Shown: one piece after another, positions 1 through 64,000 of the stretch
How positions within the stretch are numbered: the first letter of the stretch is position 1
Layout: each line of letters starts with the position of its first letter
NCBI GenBank assembly: GCA_009760855.2
Contig: WPIO01000005.1
Span: forward strand, 2,890,001 to 2,954,000
From: Cristatella mucedo
Lineage: Eukaryota; Bryozoa; Phylactolaemata; Cristatellidae
Length of the DNA: 64,000 bases
Direction: 5' to 3'
Notes under the pieces: model-generated
Seen by the model: only the letters and a program-made list of their open reading frames with translations
Databases searched by the model: none
What the model was told of the DNA's origin: nothing
Translations under genes and position numbers: made by a program

Positions 1-756
1 AAGTTCATAAATCCTCACAACAAAAAAGCACATACAACAAGCAATTACCTGTCAACGAATAACAATGAAACTCAGCTGCTGTGGTTACTTTAGTAATCCA
101 CGACATCATATCCAGCAACATGCACGAGTAAGGAAAGCATATCTCAGTTGCAAAAGTTGTGTGTAGTTGTTGCAGGAAAGACCCTGCTCGGTTGCCCTTT
201 AACTTAAAAATACTGCTGCTATCAGGAACACTGGAGAGTGCTTCGTGACTGAATGATGGGTTTCAGCACTGTTTACTTTCAATTGAATTACTGCAACATG
301 CCTTTTAGGTGGGCTGCCTACAGAAATTGTTAAAACCTCAGAGAAAGCTTGCGCGAACTGGTGGCCTGCGTGCTGACAAATGCAGCTTGTTAACATCCAT
401 CAACATCGTTGCAAGTGCAACGTCACCGGCTTCCTGTCAAAAGGCAAATTGAATACATAAAACGTATTTCAATTTGTACATGTCGAAACGGTCAGGCTCG
501 GCCAAACTCGCTTGAATAATACACGATCAAGAGGTTAGGTCTCTCGAATCTTAGATTCGACAGACCATGTGTTCTTGTCAGCCCCTACTGACGACAGAGG
601 ACAGGTCTTTGTCTATCGAACTGCCAAGCTACGAGGTTCTTACAGTAGCACAAGTGGTAGGCAAACTCTTTGCAGGTCACCACGACTGGTTTAAAGACCT
701 ACCTCGTCAGGAATGTGGGTAATAGGACTGAGTAATAAATTGCATCAATTAGATAA
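1..756. other. Unassigned sequence at left edge
   Basis: No exon, repeat family or long frame recognised. Could be the intron of the possible membrane-protein gene at 864-1209 or of gene A. Confidence 0.5.
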
Positions 757-845
757 AAATAAAATATTAGCTGATTTACCAGTCTCATTTGTACAGGCGG
801 CAGAAAATCCTTAATGTCTATCACCACCGATTGCAGTTGGCCAAA
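757..845 (-). mobile_element. SINE1, decayed 3' part
   Basis: Matches the 3' half of the SINE1 copies elsewhere in the window (CTATCACCACCG..., GCAGAAAATCC, CTGATTTA...). The tRNA head is missing. It lies in the intron just past the possible exon 864-1016. Confidence 0.6.
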
Positions 846-863
846 AACATAGCAACCACTCAC

Positions 864-1016
864 CAGTCCTAGTGTGATGCTTAACGTGAAACAGACTGGG
901 AAGTTCCAATATTCAGTGTGCACAATGTTGCAAAACAGCCTGGCATATCTTAGTGTAGCTGTGTACATTGAGAACAAAAGGAGGGCAAGCATGAACATGC
1001 CAAAGAGGATGGCTGG
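864..1016 (-). CDS. Possible exon, unidentified membrane protein (b)
   Basis: 153 nt with a TCAG acceptor and a CTG/GTGAGT donor. It encodes PAILFGMFMLALLLFSMYTA, a strong membrane helix, then RYARLFCNIVHTEYW and a second hydrophobic stretch (FPVCFTLSITLGL). The borders and clean frame look like a real exon of a multipass protein. The open frame runs on past the donor into a decayed SINE1, which is intronic. Family unknown. Confidence 0.35.
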
Positions 1017-1082
1017 CTGACTGCTAACTTTTGCACGAGACAAACTGTGATCTATCTACCCAAAAGATCATAGCGAAGTTAC

Positions 1083-1209
1083 CTTATTTGCAACACAACT
1101 GATCATGAGTGCCGTGAAAAGGTCAATCTCCAAAAGATGGCTAAACAAACCAGAGGCAGCAGATGAATTAAGCTCTACGAAATCTGCACGAATATTGCCA
1201 CTGCATGCT
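1083..1209 (-). CDS. Possible exon, unidentified membrane protein (a)
   Basis: Open segment bounded by a GCAG acceptor and an AATAAG/GTAACT donor. It encodes ADFVELNSSAASGLFSHLLE, then IDLFTALMISCVANK. It reads straight into the segment at 864-1016 in phase 0. I do not recognise the family. The entry phase would also fit after gene A exon 5168-5247 (AA plus A gives Lys), but the sequence shows no similarity to the C-terminal part of gene B. Possibly a separate gene on the same strand. Confidence 0.3.
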
Positions 1210-2049
1210 CTGCATTCACACGAGGTATGAAATTAGACGGGTTAAGTACAACACCAACACTCAAAATTGTAATATTTGAATAAGCACTCAAACCAATAAA
1301 AGTAACGATGACTTCCATTTAAGAAAAAGCTTCAACACTATAATAGTAGTGAGCTATCAAAGAAGTAGATTCCTGTGGCAAGGTAAAACACAGCAAGGCA
1401 TAGAAAAACAAGGAAAGGGGGAAAGTGTGTAGTCATAACATAACATAGTGCCAAGTTTACTCGATGGGCATGCCTACAAGTAAATGGGTTGTATTTTCTA
1501 TTTTTAGTCCGGGTGATTTAATTTTTCACTGCACTTCGAAAGTCTGCCAGTGGATGTATACTCAGCTAAGAAACCTGCAGGATATGTCCCATAATATCGC
1601 ACAATTTAACTCAAAGTAATGCAAAAAAGATTGAATTGGTTAAATGAGGCCGGGATAGACGAGATGAATTGCTGTCGCGATTGTTTGAGCATGGCTTATG
1701 GAACTTGGCTCTTATTTACGTTGTGTGCTCTAATCGTCAGGGGTTGGCAACGTTCCACTTGTTGGAAAATCTCTGCTTGCTTCGAATTTTGTCTGGAAGC
1801 TTCGATTTTCAGTGCCTAGCTTTGAATTTTTTCTTTTTGGCTGACCTCAGTAACGATTCTGAAAAGCTTAATATTTTAGGTTACCGTTGACTATCATAAC
1901 CCACACTAGTTAGTAGCTTCGGTAGAAATTCAAACTGTATAGATGCTTCCTCACGTTTCAGCTCCTACACATTCTGTTGGCTGGTGAACAGAAAGTCGTG
2001 TTAACGTGCAGCGCATCCCGAGAGCACACACGTGCTCCCACACTATTGT
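1210..2049. other. Unassigned sequence
   Basis: Short overlapping plus frames at 1619-1890 show no domain. Nothing else recognised. Confidence 0.5.
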
Positions 2050-2165
2050 GAAGCTGATGTGATTCATTTAATTGCATTTCCCTTTGCAGCAAATGTAAAG
2101 CGCCTAGAAAGAGATTGAGTTCTCTGGGGGTGCTTTATCAAGTACATTATTATTATTATTATTAT
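2050..2165 (+). mobile_element. Family-1 LINE, 3' end fragment
   Basis: Only the last roughly 115 bp of an L2/CR1-like LINE: TTTGCAGCAAATGTAAAGCG, then the AAGAGATT...TCTCT stem region and an (ATT)n tail. It abuts the next LINE copy, which begins at its tail. Confidence 0.75.
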
Positions 2166-3437
2166 CCACTAGTACAGTGCAAGGTCACCTTGGGACAGCA
2201 AACCTAGATTTCGGGCAGATGCAAAAGGAGATATGTCGGCAGAGCCAATTTTGAGCTTCAAGTTTTCCAATTTATGAGTGACAGTTGGTTTGCCCTTAAC
2301 TAGTAAGTTGGTTTTGTCGTCAATTTATTTGAGCAAGTTTGCTGCCATCCATGTGCAGATATCATCAATACATGCAGCAATATAGTTAGAAGGATTCGAC
2401 TTGCAGGAGGGATGAGAAGAATCAAAGTAAAGGCACAACTGAGTGGCCCACATAGAAGTGAAAGCCTAGATTGTGCTTGGCGATCCTATCGGCAAGAGGC
2501 AGAGTATCAACTACGAAGAGAAGTGGACCGAGCCCTGATGTACCAATACTTCAGTGATTCCTCGAAAAACCCTTTCCTATTCACATCAATACTCTGGAGT
2601 CTCCCACTGAGATAGCACTTAAGCCATTGTAATACAATGCCAGTGATGCCCACGCGAGATAAGAGGCGCTCGAGAAGGACTTGGTGACCGATAATACCAA
2701 AAGCTGCAGAAATATCAAGCAAAACAAGCAGAGAGACTTCCCCTAAGTCTGCATTCCTAAGAAGATCGTTAAAAACCCTAAGCGATGCTGACACTGAGGA
2801 TTGATTAGCTCTAAAACAGACTGGAGCTGGCTTGCTAGGTTTGAAGATTCAATGCAAGAGTTCAGCTGGTCTGCCACAACTTGTTCTAGTGTCTTCAGCT
2901 ATGTAACATTGTTAAATTCGGGCTAGATGAAAAAACTGAAGCTGGGCTTGTCTGTCGTGAGCGGCAAAGTTGCCACATCGTATTACTTCTTGCAGACCTG
3001 TGCTGGCTCTCAATTAGGTAGAGCATCGACTTCAAGGTTCTATCACTCACTGTTAGGTCCCTTCATTCTCTGGCTCCCATCTACCTATCAGAACTACATC
3101 CCCACCAGGGTAGGCATCGTATCACATGTTTTCTGGAGACCGTGCCTTTAGTCCCTATGCTCCCAAAGCTTGAAACTCCCTACTGACGCACGTCACAACG
3201 TCCCTGACATGGCAAAATTTAAAAAGAAGCTTAAAATGCACCTTTCTTATTACAGCATTTGGCGGGTCTTTGTGATTCGTTCTTCGTGTGTATAAACCTG
3301 CTTACACTATGCCTGCTGCTTGTAGATGTTACCAACAATCATTTGGTAATGCTTTCTATACAGTAGCTGTAAAGTGCCTAGAAAGAGATTCAGTTCTCTG
3401 ATGGTGGTATACAAACGTATTATTATTATTATTATAT
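2166..3437. mobile_element. Family-1 LINE copy with 5' inversion
   Basis: The left part (2166 to about 2894) is minus-strand reverse-transcriptase sequence (LRVFNDLLRNADLGEVSLLV, then LLDISAAF and DKTNLLV). The right part (about 2895-3437) is plus-strand downstream sequence (LGLSVVSGK and FYHSLLGPFILWLP, frame-shifted forms of RLVCRER and LTFRSLHSLAP) ending in the (ATT)n tail. The inverted part stops in the LINE just before the direct part begins, the pattern left by twin priming. Both halves carry stops and are dead. Confidence 0.75.
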
Positions 3438-5167
3438 ACTGTTGCACAAAAAGTAAATGCATGAACACCAAAAGAGTTAAAGAAAGCTAGAAGTAGCAAA
3501 ATGACTACAAGCTGACATGGATTGGCGATGAATATTTCTTTCAAGGAGACATCTCTCTTGGGCGAGCTCCAAAATTGTATAGCTTCATTAGAAAGTACAC
3601 CAACCAGAGAGGTAGTGTGCCAGCACCCTCAAATCGACGGACTGTCCAAGTATCTATGCCAGTTGCCAGTACCTGCAGCTTTGACCGCATCAAACAGTAT
3701 GAACACTGAAAGTGAATGTTCTGATATATAATTTCGAATGAAAATACAGTCAGTTGTGGGAGAGTTTCATTGGCGATTTCAGCTGGAGTGTTAGATGGTA
3801 CTCCAAGAAGGCTGTATTTTGTAAAGTTTCTGAGATTTTAACTACACAACTGCCTTACTAGCATTGGTCATAACACTGTCAATCGGTTTGGCATTTATTG
3901 CAATCATGTGGCGTTTGTAACCGATGGAGCAAGCTATGTGGAAAAAGGCGTAAAACGATGCTTCAAAAGATTTAATACCTTGCAAGCATTTTGCTTGATA
4001 TGCTTTAGTACTGGAGATCTACCTCCCATCTATGCAGGATTTGAACCAGCTCATTTGCCTTGGGAATATATTTTAACCACACCACCACAAGCTTATGGCA
4101 ATTCTTGGACTTCCCACACCAGACCAGGATCTACCTGCCGTCCCTGTTATAACACGCTAGCTGCCTTGGTTACTGCCAGCAGAGCCAACCCCGACTCCGC
4201 CGATGCTCTTCTGATTTTATCCTGAGTTAAAAAATGCGTGTGAGGCTAAGCCGTGAAAAATTTTAAGATTGTTCTGTGAGACATGGTTTAAAGGTCAACA
4301 TGGGCCGTGCTGTTTTTATAATATAGCCATCAAATGAGTGTTGCTATGCTTTGGCTAAGAAGCGGTCGTCAGCATGCCCTCTCGTGCATCAAATTTTTAC
4401 TGAATGCACGACTTTCATATTTCTTTTTATGCATCGATCAGGAAGTACTGAGCCCAGTGCAGAATATATTAGATTATGAATAGAGCACTTATTTCCAGAT
4501 TTGTGTTTAACGTATGCACCAAGACAAAGGAAAAATTGCAACTTATCTACTTCAAGCACACTTGGCAATACCTTCTTTTAGGCCTGCATACAGTCTTGAC
4601 GAAAGGCCTTCCAAAAAAAGGGGGAGTATAAACAATATAGCCAAGATCATAGGTAGCAACAAGTGCCAAATTGTTAATCATGCATCATCAAACTGCAGCA
4701 TGTGCTACTAACTGGTATGCAAACATGCAAATGAGCTGCTATGTTAGCTCATCTACGAGAACATTGAAAATCTCACATTGGCTAGATGGCTTCTTTACTT
4801 ATGCGCCTTGATCTTACGCTGCGGATCCCAGCTATTTCTGCTGCTACATTGAGGGCATCCAGTTTCAAGTACCGGGGTTCATACATGGATCACCAAGCAG
4901 ATACCGGCTTTGCAAAACAAAAACTTGATACTATCTGGCACCAACTGAAAGCTAACTAGACAGGTTGAATGTCAGAAAGATTCCAAGCCTGCTATTCTAG
5001 TACCACTATGCAAACTTGAGCACATAAGAGAGTATATCAAGATTATGATCAGAACCAGCTCGTGGAAAAAGCACACAAGTTACAGTGATGGCAGCTACAT
5101 GCTATTACATATTGGACCAACAACTAAATGCACAAGGCATTGATGTACCATCAGGGCACCTACGTAC
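3438..5167. other. Unassigned sequence left of the last recognised gene A exon
   Basis: Apart from the weak hAT-like stretch at 3868-4225, I see no exon matching the C-terminal blocks that gene B has (YIKPW, LTYCTYLIHP, FEAP). Confidence 0.5.
3868..4225 (+). pseudogene. Possible hAT-like transposase remnant
   Basis: A short open stretch encodes VAFVTDGASYVEKGVKRCFK, then RFNTLQAFCLICFS. This resembles the VTDxAxYMxKAxK...CxAH segment of hAT/ZBED-type transposases. The following residues do not continue the match. It could be a chance similarity; no terminal repeats were found. Confidence 0.25.
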
Positions 5168-5247
5168 TTGTAAAGAAGAAATGCCAAAACAGGAGTAACC
5201 AGGAAGAATTGCATATCATTTGCCAAGTACCACGTCCAGTCCATGCA
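5168..5247 (-). CDS. Gene A exon: WTWYLANDMQF motif
   Basis: 80 nt after a TTTTTTAG acceptor. It encodes CMDWTWYLANDMQFFLVTP and a helix ending LAFLLYK. D/GWTWYLANDMQF is one of the best conserved blocks of the NRF-6 family. The exon ends AA/GTACGT in phase 2, as its gene B twin does. No partner for the next exon was recognised between here and position 1. Confidence 0.9.
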
Positions 5248-8200
5248 CTAAAAAATGATAGCAGTGTCAGTCAGGGAAGCAGTGACTGAAATGAGAGACA
5301 AACATGTGAATATTCACACAAGACAAACAGTAGGCTGTCAAATGCAAACGGCAAACTTTACGAATAATTTACGGTGCAATGCTTGCTGCCGTAAGCATTG
5401 CATCCAGCTTACGGCACTGGCTGGGGAGAATCAGCAGATCCAGATCAATGATCAGGAAGGGGAGGCATCATAATATATTGCTTAGGTTTTATGTAATGAC
5501 TTTCTAGTGTGATAATTAGTCAGTTTCCTACAAGTTTCTTGTCAGTTCTTTGTGAGCCTGGTTGCCTTCTCAAGCAGTGAAATACAGAGCCAGAAGGTAC
5601 TTGGACATACTTCGCTAAGCTATCGTCGTCATATCTGCATGTATTAGAGCTGCTTCTATAACTTGCTAGCTGCACTTCAAGACTGGTTTCACCGGCATTC
5701 ATTAGCGCAGCTATGAGGCCTAGCATAATGGTAAAGTATGCTGGGTTTTGCTTGAAAGGCTAAAGTTCAATGTCCCCTGCATAAGTTCATATTAGTAGCA
5801 CAGAGCCAGCATGCTCCAAATAAATATGCTGGAAAGACAGTGTCTGTGCAGTCATGGGTAAATGAAAAGCCCACAAAAGGAGAAAAGGTAACAGAAGCAT
5901 AGCTCAAAATTTAAGTTGAGACAAACCAATAATTGCATAACTCCCTAAACAAACAGGAAACCTTTAATGTCTTCTTTGCAAAATCATCGCCATCAAGTTA
6001 CATATTCACTGATGTGCTCACAATGATCCAAAAGAAGTCATGCTAGGTCAGCTCTGCAATTGTTGAAGTTGCTACACAACCGCTTCAGGTTTCTGATCGA
6101 GACAGCATACTTTTATGAGGGCACTTTGGTTAATTTCTATCCTAACTGGTACCTATCAATCCACATAGACCTCTTTATAAACCAAATATGACAGGGTGGA
6201 AATGATCGAAGATAACACGAGTGGCAACTTATGCCATACAATAACTGTCGAGGTCAGCATCCTCTTACGATGCAGCGAGACAATAGCAACAAGGCCACGG
6301 TCACAGAAGCAGGTAGGGCCAAATGGAATTCCCAACTGCAGAAAACCTAGGCCCTTTGTAATTTTTAGCCAGGAGTGAGGCTTCACTGCCCCAGTAGAGT
6401 ATCAAGTTTTGCTTCCATGTCCAATTCAAGTCATGGCTGAAAACGGTATAGCCTGAGTATTGTCGAATGCATGCAGGAGTGTGCTCTGAAATAAGCAGCC
6501 AATAGACGTGACCAGCTCCCGACAAACTTCAGCATGCAGGAATAGCTATGACAAGCCAGCGTTTGAGATCGACAGGGAGGGCTGCATGAGCAAAACCAAT
6601 CTAAAATATTATGAAGCTTTCAATAACCCACTCGATACGTGTGGCATGCTTGCAAACATGTTGAAGCTCACACTGGAGATCCTTCCATCCTAGTACAGCA
6701 GTACACAGTTAGCTCATCGGCCCTTGTTAAGGGCATGTTTAGCAATGCTCAATGCTCCGAAAATACCTACGAAGGCAGTTTTGCTTGGGCTCCATGAAAG
6801 GCATAACCGAAAATTATCAGACTTCACAGTCCTAACAGGCCGGCTGTCTTAGGTAAGGGCTGTATGTTGCAATTGGCAACAATGGCAACTAGAACTCCGA
6901 AATTTTTTGGGAGCGGTTGAAGCTTAGAAATAGTGAGAAAAAGTATTAATGTCTCAACCGGTCAAGCTAATAATGTATTAAATAGTAATGCATACAAAGA
7001 AGCTTTTCGGAAGTGCTTGTAAGTCCTCTGGCAACTTACTGCTAGCCTTGCAGTTTAACGTTGATGTAATATTTTATGCTGAGGCAGTAGGACACGATCA
7101 GCAAGCCCCAAGTCTGTGGCACAATCTTTCCTATTTCGACAGGGGGGCCTGCAGCGGGTTGTTTCATTACACCTACCAATAGTCCCAAGAAAGACTTGTA
7201 AGATGCCCACCCAGACGCACACCCGCCAATGTCTTCTTTTAGAGTTGCCAGCTTTTTCGACAGATGCAATTGCACTATGAAGAGTGGATAGCACAATGAT
7301 ATTCCTAAACTTATGCTGGTTAGAAGTGCCACAGGGCTATATTGTCAGCCAACTTGAGCCATGAAAATCAACTTTTGATTGATAGAAGTTGGTGAAGACC
7401 ACATGTAACCAAGGTATTGGATACCCCTGCTTATCCCTAATGCTATCAGTTTTGCACTCACCACTTAGTGCAGTGTTGGGTTGAGCGATTGCATGAAAGA
7501 TGACCTCTTGGCCCATAACAATGCATTTCCAGTGTGCACAATGTCGAAACAATTTTTACAGATATCTAAATCTTTTGAGCACAGGTGTCGCTTGAGAATT
7601 GCTTTTCTTGAGGTCCACAAAGTCTGTTTATCCCTAGCAATGTAATGTAATGTACCTCCGTCAGTAACTCCACAAAGTCATAAAGACCATGTGGGTGTTA
7701 CGCAGGAGAGTTTTGTATAGCGCACTCACAGCCTAAGCGGCTTTCGGTACGCATTCGGTAGCCAACAGACTTCGTCTCACGCAACAAAGAGAAAGTGGGA
7801 AGCATAGCAGAGTCAGGAGAGCAGTTGAAGTAGTAAGTAGCATAGAAGTAGCAGTTCAGGACCGCTGAAAAAGATGTGCCATAGTCGGCAGTTGGAGAGT
7901 AGTTGTCGTTGCGTAAGAATTGTGGAAGTGAGTTCCACAGTCTAGGACCTGCAGAGCTAAAGCTTCTGTCGCCAACTGTCTTTAAGCGGAGGAAAGGGAC
8001 AGCTAATTTATTGTCCACACAGGACCTGAGGGCGCGAACAGGCTGAAACTGATGTAGCAGAGGATAACTAAACGATATCACAATTGATATCACAGCTGAG
8101 CTCAATCTGGCACAAAAAACTATGGGCTCGTGGATACTTAATGACAGGCACAGGACATGGAAGTACCAACAACTGTATACAGGTAGATCTCACGACTCGG

Positions 8201-9127
8201 CCTGCACAAAGCACACACACCTGTCAACGTTCAGGGGTTAGAGCCGGCCAATGACGATACGACCAAAGAATATCAATAAGTTTACGGTAAAAAAAATATT
8301 GAGAAAATCGGAACATAAAGTGATGGTGCATATGCTACATAAATAAATACTAGCTGATTTAACAGCCTCTTTTTGCATAGCGACAGAAGAGCCTTTACGG
8401 CTATCATCGCTGCATGCAATAGCGGTAAAGGATCGCCCACCGCAGGATTCGTACCCACGACCTCGGGACCGAGGTCATGAAAAGCAACCGCCTTACCTAG
8501 TGAGTCATTACGGCTACATGAGAGCCTCTATAACAGTACCAAGTAAGCATAACAGCTGGCATGACAGCACGAGCATGGAAGCAGCAGCAGTGCTAGTCAC
8601 CGAGCAACCAAAAAACAATCACGAGCTGATGCAAAATATCAGTATTGTGACAAATATGAGATCAATCACTGCTGCAGCAGTGATAGCGGCAGCTGCCGAT
8701 GCCCCATACCGGAGTTGTGTCAGGTCGAACAAGATTATTCACATAAAGAAGATTAGTCCACCAGTAATTGTTACACGAGTCAGGAGACCCCTCAGTTGAC
8801 CAACCAGGCCCATCAGACAAATAGACAAAGAGACAGGTCCAGATCATGAGAATTAGGGCATAAGCCGGTGTCAGCCTACAAATGGAGACAGTAACTACAA
8901 ACCCTGCTTTGAAAACGAGTGAAAGGAGCAAAGCAAGGCACAGTTACATCCAAGGTAGGGGTGATCCATCAATGGGAACGTATTTTCAGTAATCGTCTTT
9001 GCCAGAAACCAGCAGCGAAGCAAAAAGCGAAATTGCAACAATCAAAATAGCCGGAAATAACCCGAGTGGCAACAGGCAGCTTTTAAAAAGAAAGTTAGTA
9101 GATCGGCTTTCAAACTACCTTTGAACA

Positions 9128-9164
<37 letters not shown>

Positions 9165-12100
9165 ATGCACAAACATCACACGCACGCATCCTTACGAATG
9201 CACACACACGCACGCGCACAAACGCTTATACATACCTGCATCTGCACAAACACACACAATCACATGAAAACGCACTTGCAAAATACCACTTAAACATGCA
9301 CAAGCACACACACACACTCACACAAACATTTGCTACCACAGTTGTTGCCCCTGTATTCAACTAATCAAGTTGTCTCAAGCTAAGTAAAAGAGATTTTCTA
9401 ACCCTGAATTAGCCCCCGAAGTGGCTTGTCCTGACAGGCCTGCCACCGAAAGTTAGGGGGAACTCGGAATGCAACGATCACACCCCCCTACAATGACATC
9501 GCTGCCTCCGTGCAAGTGACAATGTCCATCATGTAGGAAGCCCAGAACGCCTACCATAGCATATGACAATGTAACATGGACATTGAAATGTAGCGCCGTT
9601 GAATCCGACAAGCAAGCACAAAGAGCAGAGAGGACTGCTTTCATCAAACCGGCATGAATTATTCTTCCAAGCAGTTTTTTGCAAGCTAATTGCTCACTCT
9701 GCAATTCTGACGCTCCAAAGCCCTTCGTTATTGAATGACCAACCAACGTGGGATACAGAGGACCAGATAGATGACCAGTGAGAAGACATCTGCAGTCCGA
9801 CTTACTGATGCCGGCCCAGGCAGGAGGATCGGGTGGGGCAATAACTTGGAAGTCTGAAGTTTAGCTATGATTCGAGGTGGCCCACATGGCGTTGGTCAAC
9901 ACTAAACACTGTCACTCTTAAACAGCAAAGGTAAACTGAGGGACACACATGAAATTGACACCAGCTACTAAGGCTACACCAAGGACAAACATAATGACAC
10001 TTCCGGTACTGGTACACTGCCAATCGACTTACCTAATGTAACGATGAAAGTATATTAGTAACCAATCTTTTCCTCTCAAGACGCCATTTTTTTTCTTAAT
10101 CTCTTTTAAGAAAAGGTAAGTAGCCAAAAAACCACTAAAAAAGATTGCTTACCTTGCATTTGTCGCACCTTGTCGTGCACATAGTGCGCACAGCAGAGAA
10201 CAAACAACCGTTAGGCAAGCACCAAGAGTCCAAAGCAGCTTCAAAGCAAAATGCTGAGCAATTGAGAGAACGGGATTAGAGCAGCTAGCTAAATACTGAC
10301 ATCATGCGAGCACACTTAACAGAACCTGAGCACATTCAGACACTGCCAACACTGCTAGCAGCTGATGCTGAATCATAGCAAACATTTCCTAGATATCCAT
10401 ACCTGAGCAAGAAGAACGTGTCGACACTAACAGAAGAATTGAAAATCACCTGGAAGCTTCGAGAGAATAGGGTCTGGGTATAAAATAGTGCAGCATCCCC
10501 TAAAAAACAAGTGAGTGGTTATAGCATAAGCAAGGCAAAGGTATTATTACAAAATACATAATTCAGTCTCACTATGCAAGACTGATGCAAATACTTAATT
10601 GTGTTTAGTAGCAGAATGTTTACATGGAGCCCAACGCAAAAGCATTACATTGGAAAGCTATAAATACCTATTCACAGAGCAGAAGATGTGACATTAGTGA
10701 TTGATTGTATGTGTGTGAAAATATTATTGTGTTCATCCGAACCCCATCTACGCCAGCAGATTACTAAAGTGGCTTTTCAATTCAATCGCAATAAGTATCT
10801 GAGCTTAAACAACTACAAACATCTACGTATGCAGAGACTAAAATCCTGCCAGAACTACGGGTCCATAAGAGTTTGGGTTTCCCTGCCAGCACCAACTTGA
10901 TTGCCACAGCACTAGATATTGCACGACTACCCGATCGAGTGAAGAAATTTCGGCAATTGGCAACGGCAGAGTTGCCTTGGATTGCAGTGTATTATGAAAT
11001 TCCTGTTTCATTTTACACAACTACTTAAGGCACAAACATTCTGCTATTTAGAGGTTCTGAGCAACGCTGTAGCAAAGCAGTCGTGGGTGTTTTTCCACCT
11101 GTGTGTTGATGGTTGCATAACTCGACAGAGAGATAAGTTTTCCTATCGCTAACTGCAGCAGATGTAACGGCTGCAGCTGGGTACCCTATCGTGATAAAAA
11201 ATGTTCACACGCATTCAAACAGCACAACGTGACGGTCATTTTAAGTTCAAATTTTTGCAATTAGCCCACTGTAGAGAACTTTAGTTGTTCTGAATTTTGA
11301 TATCGCTGACTCGGCAGCCGTGCTACGTTGCATAGAAGCAGAGAAACCTCAAGACTCTTTGCATCGATGCTGTCCATACAAGAAATGTCATCTTTGCCCC
11401 TGCTGTTCAGCCCCCCTTCCGACCTATCATCATTGGTAGAATGCAACAACACAGCACTAGCTGACATGCTCGACGAGTTTGCACCTCTTACTAAGTGCAC
11501 TGTGCGGCCTCGCCCAGACGGTCTACGGTTTACCACAAACATTAAACTGGCTTGGTCTACTAAGCACAAGCTTGAAAAAGTATACAAAAGATCACGACTG
11601 TCTATCAGCAGGCCTAGGTGGACTACTGCAGATCGTACCAATCAACCCTAGCAAAGGCCAAGTCTAGCTTCAATGCAAATATCGTTGAATCGCAAATGCA
11701 TAATCCAAAAAATTCTCAAGTCCAAGATCAACCATCTCCTTAACCTCTCCCAAGTTAGCTCCTTACCTATTGATCCTTGTGGGGATCTAGCTGCTCTCTT
11801 CTTTAGCTTCTTTGTCAGCAAGATAGACAAGATCAGAGAGTGTATCCCTATACATCACCTCTGGAATCCTGTTCTTCAGTAACACCCTCCCCCCACAGGA
11901 TACCCCCTCAATTCTGCCCGCACCTGAATGTTTGTGTTAAAGGAGGCAACGAGTGACCTCATCCTGAAACTCATCTCCTAGTTAAAGAAGACTACTAGCG
12001 CTCTAGACCAAATTCACACTGGCCTACTTCTACGCTGCAGATCTGCTGATGCCATGCATGACTAATATAATAAATATGTCCTTAGCCTCAAGACTTGTGG

Positions 12101-15100
12101 CAGCAGTTGGGCCACTAATTAAGGAAGCGACACTAGACCAAGACAACTTGAGCAACTTCTTTCCGCTCTCCCTTCTCTAGTTCCTATCAAGAAGATACTT
12201 TGAGAGTTGTGGCAGACCAGCTGAACTATTATCCAGTAAGTTTCACTCTAGCTTTAGAGCTAATCACTCCATAAAGTCAGAATCACTTCAGGTATATGAT
12301 AAGTTTCTCATGAATGCAGACTTAGGTACATTCTCTCTGCTTGTTTTAGAGCAGCATTCTCAACCTGTGGGTCACAACCCCTTTGGGGTTCCAACGACCC
12401 TTTCACTGGGGTCGCCTAAGACCATCGAAAACATGCATTTCTACATTCAGCATAAAATAATTTTATGGTTTGGGGTCGCCACAACGTGATGAACTGTATT
12501 AAGGGGTCGCGGCATTAGGAAGGTTGAGAACCACTGTTTTAGAGAATCTTTCGACAGCGTTTGATGTTATTGATCGCCAAGTCCTCAAGCGCCTCTAATC
12601 TCGCCTGGACATCACAGGCACAGAACTGTAATGGTTTTGTGTCACTTAGCATGTGACTCCAGATCACTGTTGTAAATGGACTCTACCAGCATATCTCCTG
12701 TTGAATCAGCATATAATCTAGGTGACCAGTTCCGAAGTAACATTTCACTAGATCACCTCCAGAGACAAGTCTGTCTCCTTTCAGCCACATTACATAGCTA
12801 AAATTCGGGCTTGCTCACACAGGGATACTTGATCGAAATTGGTCCATGCATCTGTGACATCGCGTCTCGACTTCCGTGCTTACAGTTGAAGCAAAACTCT
12901 GCACCTAGGCTTGCCTGTCGTGAGCATCGTGAGCAGTTGCCACAGCACATCCCTTCTCACTGACCTGCATTGGCTCCCAATCAAGTAGCGTGTCGGCTAC
13001 AAGGTTTGGTCACTCACTTTTAGGTACCTTCATTCTCTAGCTCCCGTGTCCCTGTCAGAAAAACTTCCACGCCTGGCTAGGCAACGTACCACCCGTTTTC
13101 TGACTTTAATCGTTTAGCTGCACCTCGCATGAACATCAAATCCTTTGGAGACAGTGCCTGTAGTCGGTATGCTTCCAAAGCCTGGAACTCACTACTGACT
13201 GACGTAACGACACCCACCCGTTATCTTGGATTTTGATTTATTCATGCACTCTCATTTGTATGTGCGGGCAATGAAATATAACGGACGAAGCAAAAAAGAA
13301 CGAGTCGTGGCAGGCCAGCTGAACTCATATATCGAAACTTCAAACCTTGTTAGTAAGTTCCGGTCTGGCTTTAGGGCTAATCACTCCACAGTCAGCATTG
13401 CTTAGGGTGTACAACGACCTACTTAGGAATGCAGACATAGATAGACTGTCTCTGCTTGTTTTGCTCGATCTTTCGGCAGCTTTTGATGCCATCGATCACA
13501 AAGTTCTCTAGATCGCCTCTCATCTGGCCGGGGCATCACTGGCACTGCTCTGCAGTGGTTCAGGTCCTATCTCAGTGGGAGACTCCAGAGTATTGACGTG
13601 AATGGACAAAGATCATCTGAAGTACCTCTGAAATATAGAGTACCTCAGGGCTCAGTGCTAGGTCCGGTTCTTTTCACGGTTTATACTCTGCCTCTTGCTG
13701 ATGTGATTGCCAAGCACAATCTAGGCTTTCACTTCTATGCGGATGACACTCAGTTGTACCTTTGCTTTGATCCCTCCCAGCCTTCGAGCACCTAAAATTC
13801 TCTAAACTCACTAGATGCATGCATTGATGACATCCGCACATGGATGGCAGCTAATTTTCTAAAACTTAACGATGATAAAACTAACTTACTAGTTATGGGC
13901 AAACCCAGTGCGATCCAGAGATTGGACAGGCTGACTCTCAAAATTGGCTCTGCCAGCATATCTCCTGTTGAATCAGCTCGAAATCTAGGTGTCATATTCC
14001 AAAGCGACCTCTCGTTAGACGACCACATCAGCTCCACAGTCAAATCCGCCTATTTTCAGCTTCATAACATTGCTAAAATTTGGGCTTGTTTAGATAAGGA
14101 TACCACGTCCAAGTTGGTCCATGCATTCGTGACATCGCGTCTCGACTTCTGCAACTCACTGCTTACTGGCCTACCAGCATGTGCGATCAGGCGATTGCAG
14201 CTGGTGCAAAACTCGGCAGCTAGGCTTGTCTGTCGTGAGCGTCGCAGTTGCCACATTACTCCACTTCTTGCCGACCTGCACTGGTTACCAGTCAAGCAAC
14301 GGATTGACTTCAAGGTTTTGTCGCTCACTTTTAGGTCCCTTCATTCTATGGCACCAGCCTATCTCTCAGATATACTACCCCATCAGGCCAAGCATCGTAC
14401 CACCTGCTTTTCGGAATCCAACAGTCTAGAAATACCTTGTACAAACCTTAAATCCTTTGGAGACCGTGCATTTAGTTCATATGCTCCCAAAGCCTGGAAC
14501 TCCCTCCCGACCTGCGTCAGAAAATCCCCTGACCTGACCACATTTAAAAGGAACCTAAAAACACCTATTTAGGACAGCATTTAGTGGGTCCCTGTGATTC
14601 GTCCTTCATGTGCTTATGCGTGCTGACATTGTGCATGCTGCCACTAACACATTTGCATGCTGACCCTGTGCATGGCACCCCTAACCATATTATTCATTTC
14701 GTTTGTTTTTCACGCATGATTTTACTTACCATTCAATTGCATTTCACTTTACAGCAAATGTAAAGCGCCTAGAGAGAGATTAAGTTCTCTGAGAGCGCTT
14801 TATCAAGTGAATTATTATTATTACTATTATTATTATTACCAACTGATATCACAACATCCCTGACTTAATGAAATTTAGAAAGAACCAGAGAGCTCATCTG
14901 CCCAACACACAATTTGCTGGCTCAGTGGATCGTGCTTTTTTGCAGCAATTGTACAGCGCCTAGAAAGAGATTTGAGTTTTCCGAGGGCGTTTTATCAAAT
15001 GTATTATTATTATTATTTATGAACTGACTTCTGTGCATGTATATACTACATCCTGCACTATACAGCATAATGAACTGTCAGGCATAAGTTTCACTAGACC

Positions 15101-18100
15101 CTCTTAAGTATGCTCAAGATAAGCTTGGACAACGGTCAACAGCCTTGGTGATTCTAACTTTTCGAACCCGGAAAGAAGTTAATCCTGAGGAATGCGATTC
15201 GACAATCACAAATCCTCTGCTTATGATAGAAGTAAAATATTAAAATATGGCAAGTTCTACACTTCTAGCGGAACCCAATGGGCTACCGTGGGCAGTAATC
15301 ATGTGAGAGATGGCAAGACGAACAACGTCGAGTGCCATACTTATCATGGAAGATGATTCCAAAGCCACTGCCGTTGACGACAGGAATCTAACCAATCAAG
15401 TTTGTGAAACACATATTAATACCCCATGCCTGCCCAATATGTACACAGATGCGTATAACGACCGTAAAAGTGTTCAAACTTCATTGCTAAACGGATGTCT
15501 GGCTAATGAAGAATGAATAAAGAATTCGCACAAAAATCAGGCGATGAGCATGGGCTTGGGCACGATTTAACATTCTTAGCTACAACAGAGATAACATTGC
15601 ATATACTCAGTAGTTTTTTATTTTGTATTCTACAAATGTTTTGCTCTGGATTTTTCTTCGACGTCACTTTGGCCAACTGTTCCTGCCATTGACATATCGC
15701 TGTCGATAAACCCAAAGCACCCCCAAACGCGGTTGGGATGAAGCCATATAGTAATAATAATAACACATTTGATGCATTTTATATAGTACCCTCCGAGAAC
15801 TCAATATCTTTTTAGGTGCTTCACATTTACTGCAAATGAAGCACGAACGAATAGTTAATGGTAGCATGCTTAATAAACAAGAATAACATGGTTAGGGGTG
15901 ACATAAACAGGGTCAGCATGCAAGTATGGTTAGTGGCAGCATGCACAGCGTCAGCACGCATAAGCACGTAAAGACGAATCACATAGATTCACTAATGCTG
16001 TGATAAAAAAGATGCGTTTTTAGTTTATTTTTAAATGTGGATAAGTCGGGGGATGTCATGACACAAGTCGGGGAGCGAGTTCTGGGCATTAGGAGCATTC
16101 TACCTAAAGGCACGATCAATAAAGGATTTGAGGTTTGTACGAGGTACAGGTAAACAGTTACATTCCGAAAAGCAGCTGCTCCTATGCTAAGCCTGGTGGG
16201 GGAGTAGATCTGATGGGTAGGCTGGAGGCAAAGAATTAAGATACCTAAAAGTGACACAATCTTGAAGTCGATACGTCGCTTGACTGGGAGCCAGTGCAGG
16301 TTGGCGAGAACTGGTGAGGTGTTGCAACTGTGACGCTCACGATAGACAAGCCTAGCTGCTGAGTTTTGCACCGGTTGTAAGCACCTGATTCCATATGCCG
16401 GTAGGCCAGCAAGCAGTGAGTTACAGACGTCAAGACGGAACGTCACAAATGCATGGACCAATTTAGATATAGTATCCCTGTCTAAGCCAGCCAGAATTCT
16501 AGCACTGTTATGCAGCTAGCAGTAGGCAGACTGCCTGTGGAGCTGATGTGGTCGTCTAATGAAAGGTCATATAAGGTTGGATAAATGAATAATTATGGCA
16601 CAGAGATCTGAACGAAGTGCTATTCTGGTTATGTGCATTCACGTTAAGTATAGGCCGACGAAAACCTCGAGCTTTTAGACTTTAAGCTCCTACTGGCACA
16701 TATTCATTCTCGAGGATATCAAGATATGTAGAGGGCCTGTGGCAGATAGATTTTAGCAGTCACTCTCATTTCAGAATAATAATAGGTAATTTGTATAGAA
16801 ACCTATGGTAAATGAATCGCCATCCTGGCACTTTACTACTAGATGCAAGAGAATCAATAACCAAGGGCCAGTGACATGCCGGGTATCATGCTTAGACAAG
16901 TACGTAAGCCAACAACTATGCCGAGTATCATGCATGCTTAAGCCTGCAAGCTACAGCAAACAAGAAGACATACAGGCTACCTGTTAGTGGGTTCTCTGGC
17001 TAATAATGAGCACTGAATTATGCACTGACTCATGCTTAGGTAAGCAAGCAAAGCACTGGAACAGAAAATCACATGTTCAGAGTCAAAGGAAAAGCTGACA
17101 GGAACAGACGCCTCTTTAGCTGCGACTTAAATGCTGCAAAGTCATTGCAGAAAGCGACCGGAATTGGAAGCAAGTTCCAGACTTTCGGTTCACGCAAGTT
17201 GTAGGCCCAAAAGATTTTAATTTGGTTCGGAGACTGGAGATGACTGAAAGCCGAGGAGCAGGTGGTGTGAGTGCAGGGGAAGAGCAAACAGGTAGGTAGG
17301 ATAGGTGCAAGGGAGTGACATAATCTGCGCGCCAGATCTTGAGGTCGAATCGATGCTTGATAGAGTGCTACCTCAGACAAAAACACGCGACCTAATTAAG
17401 CTGCCGTACTTTCGCAGGACCTGGTTTTTTGCCATGTTCCTCAGCTGAGGTTAGGCCGACTTGACAGTGGAGGCAATATCCTCATCTAATCTAATCTCAT
17501 CTCATATAATGATAAGTCATTTCGAAATAACATGCCCAGACTACAGGCAAGCGTCATAGGAGTAGTGCTAGAAGTACCAACCTTGACGGTGAGGTCATCC
17601 CGAGTTAGGATGACATGAGGCTTGCTCGTGACTATTAGGTAGGCCGTAAGGTCAGTCAGCTTCAGGAAGACAGTAACCATTCAAGCCCAAATGCCATAGA
17701 TGCAAACTTTTAGGGATGTGATTCATATGCAGAAGATTTAAAGGGTCGACGGCTAGGTAGAGCTGAGTGTCATCGGGCATAGAAATGAAAGCCAAAACTG
17801 TGGAAATGGCATTCACCTGAGGTGGAATCTAGTTAATGAAAAGAACAGGGTTGAAGACCAAGAGCAAAGGCACCACATAAGGAATCCTTGGACGACTGAC
17901 GGCCATTTAAATCTTCACTCTGACATCTGTCAGTTAGGTATGACCTAACACAACTTTGCAATCACTATGCCGGAGCAAATCGTGGAAAGTCTACAAATGC
18001 TCCAAAAGGATCTAGTGTCATATCAAATGCGGCTAAGAAATCTAGAAAAACTAGTAAAGAGACCCTGCCGTGATTATCATCATTGTGAAGAAGGTTGTTA

Positions 18101-21100
18101 TAAACCTGCAGCAAAGAATTTTCTATGGAATAGTTAGCCACACAAACAATTAGAACTTTAAATAAAGTTAGCCACACACACAATTAGAAGCTAGCAAGAG
18201 TTGATTAAATAATTGTATCATTTAGTTGGTATGCCACCCCGTGTTCACGCGTCTGGATAAGAATGGGAGAAGGGAAACTGAAAGAAAGTTACTCAAGTTC
18301 TTATGATCTAGAGTCACCTTCTAAATGAGTGGCCTGGCAACCGGTGCTTTCATAGGGGAGAAGAATTCATCAGAAACCAGGCACATATTAAGAATAGCTG
18401 TAATAGCAGGCAGCAACAAGTCTATGCATTTAATAAGAAGAGCTGATAAGACAGGGTCAAAAGAACTAGGGGGCCTTCTTAGCGTGGGATAATTTTTTTT
18501 CCAATGACTTCAATAGATAGAGGTATAAAGGAGGAGCGAGAAGAGAGCAGAGCAATTTGGGAGTCCCATTCTGGCTGGGACAAGTGGAGAAGATGGATCC
18601 CCAATCATTTCTGTCTTAGCTGTAAAGAATGTGACAAAACACTTCTTAAGCTGATTATGGGATCACCGAGTGGTATATTTTTACCTGAGTGGTTAAGATA
18701 ATAGATGGACAATAGTACACTGACACTTGTAGGTTATTTGTTAGCAATTTGAATGCTTATCTACTAAATTTAGACTCGCTTAGCTTATATGGATTAATAC
18801 AACAAAATAGTCCTAAAATGTCGCGTGTTCGAGAGTTAGCCTCAACGTTATAGTGGCTTTTTCAAGCTTATGTTAAGTTTTCATTACTTTTGTTCATGTC
18901 AGCTCTCAACCAAAAGGCGTAGGGGGGGTAAGATCCTGCCATTTAGTCAGAAGTTCAAATTCCTTTAGGACGTCGGCTAGGGTAGTGGTTCAGCATGTCA
19001 TCAAGGAGAAACGGTTGGAAGGAGAGTCAAGCAGAAGTGCCGATAATGCATGTATGCTGTGGACAGCACCAACGTCAAAAGACTTAAGGTTTCTTGACTC
19101 ACTCGCAATTTCTGATGCAGAAACGGAAGCACACTCCACGAAGAATTATATCTGCATATGATCAAATGTGCAGAAAGAGATGGCGATGAGGGTCTATGGG
19201 GTACAATGGCAAGTGAATCGAGGGTCTTACCCCTAATATGTGTACTGTTCAAAATAAAGCATGGAAGCAAAAAGATTCAGAAAAGCAAAGCATATTGAAA
19301 CATCGAATCTGATGGGCTATGAAAATGAATATTAAAATCTCCTAGAAAGCAAAGAAGAGGTCGAATGCTAACACTGACAATGATTTTCTTACCTACTATC
19401 CCAAAAATATTGCTGAAGACATAGGTATGGCCAAGGACTACCCAAGAAATACTAAGGAAACGAATGCCATTGATGCAAGTTACACTGCCTTCTGCTTGGT
19501 CTGTGTTGAGTAGTTTCTGGCCATTCTTGTAACATGAAAAGCTGGTAACAATTTGCGACAGACCTGAAAGAAAGAAAAACACATACTGGTCTCCGAATTT
19601 GACTTGAACGAGAAAAAAACGATCTGGCTTGCATAAAGTCAGCAAGGTGCGCTAAGGCATAAAAATCCAACAGTAGTATGCAATCATTCGACTAATAAAT
19701 GCATAGCACTAAATCTGAAGTGATTTCTGGGCTAGCGGCTCCTGCCAACACTTAGACGGTATGCTGGTGACTGAAGATTAGCAATCAAAGCACGGAAAGT
19801 TTGGGCAGTGTCATTGAGTAGTGGTCGAAAGGCAGTGCAGAGCTATTCCCGGCTGCATAAGTACCTGAATGGCCTGCATCAGCATGTGCATGCTTAGAAT
19901 TGTGGTACTTCCAAAGCAGTGAGGTGTGCTCGCCATCGTGAGGCTCAAAACGACCACCGTCGATGTAGAGAGGGGCATCATGCTCGATGAACGCAGTCTG
20001 AACAACACTGTTTCGAGTCGAGGAACGCATCGATAACACTATGTCATAAAGCGTTCCTATGAACACCAGTGCACCGAGTAGGGCCAGCACCACACTGAAA
20101 CAGATGACATTGCAAAGATGACAGCAATGAGCTTCGGCAAGCACACAGTCACTCCTGCTGTGAAAGAAACATGCAAGGGATACAAAATACAAATCAGGAT
20201 TGCATAATAAATTATCAAAGGCCCTGTCTTCTTTTGCACTTTTTCTATCTTGTCTAAGCATGGTACCTTGCTTGTCAATGATTCTTGGTTATTGCTTCTC
20301 TTGCAGTGATAGGTAAAGCACCTTTAAGAGATTCGGTCTCCTTAAGCTCTATGCAGAAGACATTATAATTACCATCATCATCATCATATACAACAGAAGA
20401 GCTGTACTTGTTTATAGCAGATATATTATAGCAGATATAGCAGATTTTCTCATTGATTGTAGTCACGGTTGATATAACAGCTTATCCAATCAACGCACAG
20501 TTAGTGCTGCTAACACTAACAGTGGCCGACCAGAGCCCAAATAATGCCTGGTCAAAAAACACGATTTGCTTAACTATGGCAATGTTTCACTGCCTACAAG
20601 TGGCATAGCTAAAACTAACCCACTCTACGGGCCACATCTTTAAAATGAGGAGTCTCTGGATAAAAGAGATATAATAACCCTGGCAGTTGCAGTACTCTGC
20701 TAATCAGCAACATTGGGCCTCAGTACAAGCAATGTAAAGAACTCTGGCAGCATAAGCCTAAACAAAGCATAAGAAAATCGTCAAATCTGCCAAAGCCCAC
20801 AAACGTATGGCTCTGTGAGTACTAAGGAGATCAATGCAGCTGGAACTATAGGAGCCAAGATTTTCATCTAGATTTATCATATGTATCAAGATTTATATTT
20901 AGTTTTGCAAGTCTTGCCCCTCCCTTAGGGAGGGGCAAGACTTGCAAAACTTGTATGTAATGGGTAAGACCCGAAAGATTTTCGTGTAGGTGGGGTTGGA
21001 CCAGCAATTAATTAATAATTAGAGCATAAAACCATAGTGTTAATGCGAAACGAACTCAGCGGATGCTCATCCAATGGAATTATGACATAATTTCGTCGTT

Positions 21101-24100
21101 GATGATGGTTGGGGGTGTAAGAATAGAGCACGGCCCAGCTTGCTACTTCACTATAAGTGGAGCCAATGCCCTCTGGCTCCACCATGATGCACCACGCCTG
21201 CCATGACCACGCCTGCACGAGCGCTCGATCAGTACAAGCTGCGCAACAATGAAAGGCTTGCAGCAGCAGCATCCAGACTGAACTGAAGCACTGAGCTAAC
21301 GCACTACCCCCCCCCCCCACTGGTCAGAATTGGCAATAACTCACTATCGAAGCAAAGCACAAACACGGCCGAGTGGCTTTTCGGTATATTTTACCATAAT
21401 TACTATATTTTGTTTTATAATAACCACAATAATAGGTCATTTACATAGCACCATAAGAGAACTTAATCTTTATCAAGGCTTTTTACAACTCATTGCAAGA
21501 GAATCAATACCTATTGGGTCTGTGAACATACACGGTATCAGCATGGAAAAGCAAACGAGTCTCGTTCTTAGGCCATATATAGAATGCATTGCTGTTTGTA
21601 CACAACCTAACCGAAATTAATCTCCATTTAGGAGCTTACCATATGCCACAGGGCTAAACTCCCCCCCCCCCGACCTCCGTCATCAAATCCATTCATCTTT
21701 ACCTCGATTGTCAAAGGTGAACACCTCAAACACTGGGCCAACCCAGTTGGACAGCATGCTTAGGCAAACAAGAAGACAATAGAGGCCACCGGTCCATAAG
21801 ACCTCTGGCTACTAACATGCATTGCATTTGGACAGGTACTCTTGCAAATCACACCGGAACATCACTCACCAAAAAAAAATTTCGCTGGGACGAAGAGAAA
21901 GCTGTCGGGAATAGGTGGGTCTTCAGCTGAGACAGGTAGTGACCGACCGAACTTTCGGTGTATATGCGCAGAAGGCTCGATCACACTAAGATTTCACTTT
22001 TGTGACGGACAGCAAAATGACTAGATATTGAACAGGTGGTACGAGAGCACACTGGAAAAGAAAAGAGGTTACATATGTAGGCTGACGTAAGCGTGTGAAG
22101 TGACATGCAAGCCAGATCGAGGGTCTTGAAATTGATTCGATGCTTGATAGAAAGCCAGTGAAGCTCAGAGTGAAGTGGCATGAAGTGGCAGCTCTGCCTT
22201 TGACAACAGACCACACAAGCTGCTGAGTAGTGAACTAGTTTCAACCGATTAAGGTCATGTGCCAAGAACCCGGGATATGTCAATTGTAATAATTTGTATT
22301 GTAATAATTAAGATGGGATGTCACAAAACGCATGAACTATTAATTAATAGTTGGCTGCAGCGCTCTTCTCTGGGCCCAGATTTCGGCGAGTATTCTTAGC
22401 TTCAAAGAAAGCCGACTTGACAGTGGAGGCAATGTGCTCATCACATGAAATGTCGTTTCGGAATAATATGCCTAATTTATATGTAGAAGCCACTGGCCAC
22501 TGGATCAATACTAGCTGAAACAGTCTTGAGGATAAAGTCTGCCAACTTTTAGGTGACACTAGGTTTGCCCATATCTGCTAGGTAGGTATTATCATTGTTT
22601 AGCTTCAGGAAGTTAGCAGTAATCCAGATGTGAACGTAATCGAAGCAGGCAGCAAGGAAATTATGTGAGATGGGTGTGCAGCAAGGCTTAGAAGGGTCGA
22701 GGTACAGCAGTGATCATCCGCGTAGAAACGAAAGGCTATAAACACTCTTAGCATGCAAGAACCAGTGACGAGGTCATGGCGGTATTATTCAGATTTCAAA
22801 GGATAACTATAGCAGGATAGCAACACAAGAACTAGCAGGATATGTGGATACACGATCGCTCAGCCACCCACACCGCCTGGCAATACATTAGACATAGTCG
22901 AAGCAAGTGTTTTTCTATCGTTACATAAGATAAAAGATCCTTACAGCAGCAAGGTCATCCGCCTGAACGCAGATAGCTCTTGCCAGCATTAGCAATCCAT
23001 GCGACTACTGAAAGCCATGCAACAGCAAGAGCAAGGAAGGAATAAGATAACAGGAAGCAGGACGAGGCTCTAACTTATCCATAACAATCTACTCACATGG
23101 CAACGTAGGCTTTCTCATCCAGCGACCGAGGTGAATGACAATCTACCGACAGCTTTGTGTAGTTGCTGCGCCCCAGCAAAAGCAAGACTAAAATTGTTAA
23201 CAAAACTCATGAATACTGCTTGAATTCGGAAGCTGATGAATATTGCTGCAAGCATATTGGCCGTAGTAGTTACCCCTATTGAAAAGTGCCAAACTATCAC
23301 TGCTGTTGCAGCCACTCGGTACACATGCACCGACCTGGAGAGTCACCGGCTGCAATAGCAAAAAAAGCTAGTAATCCTAGACGTAATGTTAAGTACTACC
23401 AAACACACATATGCATACATGCTTCAAAAAAATGAAGTAATCGGCAAGAAGTCGAAGCAGTCTAACCAGGTGCTCTATATTTGGCTGCCAGCTGCTGACA
23501 AGTAATGCTTTGACAGATTTTTCACCGGACTCTCGCAGTGTTGAATATCAGCAAATCTTGGACAGCAGGTTGCATATGTGCACTATCATCTTAGCTAAGC
23601 AAACTACAGGTGTGTATACGACCTCTAGCAGTGGTTGACATGTACGTAGATATTTAAATACAGCTCGACTGAAAGTCATCTGCTTTCGGGATTATGAGCA
23701 GTAAAATTGTGCAGGTCACCTGGAACAATACGGAAACCTCTGGACTCTTTCGGTACTTGCGGCACCTTCAGTTCCAACATCCGGAAATCATCAGGACTAA
23801 CTTTCCCCTGTTGATTATTAACAACTAATTAAAACTCCATCAGAATTTGAGAAAGAGACATTTAATTAAGCAAAGCCCCTCTCCAGTGTGTGTTCGTCCC
23901 ATGGATGCTCTGCTTCGTTAATTAAGATGTGGAGACTGGATAGTTCACCAGATATTCCCGATCAGAGCCCTCAACTAAGTACCGATACCCATAACCCCAT
24001 ACGCATTAGTACTGGGTGGGTGTGGGTGGCTTCTGTGACTTTATGGATGGGCGTGGGTAGGTATTGGGGTAATTGGCCTGCCTTATAAAAATTTCACTTA

Positions 24101-27100
24101 CAGGCGCGATTTGGAGTTCAAACGCCCAAGTCTGACCATGGTTCTTGAGAAGTCCACTTCTTGCCGACCTGCACTGGCTACAAGTCAAGCAACGGATCGA
24201 CTTTAAGGTTGTGTTGCTCACTTTCAGGTCATTTCATTATTTGGCTCCAGCCTATCTCTTAGATCTACTCCCCCACCAGGCCAAGCATCGTACCACCTGC
24301 TTTTCGGAATCCAACAGTTTACCACTACCTCGTACATACCTCAAATCCTTTGGAGACCGTGCATTTAGTTCGTATGCTCCCAAAGCCTGGAACTCCCTCC
24401 CGACCTGCGTCAGAACATCCCCTGACCTGACCACATTTAAAAAGAACTTAACAACACACCTCTTTAGGACAGCATTTAGTGGGTCCCTGTGATTCGTCCT
24501 TCATGAGCTTATGCGTGCTGACACCGTGCATGCTGCCACTAACCACAGTTGCATGCTGACCCGGTGCATGTCGCCCCAACCATGTTATTCATGTTGTTTA
24601 TCAAGCATGATATTACTCACCATGCAATCGCGTTTCCCTTTGCAGCAAATGTAAAGCGCCTAGAAAGAGATTAAGTTCTCTGAGGGCGCTTTATCAAGTG
24701 CATTATCATTATCATTATTAAGTCAAAAGGCGGAGTGTTGGACAGAGTTAGTCCGCCAGATTCGGGCATCAGATTGGGATTGGGACACGGGGCTTTTCAA
24801 GTTCTAATCGAAATTGCCAAATACCTCCGAATCACTATGAACATTACTACCACAAACACTACTCTGCAAACAGCCGTAAGTCTATACCTCGGTGGGTGAG
24901 GAAGATGAGGTAAGACAATCGTTCCGTCATACGGTACTGGGGGCCAATCAGACATGGTCTAACGACTTTTTAAATCTGTGTAAACATCAGCCGTTCTGTG
25001 GGTCACTGGCAACGCCATGCCGACGGTGTCGACTCACCTGGCCAGCCAAAACGAGAGGAAATGACAGCTTGCAGTACTGTCCACTAAAAGCCACCGGAGC
25101 ATCTAGAGCCGTTTTGGTATTCGTGCACTCGTCGAAATCGCCCATCCAGTAGAAGTTCCCTTCCAAGAAGCCAGCGGACGGCTTGCCAAAGGAGTCGAGC
25201 ACTGCAGCAAAAGAGCAGTACGGGAAATATGTGACAGCAGCCCTGGCTCTTGCCGTTGAGAGCTGCACACGTGGCACGGTCGGAATTCGGGCCACCACAG
25301 CATAACGTGCATGCACATTTGAAATTTGGCATTCTTTGATGCAATGCTGTCTCTCTTTTATCACCACGAACTGAAGTTAAGAGTGAAGGTAAATTAAAGA
25401 GCACTTCATTTAGCACCCTCATTTATATAACATCAGAAAAGCCTTAGCAGCTACCGGCCCATTAGCAGTAGGCAATGAAGAGCCACAGGACTCGAATGCT
25501 CGACTAGGGGCACTTCGAAGTGCAATCACCTGACTGCTGAGCCAACACCAGTGACCCAACGATGACAAGCAGATCCAAGTAGACCCATGGAGCCAATAGC
25601 CAATAAGGCAGTTGACCAGGCAGCCATAGTCGCTGCACAAGCCAGCTAAATAGGCCAGGCTCGGAGTTTTTTCTTAGGAAAAGGCTTGGTGTCGCTAGCA
25701 AGCATGGGTGCCTAGAACCAACACCGGAAGGAAAGTGCCAGCTCTATCGATGGAAGCATCGTCAAGTAATCAAGGTTTTTCTGAACCCATATTTAGTGGT
25801 CACAAAAGAAATAGCACTCCGTCTGATGTGCCTCTATACTGCTAGTTTTTTAAATAATTGAGTTAAGATCTGTTCATTCACGAAAGCCCTAGTGCCAGAG
25901 TTACTAGTGCCAGACTTAAAGAGTTATGGGAAAACCTGGTGTCACTCTAAAATCGGTAAGCATAACCCTCCGAATGGTATCAACCAGCGAATGTTCAGAA
26001 GCATCTGCATGCAATCTGGGTGTTATATTGCAAAAAGAAGCTTTCACTAAGCCACCATGTTAGTTCCACAGTCAACTCTGGCAGTCCAAAGTGACCTTTC
26101 ACTACGCGACCATGCTATCTGCATAGCAAAGAATCCCTTACATAAACTTGCAAAAATTAATGCCGGCTTTGCTATGGATACCATGACCAGGCTGATTCAT
26201 GCATTTTGTGATATTCAGTGTGGATTTCTGTAACTCAGATCAGTACTCACAGGTCTTCCTGCCTTTGCATTAAGGTACTCACAGTTGGCACAAAGCTATG
26301 CAGCCAGGCTTACCTGTCGTGAGCGTAGCAGTTGAGACATCACACCGCTTCTTGCCTACCTGCACTGGCTCCTAATCAAGCAGTGTATAGACTTCAATTC
26401 TCTTGGGGCGCTATAAAAATGAATTATATATATGTTTAAGGATCTGTCACTCACTTTTAGGTCCCTTCAATCTCTGGCTCCAGCCAACCTATCAGATCTA
26501 ATCCCCGACCCAGGTAAGCATCGTACCACTCGCTTTTCGGAATCTAATCGTTTACCTATAACTCGTACGAACCTAAAATATTTTAGAGACCCTGTCTTTA
26601 GTTCGTATGCTTAAACCCTGGAACTCATTTCCGACTGGCATCACGATGTTAACCGACCCGACCACATTTAAAAAGTAGCTAAAAATGCATCTATTTATCA
26701 CAGCATTTAGTGGGTCCGTGTGATTTGTCCTTTGCATACTTATGCGCTGACACTGCGCATGCTGCCACTAACCGTGCTTGCAAGCTGACCTTGATGTCAC
26801 CCCTAACCACTTAATGCTTGTTGTCATTGAGCATGCTATCATTTTTCCATCGTGCTCCTTTTGCAGCCAATGTAAAGTGTCTAGAAAGAGATTTAGTTCT
26901 CTGAGGGCGCTATATCAAGTGCATTATTATTATTATTATTATTACTAGTAGTATTACCATAACCAGATGTACCCTAGGTCCAATCTCCCCTTAAACTTCA
27001 CAGTAGTCAAAAAATGGAAGGTCTGCTTCCTAGCAACATTGATTAAATGAACATTCATTGCAAAAGTAGTAAATCCGACAGTTATCCAAAAAAGGACATG

Positions 27101-28965
27101 TTTTGTGGGTAAAATTCAGAGATTATTATTGTTATTGTGTTTTTATTATTGTGATATTTATTTATTATTTATTATGCTATTATTATTGCGTTTTTTATTA
27201 TGTCTAAACCTTGATGCTGTTGTAGCCACGACGAATAATGGCTACCGGCTATTGGCTATTGGGATGCTCGGTATCAAAAATAATCCAACAGCTTTGTTGC
27301 TCAGGGACCAAAATGCTGCTTTAACCTGCTTTGAGCAAGCGTCAATCGTCAGCATTGCTAATATTGCCGATTACGCATCTGCTTTAGTTTCATGCACACA
27401 GGTAGTAAGCGTCATTCCCTGACTAGTCAGGTAAAGCTGCCAGGTAGTAGCACATTGTTTTGACACGTAGGGCACTCATTTTTTTATTTCTTTCTTGGGA
27501 ACTAACAACAATAGCCCAAAGAATTCTAAGCTCCAGCATCCACGTAGCTTGATTTGTGCTCCAGAACATACTTACCCTTCTTACTCGCATTAATGCTTTG
27601 ACTGAATGCGTGAGACATTAAATGAATGAAGATGAAACAGCACAACAACAAACCCTGGCAAACTGGAGGCTTTATTAAATTAAGGGAGCCCGGGTTCTTT
27701 TGCTGAATCAGCATCAGCCGGTACTGAAAGGCAAGATCAAGTGGCCAACAGGTGCCATTTTCACATAACCGAGGGTGCATATACATCCTACTTTTACTCT
27801 TACACATACAGAACCAACAATGCAATGCCGTAAGCTGGTCATTTCATAGAGATAAGCTCAATATTATTTAGTTTCTCCCATTTCCTAGGTTATCATGATA
27901 CCACTCACCATTCGTCCGTGTTTCCTTTGCAGCAAATGTAAAGCACTTATAAAAAGAGATCGAGTTCTCTGAGAGCACTTTACCAAGTGCATTATTATTA
28001 TTATTATTATCACTCACATCCTCCATACGCATTCCTGCGTTAACGAGTAATGCCGTTGTAACAGGGGTGAGCATGTAAAATTCACAACCAGGGGATACGG
28101 TCCAAATGAATACAATCCTGCTTGATAGTTCAGAGGCAAGTTGCTATAGGAAATACGTCAGCAAAGATGCTTGCACCAATTAGTGAACCATACGGTTCAC
28201 CTAATGTTTCACAACATCTATCATCGACAAAGTCCACAAGAAACTACGTTCGGGGCGGCATATGGCAACGTTAATCGATTGAAAAATATATGAATTCCGA
28301 AAGCTAACCTGAAGAATCTGACGATACGCTCTGAAACATCTTGCCTTCCTTCTATGAAGGTGACGCGTGCAAGGAATATTGGCAAAACCCAAGGCAAGCA
28401 TTGGCTGGTGACAATCAATAGTTAAAACTGTACGGAATCATAAATCAAGCCACGAGTGCTAGCAGCTGTAAGGCTCAGTGCAGTTACTGTCTCCTTTAAT
28501 ACACCTCGAGGCCCAGGTAATGCTGAGAAAAGACAAAAAAAGGTGAAAACTGCGACAGTGGTATGCCCAAAGAAGCTGCTGCTGCATTTTCAGCATGTAC
28601 GAAAGCCCCGGCCAGAGGCTGCATGCTCTATGAATGCTACTGATAGGCAACTCACTCTGTAACGTTGACGAAGAGTTTAGGTTCTGCAGCACGTATTGCG
28701 ACTGCTGCGAACATTTATCACTGACGTTGACAGGCAGTGTTTCTCTGAGCTGTTTGGCAAGGTCGACATAGCTGAATCCACCAACGGCTGGTCGAGCAAG
28801 TTGGCTCTTCAATAGTTCCAACAAGAAAGTCGAGTTCTTGCTGCTAAGCTCAGACTGCACCGAGTGGTCATAAATGCCGACGCTCTCGGAAGCACAGAGC
28901 AAAGCTAAGCCAGCAATTATGCCAGCAACGGGCAGAGCCTTTTGACTCGACATCGCAATGGTCAT
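5168..28965 (-). CDS. Gene A: NRF-6-like membrane acyltransferase (partial gene model)
   Basis: Multi-exon gene of the nose-resistant-to-fluoxetine/acyltransferase-3 family. These are multipass membrane proteins with an N-terminal extracellular NRF domain, thought to transfer acyl groups or move lipids. Exons read on the minus strand: 28965-28656, 25201-25038, 23807-23720 (tentative), 23187-23097, 20094-19865, 19563-19393, an unlocated exon, 10134-10033, 8875-8710, 5247-5168. Every junction listed has AG/GT borders and matching phase. The protein shows a signal peptide, a cysteine-bearing NRF domain, a first TM helix, the GIRF..GHTY acyltransferase motif, YFHRYIRLTPAY and the WTWYLANDMQF block. 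The C-terminal third (present in gene B) was not found left of 5168. It may lie off the window, or the gene may be broken. Family assignment is firm; completeness is not. Confidence 0.85.
5248..7638. other. Gene A intron sequence
   Basis: AT-rich intron. Only short chance frames (e.g. minus 7042-7332) without a recognisable domain. Confidence 0.6.
7639..8085 (-). mobile_element. Family-2 LINE, 3' part
   Basis: Minus-strand frame encoding QPVRALRSCVDNKLAVPFLR, DRSFSSAGPRLWNSLP and ETKSVGYRMRTESRLGCECA. This is the C-terminal end of an L2-like LINE polyprotein (DRSFSxAxPRLWNSLP is typical of the clade). The 3' end at 7639-7655 shows ACATT/TGTAATG repeats rather than (ATT)n, a feature shared with copies at 33595, 54145 and 57255. 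5'-truncated. Confidence 0.75.
8340..8515 (-). mobile_element. SINE1, nearly full length
   Basis: Minus-strand copy of the tRNA-derived SINE1. The A-box-like region, the inverted pair CATGACCTCGG/CCGAGGTCGT and the B box GGGTACGAATCC are visible. The body (GATCC...GCGGTGATAGCCGTAAAGG type) and a TTTA-rich tail follow at 8340. Confidence 0.8.
8710..8875 (-). CDS. Gene A exon: LTPAYALILM membrane helix and lumenal loop
   Basis: 166 nt after a TTTGTAG acceptor, ending CCG/GTATGG in phase 0. It encodes LTPAYALILMIWTCLFVYLS, a loop with PDSC, then WWTNLLYVNNLV. This order (helix, short lumenal loop with Cys, W-W-N-LLY-N) is characteristic of NRF-6-like acyltransferases. It is the exact counterpart of gene B exon 58348-58513, also 166 nt. 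A SINE1 copy lies just downstream at 8340-8515. Confidence 0.9.
8876..10032. other. Gene A intron sequence
   Basis: Contains the CA-repeat tract. The rest shows no recognisable element. Confidence 0.6.
9131..9335. repeat. (AC)15 microsatellite and CA-rich low-complexity tract
   Basis: Pure AC dinucleotides from 9131 to 9160, then about 175 bp of interrupted CACA/ACGC-rich sequence. The open frame across it (HTHTRTNAYTYLH...) is an artefact of the repeat. Confidence 0.95.
10033..10134 (-). CDS. Gene A exon: transmembrane/FHRY segment
   Basis: 102 nt from a TTTTAG acceptor to an AG/GTAAGT donor. It encodes GFLATYLFLKEI, a basic linker, then LLIYFHRYI. It completes a Ser codon from the preceding, unlocated exon (expected to end ...FFLLS). 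The homologous exon of gene B (63177-63278) has the same length and phase and about two-thirds identical residues. The FHRY motif continues into LTPAYA of the next exon, the second conserved acyltransferase-3 motif. Confidence 0.85.
10135..11254. other. Gene A intron; missing exon expected between here and 19392
   Basis: I looked for the family's segment ending (V-D-S/T-F-F-x-L-S) and did not find it here or in the non-LINE parts up to 19392. Confidence 0.5.
11255..13230 (+). mobile_element. Family-1 LINE copy, degenerate
   Basis: Plus-strand LINE from the region just after the endonuclease (CNNTALADMLDEFAPLTKCT followed by VRPRPDGL) through reverse transcriptase (12540-12620: LSTAFDVIDRQVLKRL) to the C-terminal RSLHSLAPVSLS and FGDSACSRYASKAWNSL parts. 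Many stops and frameshifts. It is split by the SPIN-like MITE at 12352-12536. The usual tail is missing; a second family-1 copy begins about 75 bp on. Confidence 0.8.
12352..12536. mobile_element. SPIN-like hAT MITE (copy 1)
   Basis: 185-bp element with inverted ends (CAGCATTCTCAACC at left, GGTTGAGAACCACTG at right). It is flanked by a perfect 8-bp target duplication TTTTAGAG (12344-12351 and 12537-12544), the hAT signature. Subterminal sequence (GTGGGTCACAACCCC, GGGGTCGCCTAAGACCATCG, AATTTTATGGTTTGGGGTCG) is what I recall of the SPIN non-autonomous elements. Inserted in the family-1 LINE reverse-transcriptase gene; removing it restores the LINE reading. Confidence 0.88.
13308..14838 (+). 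mobile_element. Family-1 LINE, best preserved copy
   Basis: Plus-strand L2/CR1-type LINE, 5'-truncated. It shows SKFRSGFRANHST, LLVLLDLSAAFDAIDHKVL and VPQGSVLGPVLFTVY. It has the intact catalytic motif FHFYADDTQLYLCF (about 13727-13770). From 13844 an uninterrupted frame of 242 codons (MAANFLKLNDDKTNLLVMGK ... RAFSSYAPKAWNSLPTCVRK) holds the thumb and C-terminal region. The 3' end is TGTAAAGCGCCTAGAGAGAG and an (ATT)n tail with one ACT interruption. A few stops (e.g. near 13510 and 13794) still break the whole protein. Confidence 0.9.
14839..15018 (+). mobile_element. Family-1 LINE, 3' fragment
   Basis: Ends with GCAGCAATTGTACAGCGCCT, the AGAGATTTGAG...CCGAGGG region and an (ATT)n tail. It starts with ACTGATATCACAACATCCCT, as in the C-terminal coding part. 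It could be the displaced 3' end of the copy at 11255-13230, split by the intervening LINE. Confidence 0.65.
15019..15737. other. Gene A intron sequence
   Basis: No repeat family or exon recognised. Short frames on both strands lack domains. Confidence 0.5.
15738..16565 (-). mobile_element. Family-1 LINE, 3' half
   Basis: Minus-strand copy. The tail is (AAT)n on plus at 15748-15760. Coding remains include KLVHAFVTFRLDVCNSLLAG, then LQPVQNSAARLVYRE and NLHWLPVKRRIDFK. Frameshifted after about 16250. It lies in the gene A intron containing the unlocated exon. Confidence 0.8.
16780..19375 (-). mobile_element. Family-3 LINE, long degenerate copy
   Basis: Minus-strand LINE from an endonuclease fragment (LGDFNIHFHSPSD at about 19340-19300), through reverse-transcriptase remnants (FRANQ-type and SLLVFLDFLAAFD at about 18090, a decayed ADDTQLYL at about 17780, then VIVTSKPHVILTRDDLTVKV) to a C-terminal part (EVALYQASIRPQDLARRLCH, then KVWNLLPIPVAF). 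The 3' end is ATT-rich (about 16783). Many stops. It begins within 20 bp of the gene A exon 6 donor. Confidence 0.75.
19393..19563 (-). CDS. Gene A exon 6: acyltransferase-3 motif I (GHTY)
   Basis: 171 nt after a CTTTCTTTCAG acceptor, ending GTAG/GTAAGA. It encodes FSCYKNGQKLLNT..., then NGIRFLSISWVVLGHTY. The GIRF...GHTY block is the hallmark of the start of the acyltransferase-3 core; its histidine is the invariant residue linked to catalysis in this family. It ends in phase 1. Just beyond its donor sits the 5' end of a minus-strand LINE (endonuclease fragment LGDFNIH) that fills the next intron. Confidence 0.88.
19865..20094 (-). CDS. Gene A exon 5: first transmembrane helix and cytoplasmic loop
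   Basis: 230 nt from a TTTCAG acceptor to a TTCAG/GTACTT donor. It encodes VVLALLGALVFIGTLYDIVL, a clear membrane helix. A polar loop of about 55 residues follows, rich in His and Ser (HNSKHAHADAGHSG). In NRF-6 family proteins this helix and loop connect the extracellular NRF domain to the acyltransferase-3 core. It ends in phase 1, completed by exon 6 to a glycine. The open frame beyond the donor is intron. Confidence 0.8.
20901..20951. repeat. Perfect 24-bp inverted repeat with 3-nt loop
   Basis: Left arm 20901-20924 (AGTTTTGCAAGTCTTGCCCC then TCCC), loop TTA (20925-20927), right arm 20928-20951 exactly complementary. It lies in the gene A intron between exons 4 and 5. It is not part of any LINE or SINE copy I recognise. 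No mismatches, so either recent or maintained. Confidence 0.95.
21307..21318 (+). repeat. Poly-C tract
   Basis: Twelve consecutive C residues. A second C run of about the same length lies at 21660-21671. Simple repeats; length may be uncertain in sequencing. Confidence 0.9.
21415..22790 (-). mobile_element. Family-3 LINE copy
   Basis: Minus-strand copy with a reverse-transcriptase relic (FYADDH at about 22705-22725), LGILFRNDISCDEHIASTVK, LVHYSAACVVCCQRQSCHF and LHWLSIKHRINFKTLDLA. The 3' UTR shares blocks with 16780-17040 and 60460-60620 (CAAACAAGAAGAC..., TGCAAGAGAATCAATA). The ATT-like tail is at about 21420. Confidence 0.75.
23097..23187 (-). CDS. Gene A exon 4: end of NRF domain
   Basis: 91 nt between a TTTTAG acceptor and an AT/GTGAGT donor. 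It encodes LLLLGRSNYTKLSVDCHS, then a stretch with LDEKAYVA. This resembles the last part of the NRF domain, a single cysteine followed by the residues leading into the first membrane helix. The split Ile codon (AT plus T) joins exactly to exon 5, giving AYVAI-VVLALL. Contains a possible N-glycosylation site (NYT). Confidence 0.7.
23720..23807 (-). CDS. Gene A exon 3 (tentative)
   Basis: An 88-nt open segment between a CAACAG acceptor and a CCAG/GTGACC donor. It enters in phase 0 and leaves in phase 1, exactly what exons 2 and 4 need. It encodes a charged stretch including SPDDFRMLELKVPQVPKESR. The usual NRF segment here carries a GxCxPxxC motif, which this exon lacks. Either it is a divergent exon, another exon lies nearby, or the phase match is chance. 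Confidence 0.35.
24150..24722 (+). mobile_element. Family-1 LINE, 5'-truncated
   Basis: Plus-strand C-terminal coding (LLADLHWLQVKQRIDFKVV, RAFSSYAPKAWNSLPTCVRT) in one open frame of 115 codons. The 3' UTR and an imperfect (ATT/ATC)n tail follow. The open frame suggests a younger copy. Located in the gene A intron between exons 2 and 3. Confidence 0.85.
25038..25201 (-). CDS. Gene A exon 2: NRF domain core
   Basis: Begins after a pyrimidine-rich tract ending TGCAG and ends at CAG/GTGAGT. It encodes LDSFGKPSAGFLEGNFYWMG, then a short stretch with DECTN and GQYCKL. This is the signature of the NRF extracellular domain (LDxxGKPxxGxLxGNxxWxGxxxEC...YC). The exon is 164 nt: it completes the Met codon from exon 1 and ends in phase 0. 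Two cysteines probably pair with others in the lumenal domain. Confidence 0.88.
25870..26945 (+). mobile_element. Family-1 LINE, degenerate, with a tail insertion
   Basis: Plus-strand copy from LELWENLVSL-type reverse-transcriptase remains to the C-terminal SLTFRSLQSLAPANLSDLIP, 3' UTR and (ATT)n tail. At about 26396-26436 some 40 bp (TTCTCTTGGGGCGCTATAAA...) interrupt IDFK-VLSL. This resembles the SINE2 3' end. Confidence 0.8.
26396..26436 (+). mobile_element. SINE2-type 3' tail insertion in a LINE
   Basis: About 40 bp, beginning TTCTCTTGGGGCGCTATAAA and ending AT-rich, interrupting the family-1 LINE coding between GACTTCAA and the GGTTTTGTCGCTCAC-type continuation. It matches the 3' end of SINE2 (58630-58773). 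Confidence 0.5.
27885..28013 (+). mobile_element. Family-1 LINE, 3' end only
   Basis: About 130 bp: CACTCACCATTCGTCCGTG, TTTGCAGCAAATGTAAAGCA, the ...GTTCTCTGAGAGCACTT block and an (ATT)n tail. Extreme 5' truncation, in gene A intron 1. Confidence 0.8.
28656..28965 (-). CDS. Gene A exon 1: signal peptide and start of NRF domain
   Basis: The open frame starts at ATG 28965. A second in-frame ATG at 28953 has a better context (G at -3) and may be the real start. Residues 1 to about 28 form a hydrophobic leader (VAGIIAGLALLCAS), a likely signal peptide. The region around residues 78-103 (VSDKCSQQSQYVLQNL) matches the first conserved cysteine segment of NRF domains. The exon ends in a GTGAGT donor after 28656, leaving one base that joins exon 2 to encode Met (LQ-M-LDSFGKP). 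The frame continues past the donor only as intron read-through. Confidence 0.8.
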
Positions 28966-30115
28966 TAATTGGTGGTTTGTCGACGAAAGTTCTTTCCTCT
29001 GAATCTCGCAGTTAATTTCACACTGCTGGCGGTGGCACTATGCACTATAGTGAAGCATCCAAATAATTCGTGGACTTAACAAAAATTCACAACGAGACAG
29101 CCACGGCGAAGGGGAAACGGCAGCAAGAGCAGGCGTTACCTAACCGCACGATCTGCTCACCTTGACCTATTATACGAAGCGGGATGGCATCCGGCATGGC
29201 TCCCTTGGATACGAGAGGTAGTACTACCCTTAGAATCTCAATCACGAGGAAATATTAAGCAATAAAAATCTGCAGATCAATGTATAGTAAATTTAGCCAT
29301 GTGCCTTTAAGACCACTGTGATTATCCATGTTGTGTGACAGTGTCTCTAGCGGCGGCTGTTCTAGTGGGAGTCTCACAGAGACCCAGCGGGCGCAAGTGC
29401 ACGGTAAACGAGACTGCTGTATTCCTCTCAACGGGCACATATATGAGAGCTCGATTCGTCGCAGCAGATGACACGAAATATAACCTGCATTAGTGGCCCG
29501 ACCTGCGTTGCTTCAGTGGCTCAACTGTTGGCCACAGGTGAGGCATGTGCGTTAAAATCAGGCGCTTCGCTAATTACAGCAGAAGCCGCAGGGGCACACA
29601 ACATCCATTATTGAGTTGCTATCCGCCTTCGGCGGTCACGCACTGGGAACATGCTGGTAGGTGGCGCGTAAGGCGGATGTTTCAGATAGCAAGGTCGTTA
29701 ACGCTATCAGCGAATACCCCTGTTTTTCTACTTGTTCCTCCTGCCAAAAAAAACATGAGACACTGCAGACCGAAAATATCGTCTACAGCGATATATATAT
29801 ATATATATATATATTTATTTATTTATTTATGGGCGACCACCCTAACACTGGAATTGTGTTATTCTGGCTGGCGTGATTGTATAGCAGTGTATCAGGCATA
29901 TACAATCCTATATAGACCGAGCATCCCCAGTTTAAAGATGCTAACGAACTGTTGCAAATCCGTCTTTAACTAGGATACCCGTTTAGTTGAAACTGCGGCA
30001 ATATTCATGCAGCGTTACCATAGACTTGTGGTTATCAAAGCGCAACAATGAATAGTAAAGCATTAATTATTTCTCCTTGCCTCAGTATCTGAAGCTGAAA
30101 ATCTAAGGCCAAGTT
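28966..30115. other. Region upstream of gene A
   Basis: Would hold the gene A 5' UTR and promoter on the minus strand. A weak TATAATAGG-like box lies near 29168. A microsatellite is at 29791. The plus frame 29545-29973 crosses the microsatellite and is not convincing. Confidence 0.45.
29791..29830. repeat. (AT)n then (TTTA)n microsatellite
   Basis: AT dinucleotides 29791-29814 followed by TTTA repeats to about 29830. Upstream of gene A. Confidence 0.9.
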
Positions 30116-30440
30116 TGTAACCGAGTTCCAGGGGTCAAAGGCTAGTTCCCGCCATACTCCGGCCACGCTGCCGCTCGCCATGCCGCCGAGCAAGGGTAAG
30201 ACGAGCGGCCGTCAGGGTAAACCTCTTTATAACAACGCTTGCGCCAACAACAACAGGTCAACTAAACAAGTCTACAGGGAGGGTCCTAAACGAAGCACAC
30301 TATAGGGGCACAAGACGACGCAGCCAGCGCCAACAAACGTGTCAGTTGGTCAGTCGGCGTCCGCAGTCCTGTCGTTGTACCGACTCCAGATCCAACAGTG
30401 CGAGCGTATGCCGTCCAAAACCCGGCTGGCTGAGTAACTG
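30116..30440 (+). mobile_element. LTR-like repeat, copy 1 (partial)
   Basis: Starts TGTAACCGAGTTCCAGGGGT and matches 32346-32680 over about 325 bp with scattered differences (shared blocks GGCCACGCTGCCGCTCGCCA, AAGACGAGCGGCCGTCAGG, GTACCGACTCC). It diverges after GAGTAACTGCT; a SINE1 follows. GC-rich compared with the surroundings. Probably part of an LTR or other 5'-TG element. Confidence 0.65.
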
Positions 30441-30494
30441 CTTTTTATTTAATTGATGACACTGCCCCTTATCGTTGTACGAATGGGCTCTGAC

Positions 30495-30675
30495 ATTAAA
30501 TAAATAAATCCTAGTTGATTAAACAGCCTATTGTTGTATAGCGACAGAAGAGCCTTTACGGCTATCACCGCCACTTGCAGTGGCGATAAAGAATCGCCCA
30601 CTGCAGGAATTGAACCCAGAACCGAGGTCGTGAAAGCAACCTCCTTACCTAGTGTGCCATCACGGCTGTAGGTTC
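30495..30675 (-). mobile_element. SINE1 copy
   Basis: Minus-strand SINE1: (TTTA)-type tail at 30495-30510, body ...CTGTTTAATCAACTAGG, B box TCTGGGTTCAATTCC and A-box region GATGGCACACTAGG. It sits at the edge of the LTR-like repeat copy 1. Confidence 0.85.
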
Positions 30676-31235
30676 TGATACGCACAGCCGAGAGCCAGCC
30701 GATGCCCAACCCCAACAGTTTATTCCAACGCACGGAGCCGAAGAGCGCACGGCTCCTACTCTCACTCGGCTCCCCTCTCCCAGGTCGGCGTTCCCTCCTC
30801 CCCACTCCCTCCCAACCACAACTCATCCCGTGAGTTGGCGGGGGACAAAACCGGCCTGTGGATAAAGCACAGCCGTCAGACCACAGCTGACCACCGGCCT
30901 GTCCCTAGGCCACAGCCACCAGCTGTTTGACCCTGGGGTAGTTCAGGGCACTTACCGGTCTGCCTGCACTGGCAGTGTGCCGGCCAGCCCAGTGTCTATG
31001 ATCGATCATGCATACATAGAAACACAAACCGCAATGGCTTTTCGATCTGGTATGCGGTCGGGACGTACTATTGGCGATCGTTGTGATGAGGGAGTCGCAG
31101 GGGGACTCAGGTGGGCGAGAGAAGCGAGGAGAGCCACGCTCCCCTCTGCTCTCTGAGAGTGGTGAAATAAGCCGGCGGTGCTGCTCGTCGGCTAGCGTTC
31201 CGTGCTGTTCGCGACGATAACTCAACCGACACTTC
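30676..31235. mobile_element. GC-rich LTR-like segment
   Basis: About 560 bp, far richer in GC than the flanks. Its right end (AATAAGCCGGCGGTGCTGCT, CGTCGGCTAGCGTTCCGTG, CGCGACGATAACT) matches 47500-47565. It carries an AATAAR polyadenylation-type hexamer just upstream, the layout of an LTR 3' part. No coding retroelement genes adjoin it. Boundaries uncertain. Confidence 0.4.
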
Positions 31236-32163
31236 CATCGACCACGTAGTAGATATAGTAAAATCTAGCATCACAACTGGATTCTTCGGCTAGCTACATA
31301 TATATGCATATGCAGATGATTTGAAAAAAATATATGTGTATATAGTTCTGGATTTAACATAAGCAAACTCTACACTTGCACCGGGTAGAGAAATTTGAAC
31401 GAATAAAGTTTAGATAACCGCCAATAACAATATTACTTGAGGCCTAGACTTACAATTCAGATAAGCTAAATGATTTCAGTTATTTAAGCTCTTTCTACGC
31501 AGTTGGTCTCGTCATGCATGTCCTTAACTAGGCATACAGAATGCCCCCTATATCACGAATTGACACAACTAACGACTGCATGCAAGTCTTCGAGATCTGG
31601 AGCCGACTAAAACGGGTGCGTGTAAAACAGCTTGGAGCATTGCAATAGGTCCTATCCAGGTTGAAGAAGTCAACCCAGGTGTTCTGTGGTCCAGTACGAA
31701 AGTTTAGTAAAGTGTAAAAACTTCAATACAAACATCAAGCTATTCGTCGCTTGTCAATCGCACCGCTAAGCCTTAATGCCTTCAGCTGTGCCAACTCACC
31801 GTGGACGTTATCAATTCAATATTTTTAATGTTTCCTTCTATAATCATGCCTTTGTTATTCAACTCTGGCAACAACAATTCCTTCAGTTGCACCAGTTACG
31901 TAGAAAAGAAGAATAAGTGTTATCGCAGGATATTCTACCTGAGGCAAGTTTAAGGTAGTAGAAAAATATCTTGCACACCATGGTTGTGTATACCGTACTA
32001 ATGATAAAGTCCTATATGGAAGTCACTCGCAAACATAACGTGCTAGGTGTAAAATTACGCTGATGGAAAGTGGTGCTTATGTAGGAGTCTGAATCGCAAG
32101 GATACTCAAGTGCTGCATCCATTTGTGAAGCGTAAATATAGAATCCAGGTGTGGCAGTCGATG
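31236..32163. other. Unassigned intergenic sequence
   Basis: AT-rich; nothing recognised. Contrasts sharply in base composition with the GC-rich block to its left. Confidence 0.5.
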
Positions 32164-32171
32164 ATCTAGAG

Positions 32172-33096
32172 CAGTGGTTCTCTACCTTCCTAATTCCACT
32201 ACCCTTTAATACAGTTACTCATGTTGTGGCGACCCCAACCATAAAATTGTGTGCAAAATGTGGAAATGCATGTTTTCCGACGGTCTTAGGCGACCCCTGC
32301 GAAAGGGTCGTTCGACCCCAAAAGGGGTCGCGACCAGCATGTTGATGTAACCGGGTTCCTGGGGTCAGAGGCTAATTCCCGCCAAACCCCGCCATCCTAC
32401 GGCCACGCTGCCGCTCGCCACGCCGCCGAGCTAGGGTAAGACGAGCGGCCGTCAGGTTAAACATCTTTATAATAACGCATACGCCAACAACAACAGGGGA
32501 ACTAAACAAGTCTACAGGGAGGATCCTATACATTATACACTATGGGAGCGCAAGATGACGCAGCAAGCGCGAACAAACGTGTTAGTTGGGGTCAGTCGGC
32601 TTCCGCAGTCCTGTCATTGTACCGACTCCGAGTCCAACAGTACGAGCGTACGCCGTCCAAAACCCGGCTTGCTGAGTAACTGCTGGCTAGTCCGAGACGA
32701 CAACTACCACAGTCATAAGCTTTCACCGAAAGACGCAAACACACGGGGGGGGGTCACGAACACGCTACACGGGGAACGCGGTATAAACAAGTCAACAACG
32801 AGCGAACTATGCAGCTCTACTCTGGCCTTGGGTACTCGTTCCCTTGCGTGCGTGGCAGCATCGCCGGAGCACGCCTGCACGAATCCATATGCATAACTCG
32901 GCGAGACCGGGAGCCTCCAACACCACGACTTACTTGGCCAACTTCCCGTACCCATGAGCCCCGGTGACCTCACAGCACCGCATACATCCGGCCATGCCGT
33001 AGGGTCCGACCCCGGTCTAACCGGTGACCCTAACCCTCACTATGGCCGTCCGGTCCCAGCCAACCGAACCCAGCCTGGGTACATTGAGAACCGCTG
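32172..33096. mobile_element. SPIN-like hAT MITE (copy 2), split by an insertion
   Basis: Ends CAGTGGTTCTCTACC and TTGAGAACCGCTG, flanked by 8-bp duplications ATCTAGAG (32164-32171) and ATCTTGAG (33097-33104, one change). The SPIN-like body (GTTGTGGCGACCCCAACCAT, then GGTCTTAGGCGACCCCTGCG and AAAGGGGTCGCGACC) runs to 32345. It resumes at 33084 after a 738-bp insertion. MITE sequence alone is about 185 bp, as in copy 1. Confidence 0.85.
32346..33083 (+). mobile_element. 738-bp TG...CA element inside the MITE (LTR-like copy 2)
   Basis: Starts TGTAACCGGGTTCCTGGGGT and ends CCCAGCCTGGGTACA, bounded by TTGA on both sides (32342-32345, 33084-33087), a 4-bp target duplication. TG...CA ends plus a 4-bp duplication fit a solo LTR of a Ty3-type or similar element. 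The first roughly 325 bp repeat at 30116. No gag or pol coding sequence. Confidence 0.7.
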
Positions 33097-33104
33097 ATCT
33101 TGAG

Positions 33105-33594
33105 TTCGAGGACGTTCACGAGCGCGCGAATACACACTAGCTAACTCTCTGTTGCGTGTCGCTCGTCAATTATATCATTAGGAATACAAATTTAAATAAC
33201 GAACAGCTGCATTTAGCCAAAACTCAAGCTGCGCAGCGCTCGCCAGTCGGCCGTTGTAATGCCGTGCTAACCATGCCGGGCCGGCCAAGGCCACAACGTC
33301 ACTATGCCAATTGTGGAGGCTACGTTTTTGTGAAATCTTCGGTAACGCATCGTTATTCCCTCTTCCTTATTATTTTCTTTTACGAGCTAATTTCCGTATT
33401 CCGCATACAAGGCTATAGACACATTTATTAGTCCACAGCGTTGCTGCAAACCTATACCCTGTGAATTAATCGTGCTTAGTGAAGGGTTGCGAAGAGATGA
33501 AACTTCTCCATACTTTGCATCCACTTTGCATCTATTCATGATGCATTCAAGAAGGCGTGAAAATAGAACCAGACAAACAAGCGTCGAAGAAGGC
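33105..33594. other. Unassigned intergenic sequence
   Basis: A 91-codon plus frame (33156-33431) has no recognisable domain. Ends at the 3' end of the family-2 LINE. Confidence 0.45.
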
Positions 33595-34997
33595 AGAATG
33601 TAAGGGTGTAATGTAATGTAAGTGTACAAGATGTAATGTATCTCCTTCTGGAACTCCACAAAGTCATAAAGACCATGAGGGTGTTACGCAGGATAATTTT
33701 GTATAGCGCACTCACGGCCTAAGCGGCTTTCGGTAAGCATTGGGTAGCCAGCAGACTTCGTCTCACGCAACAAAGAATAAGTGGGAAGCATAGCAGAGTC
33801 AGGAGAGCAATTGAGGTAGTGAGTAGCATGGAAGTAGCAGCTCAGGACCGCTGAAAACAGTGAGCCATATTCGGCAGCAGGAGAGTAGCTGGCGTTGCCT
33901 AAGAATTGTGGTAGCGAGTTCCACAGTCTAGGACCTGCAGAGCTAAAGCTTCTGTCGCCAACGGTCTTTAAGCAGAGGAATGGAAAAGCTAATTTATTTT
34001 CACACAGGACCTGAGGGCGCGAAGAGGCTGAAATTGGTGCAGCAGTTCAGCTAGGTACGAAGGAGCCAAGTCATGGTGGGCCTTGTGGGCCAGCCTAAGA
34101 ACTTTGCTCTGTATCCGTTGCCCAACCTGCAGCCATCCTAGCTCTTTTAGCTAAGGAGACACTTGCTCAAACCGATGGCACTTGAAGACTAGCCTTGCAG
34201 CCATATTCATATCCAACTGCAGTGGCCTAATAGCTTTCTTTGGCAGCCCAGCCAAAAGGGAATTACAATAATCAAGCCGAGACAGAACTAAGGAGCTACT
34301 TAATTTTTTTACAAGCAACTGCGTGAGACAGCTCCTAATCTTGGATAAGGATCGGACGTGATGGCTAGCTGTAGAAGCAGTCTTCTGAATGAAGCTTTTA
34401 CAATTTAGGCAGCTGTCGAAAACTACACCTAAATTTCGAGCATGTGGTGATGGTCGCACAATAGCATCACCTATTAGAAGAGAAAAGCCTTTTAATCCAG
34501 CCACACGCTTAGGGTGTCCTATGAGCAGCAGTTCGTTTTTATCGTCATTTGTTTTCAGGAAGTTTTCTGACATCCAGGATTGAATATCGGCAAGGCAAGC
34601 ATTCAGTTTCTCAGTTGCCGCAGCAGATTCCGACGGTTTGAATGACAAATACAACCGAGTATCGTCAGCATAGAAGTGATATCCCATTCCATGCGCCTTA
34701 ATCACTTTTCCCAGAGGTTGTGTATAAATGGAGAACAGCAAGGGACCGAGTACACACCCTTGAGGGACTCCACATGTGGCCCTTCTCGTGTGTGAGACCT
34801 GACCCCCCCCCACGACACGGATTGAACACGATCAGACAAGTACGATTTAAACCAAGCCAGTGCTTCATCTGCCAGACCGACTGTTGTTCTCAATCGTTCA
34901 AGTAGAACCTCGCGATCAATGGTGTCAAAGGCAGCAGACCGATCTAGCAGAGCTAGGGCAGTGACATTCCCGTCGTCGTTGCCACGTAGAAATGCAC

Positions 34998-35887
34998 TGG
35001 TGCAGCTCTCAGCTTAGCCGCGATGGGAGCCCTTGCCTTAGAGGGAGGGTCGACTAGGGCGCTTAGTACAGACCCAGCTCCTGACTCACCTAGCTCAGGT
35101 TAGAATGGAGCTTTATGCAGGCGATGCGGTTAGGAGATGGAGCGACTAATGTGGTTGTCTTAGCGGTTTCGACATGGACAGCTAGTACGAGCCCGGCTCC
35201 TGGTCTACCCGCTAAAGTTAGAATGAAGCCTGGTGCCGACGTTGCGGTCAGGATGTGCACCGACTAATAAGCTGAAGTAGAAATACCAGCTGCGCGCGAG
35301 GTCAGGAGTTGAGAGGAGGGAGAATATAATGAGACGACTGACAGAGCTGAGGGTTGCAGCTTGGTAGTCGATGCGAGACTACGCTTCAAGAGCACGAGAG
35401 GCGAACCTACGGCGACGGACAGCTAAGTGCAACTTAGACTTCGCAGTTGTGTTCTGCCGGCTACTCAGTTAGCTGCTCGTATCTTGGGGCGCTGTAGCGA
35501 CGCGCGCATAGGGTAGTTAGTTATACTCGGACTTCGGGAGTTCTCTCAGTTAACTCCGTCGGTCCGGTACACGCCGCGTAAACGCGTAGGGTAGTTATTA
35601 TAGTCGGGCTTCGGGAGTTCTCGCAGTTAACTCCGTCGGACCGATACGCGCCGCGTTAACGCACAGGGTAGTTGGTTATACTCGGGCTTCGGGGGTTCGC
35701 GAAGTTAACTCCGTCGGTCCGGTGGGCGCCGCGTAAAGCGCTTGCGCCGGCGCGTAACCACTACTAACAGGCCCACAATAAACTACTGCTTTCGGCACCC
35801 AGTTGTGGCCGCCTGTGTTTTAACCGCACTGCAGCACTGTATCCCACAGTCCACCGGTAGAGAACCGGGGGACGAGCTTCTACGCGG
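34998..35887. mobile_element. 890-bp GC-rich insertion in the family-2 LINE
   Basis: Separates ALLRVNND from NDDGNVTALALLD of the LINE. The plus-strand right end is CTACGCGGTTACA and the left end CACTGGTGCAGC. CATT(C/T) flanks both sides on the minus strand, suggesting a 4-5-bp duplication. It holds an AATAAA at about 35778 and three tandem repeats. LTR-like (TGTAAC...terminus), without coding genes. Confidence 0.65.
35505..35739 (+). repeat. Three tandem repeats of about 78 bp
   Basis: Three similar units, each with AGGGTAGTT..TATA.TCGG, CTTCGGGAGTTCTC.CAG, TTAACTCCGTCGG and CGCCGCGT. Units start near 35505, 35583 and 35661. GC-rich with CpG. They lie inside the 890-bp insertion and may be regulatory repeats of an LTR. 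Confidence 0.85.
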
Positions 35888-36545
35888 TTACAGAATGTCA
35901 TTGTTAACACGGAGGAGAGCAGTTTCAGTGGAGTGCTGCCTCTTGAACCCTGATTGAAATGTTTCTGACATGCCCTTATTTTTAATATATTCAACCAGCT
36001 GCTTAGAAACAATTTTGTCAAGAATCTTTGATAGAAAAGGAAGAAGGGAAACTGGGCGATAGTTTGCACGGACCTCTGTGTCTAATCCAGGCTTTTTAAG
36101 AATGGGTCTAACGATTGCCGATTTGAAGGACTTGGGGACGACCCCTTTTCCCAAAGAAGCAATACAAATCTTGGTTATGGCAGGGCTAAGTTGGTCTGCT
36201 AATGAAGACCACTGAGATGAGGGTATAGGGTCTTCAGGAGACGAGCTCTTTTTGCTAGACCTTATTAAGGTAGCCACATCGCATGCAGAAACATCGGAGA
36301 ACTTTTTAAGGAAGATCACAGGTTGTGCAACCGCGATTGCTTTAGTCGGAGGGGGCTTAACGGAGGCACGAATGTGCACAATTTTTTCAGTAAAGAAGGC
36401 TGAAAACTTTTCGGCTGAGCCCTTGATATCTGGGGAGTCAGACCTCACAGCATTTTCCAGTAAATGGTTTACTGTCTTATAAATCTGTTTAGGGTCCGAG
36501 TGGCAGGAATTCAGCTTTCGAATGAAAAAAGAAGCCCTGGTGTTT

Positions 36546-38511
36546 TAAGCATAAGATGATCTTCAAAGGATGACTGGCACGACACCGTTGCTCGGCGGAT
36601 CTTGAGACATTAAAATTTCCGCTTGGAACTCGTGAAATTAAACTGGTGCTCGTTGAAATACAATGGGCTGTAATATTAAGTGAAATTTGAGAGCATATTC
36701 TTGCGGATATATATTCAAAAAATAAAAATTTTCTAATAGATAACGTCGAGATCACAGGAATAAAGGCCGCTGCAAGAAATGTTATGTATTTGCCAAACAT
36801 TGACGCTGTCTTCGAGGAATTGGGTGGAATACAAGTTGCAACGAAATTTAGTGCATCGTCATCATACCGAAATCGTTGTAATTAGAGTGAGGGTTGGTGA
36901 CAATGCGTTCAATTATTTTTTTGGACAGTTGTGAGTTCTTCAACGTAGCGGTGCGAAGTATTCACTAGGGAGAATTCCACCTCCTAAGCCACCATGTTTA
37001 TGCTAAGAACTCGGTCTGCCCGTCAATGACTTCCACTAGTCGTTGTCGGAGACACTGGTCCACAGTTTTGCTCAGCTGACTATGCTGCATCTCATGCGGA
37101 GCAATACATCATACGTATGCTAGTAGCACCCACAGAGCAATGGTCAGGGTGAGAGGTTATACCTTCAAACGATCCTATCAGCATTCCCAACAGACGGGTA
37201 AGCAGCACATTCTGGCCGACCTATTTGTTAGAGGAAAGCTAAAAACCCTGCTAGACCTTCTTCGACCACTGCCTGACACAGTGGCTCAGCCTACCAGTCT
37301 TCGAGAGAAGGCAGCATTGCAGGAAGGAGGTTCGGTATGGTAGCAAGACTACCAGGCCGTCATCCGACAGTCACTTGGCTCAGTGATTTTCAGTTGGGGG
37401 ACACCATATGTACTCAATTTACGCAGACGTCAGAGTGTACCCAGGCGAGGTACTGCTGCCTGGAATAGCTTTAATGTGACTAGGGTTATCGGTTGTCAAG
37501 CCCGACCTTGGAGCCCAGATATCCGAGGCTCATACTCATCGCGTTTGGGGACCTGACGTTGGTCAGAGGAATCGTGGGTGTTTTCGCTATTGGGATCGCC
37601 CAGCATCGCATCCGGTCTTTTCAGGCGTTCGCCGACGACGTGGCCACCCACACAAGGCACTGTGAACCTTAAGCTCGAGCCTGGTTGGAGGTAAACACGC
37701 TCGCTGTTATGCCTTTTTATATTCCGAATTCCCTTGTAGCCTGTTGTTCGTAGTCCCATCCCGTGAGCTGGAGCCCTCGGCAAGCTGAGATGGATCGCGA
37801 TTGCTATTCCAGTTACTGCAGCCAAAGTCGAACTCTTGTTGTCTTGGCTGGTGCTTGTGTGTATTGCTGCTATCTTCTAGATTGCTCCGGTCCGAGAATG
37901 TCCTCAACTGTGGGAAAGCGATATTGTACAGATTGTGGACAGTCCCTAACTGGGCAAGACGATGATCCTGAGGTGACCAGCAAACACAGCAAGAGCATCT
38001 GCACGTACAGAGTTATCAAAACCTCGAAATTCTGTCGAATGTGCATGCAGGTACATTTGAATTACTTTCTGTTCCGATTGAGTGCCTAGTGTGCTTACAG
38101 CAGGCGTATAAATCGTCGACGAGTGTCAGAGCAGGTGTTGGCGAAGCCTGGTCAAAAGGTTTGATTCTTTTAAATAGTCCAAACTTTGCTTGCATAAGTG
38201 GTCAGGGCACTGAGCAGATGTCGATTACGAGTTGTGTCTCCAGAGCATGATCTCTGGTTGGCCTTAACGCCCTCCATACAGGACCTGGAAGCATTTCGAT
38301 AGCACACCAATAGGCCTATTCCAGAGTAGTACTTGACTGTACTTGCATTTACATGCATTCAGTGCATGTTACTTTCATGTACGGACACCTAAGCTATTTG
38401 TCTGCATAAGAGCACGATTCGTACGTCAACTTGTAGTCTCACTTTACTAAGAGCAGCAGCCGTGGCTATGGTTAATAAGCAATAGATGCTAAATTCATGC
38501 TCATACATACA
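36546..38511. other. Intergenic sequence between the family-2 LINE and gene B
   Basis: Moderately GC-rich at 37000-37900. Overlapping frames on both strands at 37496-37907. A TATAAAAAGG sequence on the minus strand near 37714 could be a promoter or LTR TATA box. No recognised protein except the possible CxxC exon. Confidence 0.4.
37898..38050 (+). CDS. Possible first exon with two CxxC pairs (hypothetical)
   Basis: An ATG opens 51 codons ending at a CAG/GTACAT donor. It encodes MSSTVGKRYCTDCGQSLTGQ and, near the end, KTSKFCRMCMQ. The CTDC and CRMC pairs suggest a zinc ribbon or treble-clef fold. The frame is open upstream to 37763. No downstream exon was recognised. It may be a real small gene 5' exon or chance. 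Confidence 0.2.
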
Positions 38512-39020
38512 TGATTCGACTTCAAGGTTTTGTCGCTCACTTTTAGGTCCCTTCATTCTTTGGCTCCAGCCTATCAATCAGATATACTCCCTCAGCAGGC
38601 CAAGCACAGTACCAACAGCTTTTCGGAATCTGTTTATCAATACCTCGTACAAACCTCGAATCCTTAGGAGATCGTGCATTTAGTTCATGTGCTCTTAAAG
38701 CCTGGAACTCCCGACTTGCGTCAGAACATCCCCTGACTTGACCTCATTAAAAAATACACACGCACCTATTCAGGACAGCATTTAGTGGGTCCCTATGATT
38801 CGTCCTTCATGTGCTCATGTGTGCTGACACTGTGCATGCTGCCACTAACCACACTTGCATGCTGACCCTGTGCATGTCACCCCTAACCATGTTATTCATG
38901 TTGTTTATCAAGCATGATACCACTCACCATTCGATCGTGTTTCCTTTGCAGCAAATGTAAAGCGTGTAGAAAGAGATGAGTTCTCTGAGTGCGCTGAATC
39001 AAATGTATTATTACTATTCT
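38512..39020 (+). mobile_element. Family-1 LINE, 5'-truncated
   Basis: Plus-strand C-terminal coding remains (frames equivalent to DFKVLSLTFRSLHSLAPAY and KAWNS) followed by the 3' UTR with CATGCTGCCACTAACC, GCAAATGTAAAGCGTG and a short ATTATTACT tail. Frameshifted. Confidence 0.8.
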
Positions 39021-39963
39021 CCTTACTCAGCTATGCTGTAAACTTTTTCAAGGATATGTAGGCTATTGGCTACAGATTGCACAAACAATGCCCCACTCGA
39101 GTGTTTAATTAGCATTCCCAAACATCAAAGACCTCACGGCTGTGTGGGCTTAAAGGTACACCATCATAGCACCACTCTACCTAATTTACACCAATGCAGC
39201 AATGTTACGATATGAATGCACCTACGAATGCATAACTATGAGAAAGCTGATGCATTGGAAACGAAACCACCCTGACCAACTTCCAGCATTGGTAACAGAT
39301 CTGCACCAGGCTACCATTTGCAATCGGATATAACATGCAATTCATGTAAGGCGAATATGGCGAATACGTCGAAACCCATTAGCTTTATTCAGATATCACA
39401 GGTACCTGAGAAATACAATGCACTCTATCACAGGGAGGATTCATGCTAAATTGGCTATGGGTCCATTTTTATTTTTTTAAGCGAGGCGAGCAGAAGCAAA
39501 TAAGCTAGCTATGCTCGTCTACGGTTGATAACCTCCCGCATGACGACCTGAGTCGAGAGAAAGTGTGCCGGCGAGCAACCACTCAAACGGCACGATCATG
39601 AGCCTGAGCGGCCCAGACCCCCACAATAAAGTCAACAAAATAGAAACACAATGACAAAATGCTTATAAATTACAAGTGCAAACCTGAAACCACTGCCTAA
39701 CGTCACAGAGTGACACAGGTTTGATACTGAAGATCAAGTATAAAAGATATGCTTGATACGATAGAGATAAGCCAGAGAAATCCGTAGTATGCTCACGGCT
39801 GCTGCAGCAACTGCACAGATTCGGGAGTAAGAACAATGCTCAGTGATAATTCAACATCAGCCACATATGTGAACTGAAAAAAGGTATGCTCTAAGTAGCA
39901 TCGGTTGGTCTTCATGACTGAGGTCTGCCAAGGTATAGTTCAAGCCAGAAGACTCCTTCCAGC
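39021..39963 (-). other. Downstream region and probable 3' UTR of gene B
   Basis: Runs from the stop codon toward the AATAAA at 39468. No repeat recognised. Confidence 0.45.
39468..39473 (-). terminator. Candidate polyadenylation signal for gene B
   Basis: AATAAA on the minus strand (TTTATT on plus), about 490 nt past the stop codon. It is the first such hexamer I see downstream. No transcript evidence. Confidence 0.3.
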
Positions 39964-40098
39964 TTACTCCTCCGGGCTTCTACTTGCACCTTTCTCGCGA
40001 ATGCACTTCTCGATCCCGAGAATTGGAGCTTCAAACGCAAGTGAAGCCACAAAGGCTAGGGCCAATGATATGACTAACATTCCAAGGAAGAGCGGCAC
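39964..40098 (-). CDS. Gene B last coding exon and stop
   Basis: 135 nt after a TTTTTTAG acceptor, ending in TAA at 39964-39966. It encodes VPLFLGMLVISLALAFVASL, then AFEAPILGIEKCI and a short basic/acidic tail RSPEE. A last helix followed by the FE-x-P-x-x-x-x-E-K motif is the normal C-terminus of this family, so the stop is credible. Confidence 0.92.
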   Translation of the reverse strand: MPLFLGMLVISLALAFVASLAFEAPILGIEKCIREKGASRSPEE

Positions 40099-43000
40099 CT
40101 AAAAAATTAAATGCACCATCGCAATACTGTTGGAAGTTAAAATACATCACCATAACGTATTATAGAGTCCACCAAGATTGACGGCACGCATTTTGGGAGA
40201 ACGCAACAGGCACAGATGACATCTGATAAGGCTCATTTAGGCTTCTTCAAGTAGCCTGGCGGTCAACATTAAGCTACGTGGAAGACGACTTTATTTCGTG
40301 TGCACAGACAACACTGGCAGGTAAAGACAAATATAAAGCGACTGCCACAATAAGAACCGAATATGCTACGTACGTCAAGAAGTGGTAGCACGTGGACATT
40401 GAGAGCATAATATGGCATACAACATTGGTTGGACTACCAACGAGCAGCCATTACACTAGTAGCTATTACACTAGTAGCTGAGGCGCAGAACTGCTAATAG
40501 CAAATCTTCCAAATTACTTTTATGTACGTTGAAAAGGAAGCACGCCATGTTCTTGGTCATAATATGCACAATTTCAGAATGCACAAGCACACAAAGGACA
40601 AAGCGTTGACTTGAGCAAAAGCTGGGAGTAGCAGGTAAGTTTTTAGTATTCTCTTGAATGTCGTCAAATCAGGGGATGGTCCGGATCGGGTGGTTGCCGA
40701 ACAGCTAACTTTCGGTGCAGTCGCAATCGGACGAAGAAATGCCAGCTTAGGGCGATCTTGGTCATGCAGTCATGATGTAGTCTAACGGCACTGGCCGGCA
40801 TGTTTCCTGCTGCCAGGTCAAGTAAAGATCACCGAGAGTGCTTTAACTGTCTAACTACCAATTGATATTATGTCGAACAAGTCTACTCATACGATACACC
40901 TTTCTCAGTAGAGTTCTCTTGAATGTTATAGTACGGCGATATGCGCAAGAACAGCCCTATCCCTCAGGGGAAGCCTACTAACATAGATACACAAGGGCCC
41001 ATAAGTTTCACCACATGGCCTCCAATGAGTAAGGTGGATTTATTTTACCTGTTAGAAGTTGAAACTACTCCACATTTTTGGTAAATACTAACAAAAATGT
41101 GTTAGTTTGCTATAAAGAAGCAGTGCTTTGGTCCACAACTTTTCACTCAGGGGGACCTCTGATCACCAAACCCAGGAAAACCAAGAAGTAAATGTAGTTG
41201 TTGATATGCTACACGATACTTATGCCACTTCCAGTAGCTAGTGCAGCAAACCTGTAGTGTAGTTGTCCCTTAAAACATGACCGACACTTGCTTTGATATG
41301 TTATTCATCTAATAGAAGGTGCAACATATTCTTGAAGAGCTAGCAAAGTGGAGAAATTGGACAGACTGACCTTAGCAGCAGCCATTTGTGCAGCATTAGC
41401 AGCTATGACAAAGCAAGGCCCCACTATAGATTTAGTAAAGGGCCAGCAGCAGTCTAACCACCTTGGAAAGGTTAGAAACCAAACCGAGATCGTTTGGAAG
41501 CTGAAATTTAGCGAGAAAGCTGTCCAATACAGCATTTGGACCATGTCCGTGCTAGGGACGATGAGGAGTCGAACCACATCTAGACAACCTCTTAAAACAA
41601 GAGGAAGAATGGGGTCAAGCACAGTGCCTGAAGGTCCATTTTACAGCTGCTCTGATCCCAGTTAAAAAATTCGAGCTTACCACTGGCACGATCCTCAGCA
41701 AGATGACAGTAAGGCAAAGGCTCAAACACGGGTTTATGGCAAGAGTAGAAAACAAAGCTCAGCAACTGATAAAAGTTCACAAAGAAACAAGTCTTGAGTG
41801 ACCACGACAGCTCAGACACTGGACGACCGAAGATTGAAGGCAAGTATTCTTCGCCGAAGAAAGTAAGTACACCGTTGAAGAGATATGCGCATGTCGATTC
41901 TTCATTCGACTCTGGAGTGACAAAGCACATGCTGATGCCTGCTACTCCAAAGTATGCCTCATGTATTCGGGCAATGAGGGCGAAAGAAAGCGTTGATAAA
42001 TTGAGTCCGAAGGAATGTGCACCGAAATCAGTCGGCGCCTACATCGAATAGCTGCGCCATGCCTTCATATCAAAGAACGCCATGCCAATTTAAATTAAGA
42101 GCAAATCTTGCCACTTTAGCAGATCTCGCATGGCTGAGTAGGTCAGGCTATACTGTGAGGTTCGGGTCCACATAAGTGATGGTGTGTGAGGCTTCACAGA
42201 AGGAGCTATAGGGGCACTTCACTACATTAAGGGGATGATGAAAAAGATTGGCTACCTGCGAATCCTCGACAAAGTTACTGTGCCAAGTGCATTACGACTG
42301 CTTAGCACTAATTTTATTTATCATCAGGACAGACACACTGCAAAAGTTGGGCTGAAGTTTCCCACCAGGTTTGCTAATTTCATGCCCTTGCAATGGCAGG
42401 GTCATAGCCCAGACCTTAACCCCGATTGAACATTATGGGATGTGGTTCAGCTTTGGCTGAGAGCTCTTGACAGAAATATCAGATCATTGGCCGACTTAAG
42501 GGACAAACTGCCAGAGGTTTGGCATGCTATGCCATCTGCCTCTTCACGTCGAGTCCATACAACCCCAAAAGCAGAAGTTATCACTAATCGGGAGGGGCCA
42601 CGTCCTACTTAAATTCGAGCATCTATCGTCCATGCCGTGGTGGTAATGCTACATTAATCAAGTGCTCGGCTGTTATGCTTAGTATGAAACAAATTTAACT
42701 TGCCTAGACCCTTCAGGTATATTTGTACACTGAATACAGCAATAGTTGAACAGGTGGCCAACATAGTTAGGGTGGGATCGACGAAACATATGCTGCCAGT
42801 CTAAGTATCTTTGTCAGTATCCACAATGTCGTGAGGATTAAGTGGTTGCTTACCTGCAGCGCTTATAACAGTGCATTCCAGGACTGGGCAGCTTTCGGCA
42901 TGCATTAAATAGCAGCCTTTGTGTCATTAGAAAAAAAGACAAGCTAGAAGCACGGCAAGAAGGACAAATAAGGAGGAGGTCCAATGAAGTACAACAGTCT

Positions 43001-46000
43001 GTGGCAGACCCAAGGGTAGGGCAGTGGGCATTTCCTCCTCCATACTGCTGCGCAGCAATGTATCTGCTATCTATTCCAACGACCTACATCAAATACTACA
43101 AACGGCAAAAGCAGGCCTCAATTTCACTCAACGAGCAACAGTTGAGCTTGTGCAAATAAACACCATGATTATGTGCTGCAACTTTTCATGAATTGCGGTT
43201 CCAGCCCCGTCTACATGAAAATCTTGCGTGTCTTTCCCCCTAAATTAGAATTGTGCAGGTCCTGCTCCCCCTAACAGAAAAAATCCTGGCTCCACCTCGG
43301 ATGACAGTAGTGGCCCAGGACGTCTAGAATGGAAGTGCTTGAGTAGGCAGTAGAGAAAAGATACCATCTTTTGGCAAGATGATTTGAAGTGAGTTCACCA
43401 GTATGCAATGGATTCAATAAGCAGCAAACGGAAATATTCCAGCAGCAAAAGAAATGTTGACCGCCGAGCATTGCATTTTGGAAGAACGATACGATTAAAA
43501 GGGAATCAAGCAAAATAGCTTGGGTAGTACTACCGCCTGAAAACCAATGATGTCTTTGTAGATGCAGCATCGGTGGCTGATGCCACTTGGCATTCGTCAG
43601 TGAATTCGATGTTCCAGGCCCAGCAGTTGTATAGCAGCCTGTCCAGAGAAATATGAAAACAGCCCATCACTAAATTATGTTGTTCCTGCAGTAGTTTCTT
43701 TTCTCCGACTTTCTGGTCATTGACTACCATATGGACGCAAATAGGTGTTTATGGAAGAAGGGATGCTAGTGGTAGCATAATGCCAGTTAACATATGCCAT
43801 TGAGCATGTGTGAAACAGTACTGCACTCCAACTGCAACTGGATTGCAAACGATAAGCCAAATTGAAAAGTAACCTGAGATTATTGTGATTTGCATCATAC
43901 GATAAATTCACTATGATTTTGAGCTATAAGTGCTAAGGTAAGGGGGTTTACAACAGAGGGGCTGCGTTAGTTAGCATTTACCATGTCTATAGGATTTTTA
44001 GGAAATCGCAAGACTACCACAAAATACCCAAACATGGTCATATGGCCCTAAATATTAAACAAGACAGGCAGGCAGTAATCATCTTGCTCAGATATATCAC
44101 GAGTTTTGCGGAAGTGGTGCACTTTTGCACATTAGGTATGCACCCAAGCACACTAAGATATGCTATGCCTAGCCTAGAGTCTGATACAGTTGGCATGATT
44201 TAGATATTGGCTCGAGGTCAATCTTCTCTCCAGCATGTGCCGCAGAGTAACAATTTTCGACCTACATTTGACCTAGCAGATGCGATCGTAAAAGTCTCTT
44301 TCGTGGGCATTCTAGCAAGAGAAAATTAGAGTGGCAAGGCTTTTTGTGGTGCAATAGAAAGATCACGAGAAAACACTGTGTTTTAGGACAACTGCTACAT
44401 TCTTTTTTGTACATGCATTATGCCTCATGTTTCCTATTTCCATGTTTACCACTACAGTCAAACAAACTATGTGAGACAATCCTACAGACCAATAACGGTT
44501 AAGGAGAAGACAACTGACAAAATCTATGTTAATTAACTGAACATTGGTATGCTAGAACAAGTGCTTACCGCAAATGCTCCTCCAAGATTGATCGGCTCCC
44601 TCGAGGATGAAAAATAGAGCATCATGACTGCTGGATGTATAAGGTACGTGCAGTAAGTGAGGCGGGCCAGTGGCACGAAAGGTCTCCACGACAGCAGCCT
44701 ATTCACCCAGCCTGCAGCGATTCAGAGTTTGGTTCAGTCAGTGCCAAACAATGTGTTACATGGGATGAACACATGGTATCCTATCCATTGGCAGTCTCAA
44801 AGCGCAATCGCATTTGCCGAGTCTTTTATATAGTCGATGCCCATATAGCTATGAACAGACACTACCTTCGGCACCTCTAGTGGCACAAAGAGCTGCACAG
44901 TGAGACAGGTCGCGAAGTAACACTGCAACAGAAGACTTGGTGTGATGCTGCCATACATCGGGGTAGTGTGCAAACGTCGACTGTTTCACAACTTGAGCAC
45001 ATTAATTGGTAGACCGACTGGGCAGAAGTGCACCTTTAGGTCAGCTAACATGGTGAAACTGATAGCCACAGTAAGGTTTGCAGCAACAACCTATATATCC
45101 TGCTGAACGTAAACTTTGGAGAAGAGTAGCAGCTAGAAGCAAGGAAAAAGGCAGCCAATCGTCGAGGGAGTGGGGTGATAGTAAGAGGGAGTGAGAATGA
45201 AAAAAAGAGACGTGCAAAAGCACCCAATAAAGCTGACTAGACGTGACAAGAGGCAGCTGTAATTGCACCACAGTCGTTGAGGAAGTCGGGCACGACTTGG
45301 CTATGATGGCCTTGGCAGCTAAATGATTCTTGTGCAAAAGGCATGGTTTTTAATTGACTAGGCAGGCAAATCTTTCATACGGCTTAGAGAAGGCCGGTGC
45401 CAGATTTTGGCACTGGCAGACATATTAGCGCTACATCAACGTTAAAAGCGCAATCACCGCAGATCGACCAAGTTCCGGGAGCCGGATAGGTAAGCTCATG
45501 CCCCCCAGCTTAGCTCAGCCAGGGTCCACCATGGGTAATAAAAAAAAGATTAAAATCACAGCAGGTGATGCCAACCATATCCAGCAAACATAAAAGTGGC
45601 ACACGGGCACAAGCTGGAAGACTTGTGCACCCGCCTTCGTCGATGCTGCTTACCGGCATAGCCTGTGCTGCATGCGTAGATGACCCACGCCACACCGATG
45701 GACCAAGCCAACCTAGACAGAGCATTGTATGCGGCGTTCTCTACTACAGATGCAGTTCCAGCTCGGGCGCCAAATTCGGCGTCGTACGGTGCATATATCA
45801 CCGACAAACAGCAGCCAGCGGCAACAAGCCATCCAGCGATGACGGTGAACTAAAAGGAGAAGATCACCAACATGTTGCAAGCCAACAACAAAAGCTGCAA
45901 GGTTGTAATAACAGCTTGAAGAATGCCAGGGTATGTAAGGAAGCTTGCTTGAATGGGGAACCAAATTTCAAGCAATGCTATATAACTTGTTTGCACAAAA

Positions 46001-49000
46001 CAGCTGTCGGCTGGGCTTCTAATGTAAATGCTAAAAGTGTACAAGGTTGCAGACACTAATGGCACTCAGACAAGAGTTTAGTTACCATGACACAATAGCC
46101 TTGTTGACAGTACAAACGTTTTTAGACTCACGGCATTCATGACGACTTTGCCCAGATGAGCATACAGAGCAAAGCCCAACAGGATGCCCACGCCATAAGC
46201 TTCAAAACGACACCAGGGCTTGATATACATGTCGTTGAACCACGATCTACAATTAAACAATTTTACATGACCAGCACACGATACAGCAGAATCACTATTA
46301 CCATAGGGTGCAGCCAGGAATTAGTACAGGTTGCTGAGCCCTTATGAGGCATGAACATTGATCTTGATCAAACCTAACAATAATAATGGCAGTACAACTC
46401 TACCACGTGAGTTGAGGGGGCTGCTGCCAGCACTCTTCCAGTTGCTTATGAACAAAGGGAAACAAACCCATGTGTAACCACAACCAATTGGAATATTTAG
46501 AGAAATATATAGTGCTTAGAAAAATATGCAAGCTATGTCAAGTAAGGTAATCTATATGTAAGGCTGCTTACTTCAAAATCCTCTATACTTACCTGTCCTA
46601 CATTTGACCTCAAAATATAGACATTCAAAATCCATAATCACCCATCACTATCATAATCATGAATCTTAATCATGATAACATACTAAATCTATCTCTCACT
46701 TTTATGAACATGAAATTTAAAAGTAGCTTGCGATAATATTTGATGAGGCAAACACGATGTATCACACATTTTAAAAAGCTAAAATGCTACTACAGTACAT
46801 TTACTTGATTCCCGGAAAGTACTAAACGCAATCATTCTACCTACATTAAAAGGAAACTACTGTAGCTAGCGGAATAAACAACTGAAAAGCACCTGGTATC
46901 CAGAAGGTTGAATTATTTGAAAGACAGCACGAACTGAGGCAAGCACAAGAGAACCTAATTAAAATTGTATTTCACACAGTCAATAGCAGCATATCGGGTT
47001 ACAGTTTATAAATCTTTAGCAGGCACTAAGCTTTAGACCCGACAAGTTAGTTTGTCGAACCAAGATGTAAACCAGACCGAACAGCCTAAATCAAAATGGG
47101 AGAGTTGTGAGGAGCTTCCCTTTGGCAATCAAAGCCAACGTTCAACTCATAAGGCAAACAAAAACACCTTCCTTTGTCAAAGGAATGCATAGTGAAAACT
47201 GTGGTCACTCCACATCTGGGCTATGAAAGCCCTTATTAATAAATTCTTACCAAGCCTTTCAGCGGTTTCGTTTGATGGCACTGCCCCTGATCCAGCCTAC
47301 GGCAATGCTATGCCTAAATGTTGCTGTATGCAGGCACTAGGCTGGATTGCCCTCCCGACCACCGACTAGCCAATCGGAGCGCAGCTAGGCGTTAGCAACA
47401 AGGCTAACGAATCAGAGCCCAGCATTCCTTAACTGTAGACGAGAGAAGCAGGTGAGGAGGAACGTCTTGGGACAGGCAGTTGTGCTCCCCCCTCCGTGTC
47501 GAATAAAGTGGTGGTGTTGCTCGTCGGCTGGCATTCTGTACAGTGCGCGACGGCAACCGAACTATATACTTTCAGCATGGCATGTCAAAGGTCCAAGAAA
47601 AACCACGGTTAAAGCTTATGAGCTGCTACCATTTTACCAGTGTGCCATTCTAGTCAACAGACTATTGTTGGTGCAGTGGTGGACCCTCAAGATAATTTTT
47701 GGGCAGTTTTCAAGACTTTGTTATGAGATCCGGAGATGAAAATCTGGGATGACTGGCAATAACCTATCACGCAGAACCACTATTGGGCAATGGGTAACGT
47801 GATGCCAAAGGTATGTGCACAATGGTCCTCTTATGCACATCCAAGACAACTACACGTCTGTATTAACATATAAAACCTCAATATCGTTTTGAAATAACCC
47901 AGAGCTTGTAAAAATGCAAAAAAAGGTTGCCCCATCACACTACTTCTCGCCGACCTGCACTGGCTCCAAGTCAAGCAACACATCGGCTTCAAGGTTTTGT
48001 CACTCACTTTTAGGTCCCTTCATTCTTTGGTTTCAGCCTGCCTATCAGATCTACTCTCCGGTCAAGCTAAGCATCGTACCACTCATTTTTCGGAATCTAG
48101 CTGTTTACCTATACCTCGTACAAATCTCAAATCCTTTGGAGACCGTACGCCTGGAACTCATTCCCGACTTGGGTCAAGATGTCCCCTGACTTGACCACAT
48201 TTAAACAGAAATTAAAAACTCACCTATTTATCACAGCATTTAGTGAGTCCCTTTGATTCGTCATTTACGTGCTTATGTGTGCTGACACTGCGCATACCAT
48301 CACTAACCAAACTTGCGTGCTGACCCTGTGCATTTCACCCCTAACTACGATATTCACGTTGTTTATCAAGCATACCACTAACCATTCGATCGCATTTCCT
48401 TTGAAGCAAATGTGAAGGACCTAGAAAGAGATTGATTTATCTGAGTGTGCTTTATCAAGTGCATTATTATTATTACTATTTTACATTCTAGCAAAAGCCA
48501 AACACATTAGTGTAGAATTCTAGAACTAAAGCTCTTTTGATATAGAAAACATCGTGATGGTATCAAAATAAAAAAAGTGTCACAATCAACCGTAGAATTT
48601 GCAACTTCATCACAGTCATTGGTGGGAACTTACGTGAACCTTAAGTCATTGAGCCATACACAGTCACACACCATAGAAATAAAAGAATGAATAATAACAT
48701 GCAAGAACAGTAGGAAAATACTATAGGCATGCCCAAGCGAATACAAAGAAATAGCACAAGAAACGCCGCATGTAACTAATCTAACAATGGTAATCCTGTA
48801 ACCAGCTAATACTGTTATTATGATTATAGATTACCTGCAGTAGCACAGCAACCACACATGCCTTGATTTTCTTTCAATCTATATACTTCATAGTCATGGC
48901 CCACCCAACATGCAGGACCATATAATCCTATCTCATCTCAAAACTTCAAACCTAGCAAGTTCCACTCAGGTTTTAGAGCAAATCACTCGAAACAGAGTCC

Positions 49001-52000
49001 TCACTATTGCAAGTGTACAACGACATTATCTGGACCAAGGACTTGGGTAGAGCCTCTCTACTAATTTTTTTAGATCGACAGGCAGCATTTGTGACTATTG
49101 ATAAAAAGGCCTTGTTGAACACTTACCATCACGGCTGGCCATCGCTGGTACTGCAATGCTGTGCTACGATTACTCATGTCCTATCTCAACGGTATATCTC
49201 AAAGCCAAGATGTCCATGGGCACCGGCCACCAGGTGAGCCGTTCAAGCTTTGGGTAACCCAAGGATCTGTTCTAGGTCTGCTTCTTTTTTTTCAATTGGT
49301 ACTCTCCGTTTTGCCGATGTAATCGCCTAGCAAAATCTAGATTTAAATTTTATACAAATGACACGCAGCAGTGCCTATGCTTTGATCCCTCATGTTTTTC
49401 AGCACGCCAAATTGCCTAACGGCATGTACTGCTGACACCTGTACTAGGGTGGCAGTAAAATTCCTAAAATTGTATGGTGATATATTCGCCTTACTAGTCA
49501 AGGCCAAAACCTCGTGTCATTTAGAAAAAAGAAAACCATACCCTCAAAACGGACTCAGCAAGTAAATCGCCTGTAGTCACTGCATGCAATCTGGGGATTC
49601 TACAATGCCTTTTGCTAGAGGGACCACATCAGCTCCACAATCAAGTGTGCTTACTTTCTGCATTGCCTACATACGCAATGTTGCGAACATTTGGGGCTTG
49701 TTTAGATAAGGATACCGCAGCCAAGCAAGTACATGAATTGCAACTTTCAGACTAGTCTTCTACGACTTGCTGGTCACGAATCGTCCAGTCTGTAAAATAA
49801 GACGTTTAAGTTGGTGAAAATTCTGCTGCCTAGGCATATCTGCCGTGATCTGTGAAACTACCACATTACACCATTTCTCACCAACGTGCAGAGGCTCCGC
49901 ATCAAACAACTTGTAGACTTCAAGTTTATGTTGTTCATTTTCATGTCCATCATTCTCTTGCACCAGAATACCTATCGGACATGCTTTTTTCATTGCACCA
50001 CCTTGCCTAGAATGCCTAGAACATTTTAGATCTGGTCTTATACAAATGTATTAGCACTACTATTATCAAGTTTATTATACATAACCTTATCCAAGCACAT
50101 TTTCTCAAAGTGTAATGAAAGAGGTACAGAATGGATATATTTAAACAATGCTGAAGCACGGCACAAAAAGCAGTGATGACAAGTACACTGCTCAATTAAT
50201 GACCGCTTCGGTACTCACGCCCCTGCTTCACCAAGGAATCCCATTTTGAAAGAATTCACGGCAGATATAGCCGCCGCCGATGCGATGCTCCCACATATTA
50301 GAAGCAAAGTTACAGCCACACCAACACGGCTGTGCCTGAAACCAACCATTTGCAATAAATAGTCAGTTTGATAATAAACAAAACATTAAACAAATAAGAA
50401 AGTAGACCAGGGAGAAAAATAATCCCATATTGGCAGCATGTAAAACTAAACTGGGAGAATTTTAGTCAATCATAAGAAGATTAATTAACAGCAACAATAC
50501 ATATACCGTCATACACTAGCCCCCGACCCAGATCGTGGGTTTGACCTTGCAGTGGGCGATCAAGGATCGTTCACTGCAAGCAGTGGTGATAGCCAAAATG
50601 GCTCTTCTGCCACTATATAAAAGAGGCTGTTAAATCATCTAAGCTTATTAAGCCATATAAAGTAATATGCCATAGCTGGATGCGCCAGATGCTCAAGTTC
50701 ACTACGAACAAAGATTTATAATCAACGATGGATTAGTGCAATCTTGTGCTACAATACCCAAAGTTACATGAAAACACCGTGATATCAAGCTTTATTTTCC
50801 CACAATTGCATTGAGCTGCGGTAAAGTACTTAGCCTTAAACTTGTAGAATACATAACATTGCTGCCACAGCCAAACGCCATATAACTATATGAAACTGGC
50901 TAAATGACCATAAAAAGCTTAAGTTGATGATACCACTTCCATCTCACAAAGTGTGGCAGGGGTAAAAAGCAGCCCCAAGCTTCAGGTGCATTTAGAGTAA
51001 TTTCAAGCAGCAATGATCCCATTAACTATGTAAGGTCCAGAAACTGCTTCAGGCAAATGGTAAAAGCAGTAAAGTTAGTCTTAGCACTTGTATGGGGAGA
51101 TGTACATTTGAGAACCGAATGCAAGGGAAGAGTAACAATATTTTGCATAACATAATGGTATTTGGAGCTCAAAATGGAAGAAATGAGTAATCAGACATTC
51201 TGGGGCAGTAAATGGAATGATCGATTAAAATGAACTCCAGTCAAAGCACCCTCATTATTTTACCAACTTCAAGGAACTCAAAAAATGTAGCTGATAGCCA
51301 ATTTTAAAAGAACTCAAGCCTCATGGGATAACAGTTGCTCCTCAGGGTTCATTGAAACCCACATTACAGGAATGGCACCCTGTAGCACTCGGCAAACTGT
51401 AGCCTCGGCAAACAAATGGAGCTGGAGTCAATCGTGAATGATCCGAGAAAGATTCAGACTTCTGGTCAATTGCCTGCTCGAAATAATCTGGACTTGGATG
51501 ACCAAATGGTGAACAAGGATCCCCATCTTTGAGAGCAACAAAAATAGCCTTAGTGACACTGATTCTTTTCAACCAAGTGTCCTCACTCAGCAGAGCAGCA
51601 CACGAAATATAACTAAAAGGCAGAGCTGCTAGTTGCATTATACAAGCATCGTAGCGACTGACACATGATATGCAAGCGCCTTGGTCTGTACCTGTCATAT
51701 AAAAGATTAATGCCGACTGGTGTGAAAACCGACTGCAACAAATGCAGCTTCCCATGATCACCCATGAAACTATAAACGGCTTAAAGGTTCTTCCAGTCAC
51801 ACCTGGCAGGGATCGCTTGTCTCGGATCTCATTAAGAAGTTATGGGATATTTGCAATCCGGACTGAAGACGGTTAAGACAGTTACACACAGAAAACAGCC
51901 AAAGGTGTGCATGCCAACCGCAGGTCACCCTTAGCGCAAGAGCTTTAATTACTGGCTAACGATGGATATGACACTAAAAAAAAGTTTTGCAAGTCAGTTT

Positions 52001-55000
52001 TGAGATTAAGCCCACAGCCAACTGCAAACAAGTATAAATATAAAAACAAAATATCCAAATGAAGGCAGGAAACTGATCTCTCTCAAAGATTTACACGATT
52101 GGATAAACCAGCAGCATGCTAAAGCTATCTTAGCCAAGCTGGGGCATAGCCACCATAGCAAACAGTCTACAAAACCCTGTGATAATGTTTAGGTTACTAT
52201 TAAAAAGCAGGTAGTACCGAAAATTGTTTTTAATTTACCATCACAGTAATGTAAATGAAATTAACTTATATGGCAATGAACATTTTCGGAAAAATTGCTA
52301 TGCTAAAAAGGTTTGAGCACTAAACAGACCTGAGAATACACCAAAATAATGTCACTAGAAAACTACATGAACATTGTCACAGCAAAAATAACACCAATTA
52401 TATCCAATATTAGTGAATTAATAGAAGGTGTCTGAAATGGATTCAGCATGGAACTAAGTAGGATTCTGATAATGCAGTGAATGGAACTTGACTTGCACCA
52501 ATCGAATTATAGTGCACAAATCATTATGAAAACCAGCAATTTGATGCTGCGGTTAGTAAGTTGCTCAAATAGTAAACCAGCTTGATGATGAAGCACTGCT
52601 GAACCAATATCAAGGGAAAACATAAAAATTAAGCTTAAAAAATAAATGATATATCATTTGATGGTGAGAGAACTTTGCACCGACTGGGGATTGATGACTG
52701 CAATTTGATCACACACGAATGTCATTCAGTCTGAGAAAGTGAGCTTCGGAAAGTCGGCAAAGCACAAGCTTCTTTTGTGTTACTGTCGAACAGAACCTGA
52801 TAAACAGCTAGCCCCACTCTAGGAACTGCCAGGAAGCCTTGTGGCTGGCTGAGAGTGCCTCCGAAGAGTGATCTCTTAGCTGGTATTTGACACCTCTACG
52901 TAGGACCCCACAACTTGCAGGAGAGAGGGGGAGGGGCACCTCTGGGAAAGGTGATTAAGGCACATGGAATAAGATATCACTTTTATGCTGACGATACTCA
53001 GCTGTATTTTTTATTCACATCATCGGAATCATCAGCAGCAACTAATAAACTGAATACTTGCCTTGCCGACATACGATCCTGGATGTCTCCGGAAAATTTC
53101 TTGAAACTAAATGACGATAAAACCCAACTGCTGCTCATAGGACACCCTAAGCTTGTGGCTGGATTACAAGGCTTTGCTCTTATAATAGGTGATGCTGTTG
53201 TGCGACCATCACCACGTGCTCGAAGTTTAGGTGTCATTTTCGACAGCAGCCTAAATTGTAAAAGCTTCATTCAGAAGACTGCTTCTACAGCTTGCCATCA
53301 CCCTTATCTAAGATTAGGAGCTGTCTTCCACAGTGGCTTGCAAAAATTTAACTAGCCCCTTAGTTCTGTCTTGGCTTGATTATTGTAATTCCCTTTGCCT
53401 GAGCTACCAGAAAAGCAACTAGGCCACTGCAGCTTGCTATGAATATGGCTGCAAGGCTAGTCTTCAAGTCCCATAGTTTGAGCACGTGTCTCCTTTGCTA
53501 AAAGAAATAGGATGGATGCCGATTGAGCAACAGATACAGAGCGTAGTTTTTTTTACTGACCCACAAGGCCCACCACGGCCTAGCTCCTTCGTACCTAGCT
53601 GAACTGTTGCACCAGTTTCAGCCTCATCGTGCCCTCAGGTCCTGTGTGGACAATGAATAAGCTGCTCCATTCTTCCACTTGAAGACCGGTGGTGACAAGC
53701 TTTAGCTCTGCAGGTCCTAGACTGTGGAACTCGCTTCCATAATTCTTATGCAATGACAACTGCACTCCTGCTGCCGACTATGGCTCATCTTTTCCAGCGG
53801 TCCTGAGCTGCTACTTCCATGCTACTCACTACCTCAACTGCTCTCCTGACTCTGCTATGCTTCCCACTTCCTCTTTGTTGCGTAAGACGAAGTCTGTTGG
53901 CTACCGAATGCGTACCGAAAGCCGCTTAGGCTGTAGGTTTGCTATACGAAACTCTCCTGCATAACACCCACATAATATAACACCCATACACACTTAACAC
54001 ATAACATAAAACACATAACACCTTGTTTATTCAAGTGCCTTTTGCACCTGCTCGAGTACCGGAGGGCCACCTTAGAGCGATTCCATGAGACACCCTCAGG
54101 CTCGGTCGGGGAGTGGCCGAGCGGTGGCTACACTACATTACAATATCAATAAAGTCTTGACAGTAGTGAGACATGTATCAACCCACAAGTTGTTTCCTCT
54201 GTAAAATGGCAAACTTGAATTTCACAGATTTCATCAGGCATATCGACGGCAGCTGCAACTTCTCCATGCGGGTGGAGAGACTGGAGCTTGTTGCTAAGCT
54301 GCAACGTGTCGACTAACTTAATAATTGTCTGCCTCCCTTTTCATAAGGAGGTGCTTTTGCCATGTACCAGAGCATCAACAATATTGATAAAAAGAACTAG
54401 ATTAAGATGAGATAAAAAACCCGAGGGTCGAAAACATGTCAGTGCCCAAGCCACTACTGACAACCTTGGGCAGACTAGGCAGTCTACAGCTGGTATTCTG
54501 CATGCAGGGCTCAGTTTGGGAATGATCATGCGTAGCACAATGGGGCAATCCAGCCCAGGCTCGGCGTAAACCAACATGCCCATGCCACCCACCAGCACCG
54601 TGAGGCTATTCCTATACACTGAGCAACACTTCTGTCACCAACAATCTTGAAAAAGTGGGAAAATGACAGCTAATCTGCTGTCCGAAATGGATTTTAGACA
54701 ACACAGCGAGGCTGAAACTGCTGCAGTATTTCAGCTGCGTATGAAAGACACATGCCGTGAAGGGGCCTTGTGGTTTAAAGAAAGAAATTCGGTCTATATC
54801 CACAAATCGTCAGGAAGCCATCGACGCTCCTTTGCAAGAAGACACGTGACTCAAATCTTCTGGATTTAAAGACCCCTGAGGTGGCCATTTTCGTCATATT
54901 TCGTCCCATTTTCTGCAGAGTTTTAAGCAGCCTGGCCAATTCTGAGTTACAGTGGTTTAGACAAAGGAGAACCAATATGCTAGTACGACTTTTAATCAGC

Positions 55001-58000
55001 AACTGCTGTAAATAGTCACTCAGCCTGGACATAGATTGAATACAATGAATAGCTCTACAGGTGGTACTCTGAACAAAAACCTATTGCGTTATTCAATCTG
55101 CAAAGAGCTCTAAAACAAATGTTAAACTATTCCCGCCCTACGGATCCCCAACTACAATATTGAAGTCACTTGATCCAGCTGTACGTTTAAGGTGCATTCG
55201 GTTTAATAATAATTTAGCTTAAGGACATTAGCCAACACCTAAAACATGGATGCCCGATAGGCAGCTGTTCAGTTTATCAATGCACACAGCTAATTGTAGA
55301 GGGTTTAATGACAGGGACAGCTGAATATTGTCAACGTGGATGTATACCCGATGCCACGTCCTTGAATTACCCTCTACTGAGCTATTGTGAAAATTGACAA
55401 TGACCATGTCATGTTAACAGACGCTAAGGAACTCTGCAAGCGTGCTAGATAAAACCTATCGCCCTATTCCACGGTCTGGACATAATCGGACAGGTACAGC
55501 TTGGAAAATTCCAATACCACATCAGATCGTTATACTCGATAATGAAGAATCATTGACATTATGGTGACAACAGGAATATGAAAAAAGACTATGGACCTCG
55601 AACTAGCTACTAATAGATCAAGTGCAGCATCAGTTTAGGCACGTACTTATAGAGAAGAAATGCCAACACAGGGGTGATGAGGAAGAATTGCATGTCATTT
55701 GCCAAGTACCACGTCCAGTCCATGCACTACAATGATAGAGGCTTCAAACTGACAACCGTACAGTGAAACATATAAATTCACGCACGTGCACGTGTGCACA
55801 CACACACTCACACACAATGACACAGAAAAAGGTAAACAAAAAAGTAAAGTTACCAATGAATCATAGCACATGGAAAGCACGATCAAAAAACCTATAACCA
55901 GATGATCATTCCTGTCTAGGCAGATTTTGAAAAACAAACAACTCACAATAATAATAATAATAATAATAGTAATAATACATTTTATATAGCACCCTCAGAG
56001 AACTCAATCTCTTTCTATGCACTTAAAATCTGCTGCAAAGGAAGCACGATAATAGCCGATATAGGGAGCAGGAATGCTGAGTCATGCTGAAAATGACAGA
56101 AACAGTGAAAATCTTCCACAAAGCCTACATATAATAATAACACATTTGTATAGTACCCTCAGACAACGAATCTTTCTATGCACTTTCCATAGGCTGGACA
56201 GAAAGCATGTCAACTAGGTCAGTAATAGCATGCACAGTGTGAGTACACATAAGTACAGGCAGAATAATTTACAAGGACCTAGCAAATGCTGTGAGGAGCA
56301 GATCCATTTTAGCTTCTTTTTAAATGTCAAGTCAGAGGATGTCTTGACATCAGTCGGGAGGGAGTTCCAGGCTTTGGGAGTACACAGAATACAGGCATGG
56401 TCTTAAGAGGATTTGAGGTTGGTTTGAAGCACAGTTACACGACTGGAATCACAAGAGAGGGATAATAGCTGTGATAGGTAGGCTGGAGCTAGAGATCTGC
56501 CTAGACAGGAAGAGGTAAAAGTGAGTGACAAAACCCTGAAGTCGATGTGCTGCTTGATGGGGAGCCAGTGCAGGTCAGTTAGAGGTGGTGTAATGTGCCA
56601 TCTTTGACATTCACGACAGACAAGCCTGGCTGCAGAGTTCTGCACCAACTATAAGATTCCTTGGGCTGGAAGACCTGCAGGTGGTGAGTTACAGAAGTCG
56701 AGACGAGATGTCCCAAATGCAAGGACCGACTTGGATATGTTTTCCCTGTCTAGGGAGGCCAATGCTGCCTAGATGAAAGCAGGCAGACTTGACTTCAGAG
56801 CTAATACGGGTCGTCTAGAGAAAAAACAGGACACCCAGATTTCGTGCGAATGCAACAGGCAGAGCGACTGTGAACAATAACATTTCCAATTTCTGAGTAA
56901 TACTCGGTTTTCTTGCAACTAGAAAATTGGTTTTATTCAGTTTTAAAAAGCTTGCTGTCATCTAAATGCAGATGTCAGCAATATATGCAATCTGAAAAAC
57001 CCTTCTTGGCAACATTGTTGAACTGAATGTTCAACGGCACATGCAGAGTCGACAAACAATAACAAAAAACAAGAGAGAATTGTTGCTGAGACATACCACG
57101 GTCAGACCTGTACCATGGTTGCTGCTAGCCAACCTGGTTTCATGCTGGGTCTCCAAGCAGAGTCACTGATTAACACTCACCAATCAATCGCTCGGCAGAA
57201 GCAAGGTATGAATGAGAGTGATCCGAACTGGCACGGGTGGCTGCAATACCACCACAATGTAATGTATCTCTGTTTGTAAATCCACGAAGCTATACGGATT
57301 ATGTTACGAGTGTTACAAAGGAGAGTTTTCTGTACTGCACTTACGGTCCAAATACGGTCGGCAAAAGACTACATCTCACGAAACAAAGAGAAAGTGAGAA
57401 GCATAGATAAGTCAGAAGGGCGGTCGAGGTAGTGCATAGCATGAGGGCAGCAGCTCAAGATGGCTGGAAAGGTTTTGCCACTTTCGGCAGAAGAAAAGTA
57501 GATGTCGTTGCATAGGAAATTAGGAAGTAACCTCCATAGTCTACGATCTGCCGGGCAAAAGCTTCTGTCACCAACGGCATATACATGGAACAGCTAATTT
57601 GTTGTCCCTAAAAGACCTGAGGGCACGAGGTAGCTAAATCCTGATATAGCAGTTCAGATAGGTATGATGAAGCCAAGCCATGGCAGGCCTTGAGAGGGAC
57701 AGTGTACAAATTTGCTCTACGTCTGTTCATTAACCGGGAGCCACTGCAACTCCTTCAAGCAAAGGAGACACATGACTTAAATTCTTAAATTTTTTCCCAA
57801 TCGAGAAGAAATGTATCACAAGCTGTCGAGGCGGCATGGCTTTGTAGTTTGTCCAGCCAAAACTGAATTATGGCAGTCTGAATAGACAGAACTAGAGAGC
57901 TAGTAAGATCGTTAGCCAGCCACGGTGGTAGGCAGTCCATAGCCTTAGTCAGGAATCGAACATGATTATTAGCTGCAGAAGGTTTCTCCTGAGAAGAAGC

Positions 58001-61000
58001 TTTTAAATGTTAAGCAGTCATCGAAAATGTCACCTAAAATCCATGAACTTGCTGACGGTGCACTACGGCATCACCAATTAAAGAGCACAGTATCTTCAGC
58101 TGCATACTTAAGGTATTTTGCAAGTAAGAGTTTGGTTTTAAGTACCGTGCCACGTAAGCTGGACGATTACTAACTCCTTACTCAAGTATCATGGCGATAC
58201 AGCTGCACAAACTCAGAAGCCATAGTGTCAATTTATCGTAAGCCAGCCAGAAAAGTAATTGCGAATTTATGCATAACGATTATATATGGAAATAGTTAAG
58301 GTGGAGCAGCCAGTAGAGAAGCAGTGGCAGCATCGGCTGCTCAATACCGGTACGGTGTCGGATCGAACGAGATTGTTCACGTAGAGAAGATTTGTCCACC
58401 AGCTTTCGGCGCATGAGTCAGGCGGCCCCTCTGTTGGCCAACTAGGCCCATTAGACAAATAGACGAAGAGGCAAGTCCAAATCATTAGAATTAACGCATA
58501 CGCCGGTGTCAACCTACAATTAATAGTAGTGGCTGTGAACATTCAACTCTAAACTTAATAAGTAGAGAGCCAAGGAAGGTCTCATGTGCCTTAACACAAG
58601 CAAAATGCAGTAGTTTAACAATAAAAAACATAAAATATAATTCATGTGTATAGCGCCCCAAGAGAACTTATCTCTCTTAAGGCGTTTCACATATGCTTCG
58701 GGGTGCGAGCCCACGACCTCAGCCAGACCTTGGTCGGGGCGAGCACTTTAACCGCTAGACCAAACCAGTTCGGCAATAACAATAACATGCACCGTAAGAT
58801 ACGAGCTCTGCTTATTAAATTTAATTCAGTGGCCACATAAGCACAAATCAATGGTACCCCTTTGCTATAACTAATCAAAGAATCAAAAAAGGAATGGAAA
58901 CAAATTTGCAAAGCTTAGATTAGCCTTGGAGTGGCTACCCTAGTACACTACCATGACCCTTAGCTAAAAAAGCCAAGCTGATCAACGAATTTGTGACATC
59001 CCGTCTAGACTTCTCTTAACTTACTACTCAAAGGTCTTCCTGCGAGTGCAATAAGATAATTACAGTTGGTGCAGAACTCTGCAGCTAGACTTGTTTATCA
59101 CAAATGTCACAGCTGCCCAATTACACCACTTCTCAGACCTGCACTAGCTCTGCATCAAGAAACAAATCGTCTTTAAGGTTTTGTCACTAATAGTAAGTCC
59201 CTTTATTTATTTATTTTTTATTCCGGTCCTCCCTTTCTGAATTACTTCCTACTCAGTTTTGCATCGTACCACCTCCCTTTATATGTTTAACTGGTCCTTG
59301 CTTTCCGAATTACTTCCTACTTAGCTTCGCATAGTACCGCCCACTCTTCAGACTCAAGCTATTTAGATGTGCCTCTAACCAATATAAAATCCTTTCGAGA
59401 ATATGCCTTTAGTCTTTATGCAACCTAAGCCTGTAGCTCACTCCCGATTGATGTCACGACATCCCCTATTTCGACGACATTTGAATAGAAGCTATAAACA
59501 GCCTGCTCATCACAGCATTTGTTTTGTCGATGTACAATGTTTGTTGCATGCTTATGCATGCTGAAACTGTGCATGCTATCACTAACCAATGGACATGCTT
59601 CCCTTAGAGCATAAGTTCCTAGAAAGAGATTTCGTTCTCTCGGTGTGCTATAGAGGTATATTATTATCATTACAACAGGCCCAGTATAACTGCTGTTTCA
59701 ATAGGTTTGATGAGTTGGCTGGGCTGGGTGATAAGCCACTAGAACCAAAGTTATAAAAGTGCACCATGGGCTCCAATCACACAGCAGCACCGTCGCTACC
59801 TGCGTAAACAGACAGCTTTTCAGACATACAGTTTAGTGCCATTATCAGGACAGACAGCCACACGATGCCTACGATTGCCTAAGGCAGGGAACATAGTGTT
59901 GTCACATGCTGCTAGTGAAACCAAGACCCATTACATGACTACTATCACTTAGCCGGGATTGTTTCTCTCTCAGAGCCACATTTTTTAATTCCTTCAATTT
60001 ACATTAGACTACACCGAACCCCAGTCACTTGACGACCGAGCAATATGGGCATGCACTCAAGCACTTACCACTTAGTTGGTCTTAGTTGGATAGTGGATCG
60101 TTTTAATTCCCGGGCAGGTACTTCGAAAAAGCTGAGAGGGTGCTTGATGGAAGGTAATTCACGGAGGGACTCAACTGATGACAGCGATCTTTTTCGGGCT
60201 CTTAAATTTAGTGGAACAGTCAACAGAACCATATGTAATGGGAATCGTAACTCAGCTACTGACTCCTTTGAAGCATAATGATCAGTATAAACTCACGTAC
60301 ATAATGATAACAACAATAGGTTGCTAACCTAGTCTCCTAACAGAACTACATAGCTATCCAGGAGCTGTAACTTACCACTAGAGAAGCAATAAGCACGGTT
60401 AACCTGCACGATACCAAGCATTAAAAACGGTACAAAAGCACAAAAGCATCGTGTTTAGATCAGCAGGCATGCACACAAGAAGACACGTGGAGCCACTGGT
60501 TAGTAAGACATCTGTTTACTAACATGCACTTAATCATGTACACGTAAGAATGCAAAGCACATACGAAATAAAGACAAGCTCACCAGGGAACAAGACAAGC
60601 TCAAGGAACGGATGCATCTTTAACTAAGATCCTAACTATCTATAGTCGTTGCAAGTGGTGACAGAGGTCAGAAGCGAGTATCGGAATTTTGTTGTATATG
60701 GACAGAATGTCCCATCACTAAAAAAATTTGAATTTATGGCAAGGAGCAAAAGGACAATTGGAAGCCGAGGAATGGGTGGTGCGAGAGCACACAGTGCGAG
60801 CATGGAAATCGGATAGGTCGCCTGGTGCAACTGAGTCAAGCGATTTGTAAGCAAGGCGGAGGATCTTAGTCAATTCAATGATTGACAGGGAGCTCGAGAA
60901 GCTAAGACAGGAATCCTACGACTTGGCAGCTGTTGATGACAGATCAGATGGGCTGCTCGAGTTTTGTGCAAGCTGAAGACGATTAAGGGCACTGATAAAG

Positions 61001-63278
61001 AGTCCTTAATAATACTACTAATAATGATAATTACAATAAAAAATATAATTGGTATATTGTAGATCATCACAGGAGAACTAAATCCAGGTGCTTTAAAACT
61101 CGCTGCAAGAGTATCAGTAACCAAAGGTTAATGACATGCTTGGTATCATGTTTAAGCTTCGACTACACTAGCAGACCTTTGGAGTCGAGATACCCGAGAA
61201 CTTAAGGCCACGACATCAGTTTTGACTGGTAAGTGGCACAAGTCGCTAGTGGAAAGGAGTTTCGCAGGCCAAATTCGAGGATATAGCCACGCGGTCTACC
61301 TCTTGGCAGTAAATCGAGGAGGGCTTCTTCTAAGGCAGTCGACCAATCTGGTACAGACCGAAAAAGGAACATGGATACCAACTTCATAGACGCATTGGGT
61401 GGGAACACCAGTCTCTGTTACTGCAAGAGTTCAATAAAAAAAAAACTGTACATAGAGGAACGTCGGCTAAATTTTCGGTTACATGTATACGAGCATATGT
61501 AAGTGGCAGTAGATACGTGTCACTGGATAGTCTCTGCTCAGTTTCCATTTGCCGAAAAACGAGAAACTGTACGACCTTCAAACCTCTCTGAGACCTCTCT
61601 TGTCGCCGAGTGAGAGCAAATGTATCAGCTATATCATGCTAATGGAGCTTCCGGTCGTCTGCGCCCAGGAACGCTGTACTCCGATTGGCCAGCGCTGTTG
61701 CTAGCGCCAATAGCAGGAACGCTGTGCCTCGATAGGTCTGTCAAGGTCGCGAGGCTTCCTCCCAGCTTAGTACCGACAGACAACATCTAGGCGATGCACT
61801 GTCGTAGGCTGGGGTATGCATTCTCAATTACGATCTCAAAACTAGTCTCGACTCCAAACTGTTGCACGGTGTAGACATGGCTGGTTCGATGCTAGTTCGC
61901 ACACGATAGAAGTTCACAGGCGTCTCGACTCCGATAGTTTGCCAGTGTAGACACAGCTTTAGACAAGCAAGCAAAACCAAAACAAGGCTAATGTTTAAGC
62001 CAGCATGCCAAAGCAAACAAGAATAAAGGGAATTGCAGCAATGTACACCTGACATAAAAAAACGCGCGCACTTCATTGGTTGTCATACTCTCGTTTAAGC
62101 ACGCCCTGATTTGAGCAATATTCCTCAGTAGAATCAGAGAGAATTACTGACATACATCCCATGTTTCCTACAGGTTATGAAAAATGAATCGCTGATTATG
62201 ACCTGTGGCTAAGTTCTGAGTATTGAGCAAATTGCACATTTTCCCTTCTAATACAGAATGTATCATTGGTGGCGGCTTGTGTTTCTTCCAGTTACCATCA
62301 CAGAAAATCAATTTACCACGAGACTCCATTTTACCTCACTATCAGATAACACCAGTTGGACCATATCATGTCAGCTGCAGTTGCACCAGAGTGTAAAGAG
62401 TGTTTTGCCAGAATGGAAACAGGAAGCAAGATGGACTGACACACAGGGAAAACTTGTCTCCATGACATGGCCCCAACCAAAACAAATTAAAATCCCTGGC
62501 AGCACATGTGCTAGGTGTAACAAAGCTGAGTTGAATCTTGCTTCACTAAACGGTGAGATGAGCAGATGCACATAGATGGACATATCTTTCCAAAGCTTGT
62601 GAGGTCATAGCTACTCCAACTAAGCCTGTCTAGAACAGCAAGGTTGCAGTTCCCACGGCCTGTGTAGTACGACTCGAGCCGTGATGGCACACTAGGTAAG
62701 GCAGTTGCTTTCACGACCTCGGTCCCGAGGTCGTGGGTTCGATTCCTGTGGTTGGCGATCCTTTATTGCCACTGCAAGCGGTGGTGATAGCCGTAAAGGC
62801 TCTTCTGTCGCTATACAAAAAGAGGCTGTTAAATCAGCTAGGATTTATTTATTATTTATTTAATCTCTGTCACCAGCAGCACCCACGGCAAGTTGGCTGC
62901 TGCTACTGCTGCAGCTGACTGGCTGCATTAGAGACCGGCAGCCAACCGATCTGAAGAACCATTATTTCAAACTGACTTCCAGTTAAACTTTCAGGGTGGT
63001 CAACAGATGCCGGTCAATACTAAATAGAATGGCTCGAATGATATAAGTAGCAGCATATGTAAGCTGAGGCACATTGTTGAAGGTGGCACTAGCTAATACA
63101 GCAACTCCAAGGGCATGTACTGCGTGACAATTATTATACAGCAGCTCACGTGAACTAGCAGCATCTACCGACTCACCGGATATAACGGTGAAAGTAGACT
63201 AGCACCCAGTCTTTCCCTCTCAAGATGCCTTGTCTCCTGTTAATTTCTTTCAAGAACAGGTACGTTGCCAAGAAGCCA
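39964..63278 (-). CDS. Gene B: NRF-6-like membrane acyltransferase, C-terminal 350 residues
   Basis: Second acyltransferase-3/NRF-6 gene, entering from the right edge (5' part outside the window). Exons read on the minus strand: 63278-63177, 58513-58348, 55726-55647, 50335-50219, 46246-46132, 45849-45654, 44711-44569, 40098-39964 (stop). All junctions keep one frame with GT/AG borders. The protein has about ten hydrophobic segments, the FHRYIRLTPAYA and WTWYLANDMQFFLITP blocks, a YIKPWCRFEAY block and the LTYCTYLIHPAV block. It ends with a basic tail (KCIREKGASRSPEE). No frameshift or stop is seen, so it looks functional. Family role: membrane acyl transfer or lipid transport; the substrate is unknown. 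Confidence 0.9.
40099..41439. other. Gene B last intron, left part
   Basis: No exon or element recognised. A 15-bp direct duplication (TTACACTAGTAGCT) lies at about 40451-40480. Confidence 0.5.
41440..42615 (+). pseudogene. Tc1/mariner transposase relic
   Basis: Plus strand. N-terminal helix-turn-helix remains (VLGTMRSRTTSRQPLKTRGR matches the GSVENRPRSGRPRKT linker). Then RQLRHWTTED-stop-RQVFFAEESKYTV, ALHYIKGMMKKIGYLRIL, FIYHQDRHTAK, GHSPDLNPD-stop-TLWDVVQ and the RRVHTTPKAEVITNREGP end. The first catalytic Asp (usually in F-x-D-E-S-K) is Glu here. Two Trp codons have become TGA, and the DLNPIE glutamate is lost. Terminal repeats not found. It sits in the last intron of gene B. Confidence 0.85.
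42616..44568. other. Gene B last intron, right part
   Basis: No recognised exon or element. Short minus frames at 43271-43911 lack domains. Confidence 0.5.
44569..44711 (-). CDS. Gene B exon: LTYCTYLIHP
   Basis: 143 nt after a CTGCAG acceptor, ending GCG/GTAAGC in phase 0. It encodes GWVNRLLSWRPFVPLARLTY, then CTYLIHPAVMMLYF and a short loop SSSREPINLGG. The P-L-x-R-L-T-Y-x-x-Y-L-x-H-P motif is diagnostic of the C-terminal part of NRF-6-like acyltransferases. Confidence 0.93.
45654..45849 (-). CDS. Gene B exon: two membrane helices
   Basis: 196 nt after a TTTTAG acceptor, ending GCCG/GTAAGC in phase 1. It encodes FTVIAGWLVAAGCCLSVIYA, a short loop (YDAEFGARAGTASVVENAAY), then LSRLAWSIGVAWVIYACSTG. 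The alternating helix/loop/helix and the A/SRLAWSxGxAW segment match the family. Confidence 0.9.
46132..46246 (-). CDS. Gene B exon: YIKPWCRFEAY
   Basis: 115 nt after an ATTGTAG acceptor, ending GCC/GTGAGT in phase 0. It encodes SWFNDMYIKPWCRFEAYGVG, then ILLGFALYAHLGKVV. The Y-x-KP-x-x-R-x-x-x-Y-x-x-G pattern is the conserved C-terminal block of NRF-6 proteins (Y-S-KPYTRIGPYLVG type). Confidence 0.92.
46247..47929. other. Gene B intron with LTR-like scrap
   Basis: 47360-47570 is GC-richer. It has AATAAA followed by GTTGCTCGTCGGCTGGCATT, matching the end of the block at 30676-31235. The remainder is unassigned. Confidence 0.5.
47930..48482 (+). mobile_element. Family-1 LINE, 5'-truncated
   Basis: Plus strand, with LLADLHWLQVKQ-type, SLTFRSLHSLVSACLSDLLS and LPIPRTNLKSFGDR in a broken frame. 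The 3' UTR (CTGACACTGCGCAT, GCAAATGTGAAGGACC) and (ATT)n tail follow. In gene B intron. Confidence 0.82.
48935..50045 (+). mobile_element. Family-1 LINE, internal part, degenerate
   Basis: Plus-strand reverse-transcriptase relic: LQVYNDIIWTKDLGRASLLI followed by FLDRQAAFVTIDKKAL, decayed PQGSVLGLLLF and DDTQQ regions, then a decayed ACLDKDTAAK and C-terminal region. No 3' tail seen. Numerous frameshifts. Confidence 0.75.
50219..50335 (-). CDS. Gene B exon: transmembrane helix
   Basis: 117 nt after a TTTCAG acceptor, ending GGGC/GTGAGT. It encodes HSRVGVAVTLLLICGSIASA, a membrane helix, then the linker VNSFKMGFLGEAG. It enters after one base and leaves in phase 2; the split Ala codon joins the next exon. 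Confidence 0.85.
50518..50655 (+). mobile_element. SINE1, lacking the A-box end
   Basis: Plus strand. Starts near CCCCGACCCAGATCGTGGGT, B box GGGTTTGACCTTGC (altered), body GCAGTGGTGATAGCC and AGAGGCTGTTAAATCAT. Lies about 180 bp upstream of gene B exon 50219-50335. Confidence 0.8.
50656..52894. other. Gene B intron sequence
   Basis: Holds a 152-codon minus frame (51342-51800), cysteine-rich, with no family I recognise and no splice context. The rest is AT-rich and unassigned. Confidence 0.5.
52895..54145 (+). mobile_element. Family-2 LINE, 5'-truncated
   Basis: Plus-strand copy with PLGKVIKAHGIRYHFYADDT, DIRSWMSPENFLKLNDDKTQ, LLLIGHPKLVAGLQGFAL and SLGVIFDSSLNCKSFIQKTA in a clean frame to 53355. 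Broken C-terminal coding and a short ACATT-type end (CTACACTACATTAC) at about 54140 follow. Close relative of the copy at 33595-36545. Confidence 0.85.
54146..55646. other. Gene B intron sequence
   Basis: 54640-54800 weakly echoes the family-2 LINE C-terminal region (TCTGTCACCAACAATCTTGA, GACAGCTAATCTGCTGTCC). Otherwise unassigned. Confidence 0.45.
55647..55726 (-). CDS. Gene B exon: WTWYLANDMQF
   Basis: 80 nt after a TTGTAG acceptor, ending AA/GTACGT. It encodes CMDWTWYLANDMQFFLITP and a helix ending LAFLLY. The donor choice is fixed by the next exon, whose single leading G completes Lys (LLYK-HSRVG). Nucleotide identity to gene A exon 5168-5247 is visibly high. Confidence 0.92.
55946..56132 (-). 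mobile_element. Family-1 LINE, 3' fragment
   Basis: Minus strand. (AAT)n tail on plus at 55949-55977, then TATATAGCACCCTCAGAGAA and CTCAATCTCTTTCTATGCAC. Only the 3' UTR remains. Confidence 0.75.
56133..57000 (-). mobile_element. Family-1 LINE, 3' half
   Basis: Minus strand. A second (AAT)n tail at 56133, then LVCRECQRWHITPPLTDLHW, IDFRVLSLTF and VQNSAARL coding remains up to an LLRLK-type reverse-transcriptase region near 57000. Frameshifted. Lies between gene B exons. Confidence 0.8.
57255..58165 (-). mobile_element. Family-2 LINE, degenerate 3' half
   Basis: Minus strand. ACATT-rich 3' end at 57258-57270, then decayed C-terminal and thumb-region sequence parallel to 33640-34600 (blocks ACCTGAGGGCACGAGG, GTTCAGATAGGTATGA and GAAGCCAAGCCATGG correspond). 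No long frame remains. It ends about 185 bp short of gene B exon 58348-58513. Confidence 0.75.
58348..58513 (-). CDS. Gene B exon: LTPAYALILM
   Basis: 166 nt from a TTGTAG acceptor to a CCG/GTATTG donor. It encodes LTPAYALILMIWTCLFVYLS, a loop with PDSC, then SWWTNLLYVNNLV. It is nearly identical in protein to gene A exon 8710-8875. Confidence 0.9.
58630..58773 (-). mobile_element. SINE2: tRNA head with LINE-like 3' end
   Basis: On the minus strand: TTTGGTCTAGCGGTTAAAGT (A-box type), GTGGGCTCGCACCCC (B-box type), then ACGCCTTAAGAGAGATAAGT and TCTCTTGGGGCGCTATACAC leading to an AT-rich end. The 3' part parallels the family-1 LINE end (GCGCCTAGAAAGAGATTAAG ... TCTCTGAGGGCGCTTTAT). Just upstream of gene B exon 58348-58513. 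Confidence 0.75.
58965..59672 (+). mobile_element. Family-1 LINE, with internal duplication
   Basis: Plus strand: decayed KLINEFVTSRLDF, LQLVQNSAARLV and C-terminal remains, 3' UTR and (ATT)n tail (59658). Two imperfect copies of a roughly 58-bp block (TGAATTACTTCCTACTCAGT and CGAATTACTTCCTACTTAGC) lie at about 59223-59280 and 59291-59347. Confidence 0.75.
60460..60985 (-). mobile_element. Family-3 LINE fragment
   Basis: Minus strand. Shares 3' UTR blocks with 21740-21840 and 16930-17040 (ACAAGAAGACA..., TACTAACATGCA...) and coding remains near 60860-60980 (the cysteine/His-poor C-terminal region). No clean frame. Confidence 0.55.
61005..61180 (-). mobile_element. Family-3 LINE, 3' end fragment
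   Basis: Minus strand. ATT-rich tail at 61010-61045, then AGGAGAACTAAATCC, CTCGCTGCAAGAGTATCAGT and ATGACATGCTTGGTATCATG, which match 16830-16900. UTR only. Confidence 0.6.
61181..62677. other. Gene B intron sequence
   Basis: A plus frame of 105 codons at 62258-62575 lacks a recognisable domain. 61640-61800 is a GC-richer patch with CGCTGT..GCC repeats (AGGAACGCTGT twice, at about 61668 and 61715), possibly an LTR remnant. Confidence 0.45.
62678..62862 (+). mobile_element. SINE1, full-length reference copy
   Basis: Plus strand. A box TGGCACACTAGG, inverted pair ACGACCTCGG/CCGAGGTCGT and perfect B box GGTTCGATTCC, i.e. an internal RNA polymerase III promoter of tRNA type. The body GGCGATCCTTTATTGCCACT, GTGGTGATAGCCGTAAAGGC and GAGGCTGTTAAATCAGCTAG follows, with a TTTATTTATTATTTATTT tail. 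The tRNA cloverleaf is not complete, so this is a SINE, not a tRNA gene. Confidence 0.9.
63177..63278 (-). CDS. Gene B exon (first visible)
   Basis: 102 nt after a TTGCAG acceptor, ending CCG/GTGAGT. It encodes GFLATYLFLKEI, NRRQGILRGKDW and VLVYFHRYIR. It completes a Ser codon from an exon beyond the right edge. Twin of gene A exon 10033-10134, with the same length and phase. Confidence 0.88.
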
Positions 63279-63477
63279 CTGCAAGAAAAACGATTGCTCT
63301 TTGTTCCTTCCTGAACCCACGTATGCACACCGCATACATAATACATACAAAAGCAGTTGAGCAGTGATCAGCTAATACCACATACACTTAACCCTTCAGG
63401 GGTGTCAAGAAAATGCAACCGACTGCTCGAGCAAGAGTTATCCTCCGTGCCATAACTTTAAGAGGCCGAGCACCAGA

Positions 63478-63662
63478 TAATAATAATACTGATTTAATAA
63501 GTGATTTAAAGGCCTCTTTCTGCATGGAGGCAGGAGAACCTTAGAGGCAATCACCACCGCTTACAGTGGCAAGAAAGGAACGCCCACTGCAGGATTCGAA
63601 CCCACCACCTCGGAAACGCAGTCGTGAAAAGCAACTGCCTTAGCTAGTGTGCCGACACAGTT
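63478..63662 (-). mobile_element. SINE1 copy
   Basis: Minus strand. A-box region and B box (GGTGGGTTCGAATCC) are clear. The body is diverged (AAGAAAGGAACGCCC) and the tail is at about 63480 with ATT repeats. In the gene B intron upstream of the first visible exon. Confidence 0.85.
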
Positions 63663-64000
63663 TCAAGTCGACGACCAAAGCAGACCTAATAAGTACAGCT
63701 TGGCACTTAATTGATATTAAATGCATATACAGGCAATTCAGGCATCACATTGAGATTCTGCTCGAGTTTAGTAGAATTTAACAACATGGCTCTAAGCCCA
63801 TGCTCAGTGCCATTGCATGATAGTTCCTATTACATTAGCTTCTGGTTCACCGAGGGCTAATACCAATTACTTCTGGCTGCTGCAGTATTAACTGGAAATC
63901 GAAATTCTTATAGGCATTGGAAACTAAAACTGGTGCTCTCACGACTTGTTTAAAGCATATCTATTTGTTTTTCGACAACAGGATATCACTAATTACGTGT

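Follow-up and report, generated by a model that had tools for sequence, protein, structure and literature searches.

SPIN (SPACE INVADERS) elements are hAT transposons of tetrapods and Rhodnius, and represent a textbook case of transposons crossing animal phyla. SPIN hAT transposons were reportedly treated by Pace in 2008 and by Gilbert in 2010 and 2012. Lymnaea is also a SPIN host among invertebrates. The Buster branch of the hAT superfamily produces target site duplications of the form nnnTAnnn, and what we take to be the SPIN motif consists of CAG[C/T]GGTTCTCAACCT inverted repeats together with TA-centred 8-bp duplications. SPIN is reported in Rhodnius (PMC11614815), and Biomphalaria glabrata is stated to contain about 1000 copies of a SPIN-like hAT family whose identity to SPIN is significant, in an assembly whose DNA transposons are not recent and include no intact transposase (PMC5440852).

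The window (the whole stretch of 64,000 nt that was analysed, G000:C550:2890001-2954000) derives from assembly G000 of Cristatella mucedo, which comprises 572 Mb in 688 contigs. It contains a short element at 12352-12536 that is very probably a SPIN MITE, a label given by its structure and by a match to mouse DNA. The features of the window are as follows.

12352-12536, forward strand: non-autonomous element (MITE) of the 187-nt type, very probably SPIN, 185 nt here; 91.7% identical to the consensus of the copies over consensus positions 7-187
12344-12351, no strand: left copy of the target site duplication TTTTAGAG; fits the nnnTAnnn pattern of other copies
12537-12544, no strand: right copy of the target site duplication TTTTAGAG
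12352-12366, forward strand: 5' terminal inverted repeat, diverged from the consensus CAGCGGTTCTCAACCT
12521-12536, forward strand: 3' terminal inverted repeat AGGTTGAGAACCACTG
12307-12343, forward strand: LINE sequence left of the insertion (aligned part); the joined flanks align with an uninterrupted paralogue
12545-12600, forward strand: LINE sequence right of the insertion (aligned part); the joined flanks align with the same paralogue
13401-13792, forward strand: LINE paralogue that lacks the insertion; the homologous empty site is at 13459-13466 and the RVT_1 match at 13487-13792
32172-32345, reverse strand: second MITE of the same family; consensus positions 10-187, with the first nine consensus bases unmatched; 91.6% identity over 178 columns

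The initial annotation had placed a SPIN-like hAT MITE, bounded by a perfect 8-bp duplication, at 12344-12544, and this is what is found: an element of 185 nt with the termini CAGCATTCTCAACCT...AGGTTGAGAACCACTG, flanked on both sides by TTTTAGAG, with all eight positions of the two octamers identical. The duplication reads TTT-TA-GAG, which is the nnnTAnnn form. A perfect 10-nt core is common to both inverted ends, and the K2P distance of this copy to the consensus is 0.086 or 0.111, depending on the alignment used. With at most 3 mismatches allowed, the window has two occurrences of the subterminal 20-mer GGGGTCGCCTAAGACCATCG, whereas 100 shuffles give a mean of 0.00; the second occurrence belongs to another copy, at 32172-32345. 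The position of the element inside a LINE, which had also been claimed, is borne out by the flanks. When the element and one copy of the duplication are removed by script, the joined flanks (12307-12351 and 12545-12600) align with 13422-13524 with 79 identical bases in 103 columns, 2 of which are gap columns. This uninterrupted paralogue is located about 1 kb downstream of the element, and its frame at 13487-13792 scores 36.4 bits against RVT_1, a reverse transcriptase domain. The octamer of the paralogue at 13459-13466 is TTTTGCTC, where the target has TTTTAGAG, indicating that the empty site is homologous, not identical.

When the window copy is used as a query in a DNA search of the assembly, 2178 first-look candidates are obtained, and all 40 of those scored match. 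They are 86-90% identical to the window copy (itself aside) and are distributed over 33 contigs, one of which is 24.8 Mb long. Their consensus is 186 nt long (187 nt when the first C is counted), and its termini are inverted repeats of about 16 bp of the SPIN type given above. A 29-nt 3'-end pattern is found at 851 places in the genome and a 30-nt 5' pattern at 637 places, both at up to 2 mismatches and with 0 for the reversed controls. These are lower bounds, because diverged copies fall outside this mismatch limit, and the genome-wide count proposed in the initial annotation is thus at least 851 matching 3' ends. A second sample of 40 3' ends (the first unused places among 100 listed, all without mismatch) consists of 29 full-length copies, 6 copies cut at the 5' side and 5 copies with longer interiors. 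The flanking octamers agree at 7 or all 8 positions in 20 of the 29 full-length copies, as compared to 12 of 812 cross-copy pairings in the control; the duplication is perfect in 10 copies, and the octamers are alike at fewer than 7 positions in the other 9. Of the 20 matching left octamers, 16 have T at position 4 and 19 have A at position 5. The TA-centred 8-bp duplications of the copies fit the hAT superfamily in its Buster-branch form.

The divergence of the 29 full-length copies was measured on their first 154 nt, because this sample had been chosen for a perfect 29-nt 3' end. The mean K2P distance to the consensus is 0.096 (0.090 at non-CpG sites), with a range of 0.047-0.161. In the full-length alignment (n = 30, the window copy included), the distance averages 0.081 to the consensus and 0.149 between pairs, a ratio of 1.8 that is close to the factor of two of a star. 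The 40 first-scored copies are nearer to the consensus (mean K2P 0.064), because they were picked for likeness. With the copies 8-10% from the consensus and a near-star topology, the family appears from its sequences to result from one old burst. An assumed neutral rate of 1-3 x 10^-9 substitutions per site and year would give this burst in Cristatella mucedo an age of about 30-90 My. For elements of this kind, reported transfers among animals are placed at about 45 to 15 My (PMC3621081).

To the family also belong longer derivatives. A copy with a long interior (L078) yields 43 candidates as a query, 40 of which were scored, and this search led to the source element. Thirteen of 15 loci around longer copies contain both ends or parts of them, and two (L095 and L108) contain the 3' end only; the element lengths among these 15 loci include 286, 322, 325, 331, 419, 472, 478 and 498 nt, and the 472-nt copy (L101) carries extra DNA inside its 3' part. 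Among 12 further loci, six are two-ended, with lengths of 443 (L132), 553 (L131), 572 (L137), 642 (L133), 919 (L142) and 1123 nt (L135), one (L141) contains parts of both ends, one (L139) the 5' end only and one (L140) neither end as judged by the consensus, and three (L134, L136 and L138) extend far into the interior. The two-ended copies thus form a graded internal-deletion series from 187 to 1123 nt. At L134, consensus positions 54-93 and the 3' end (107-187) bracket about 2.9 kb, and the element is about 2954 nt long if its first 53 nt, which lie beyond the retrieved stretch, are counted. The interiors common to L134, L136 and L138 are 82-85% identical; L136 and L138 begin inside the interior of L134, and within the retrieved stretches have 3' ends only. 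In the 187-nt type, the 5' end is represented by about 93 nt and the 3' end by 81 nt, and longer types retain a maximum of about 415 nt on the 3' side; BLAST detects no counterpart of consensus positions 94-106 of the 187-nt type in these longer copies. Because the MITEs keep the end sequences of the relics, they are regarded as internal deletions of the relic element.

Five SPIN-type loci bear transposase sequence, and all four of those retrieved in part or whole are broken. The longest open piece used, a 192-aa fragment (L136:687-1262), finds as SPIN-type loci itself, C676, C111, C658 and a 63-aa fragment at C332:4204514; its identity to these other four is 58-80% in the best pieces (67% for C111), and internal stops are present in three of the four. 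With a 75-aa piece from the C-terminal part of L140 as query, C658 (the piece itself), C676, C111, C133 and the deleted copy on C5 are found, all other matches being at most 53% identical. Among the matches to the transposase fragments no intact SPIN transposase is seen, from which genome-wide absence does not follow. The search for a full-length transposase source, which the initial annotation had suggested, therefore succeeded for degenerate parents and an element of about 2.95 kb, and failed for an intact transposase. The consensus, the longer interiors and the relic frames presumably resemble rodent SPIN and SPIN transposase. Five further loci, G000:C653:8165245-8165808 among them, match the SPIN transposase fragment at 27-38%; some of these relatives lie in frames of more than 240 codons and are perhaps another Buster-type hAT family of the host.

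One C-terminal transposase fragment matches only PF05699 (hAT dimerisation domain), and weakly (12.5 bits, E 0.13, below the cut-off of 21.4); seven other transposase fragments do not match this domain. The C-terminal piece also has one weak match (E 0.58) that overlaps a PF05699 match at C44:7070650-7070826. A PDB search with the SPIN transposase fragments gives no meaningful relative. The source was also sought through PF05699, for which 138 matches are obtained when 150 of 766 candidates are scored. None of the 36 loci examined among these 138 (8 of a young hAT family and 28 others, with about 1.0 kb at the 3' side and 0.3 kb at the 5' side of each) has SPIN ends, and one 17-nt match, in L128 (E 0.052), is regarded as chance.

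The CAG..CTG ends and 8-bp duplications are common to related hAT elements, and the comparison was made with mouse DNA, not with a SPIN-labelled sequence. Both points would suit a different, merely SPIN-like hAT family of the host that has only terminal motifs in common with SPIN. This is very unlikely, because noncoding subterminal DNA on both sides of the element matches two pieces of mouse DNA, which we take to be SPIN although the published passages do not name them so. On the 3' side, a mouse genomic stretch printed in a knockout study (PMC8376875) matches consensus positions 107-187 with 67 of 80 aligned bases identical (81 columns, 1 gap). The alignment reaches the exact 3' end of the element, CACTG, and scores 52, as compared to at most 19 in 2000 shuffles of the consensus. 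On the 5' side, a primer for mouse Kcnq1ot1 (PMC6221546) is identical to 18 of 18 consecutive consensus bases in the subterminal block and scores 18, as compared to at most 12 in 2000 shuffles; in both comparisons the shuffles preserved base content only. The likeness thus extends beyond a few terminal bases, the limit at which the initial annotation would have given up the assignment: the family is similar through the whole 187 nt, and the mouse match covers 81 columns. The inverted repeats, the TA-centred 8-bp duplication, the internal deletions of an approximately 3-kb transposase element and the mouse match together fit SPIN membership, as far as sequence can indicate.

The presence of the element in both the host and mouse, and nothing more that was found, agrees with vertical inheritance from their common ancestor. 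This explanation is extremely unlikely: the copies have drifted 8-10% within the host genome since the burst, and noncoding DNA would not be kept at 83% identity, the value for the short mouse stretch, over a split of more than 500 My. Because the match is too strong for noncoding DNA from the common ancestor of two phyla, horizontal transfer is the preferred reading, and SPIN would have reached very distant animals in this way long ago. Noncoding DNA that drifts 8-10% within one host genome and is yet mouse-like suggests a transfer somewhere on the path between the phyla; the age, route and direction of this transfer are matters that we infer. Scans of other collections with exact or short patterns could miss diverged copies: exact SPIN patterns give 0 matches in viral contigs and in genome contigs, and the transposase fragments give 1 and 71 pattern matches in viral contigs and 28 in genome contigs, none of which is confirmed by tblastn.

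The genome contains a young hAT family (L004-L011) of about 3.2 kb with the ends TAGGGCTGTACCGG..., represented by 55 domain matches with the same 76.8-bit score. Of the eight loci examined, seven contain a stop-to-stop frame of 635-642 codons and show 99.0-99.6% identity over about 3.1-3.2 kb, and the family is perhaps still active. Its recent age and long open frames (about 640 aa) would make it a candidate for having moved the MITEs in place of a SPIN transposase. This possibility is likewise slight in the extreme, because the ends of the young family, as seen at three loci, are unlike SPIN ends, all eight loci examined lack a SPIN match, the MITEs are far more diverged than this family, and the MITEs have ends and interiors in common with the SPIN relics. 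It is the relic transposase that would have moved the MITEs.

The host itself was examined through contig C688 (21,008 nt), which carries mitochondrial genes. COX1 (C688:15441-16991, reverse strand) has conserved residues, compared by eye, that need AGR as Ser and ATA as Met, indicating code 5. Pfam detects nad5, nad4, cob, nad3, cox1, atp6, cox3 and cox2, and an antiporter-type frame at the place of nad2; nad1, nad4L and nad6 are assigned by eye, the nad6 frame being without a Pfam match, and Rfam places the large rRNA on the opposite strand. The gene order includes nad1-nad6-cob-nad4L-nad4-nad5, from which the orders of insects and heterobranch snails differ. This block belongs to the published lophotrochozoan mitochondrial cluster (PMC5162086). 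From code 5 and this block, the host is likely to be a lophotrochozoan and not Rhodnius, Lymnaea or Biomphalaria, in agreement with the 'invertebrate-type genome' of the initial annotation. On the same contig (L014, L015), three identical copies of a 1.8-2.1 kb repeat, one of them inverted, bracket the nad5-nad1 block. The 1.8-kb repeat copies on either side of the block are in inverted orientation, and an inversion of the block would place rrnL in front, as published; two isomers formed by recombination, or a misassembly, are possible. Elsewhere in the assembly, a diverged partial COX1 copy, probably nuclear, is open for 313 codons under the mitochondrial code (L013, G000:C166:4375626-4376390). 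L130 (G000:C111:22857240) contains two partial matches to 18S rRNA that point in opposite directions, and an 18S-end pattern occurs at only two places in the genome (up to 2 mismatches), so that the rDNA array may be absent from the assembly.

SPIN is best known from tetrapods, as contamination of the assembly by vertebrate DNA, with SPIN copies foreign to the host, would have it. This explanation, named in the initial annotation as a threat to its claim, has practically no probability despite a turtle with 385 SPIN elements (PMC4054807), because the 40 scored matches lie on 33 contigs including the one of 24.8 Mb, the window copy is inserted in a native LINE with a paralogue 1 kb away, a LINE frame that is similar by eye adjoins the SPIN relic in L140, and the mitochondrial contig reads with code 5.

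In the explanation preferred here, horizontal transfer followed by a single burst, a transposase-bearing SPIN element of about 3 kb, a member of the hAT superfamily, would have entered the germ line of the host. Transposase would have been made for a limited time and would have mobilised hundreds or more of short internally deleted derivatives. Cut-and-paste insertion at a TA-centred site, with the cut staggered by 8 bp, would have produced the TTTTAGAG duplication inside the LINE. The source copies would have decayed afterwards, leaving a dead family with no working SPIN copy. SPIN in this genome is thus apparently an old, high-copy, dead invasion.

The family itself is already known to be horizontally transferred, and Cristatella mucedo is probably a new host for it. 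No invertebrate SPIN host beyond Rhodnius and Biomphalaria was met in the passages that the literature search covered, the key SPIN papers being outside its reach. The fuller claim, that SPIN invaded a lophotrochozoan lineage outside the heterobranch snails, a SPIN host not recorded before, and left datable parent relics, is favoured with some reserve. If it is true, the range of SPIN in spiralian animals is wider than blood-feeding bugs and parasite-carrying snails, and other transfer routes come into question. Near-full-length relics, deletion derivatives and a near-star burst would make it possible to date the invasion and to find its place on the SPIN tree, and a further host tests whether aquatic spiralians are donors, recipients or bystanders.

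The family resembles SPIN of tetrapods and Rhodnius in its ends, in its TA-centred 8-bp duplications, in its short internally deleted copies and in the mouse match, and differs in its probably lophotrochozoan host, in the 187-nt type with several longer derivatives and in that no intact transposase is seen. With the SPIN-like hAT family of Biomphalaria it shares an invertebrate host, a copy number of the same order, old age and the lack of any intact transposase seen. The two, compared by description and not by sequence, differ in that the host studied here keeps nad1-nad6-cob-nad4L-nad4-nad5, whereas heterobranch snails are not known to do so. OC1 (OposCharlie1; PMC3621081), compared by description, is likewise a horizontally transferred hAT family whose copies have a star topology, but it is a separate family.
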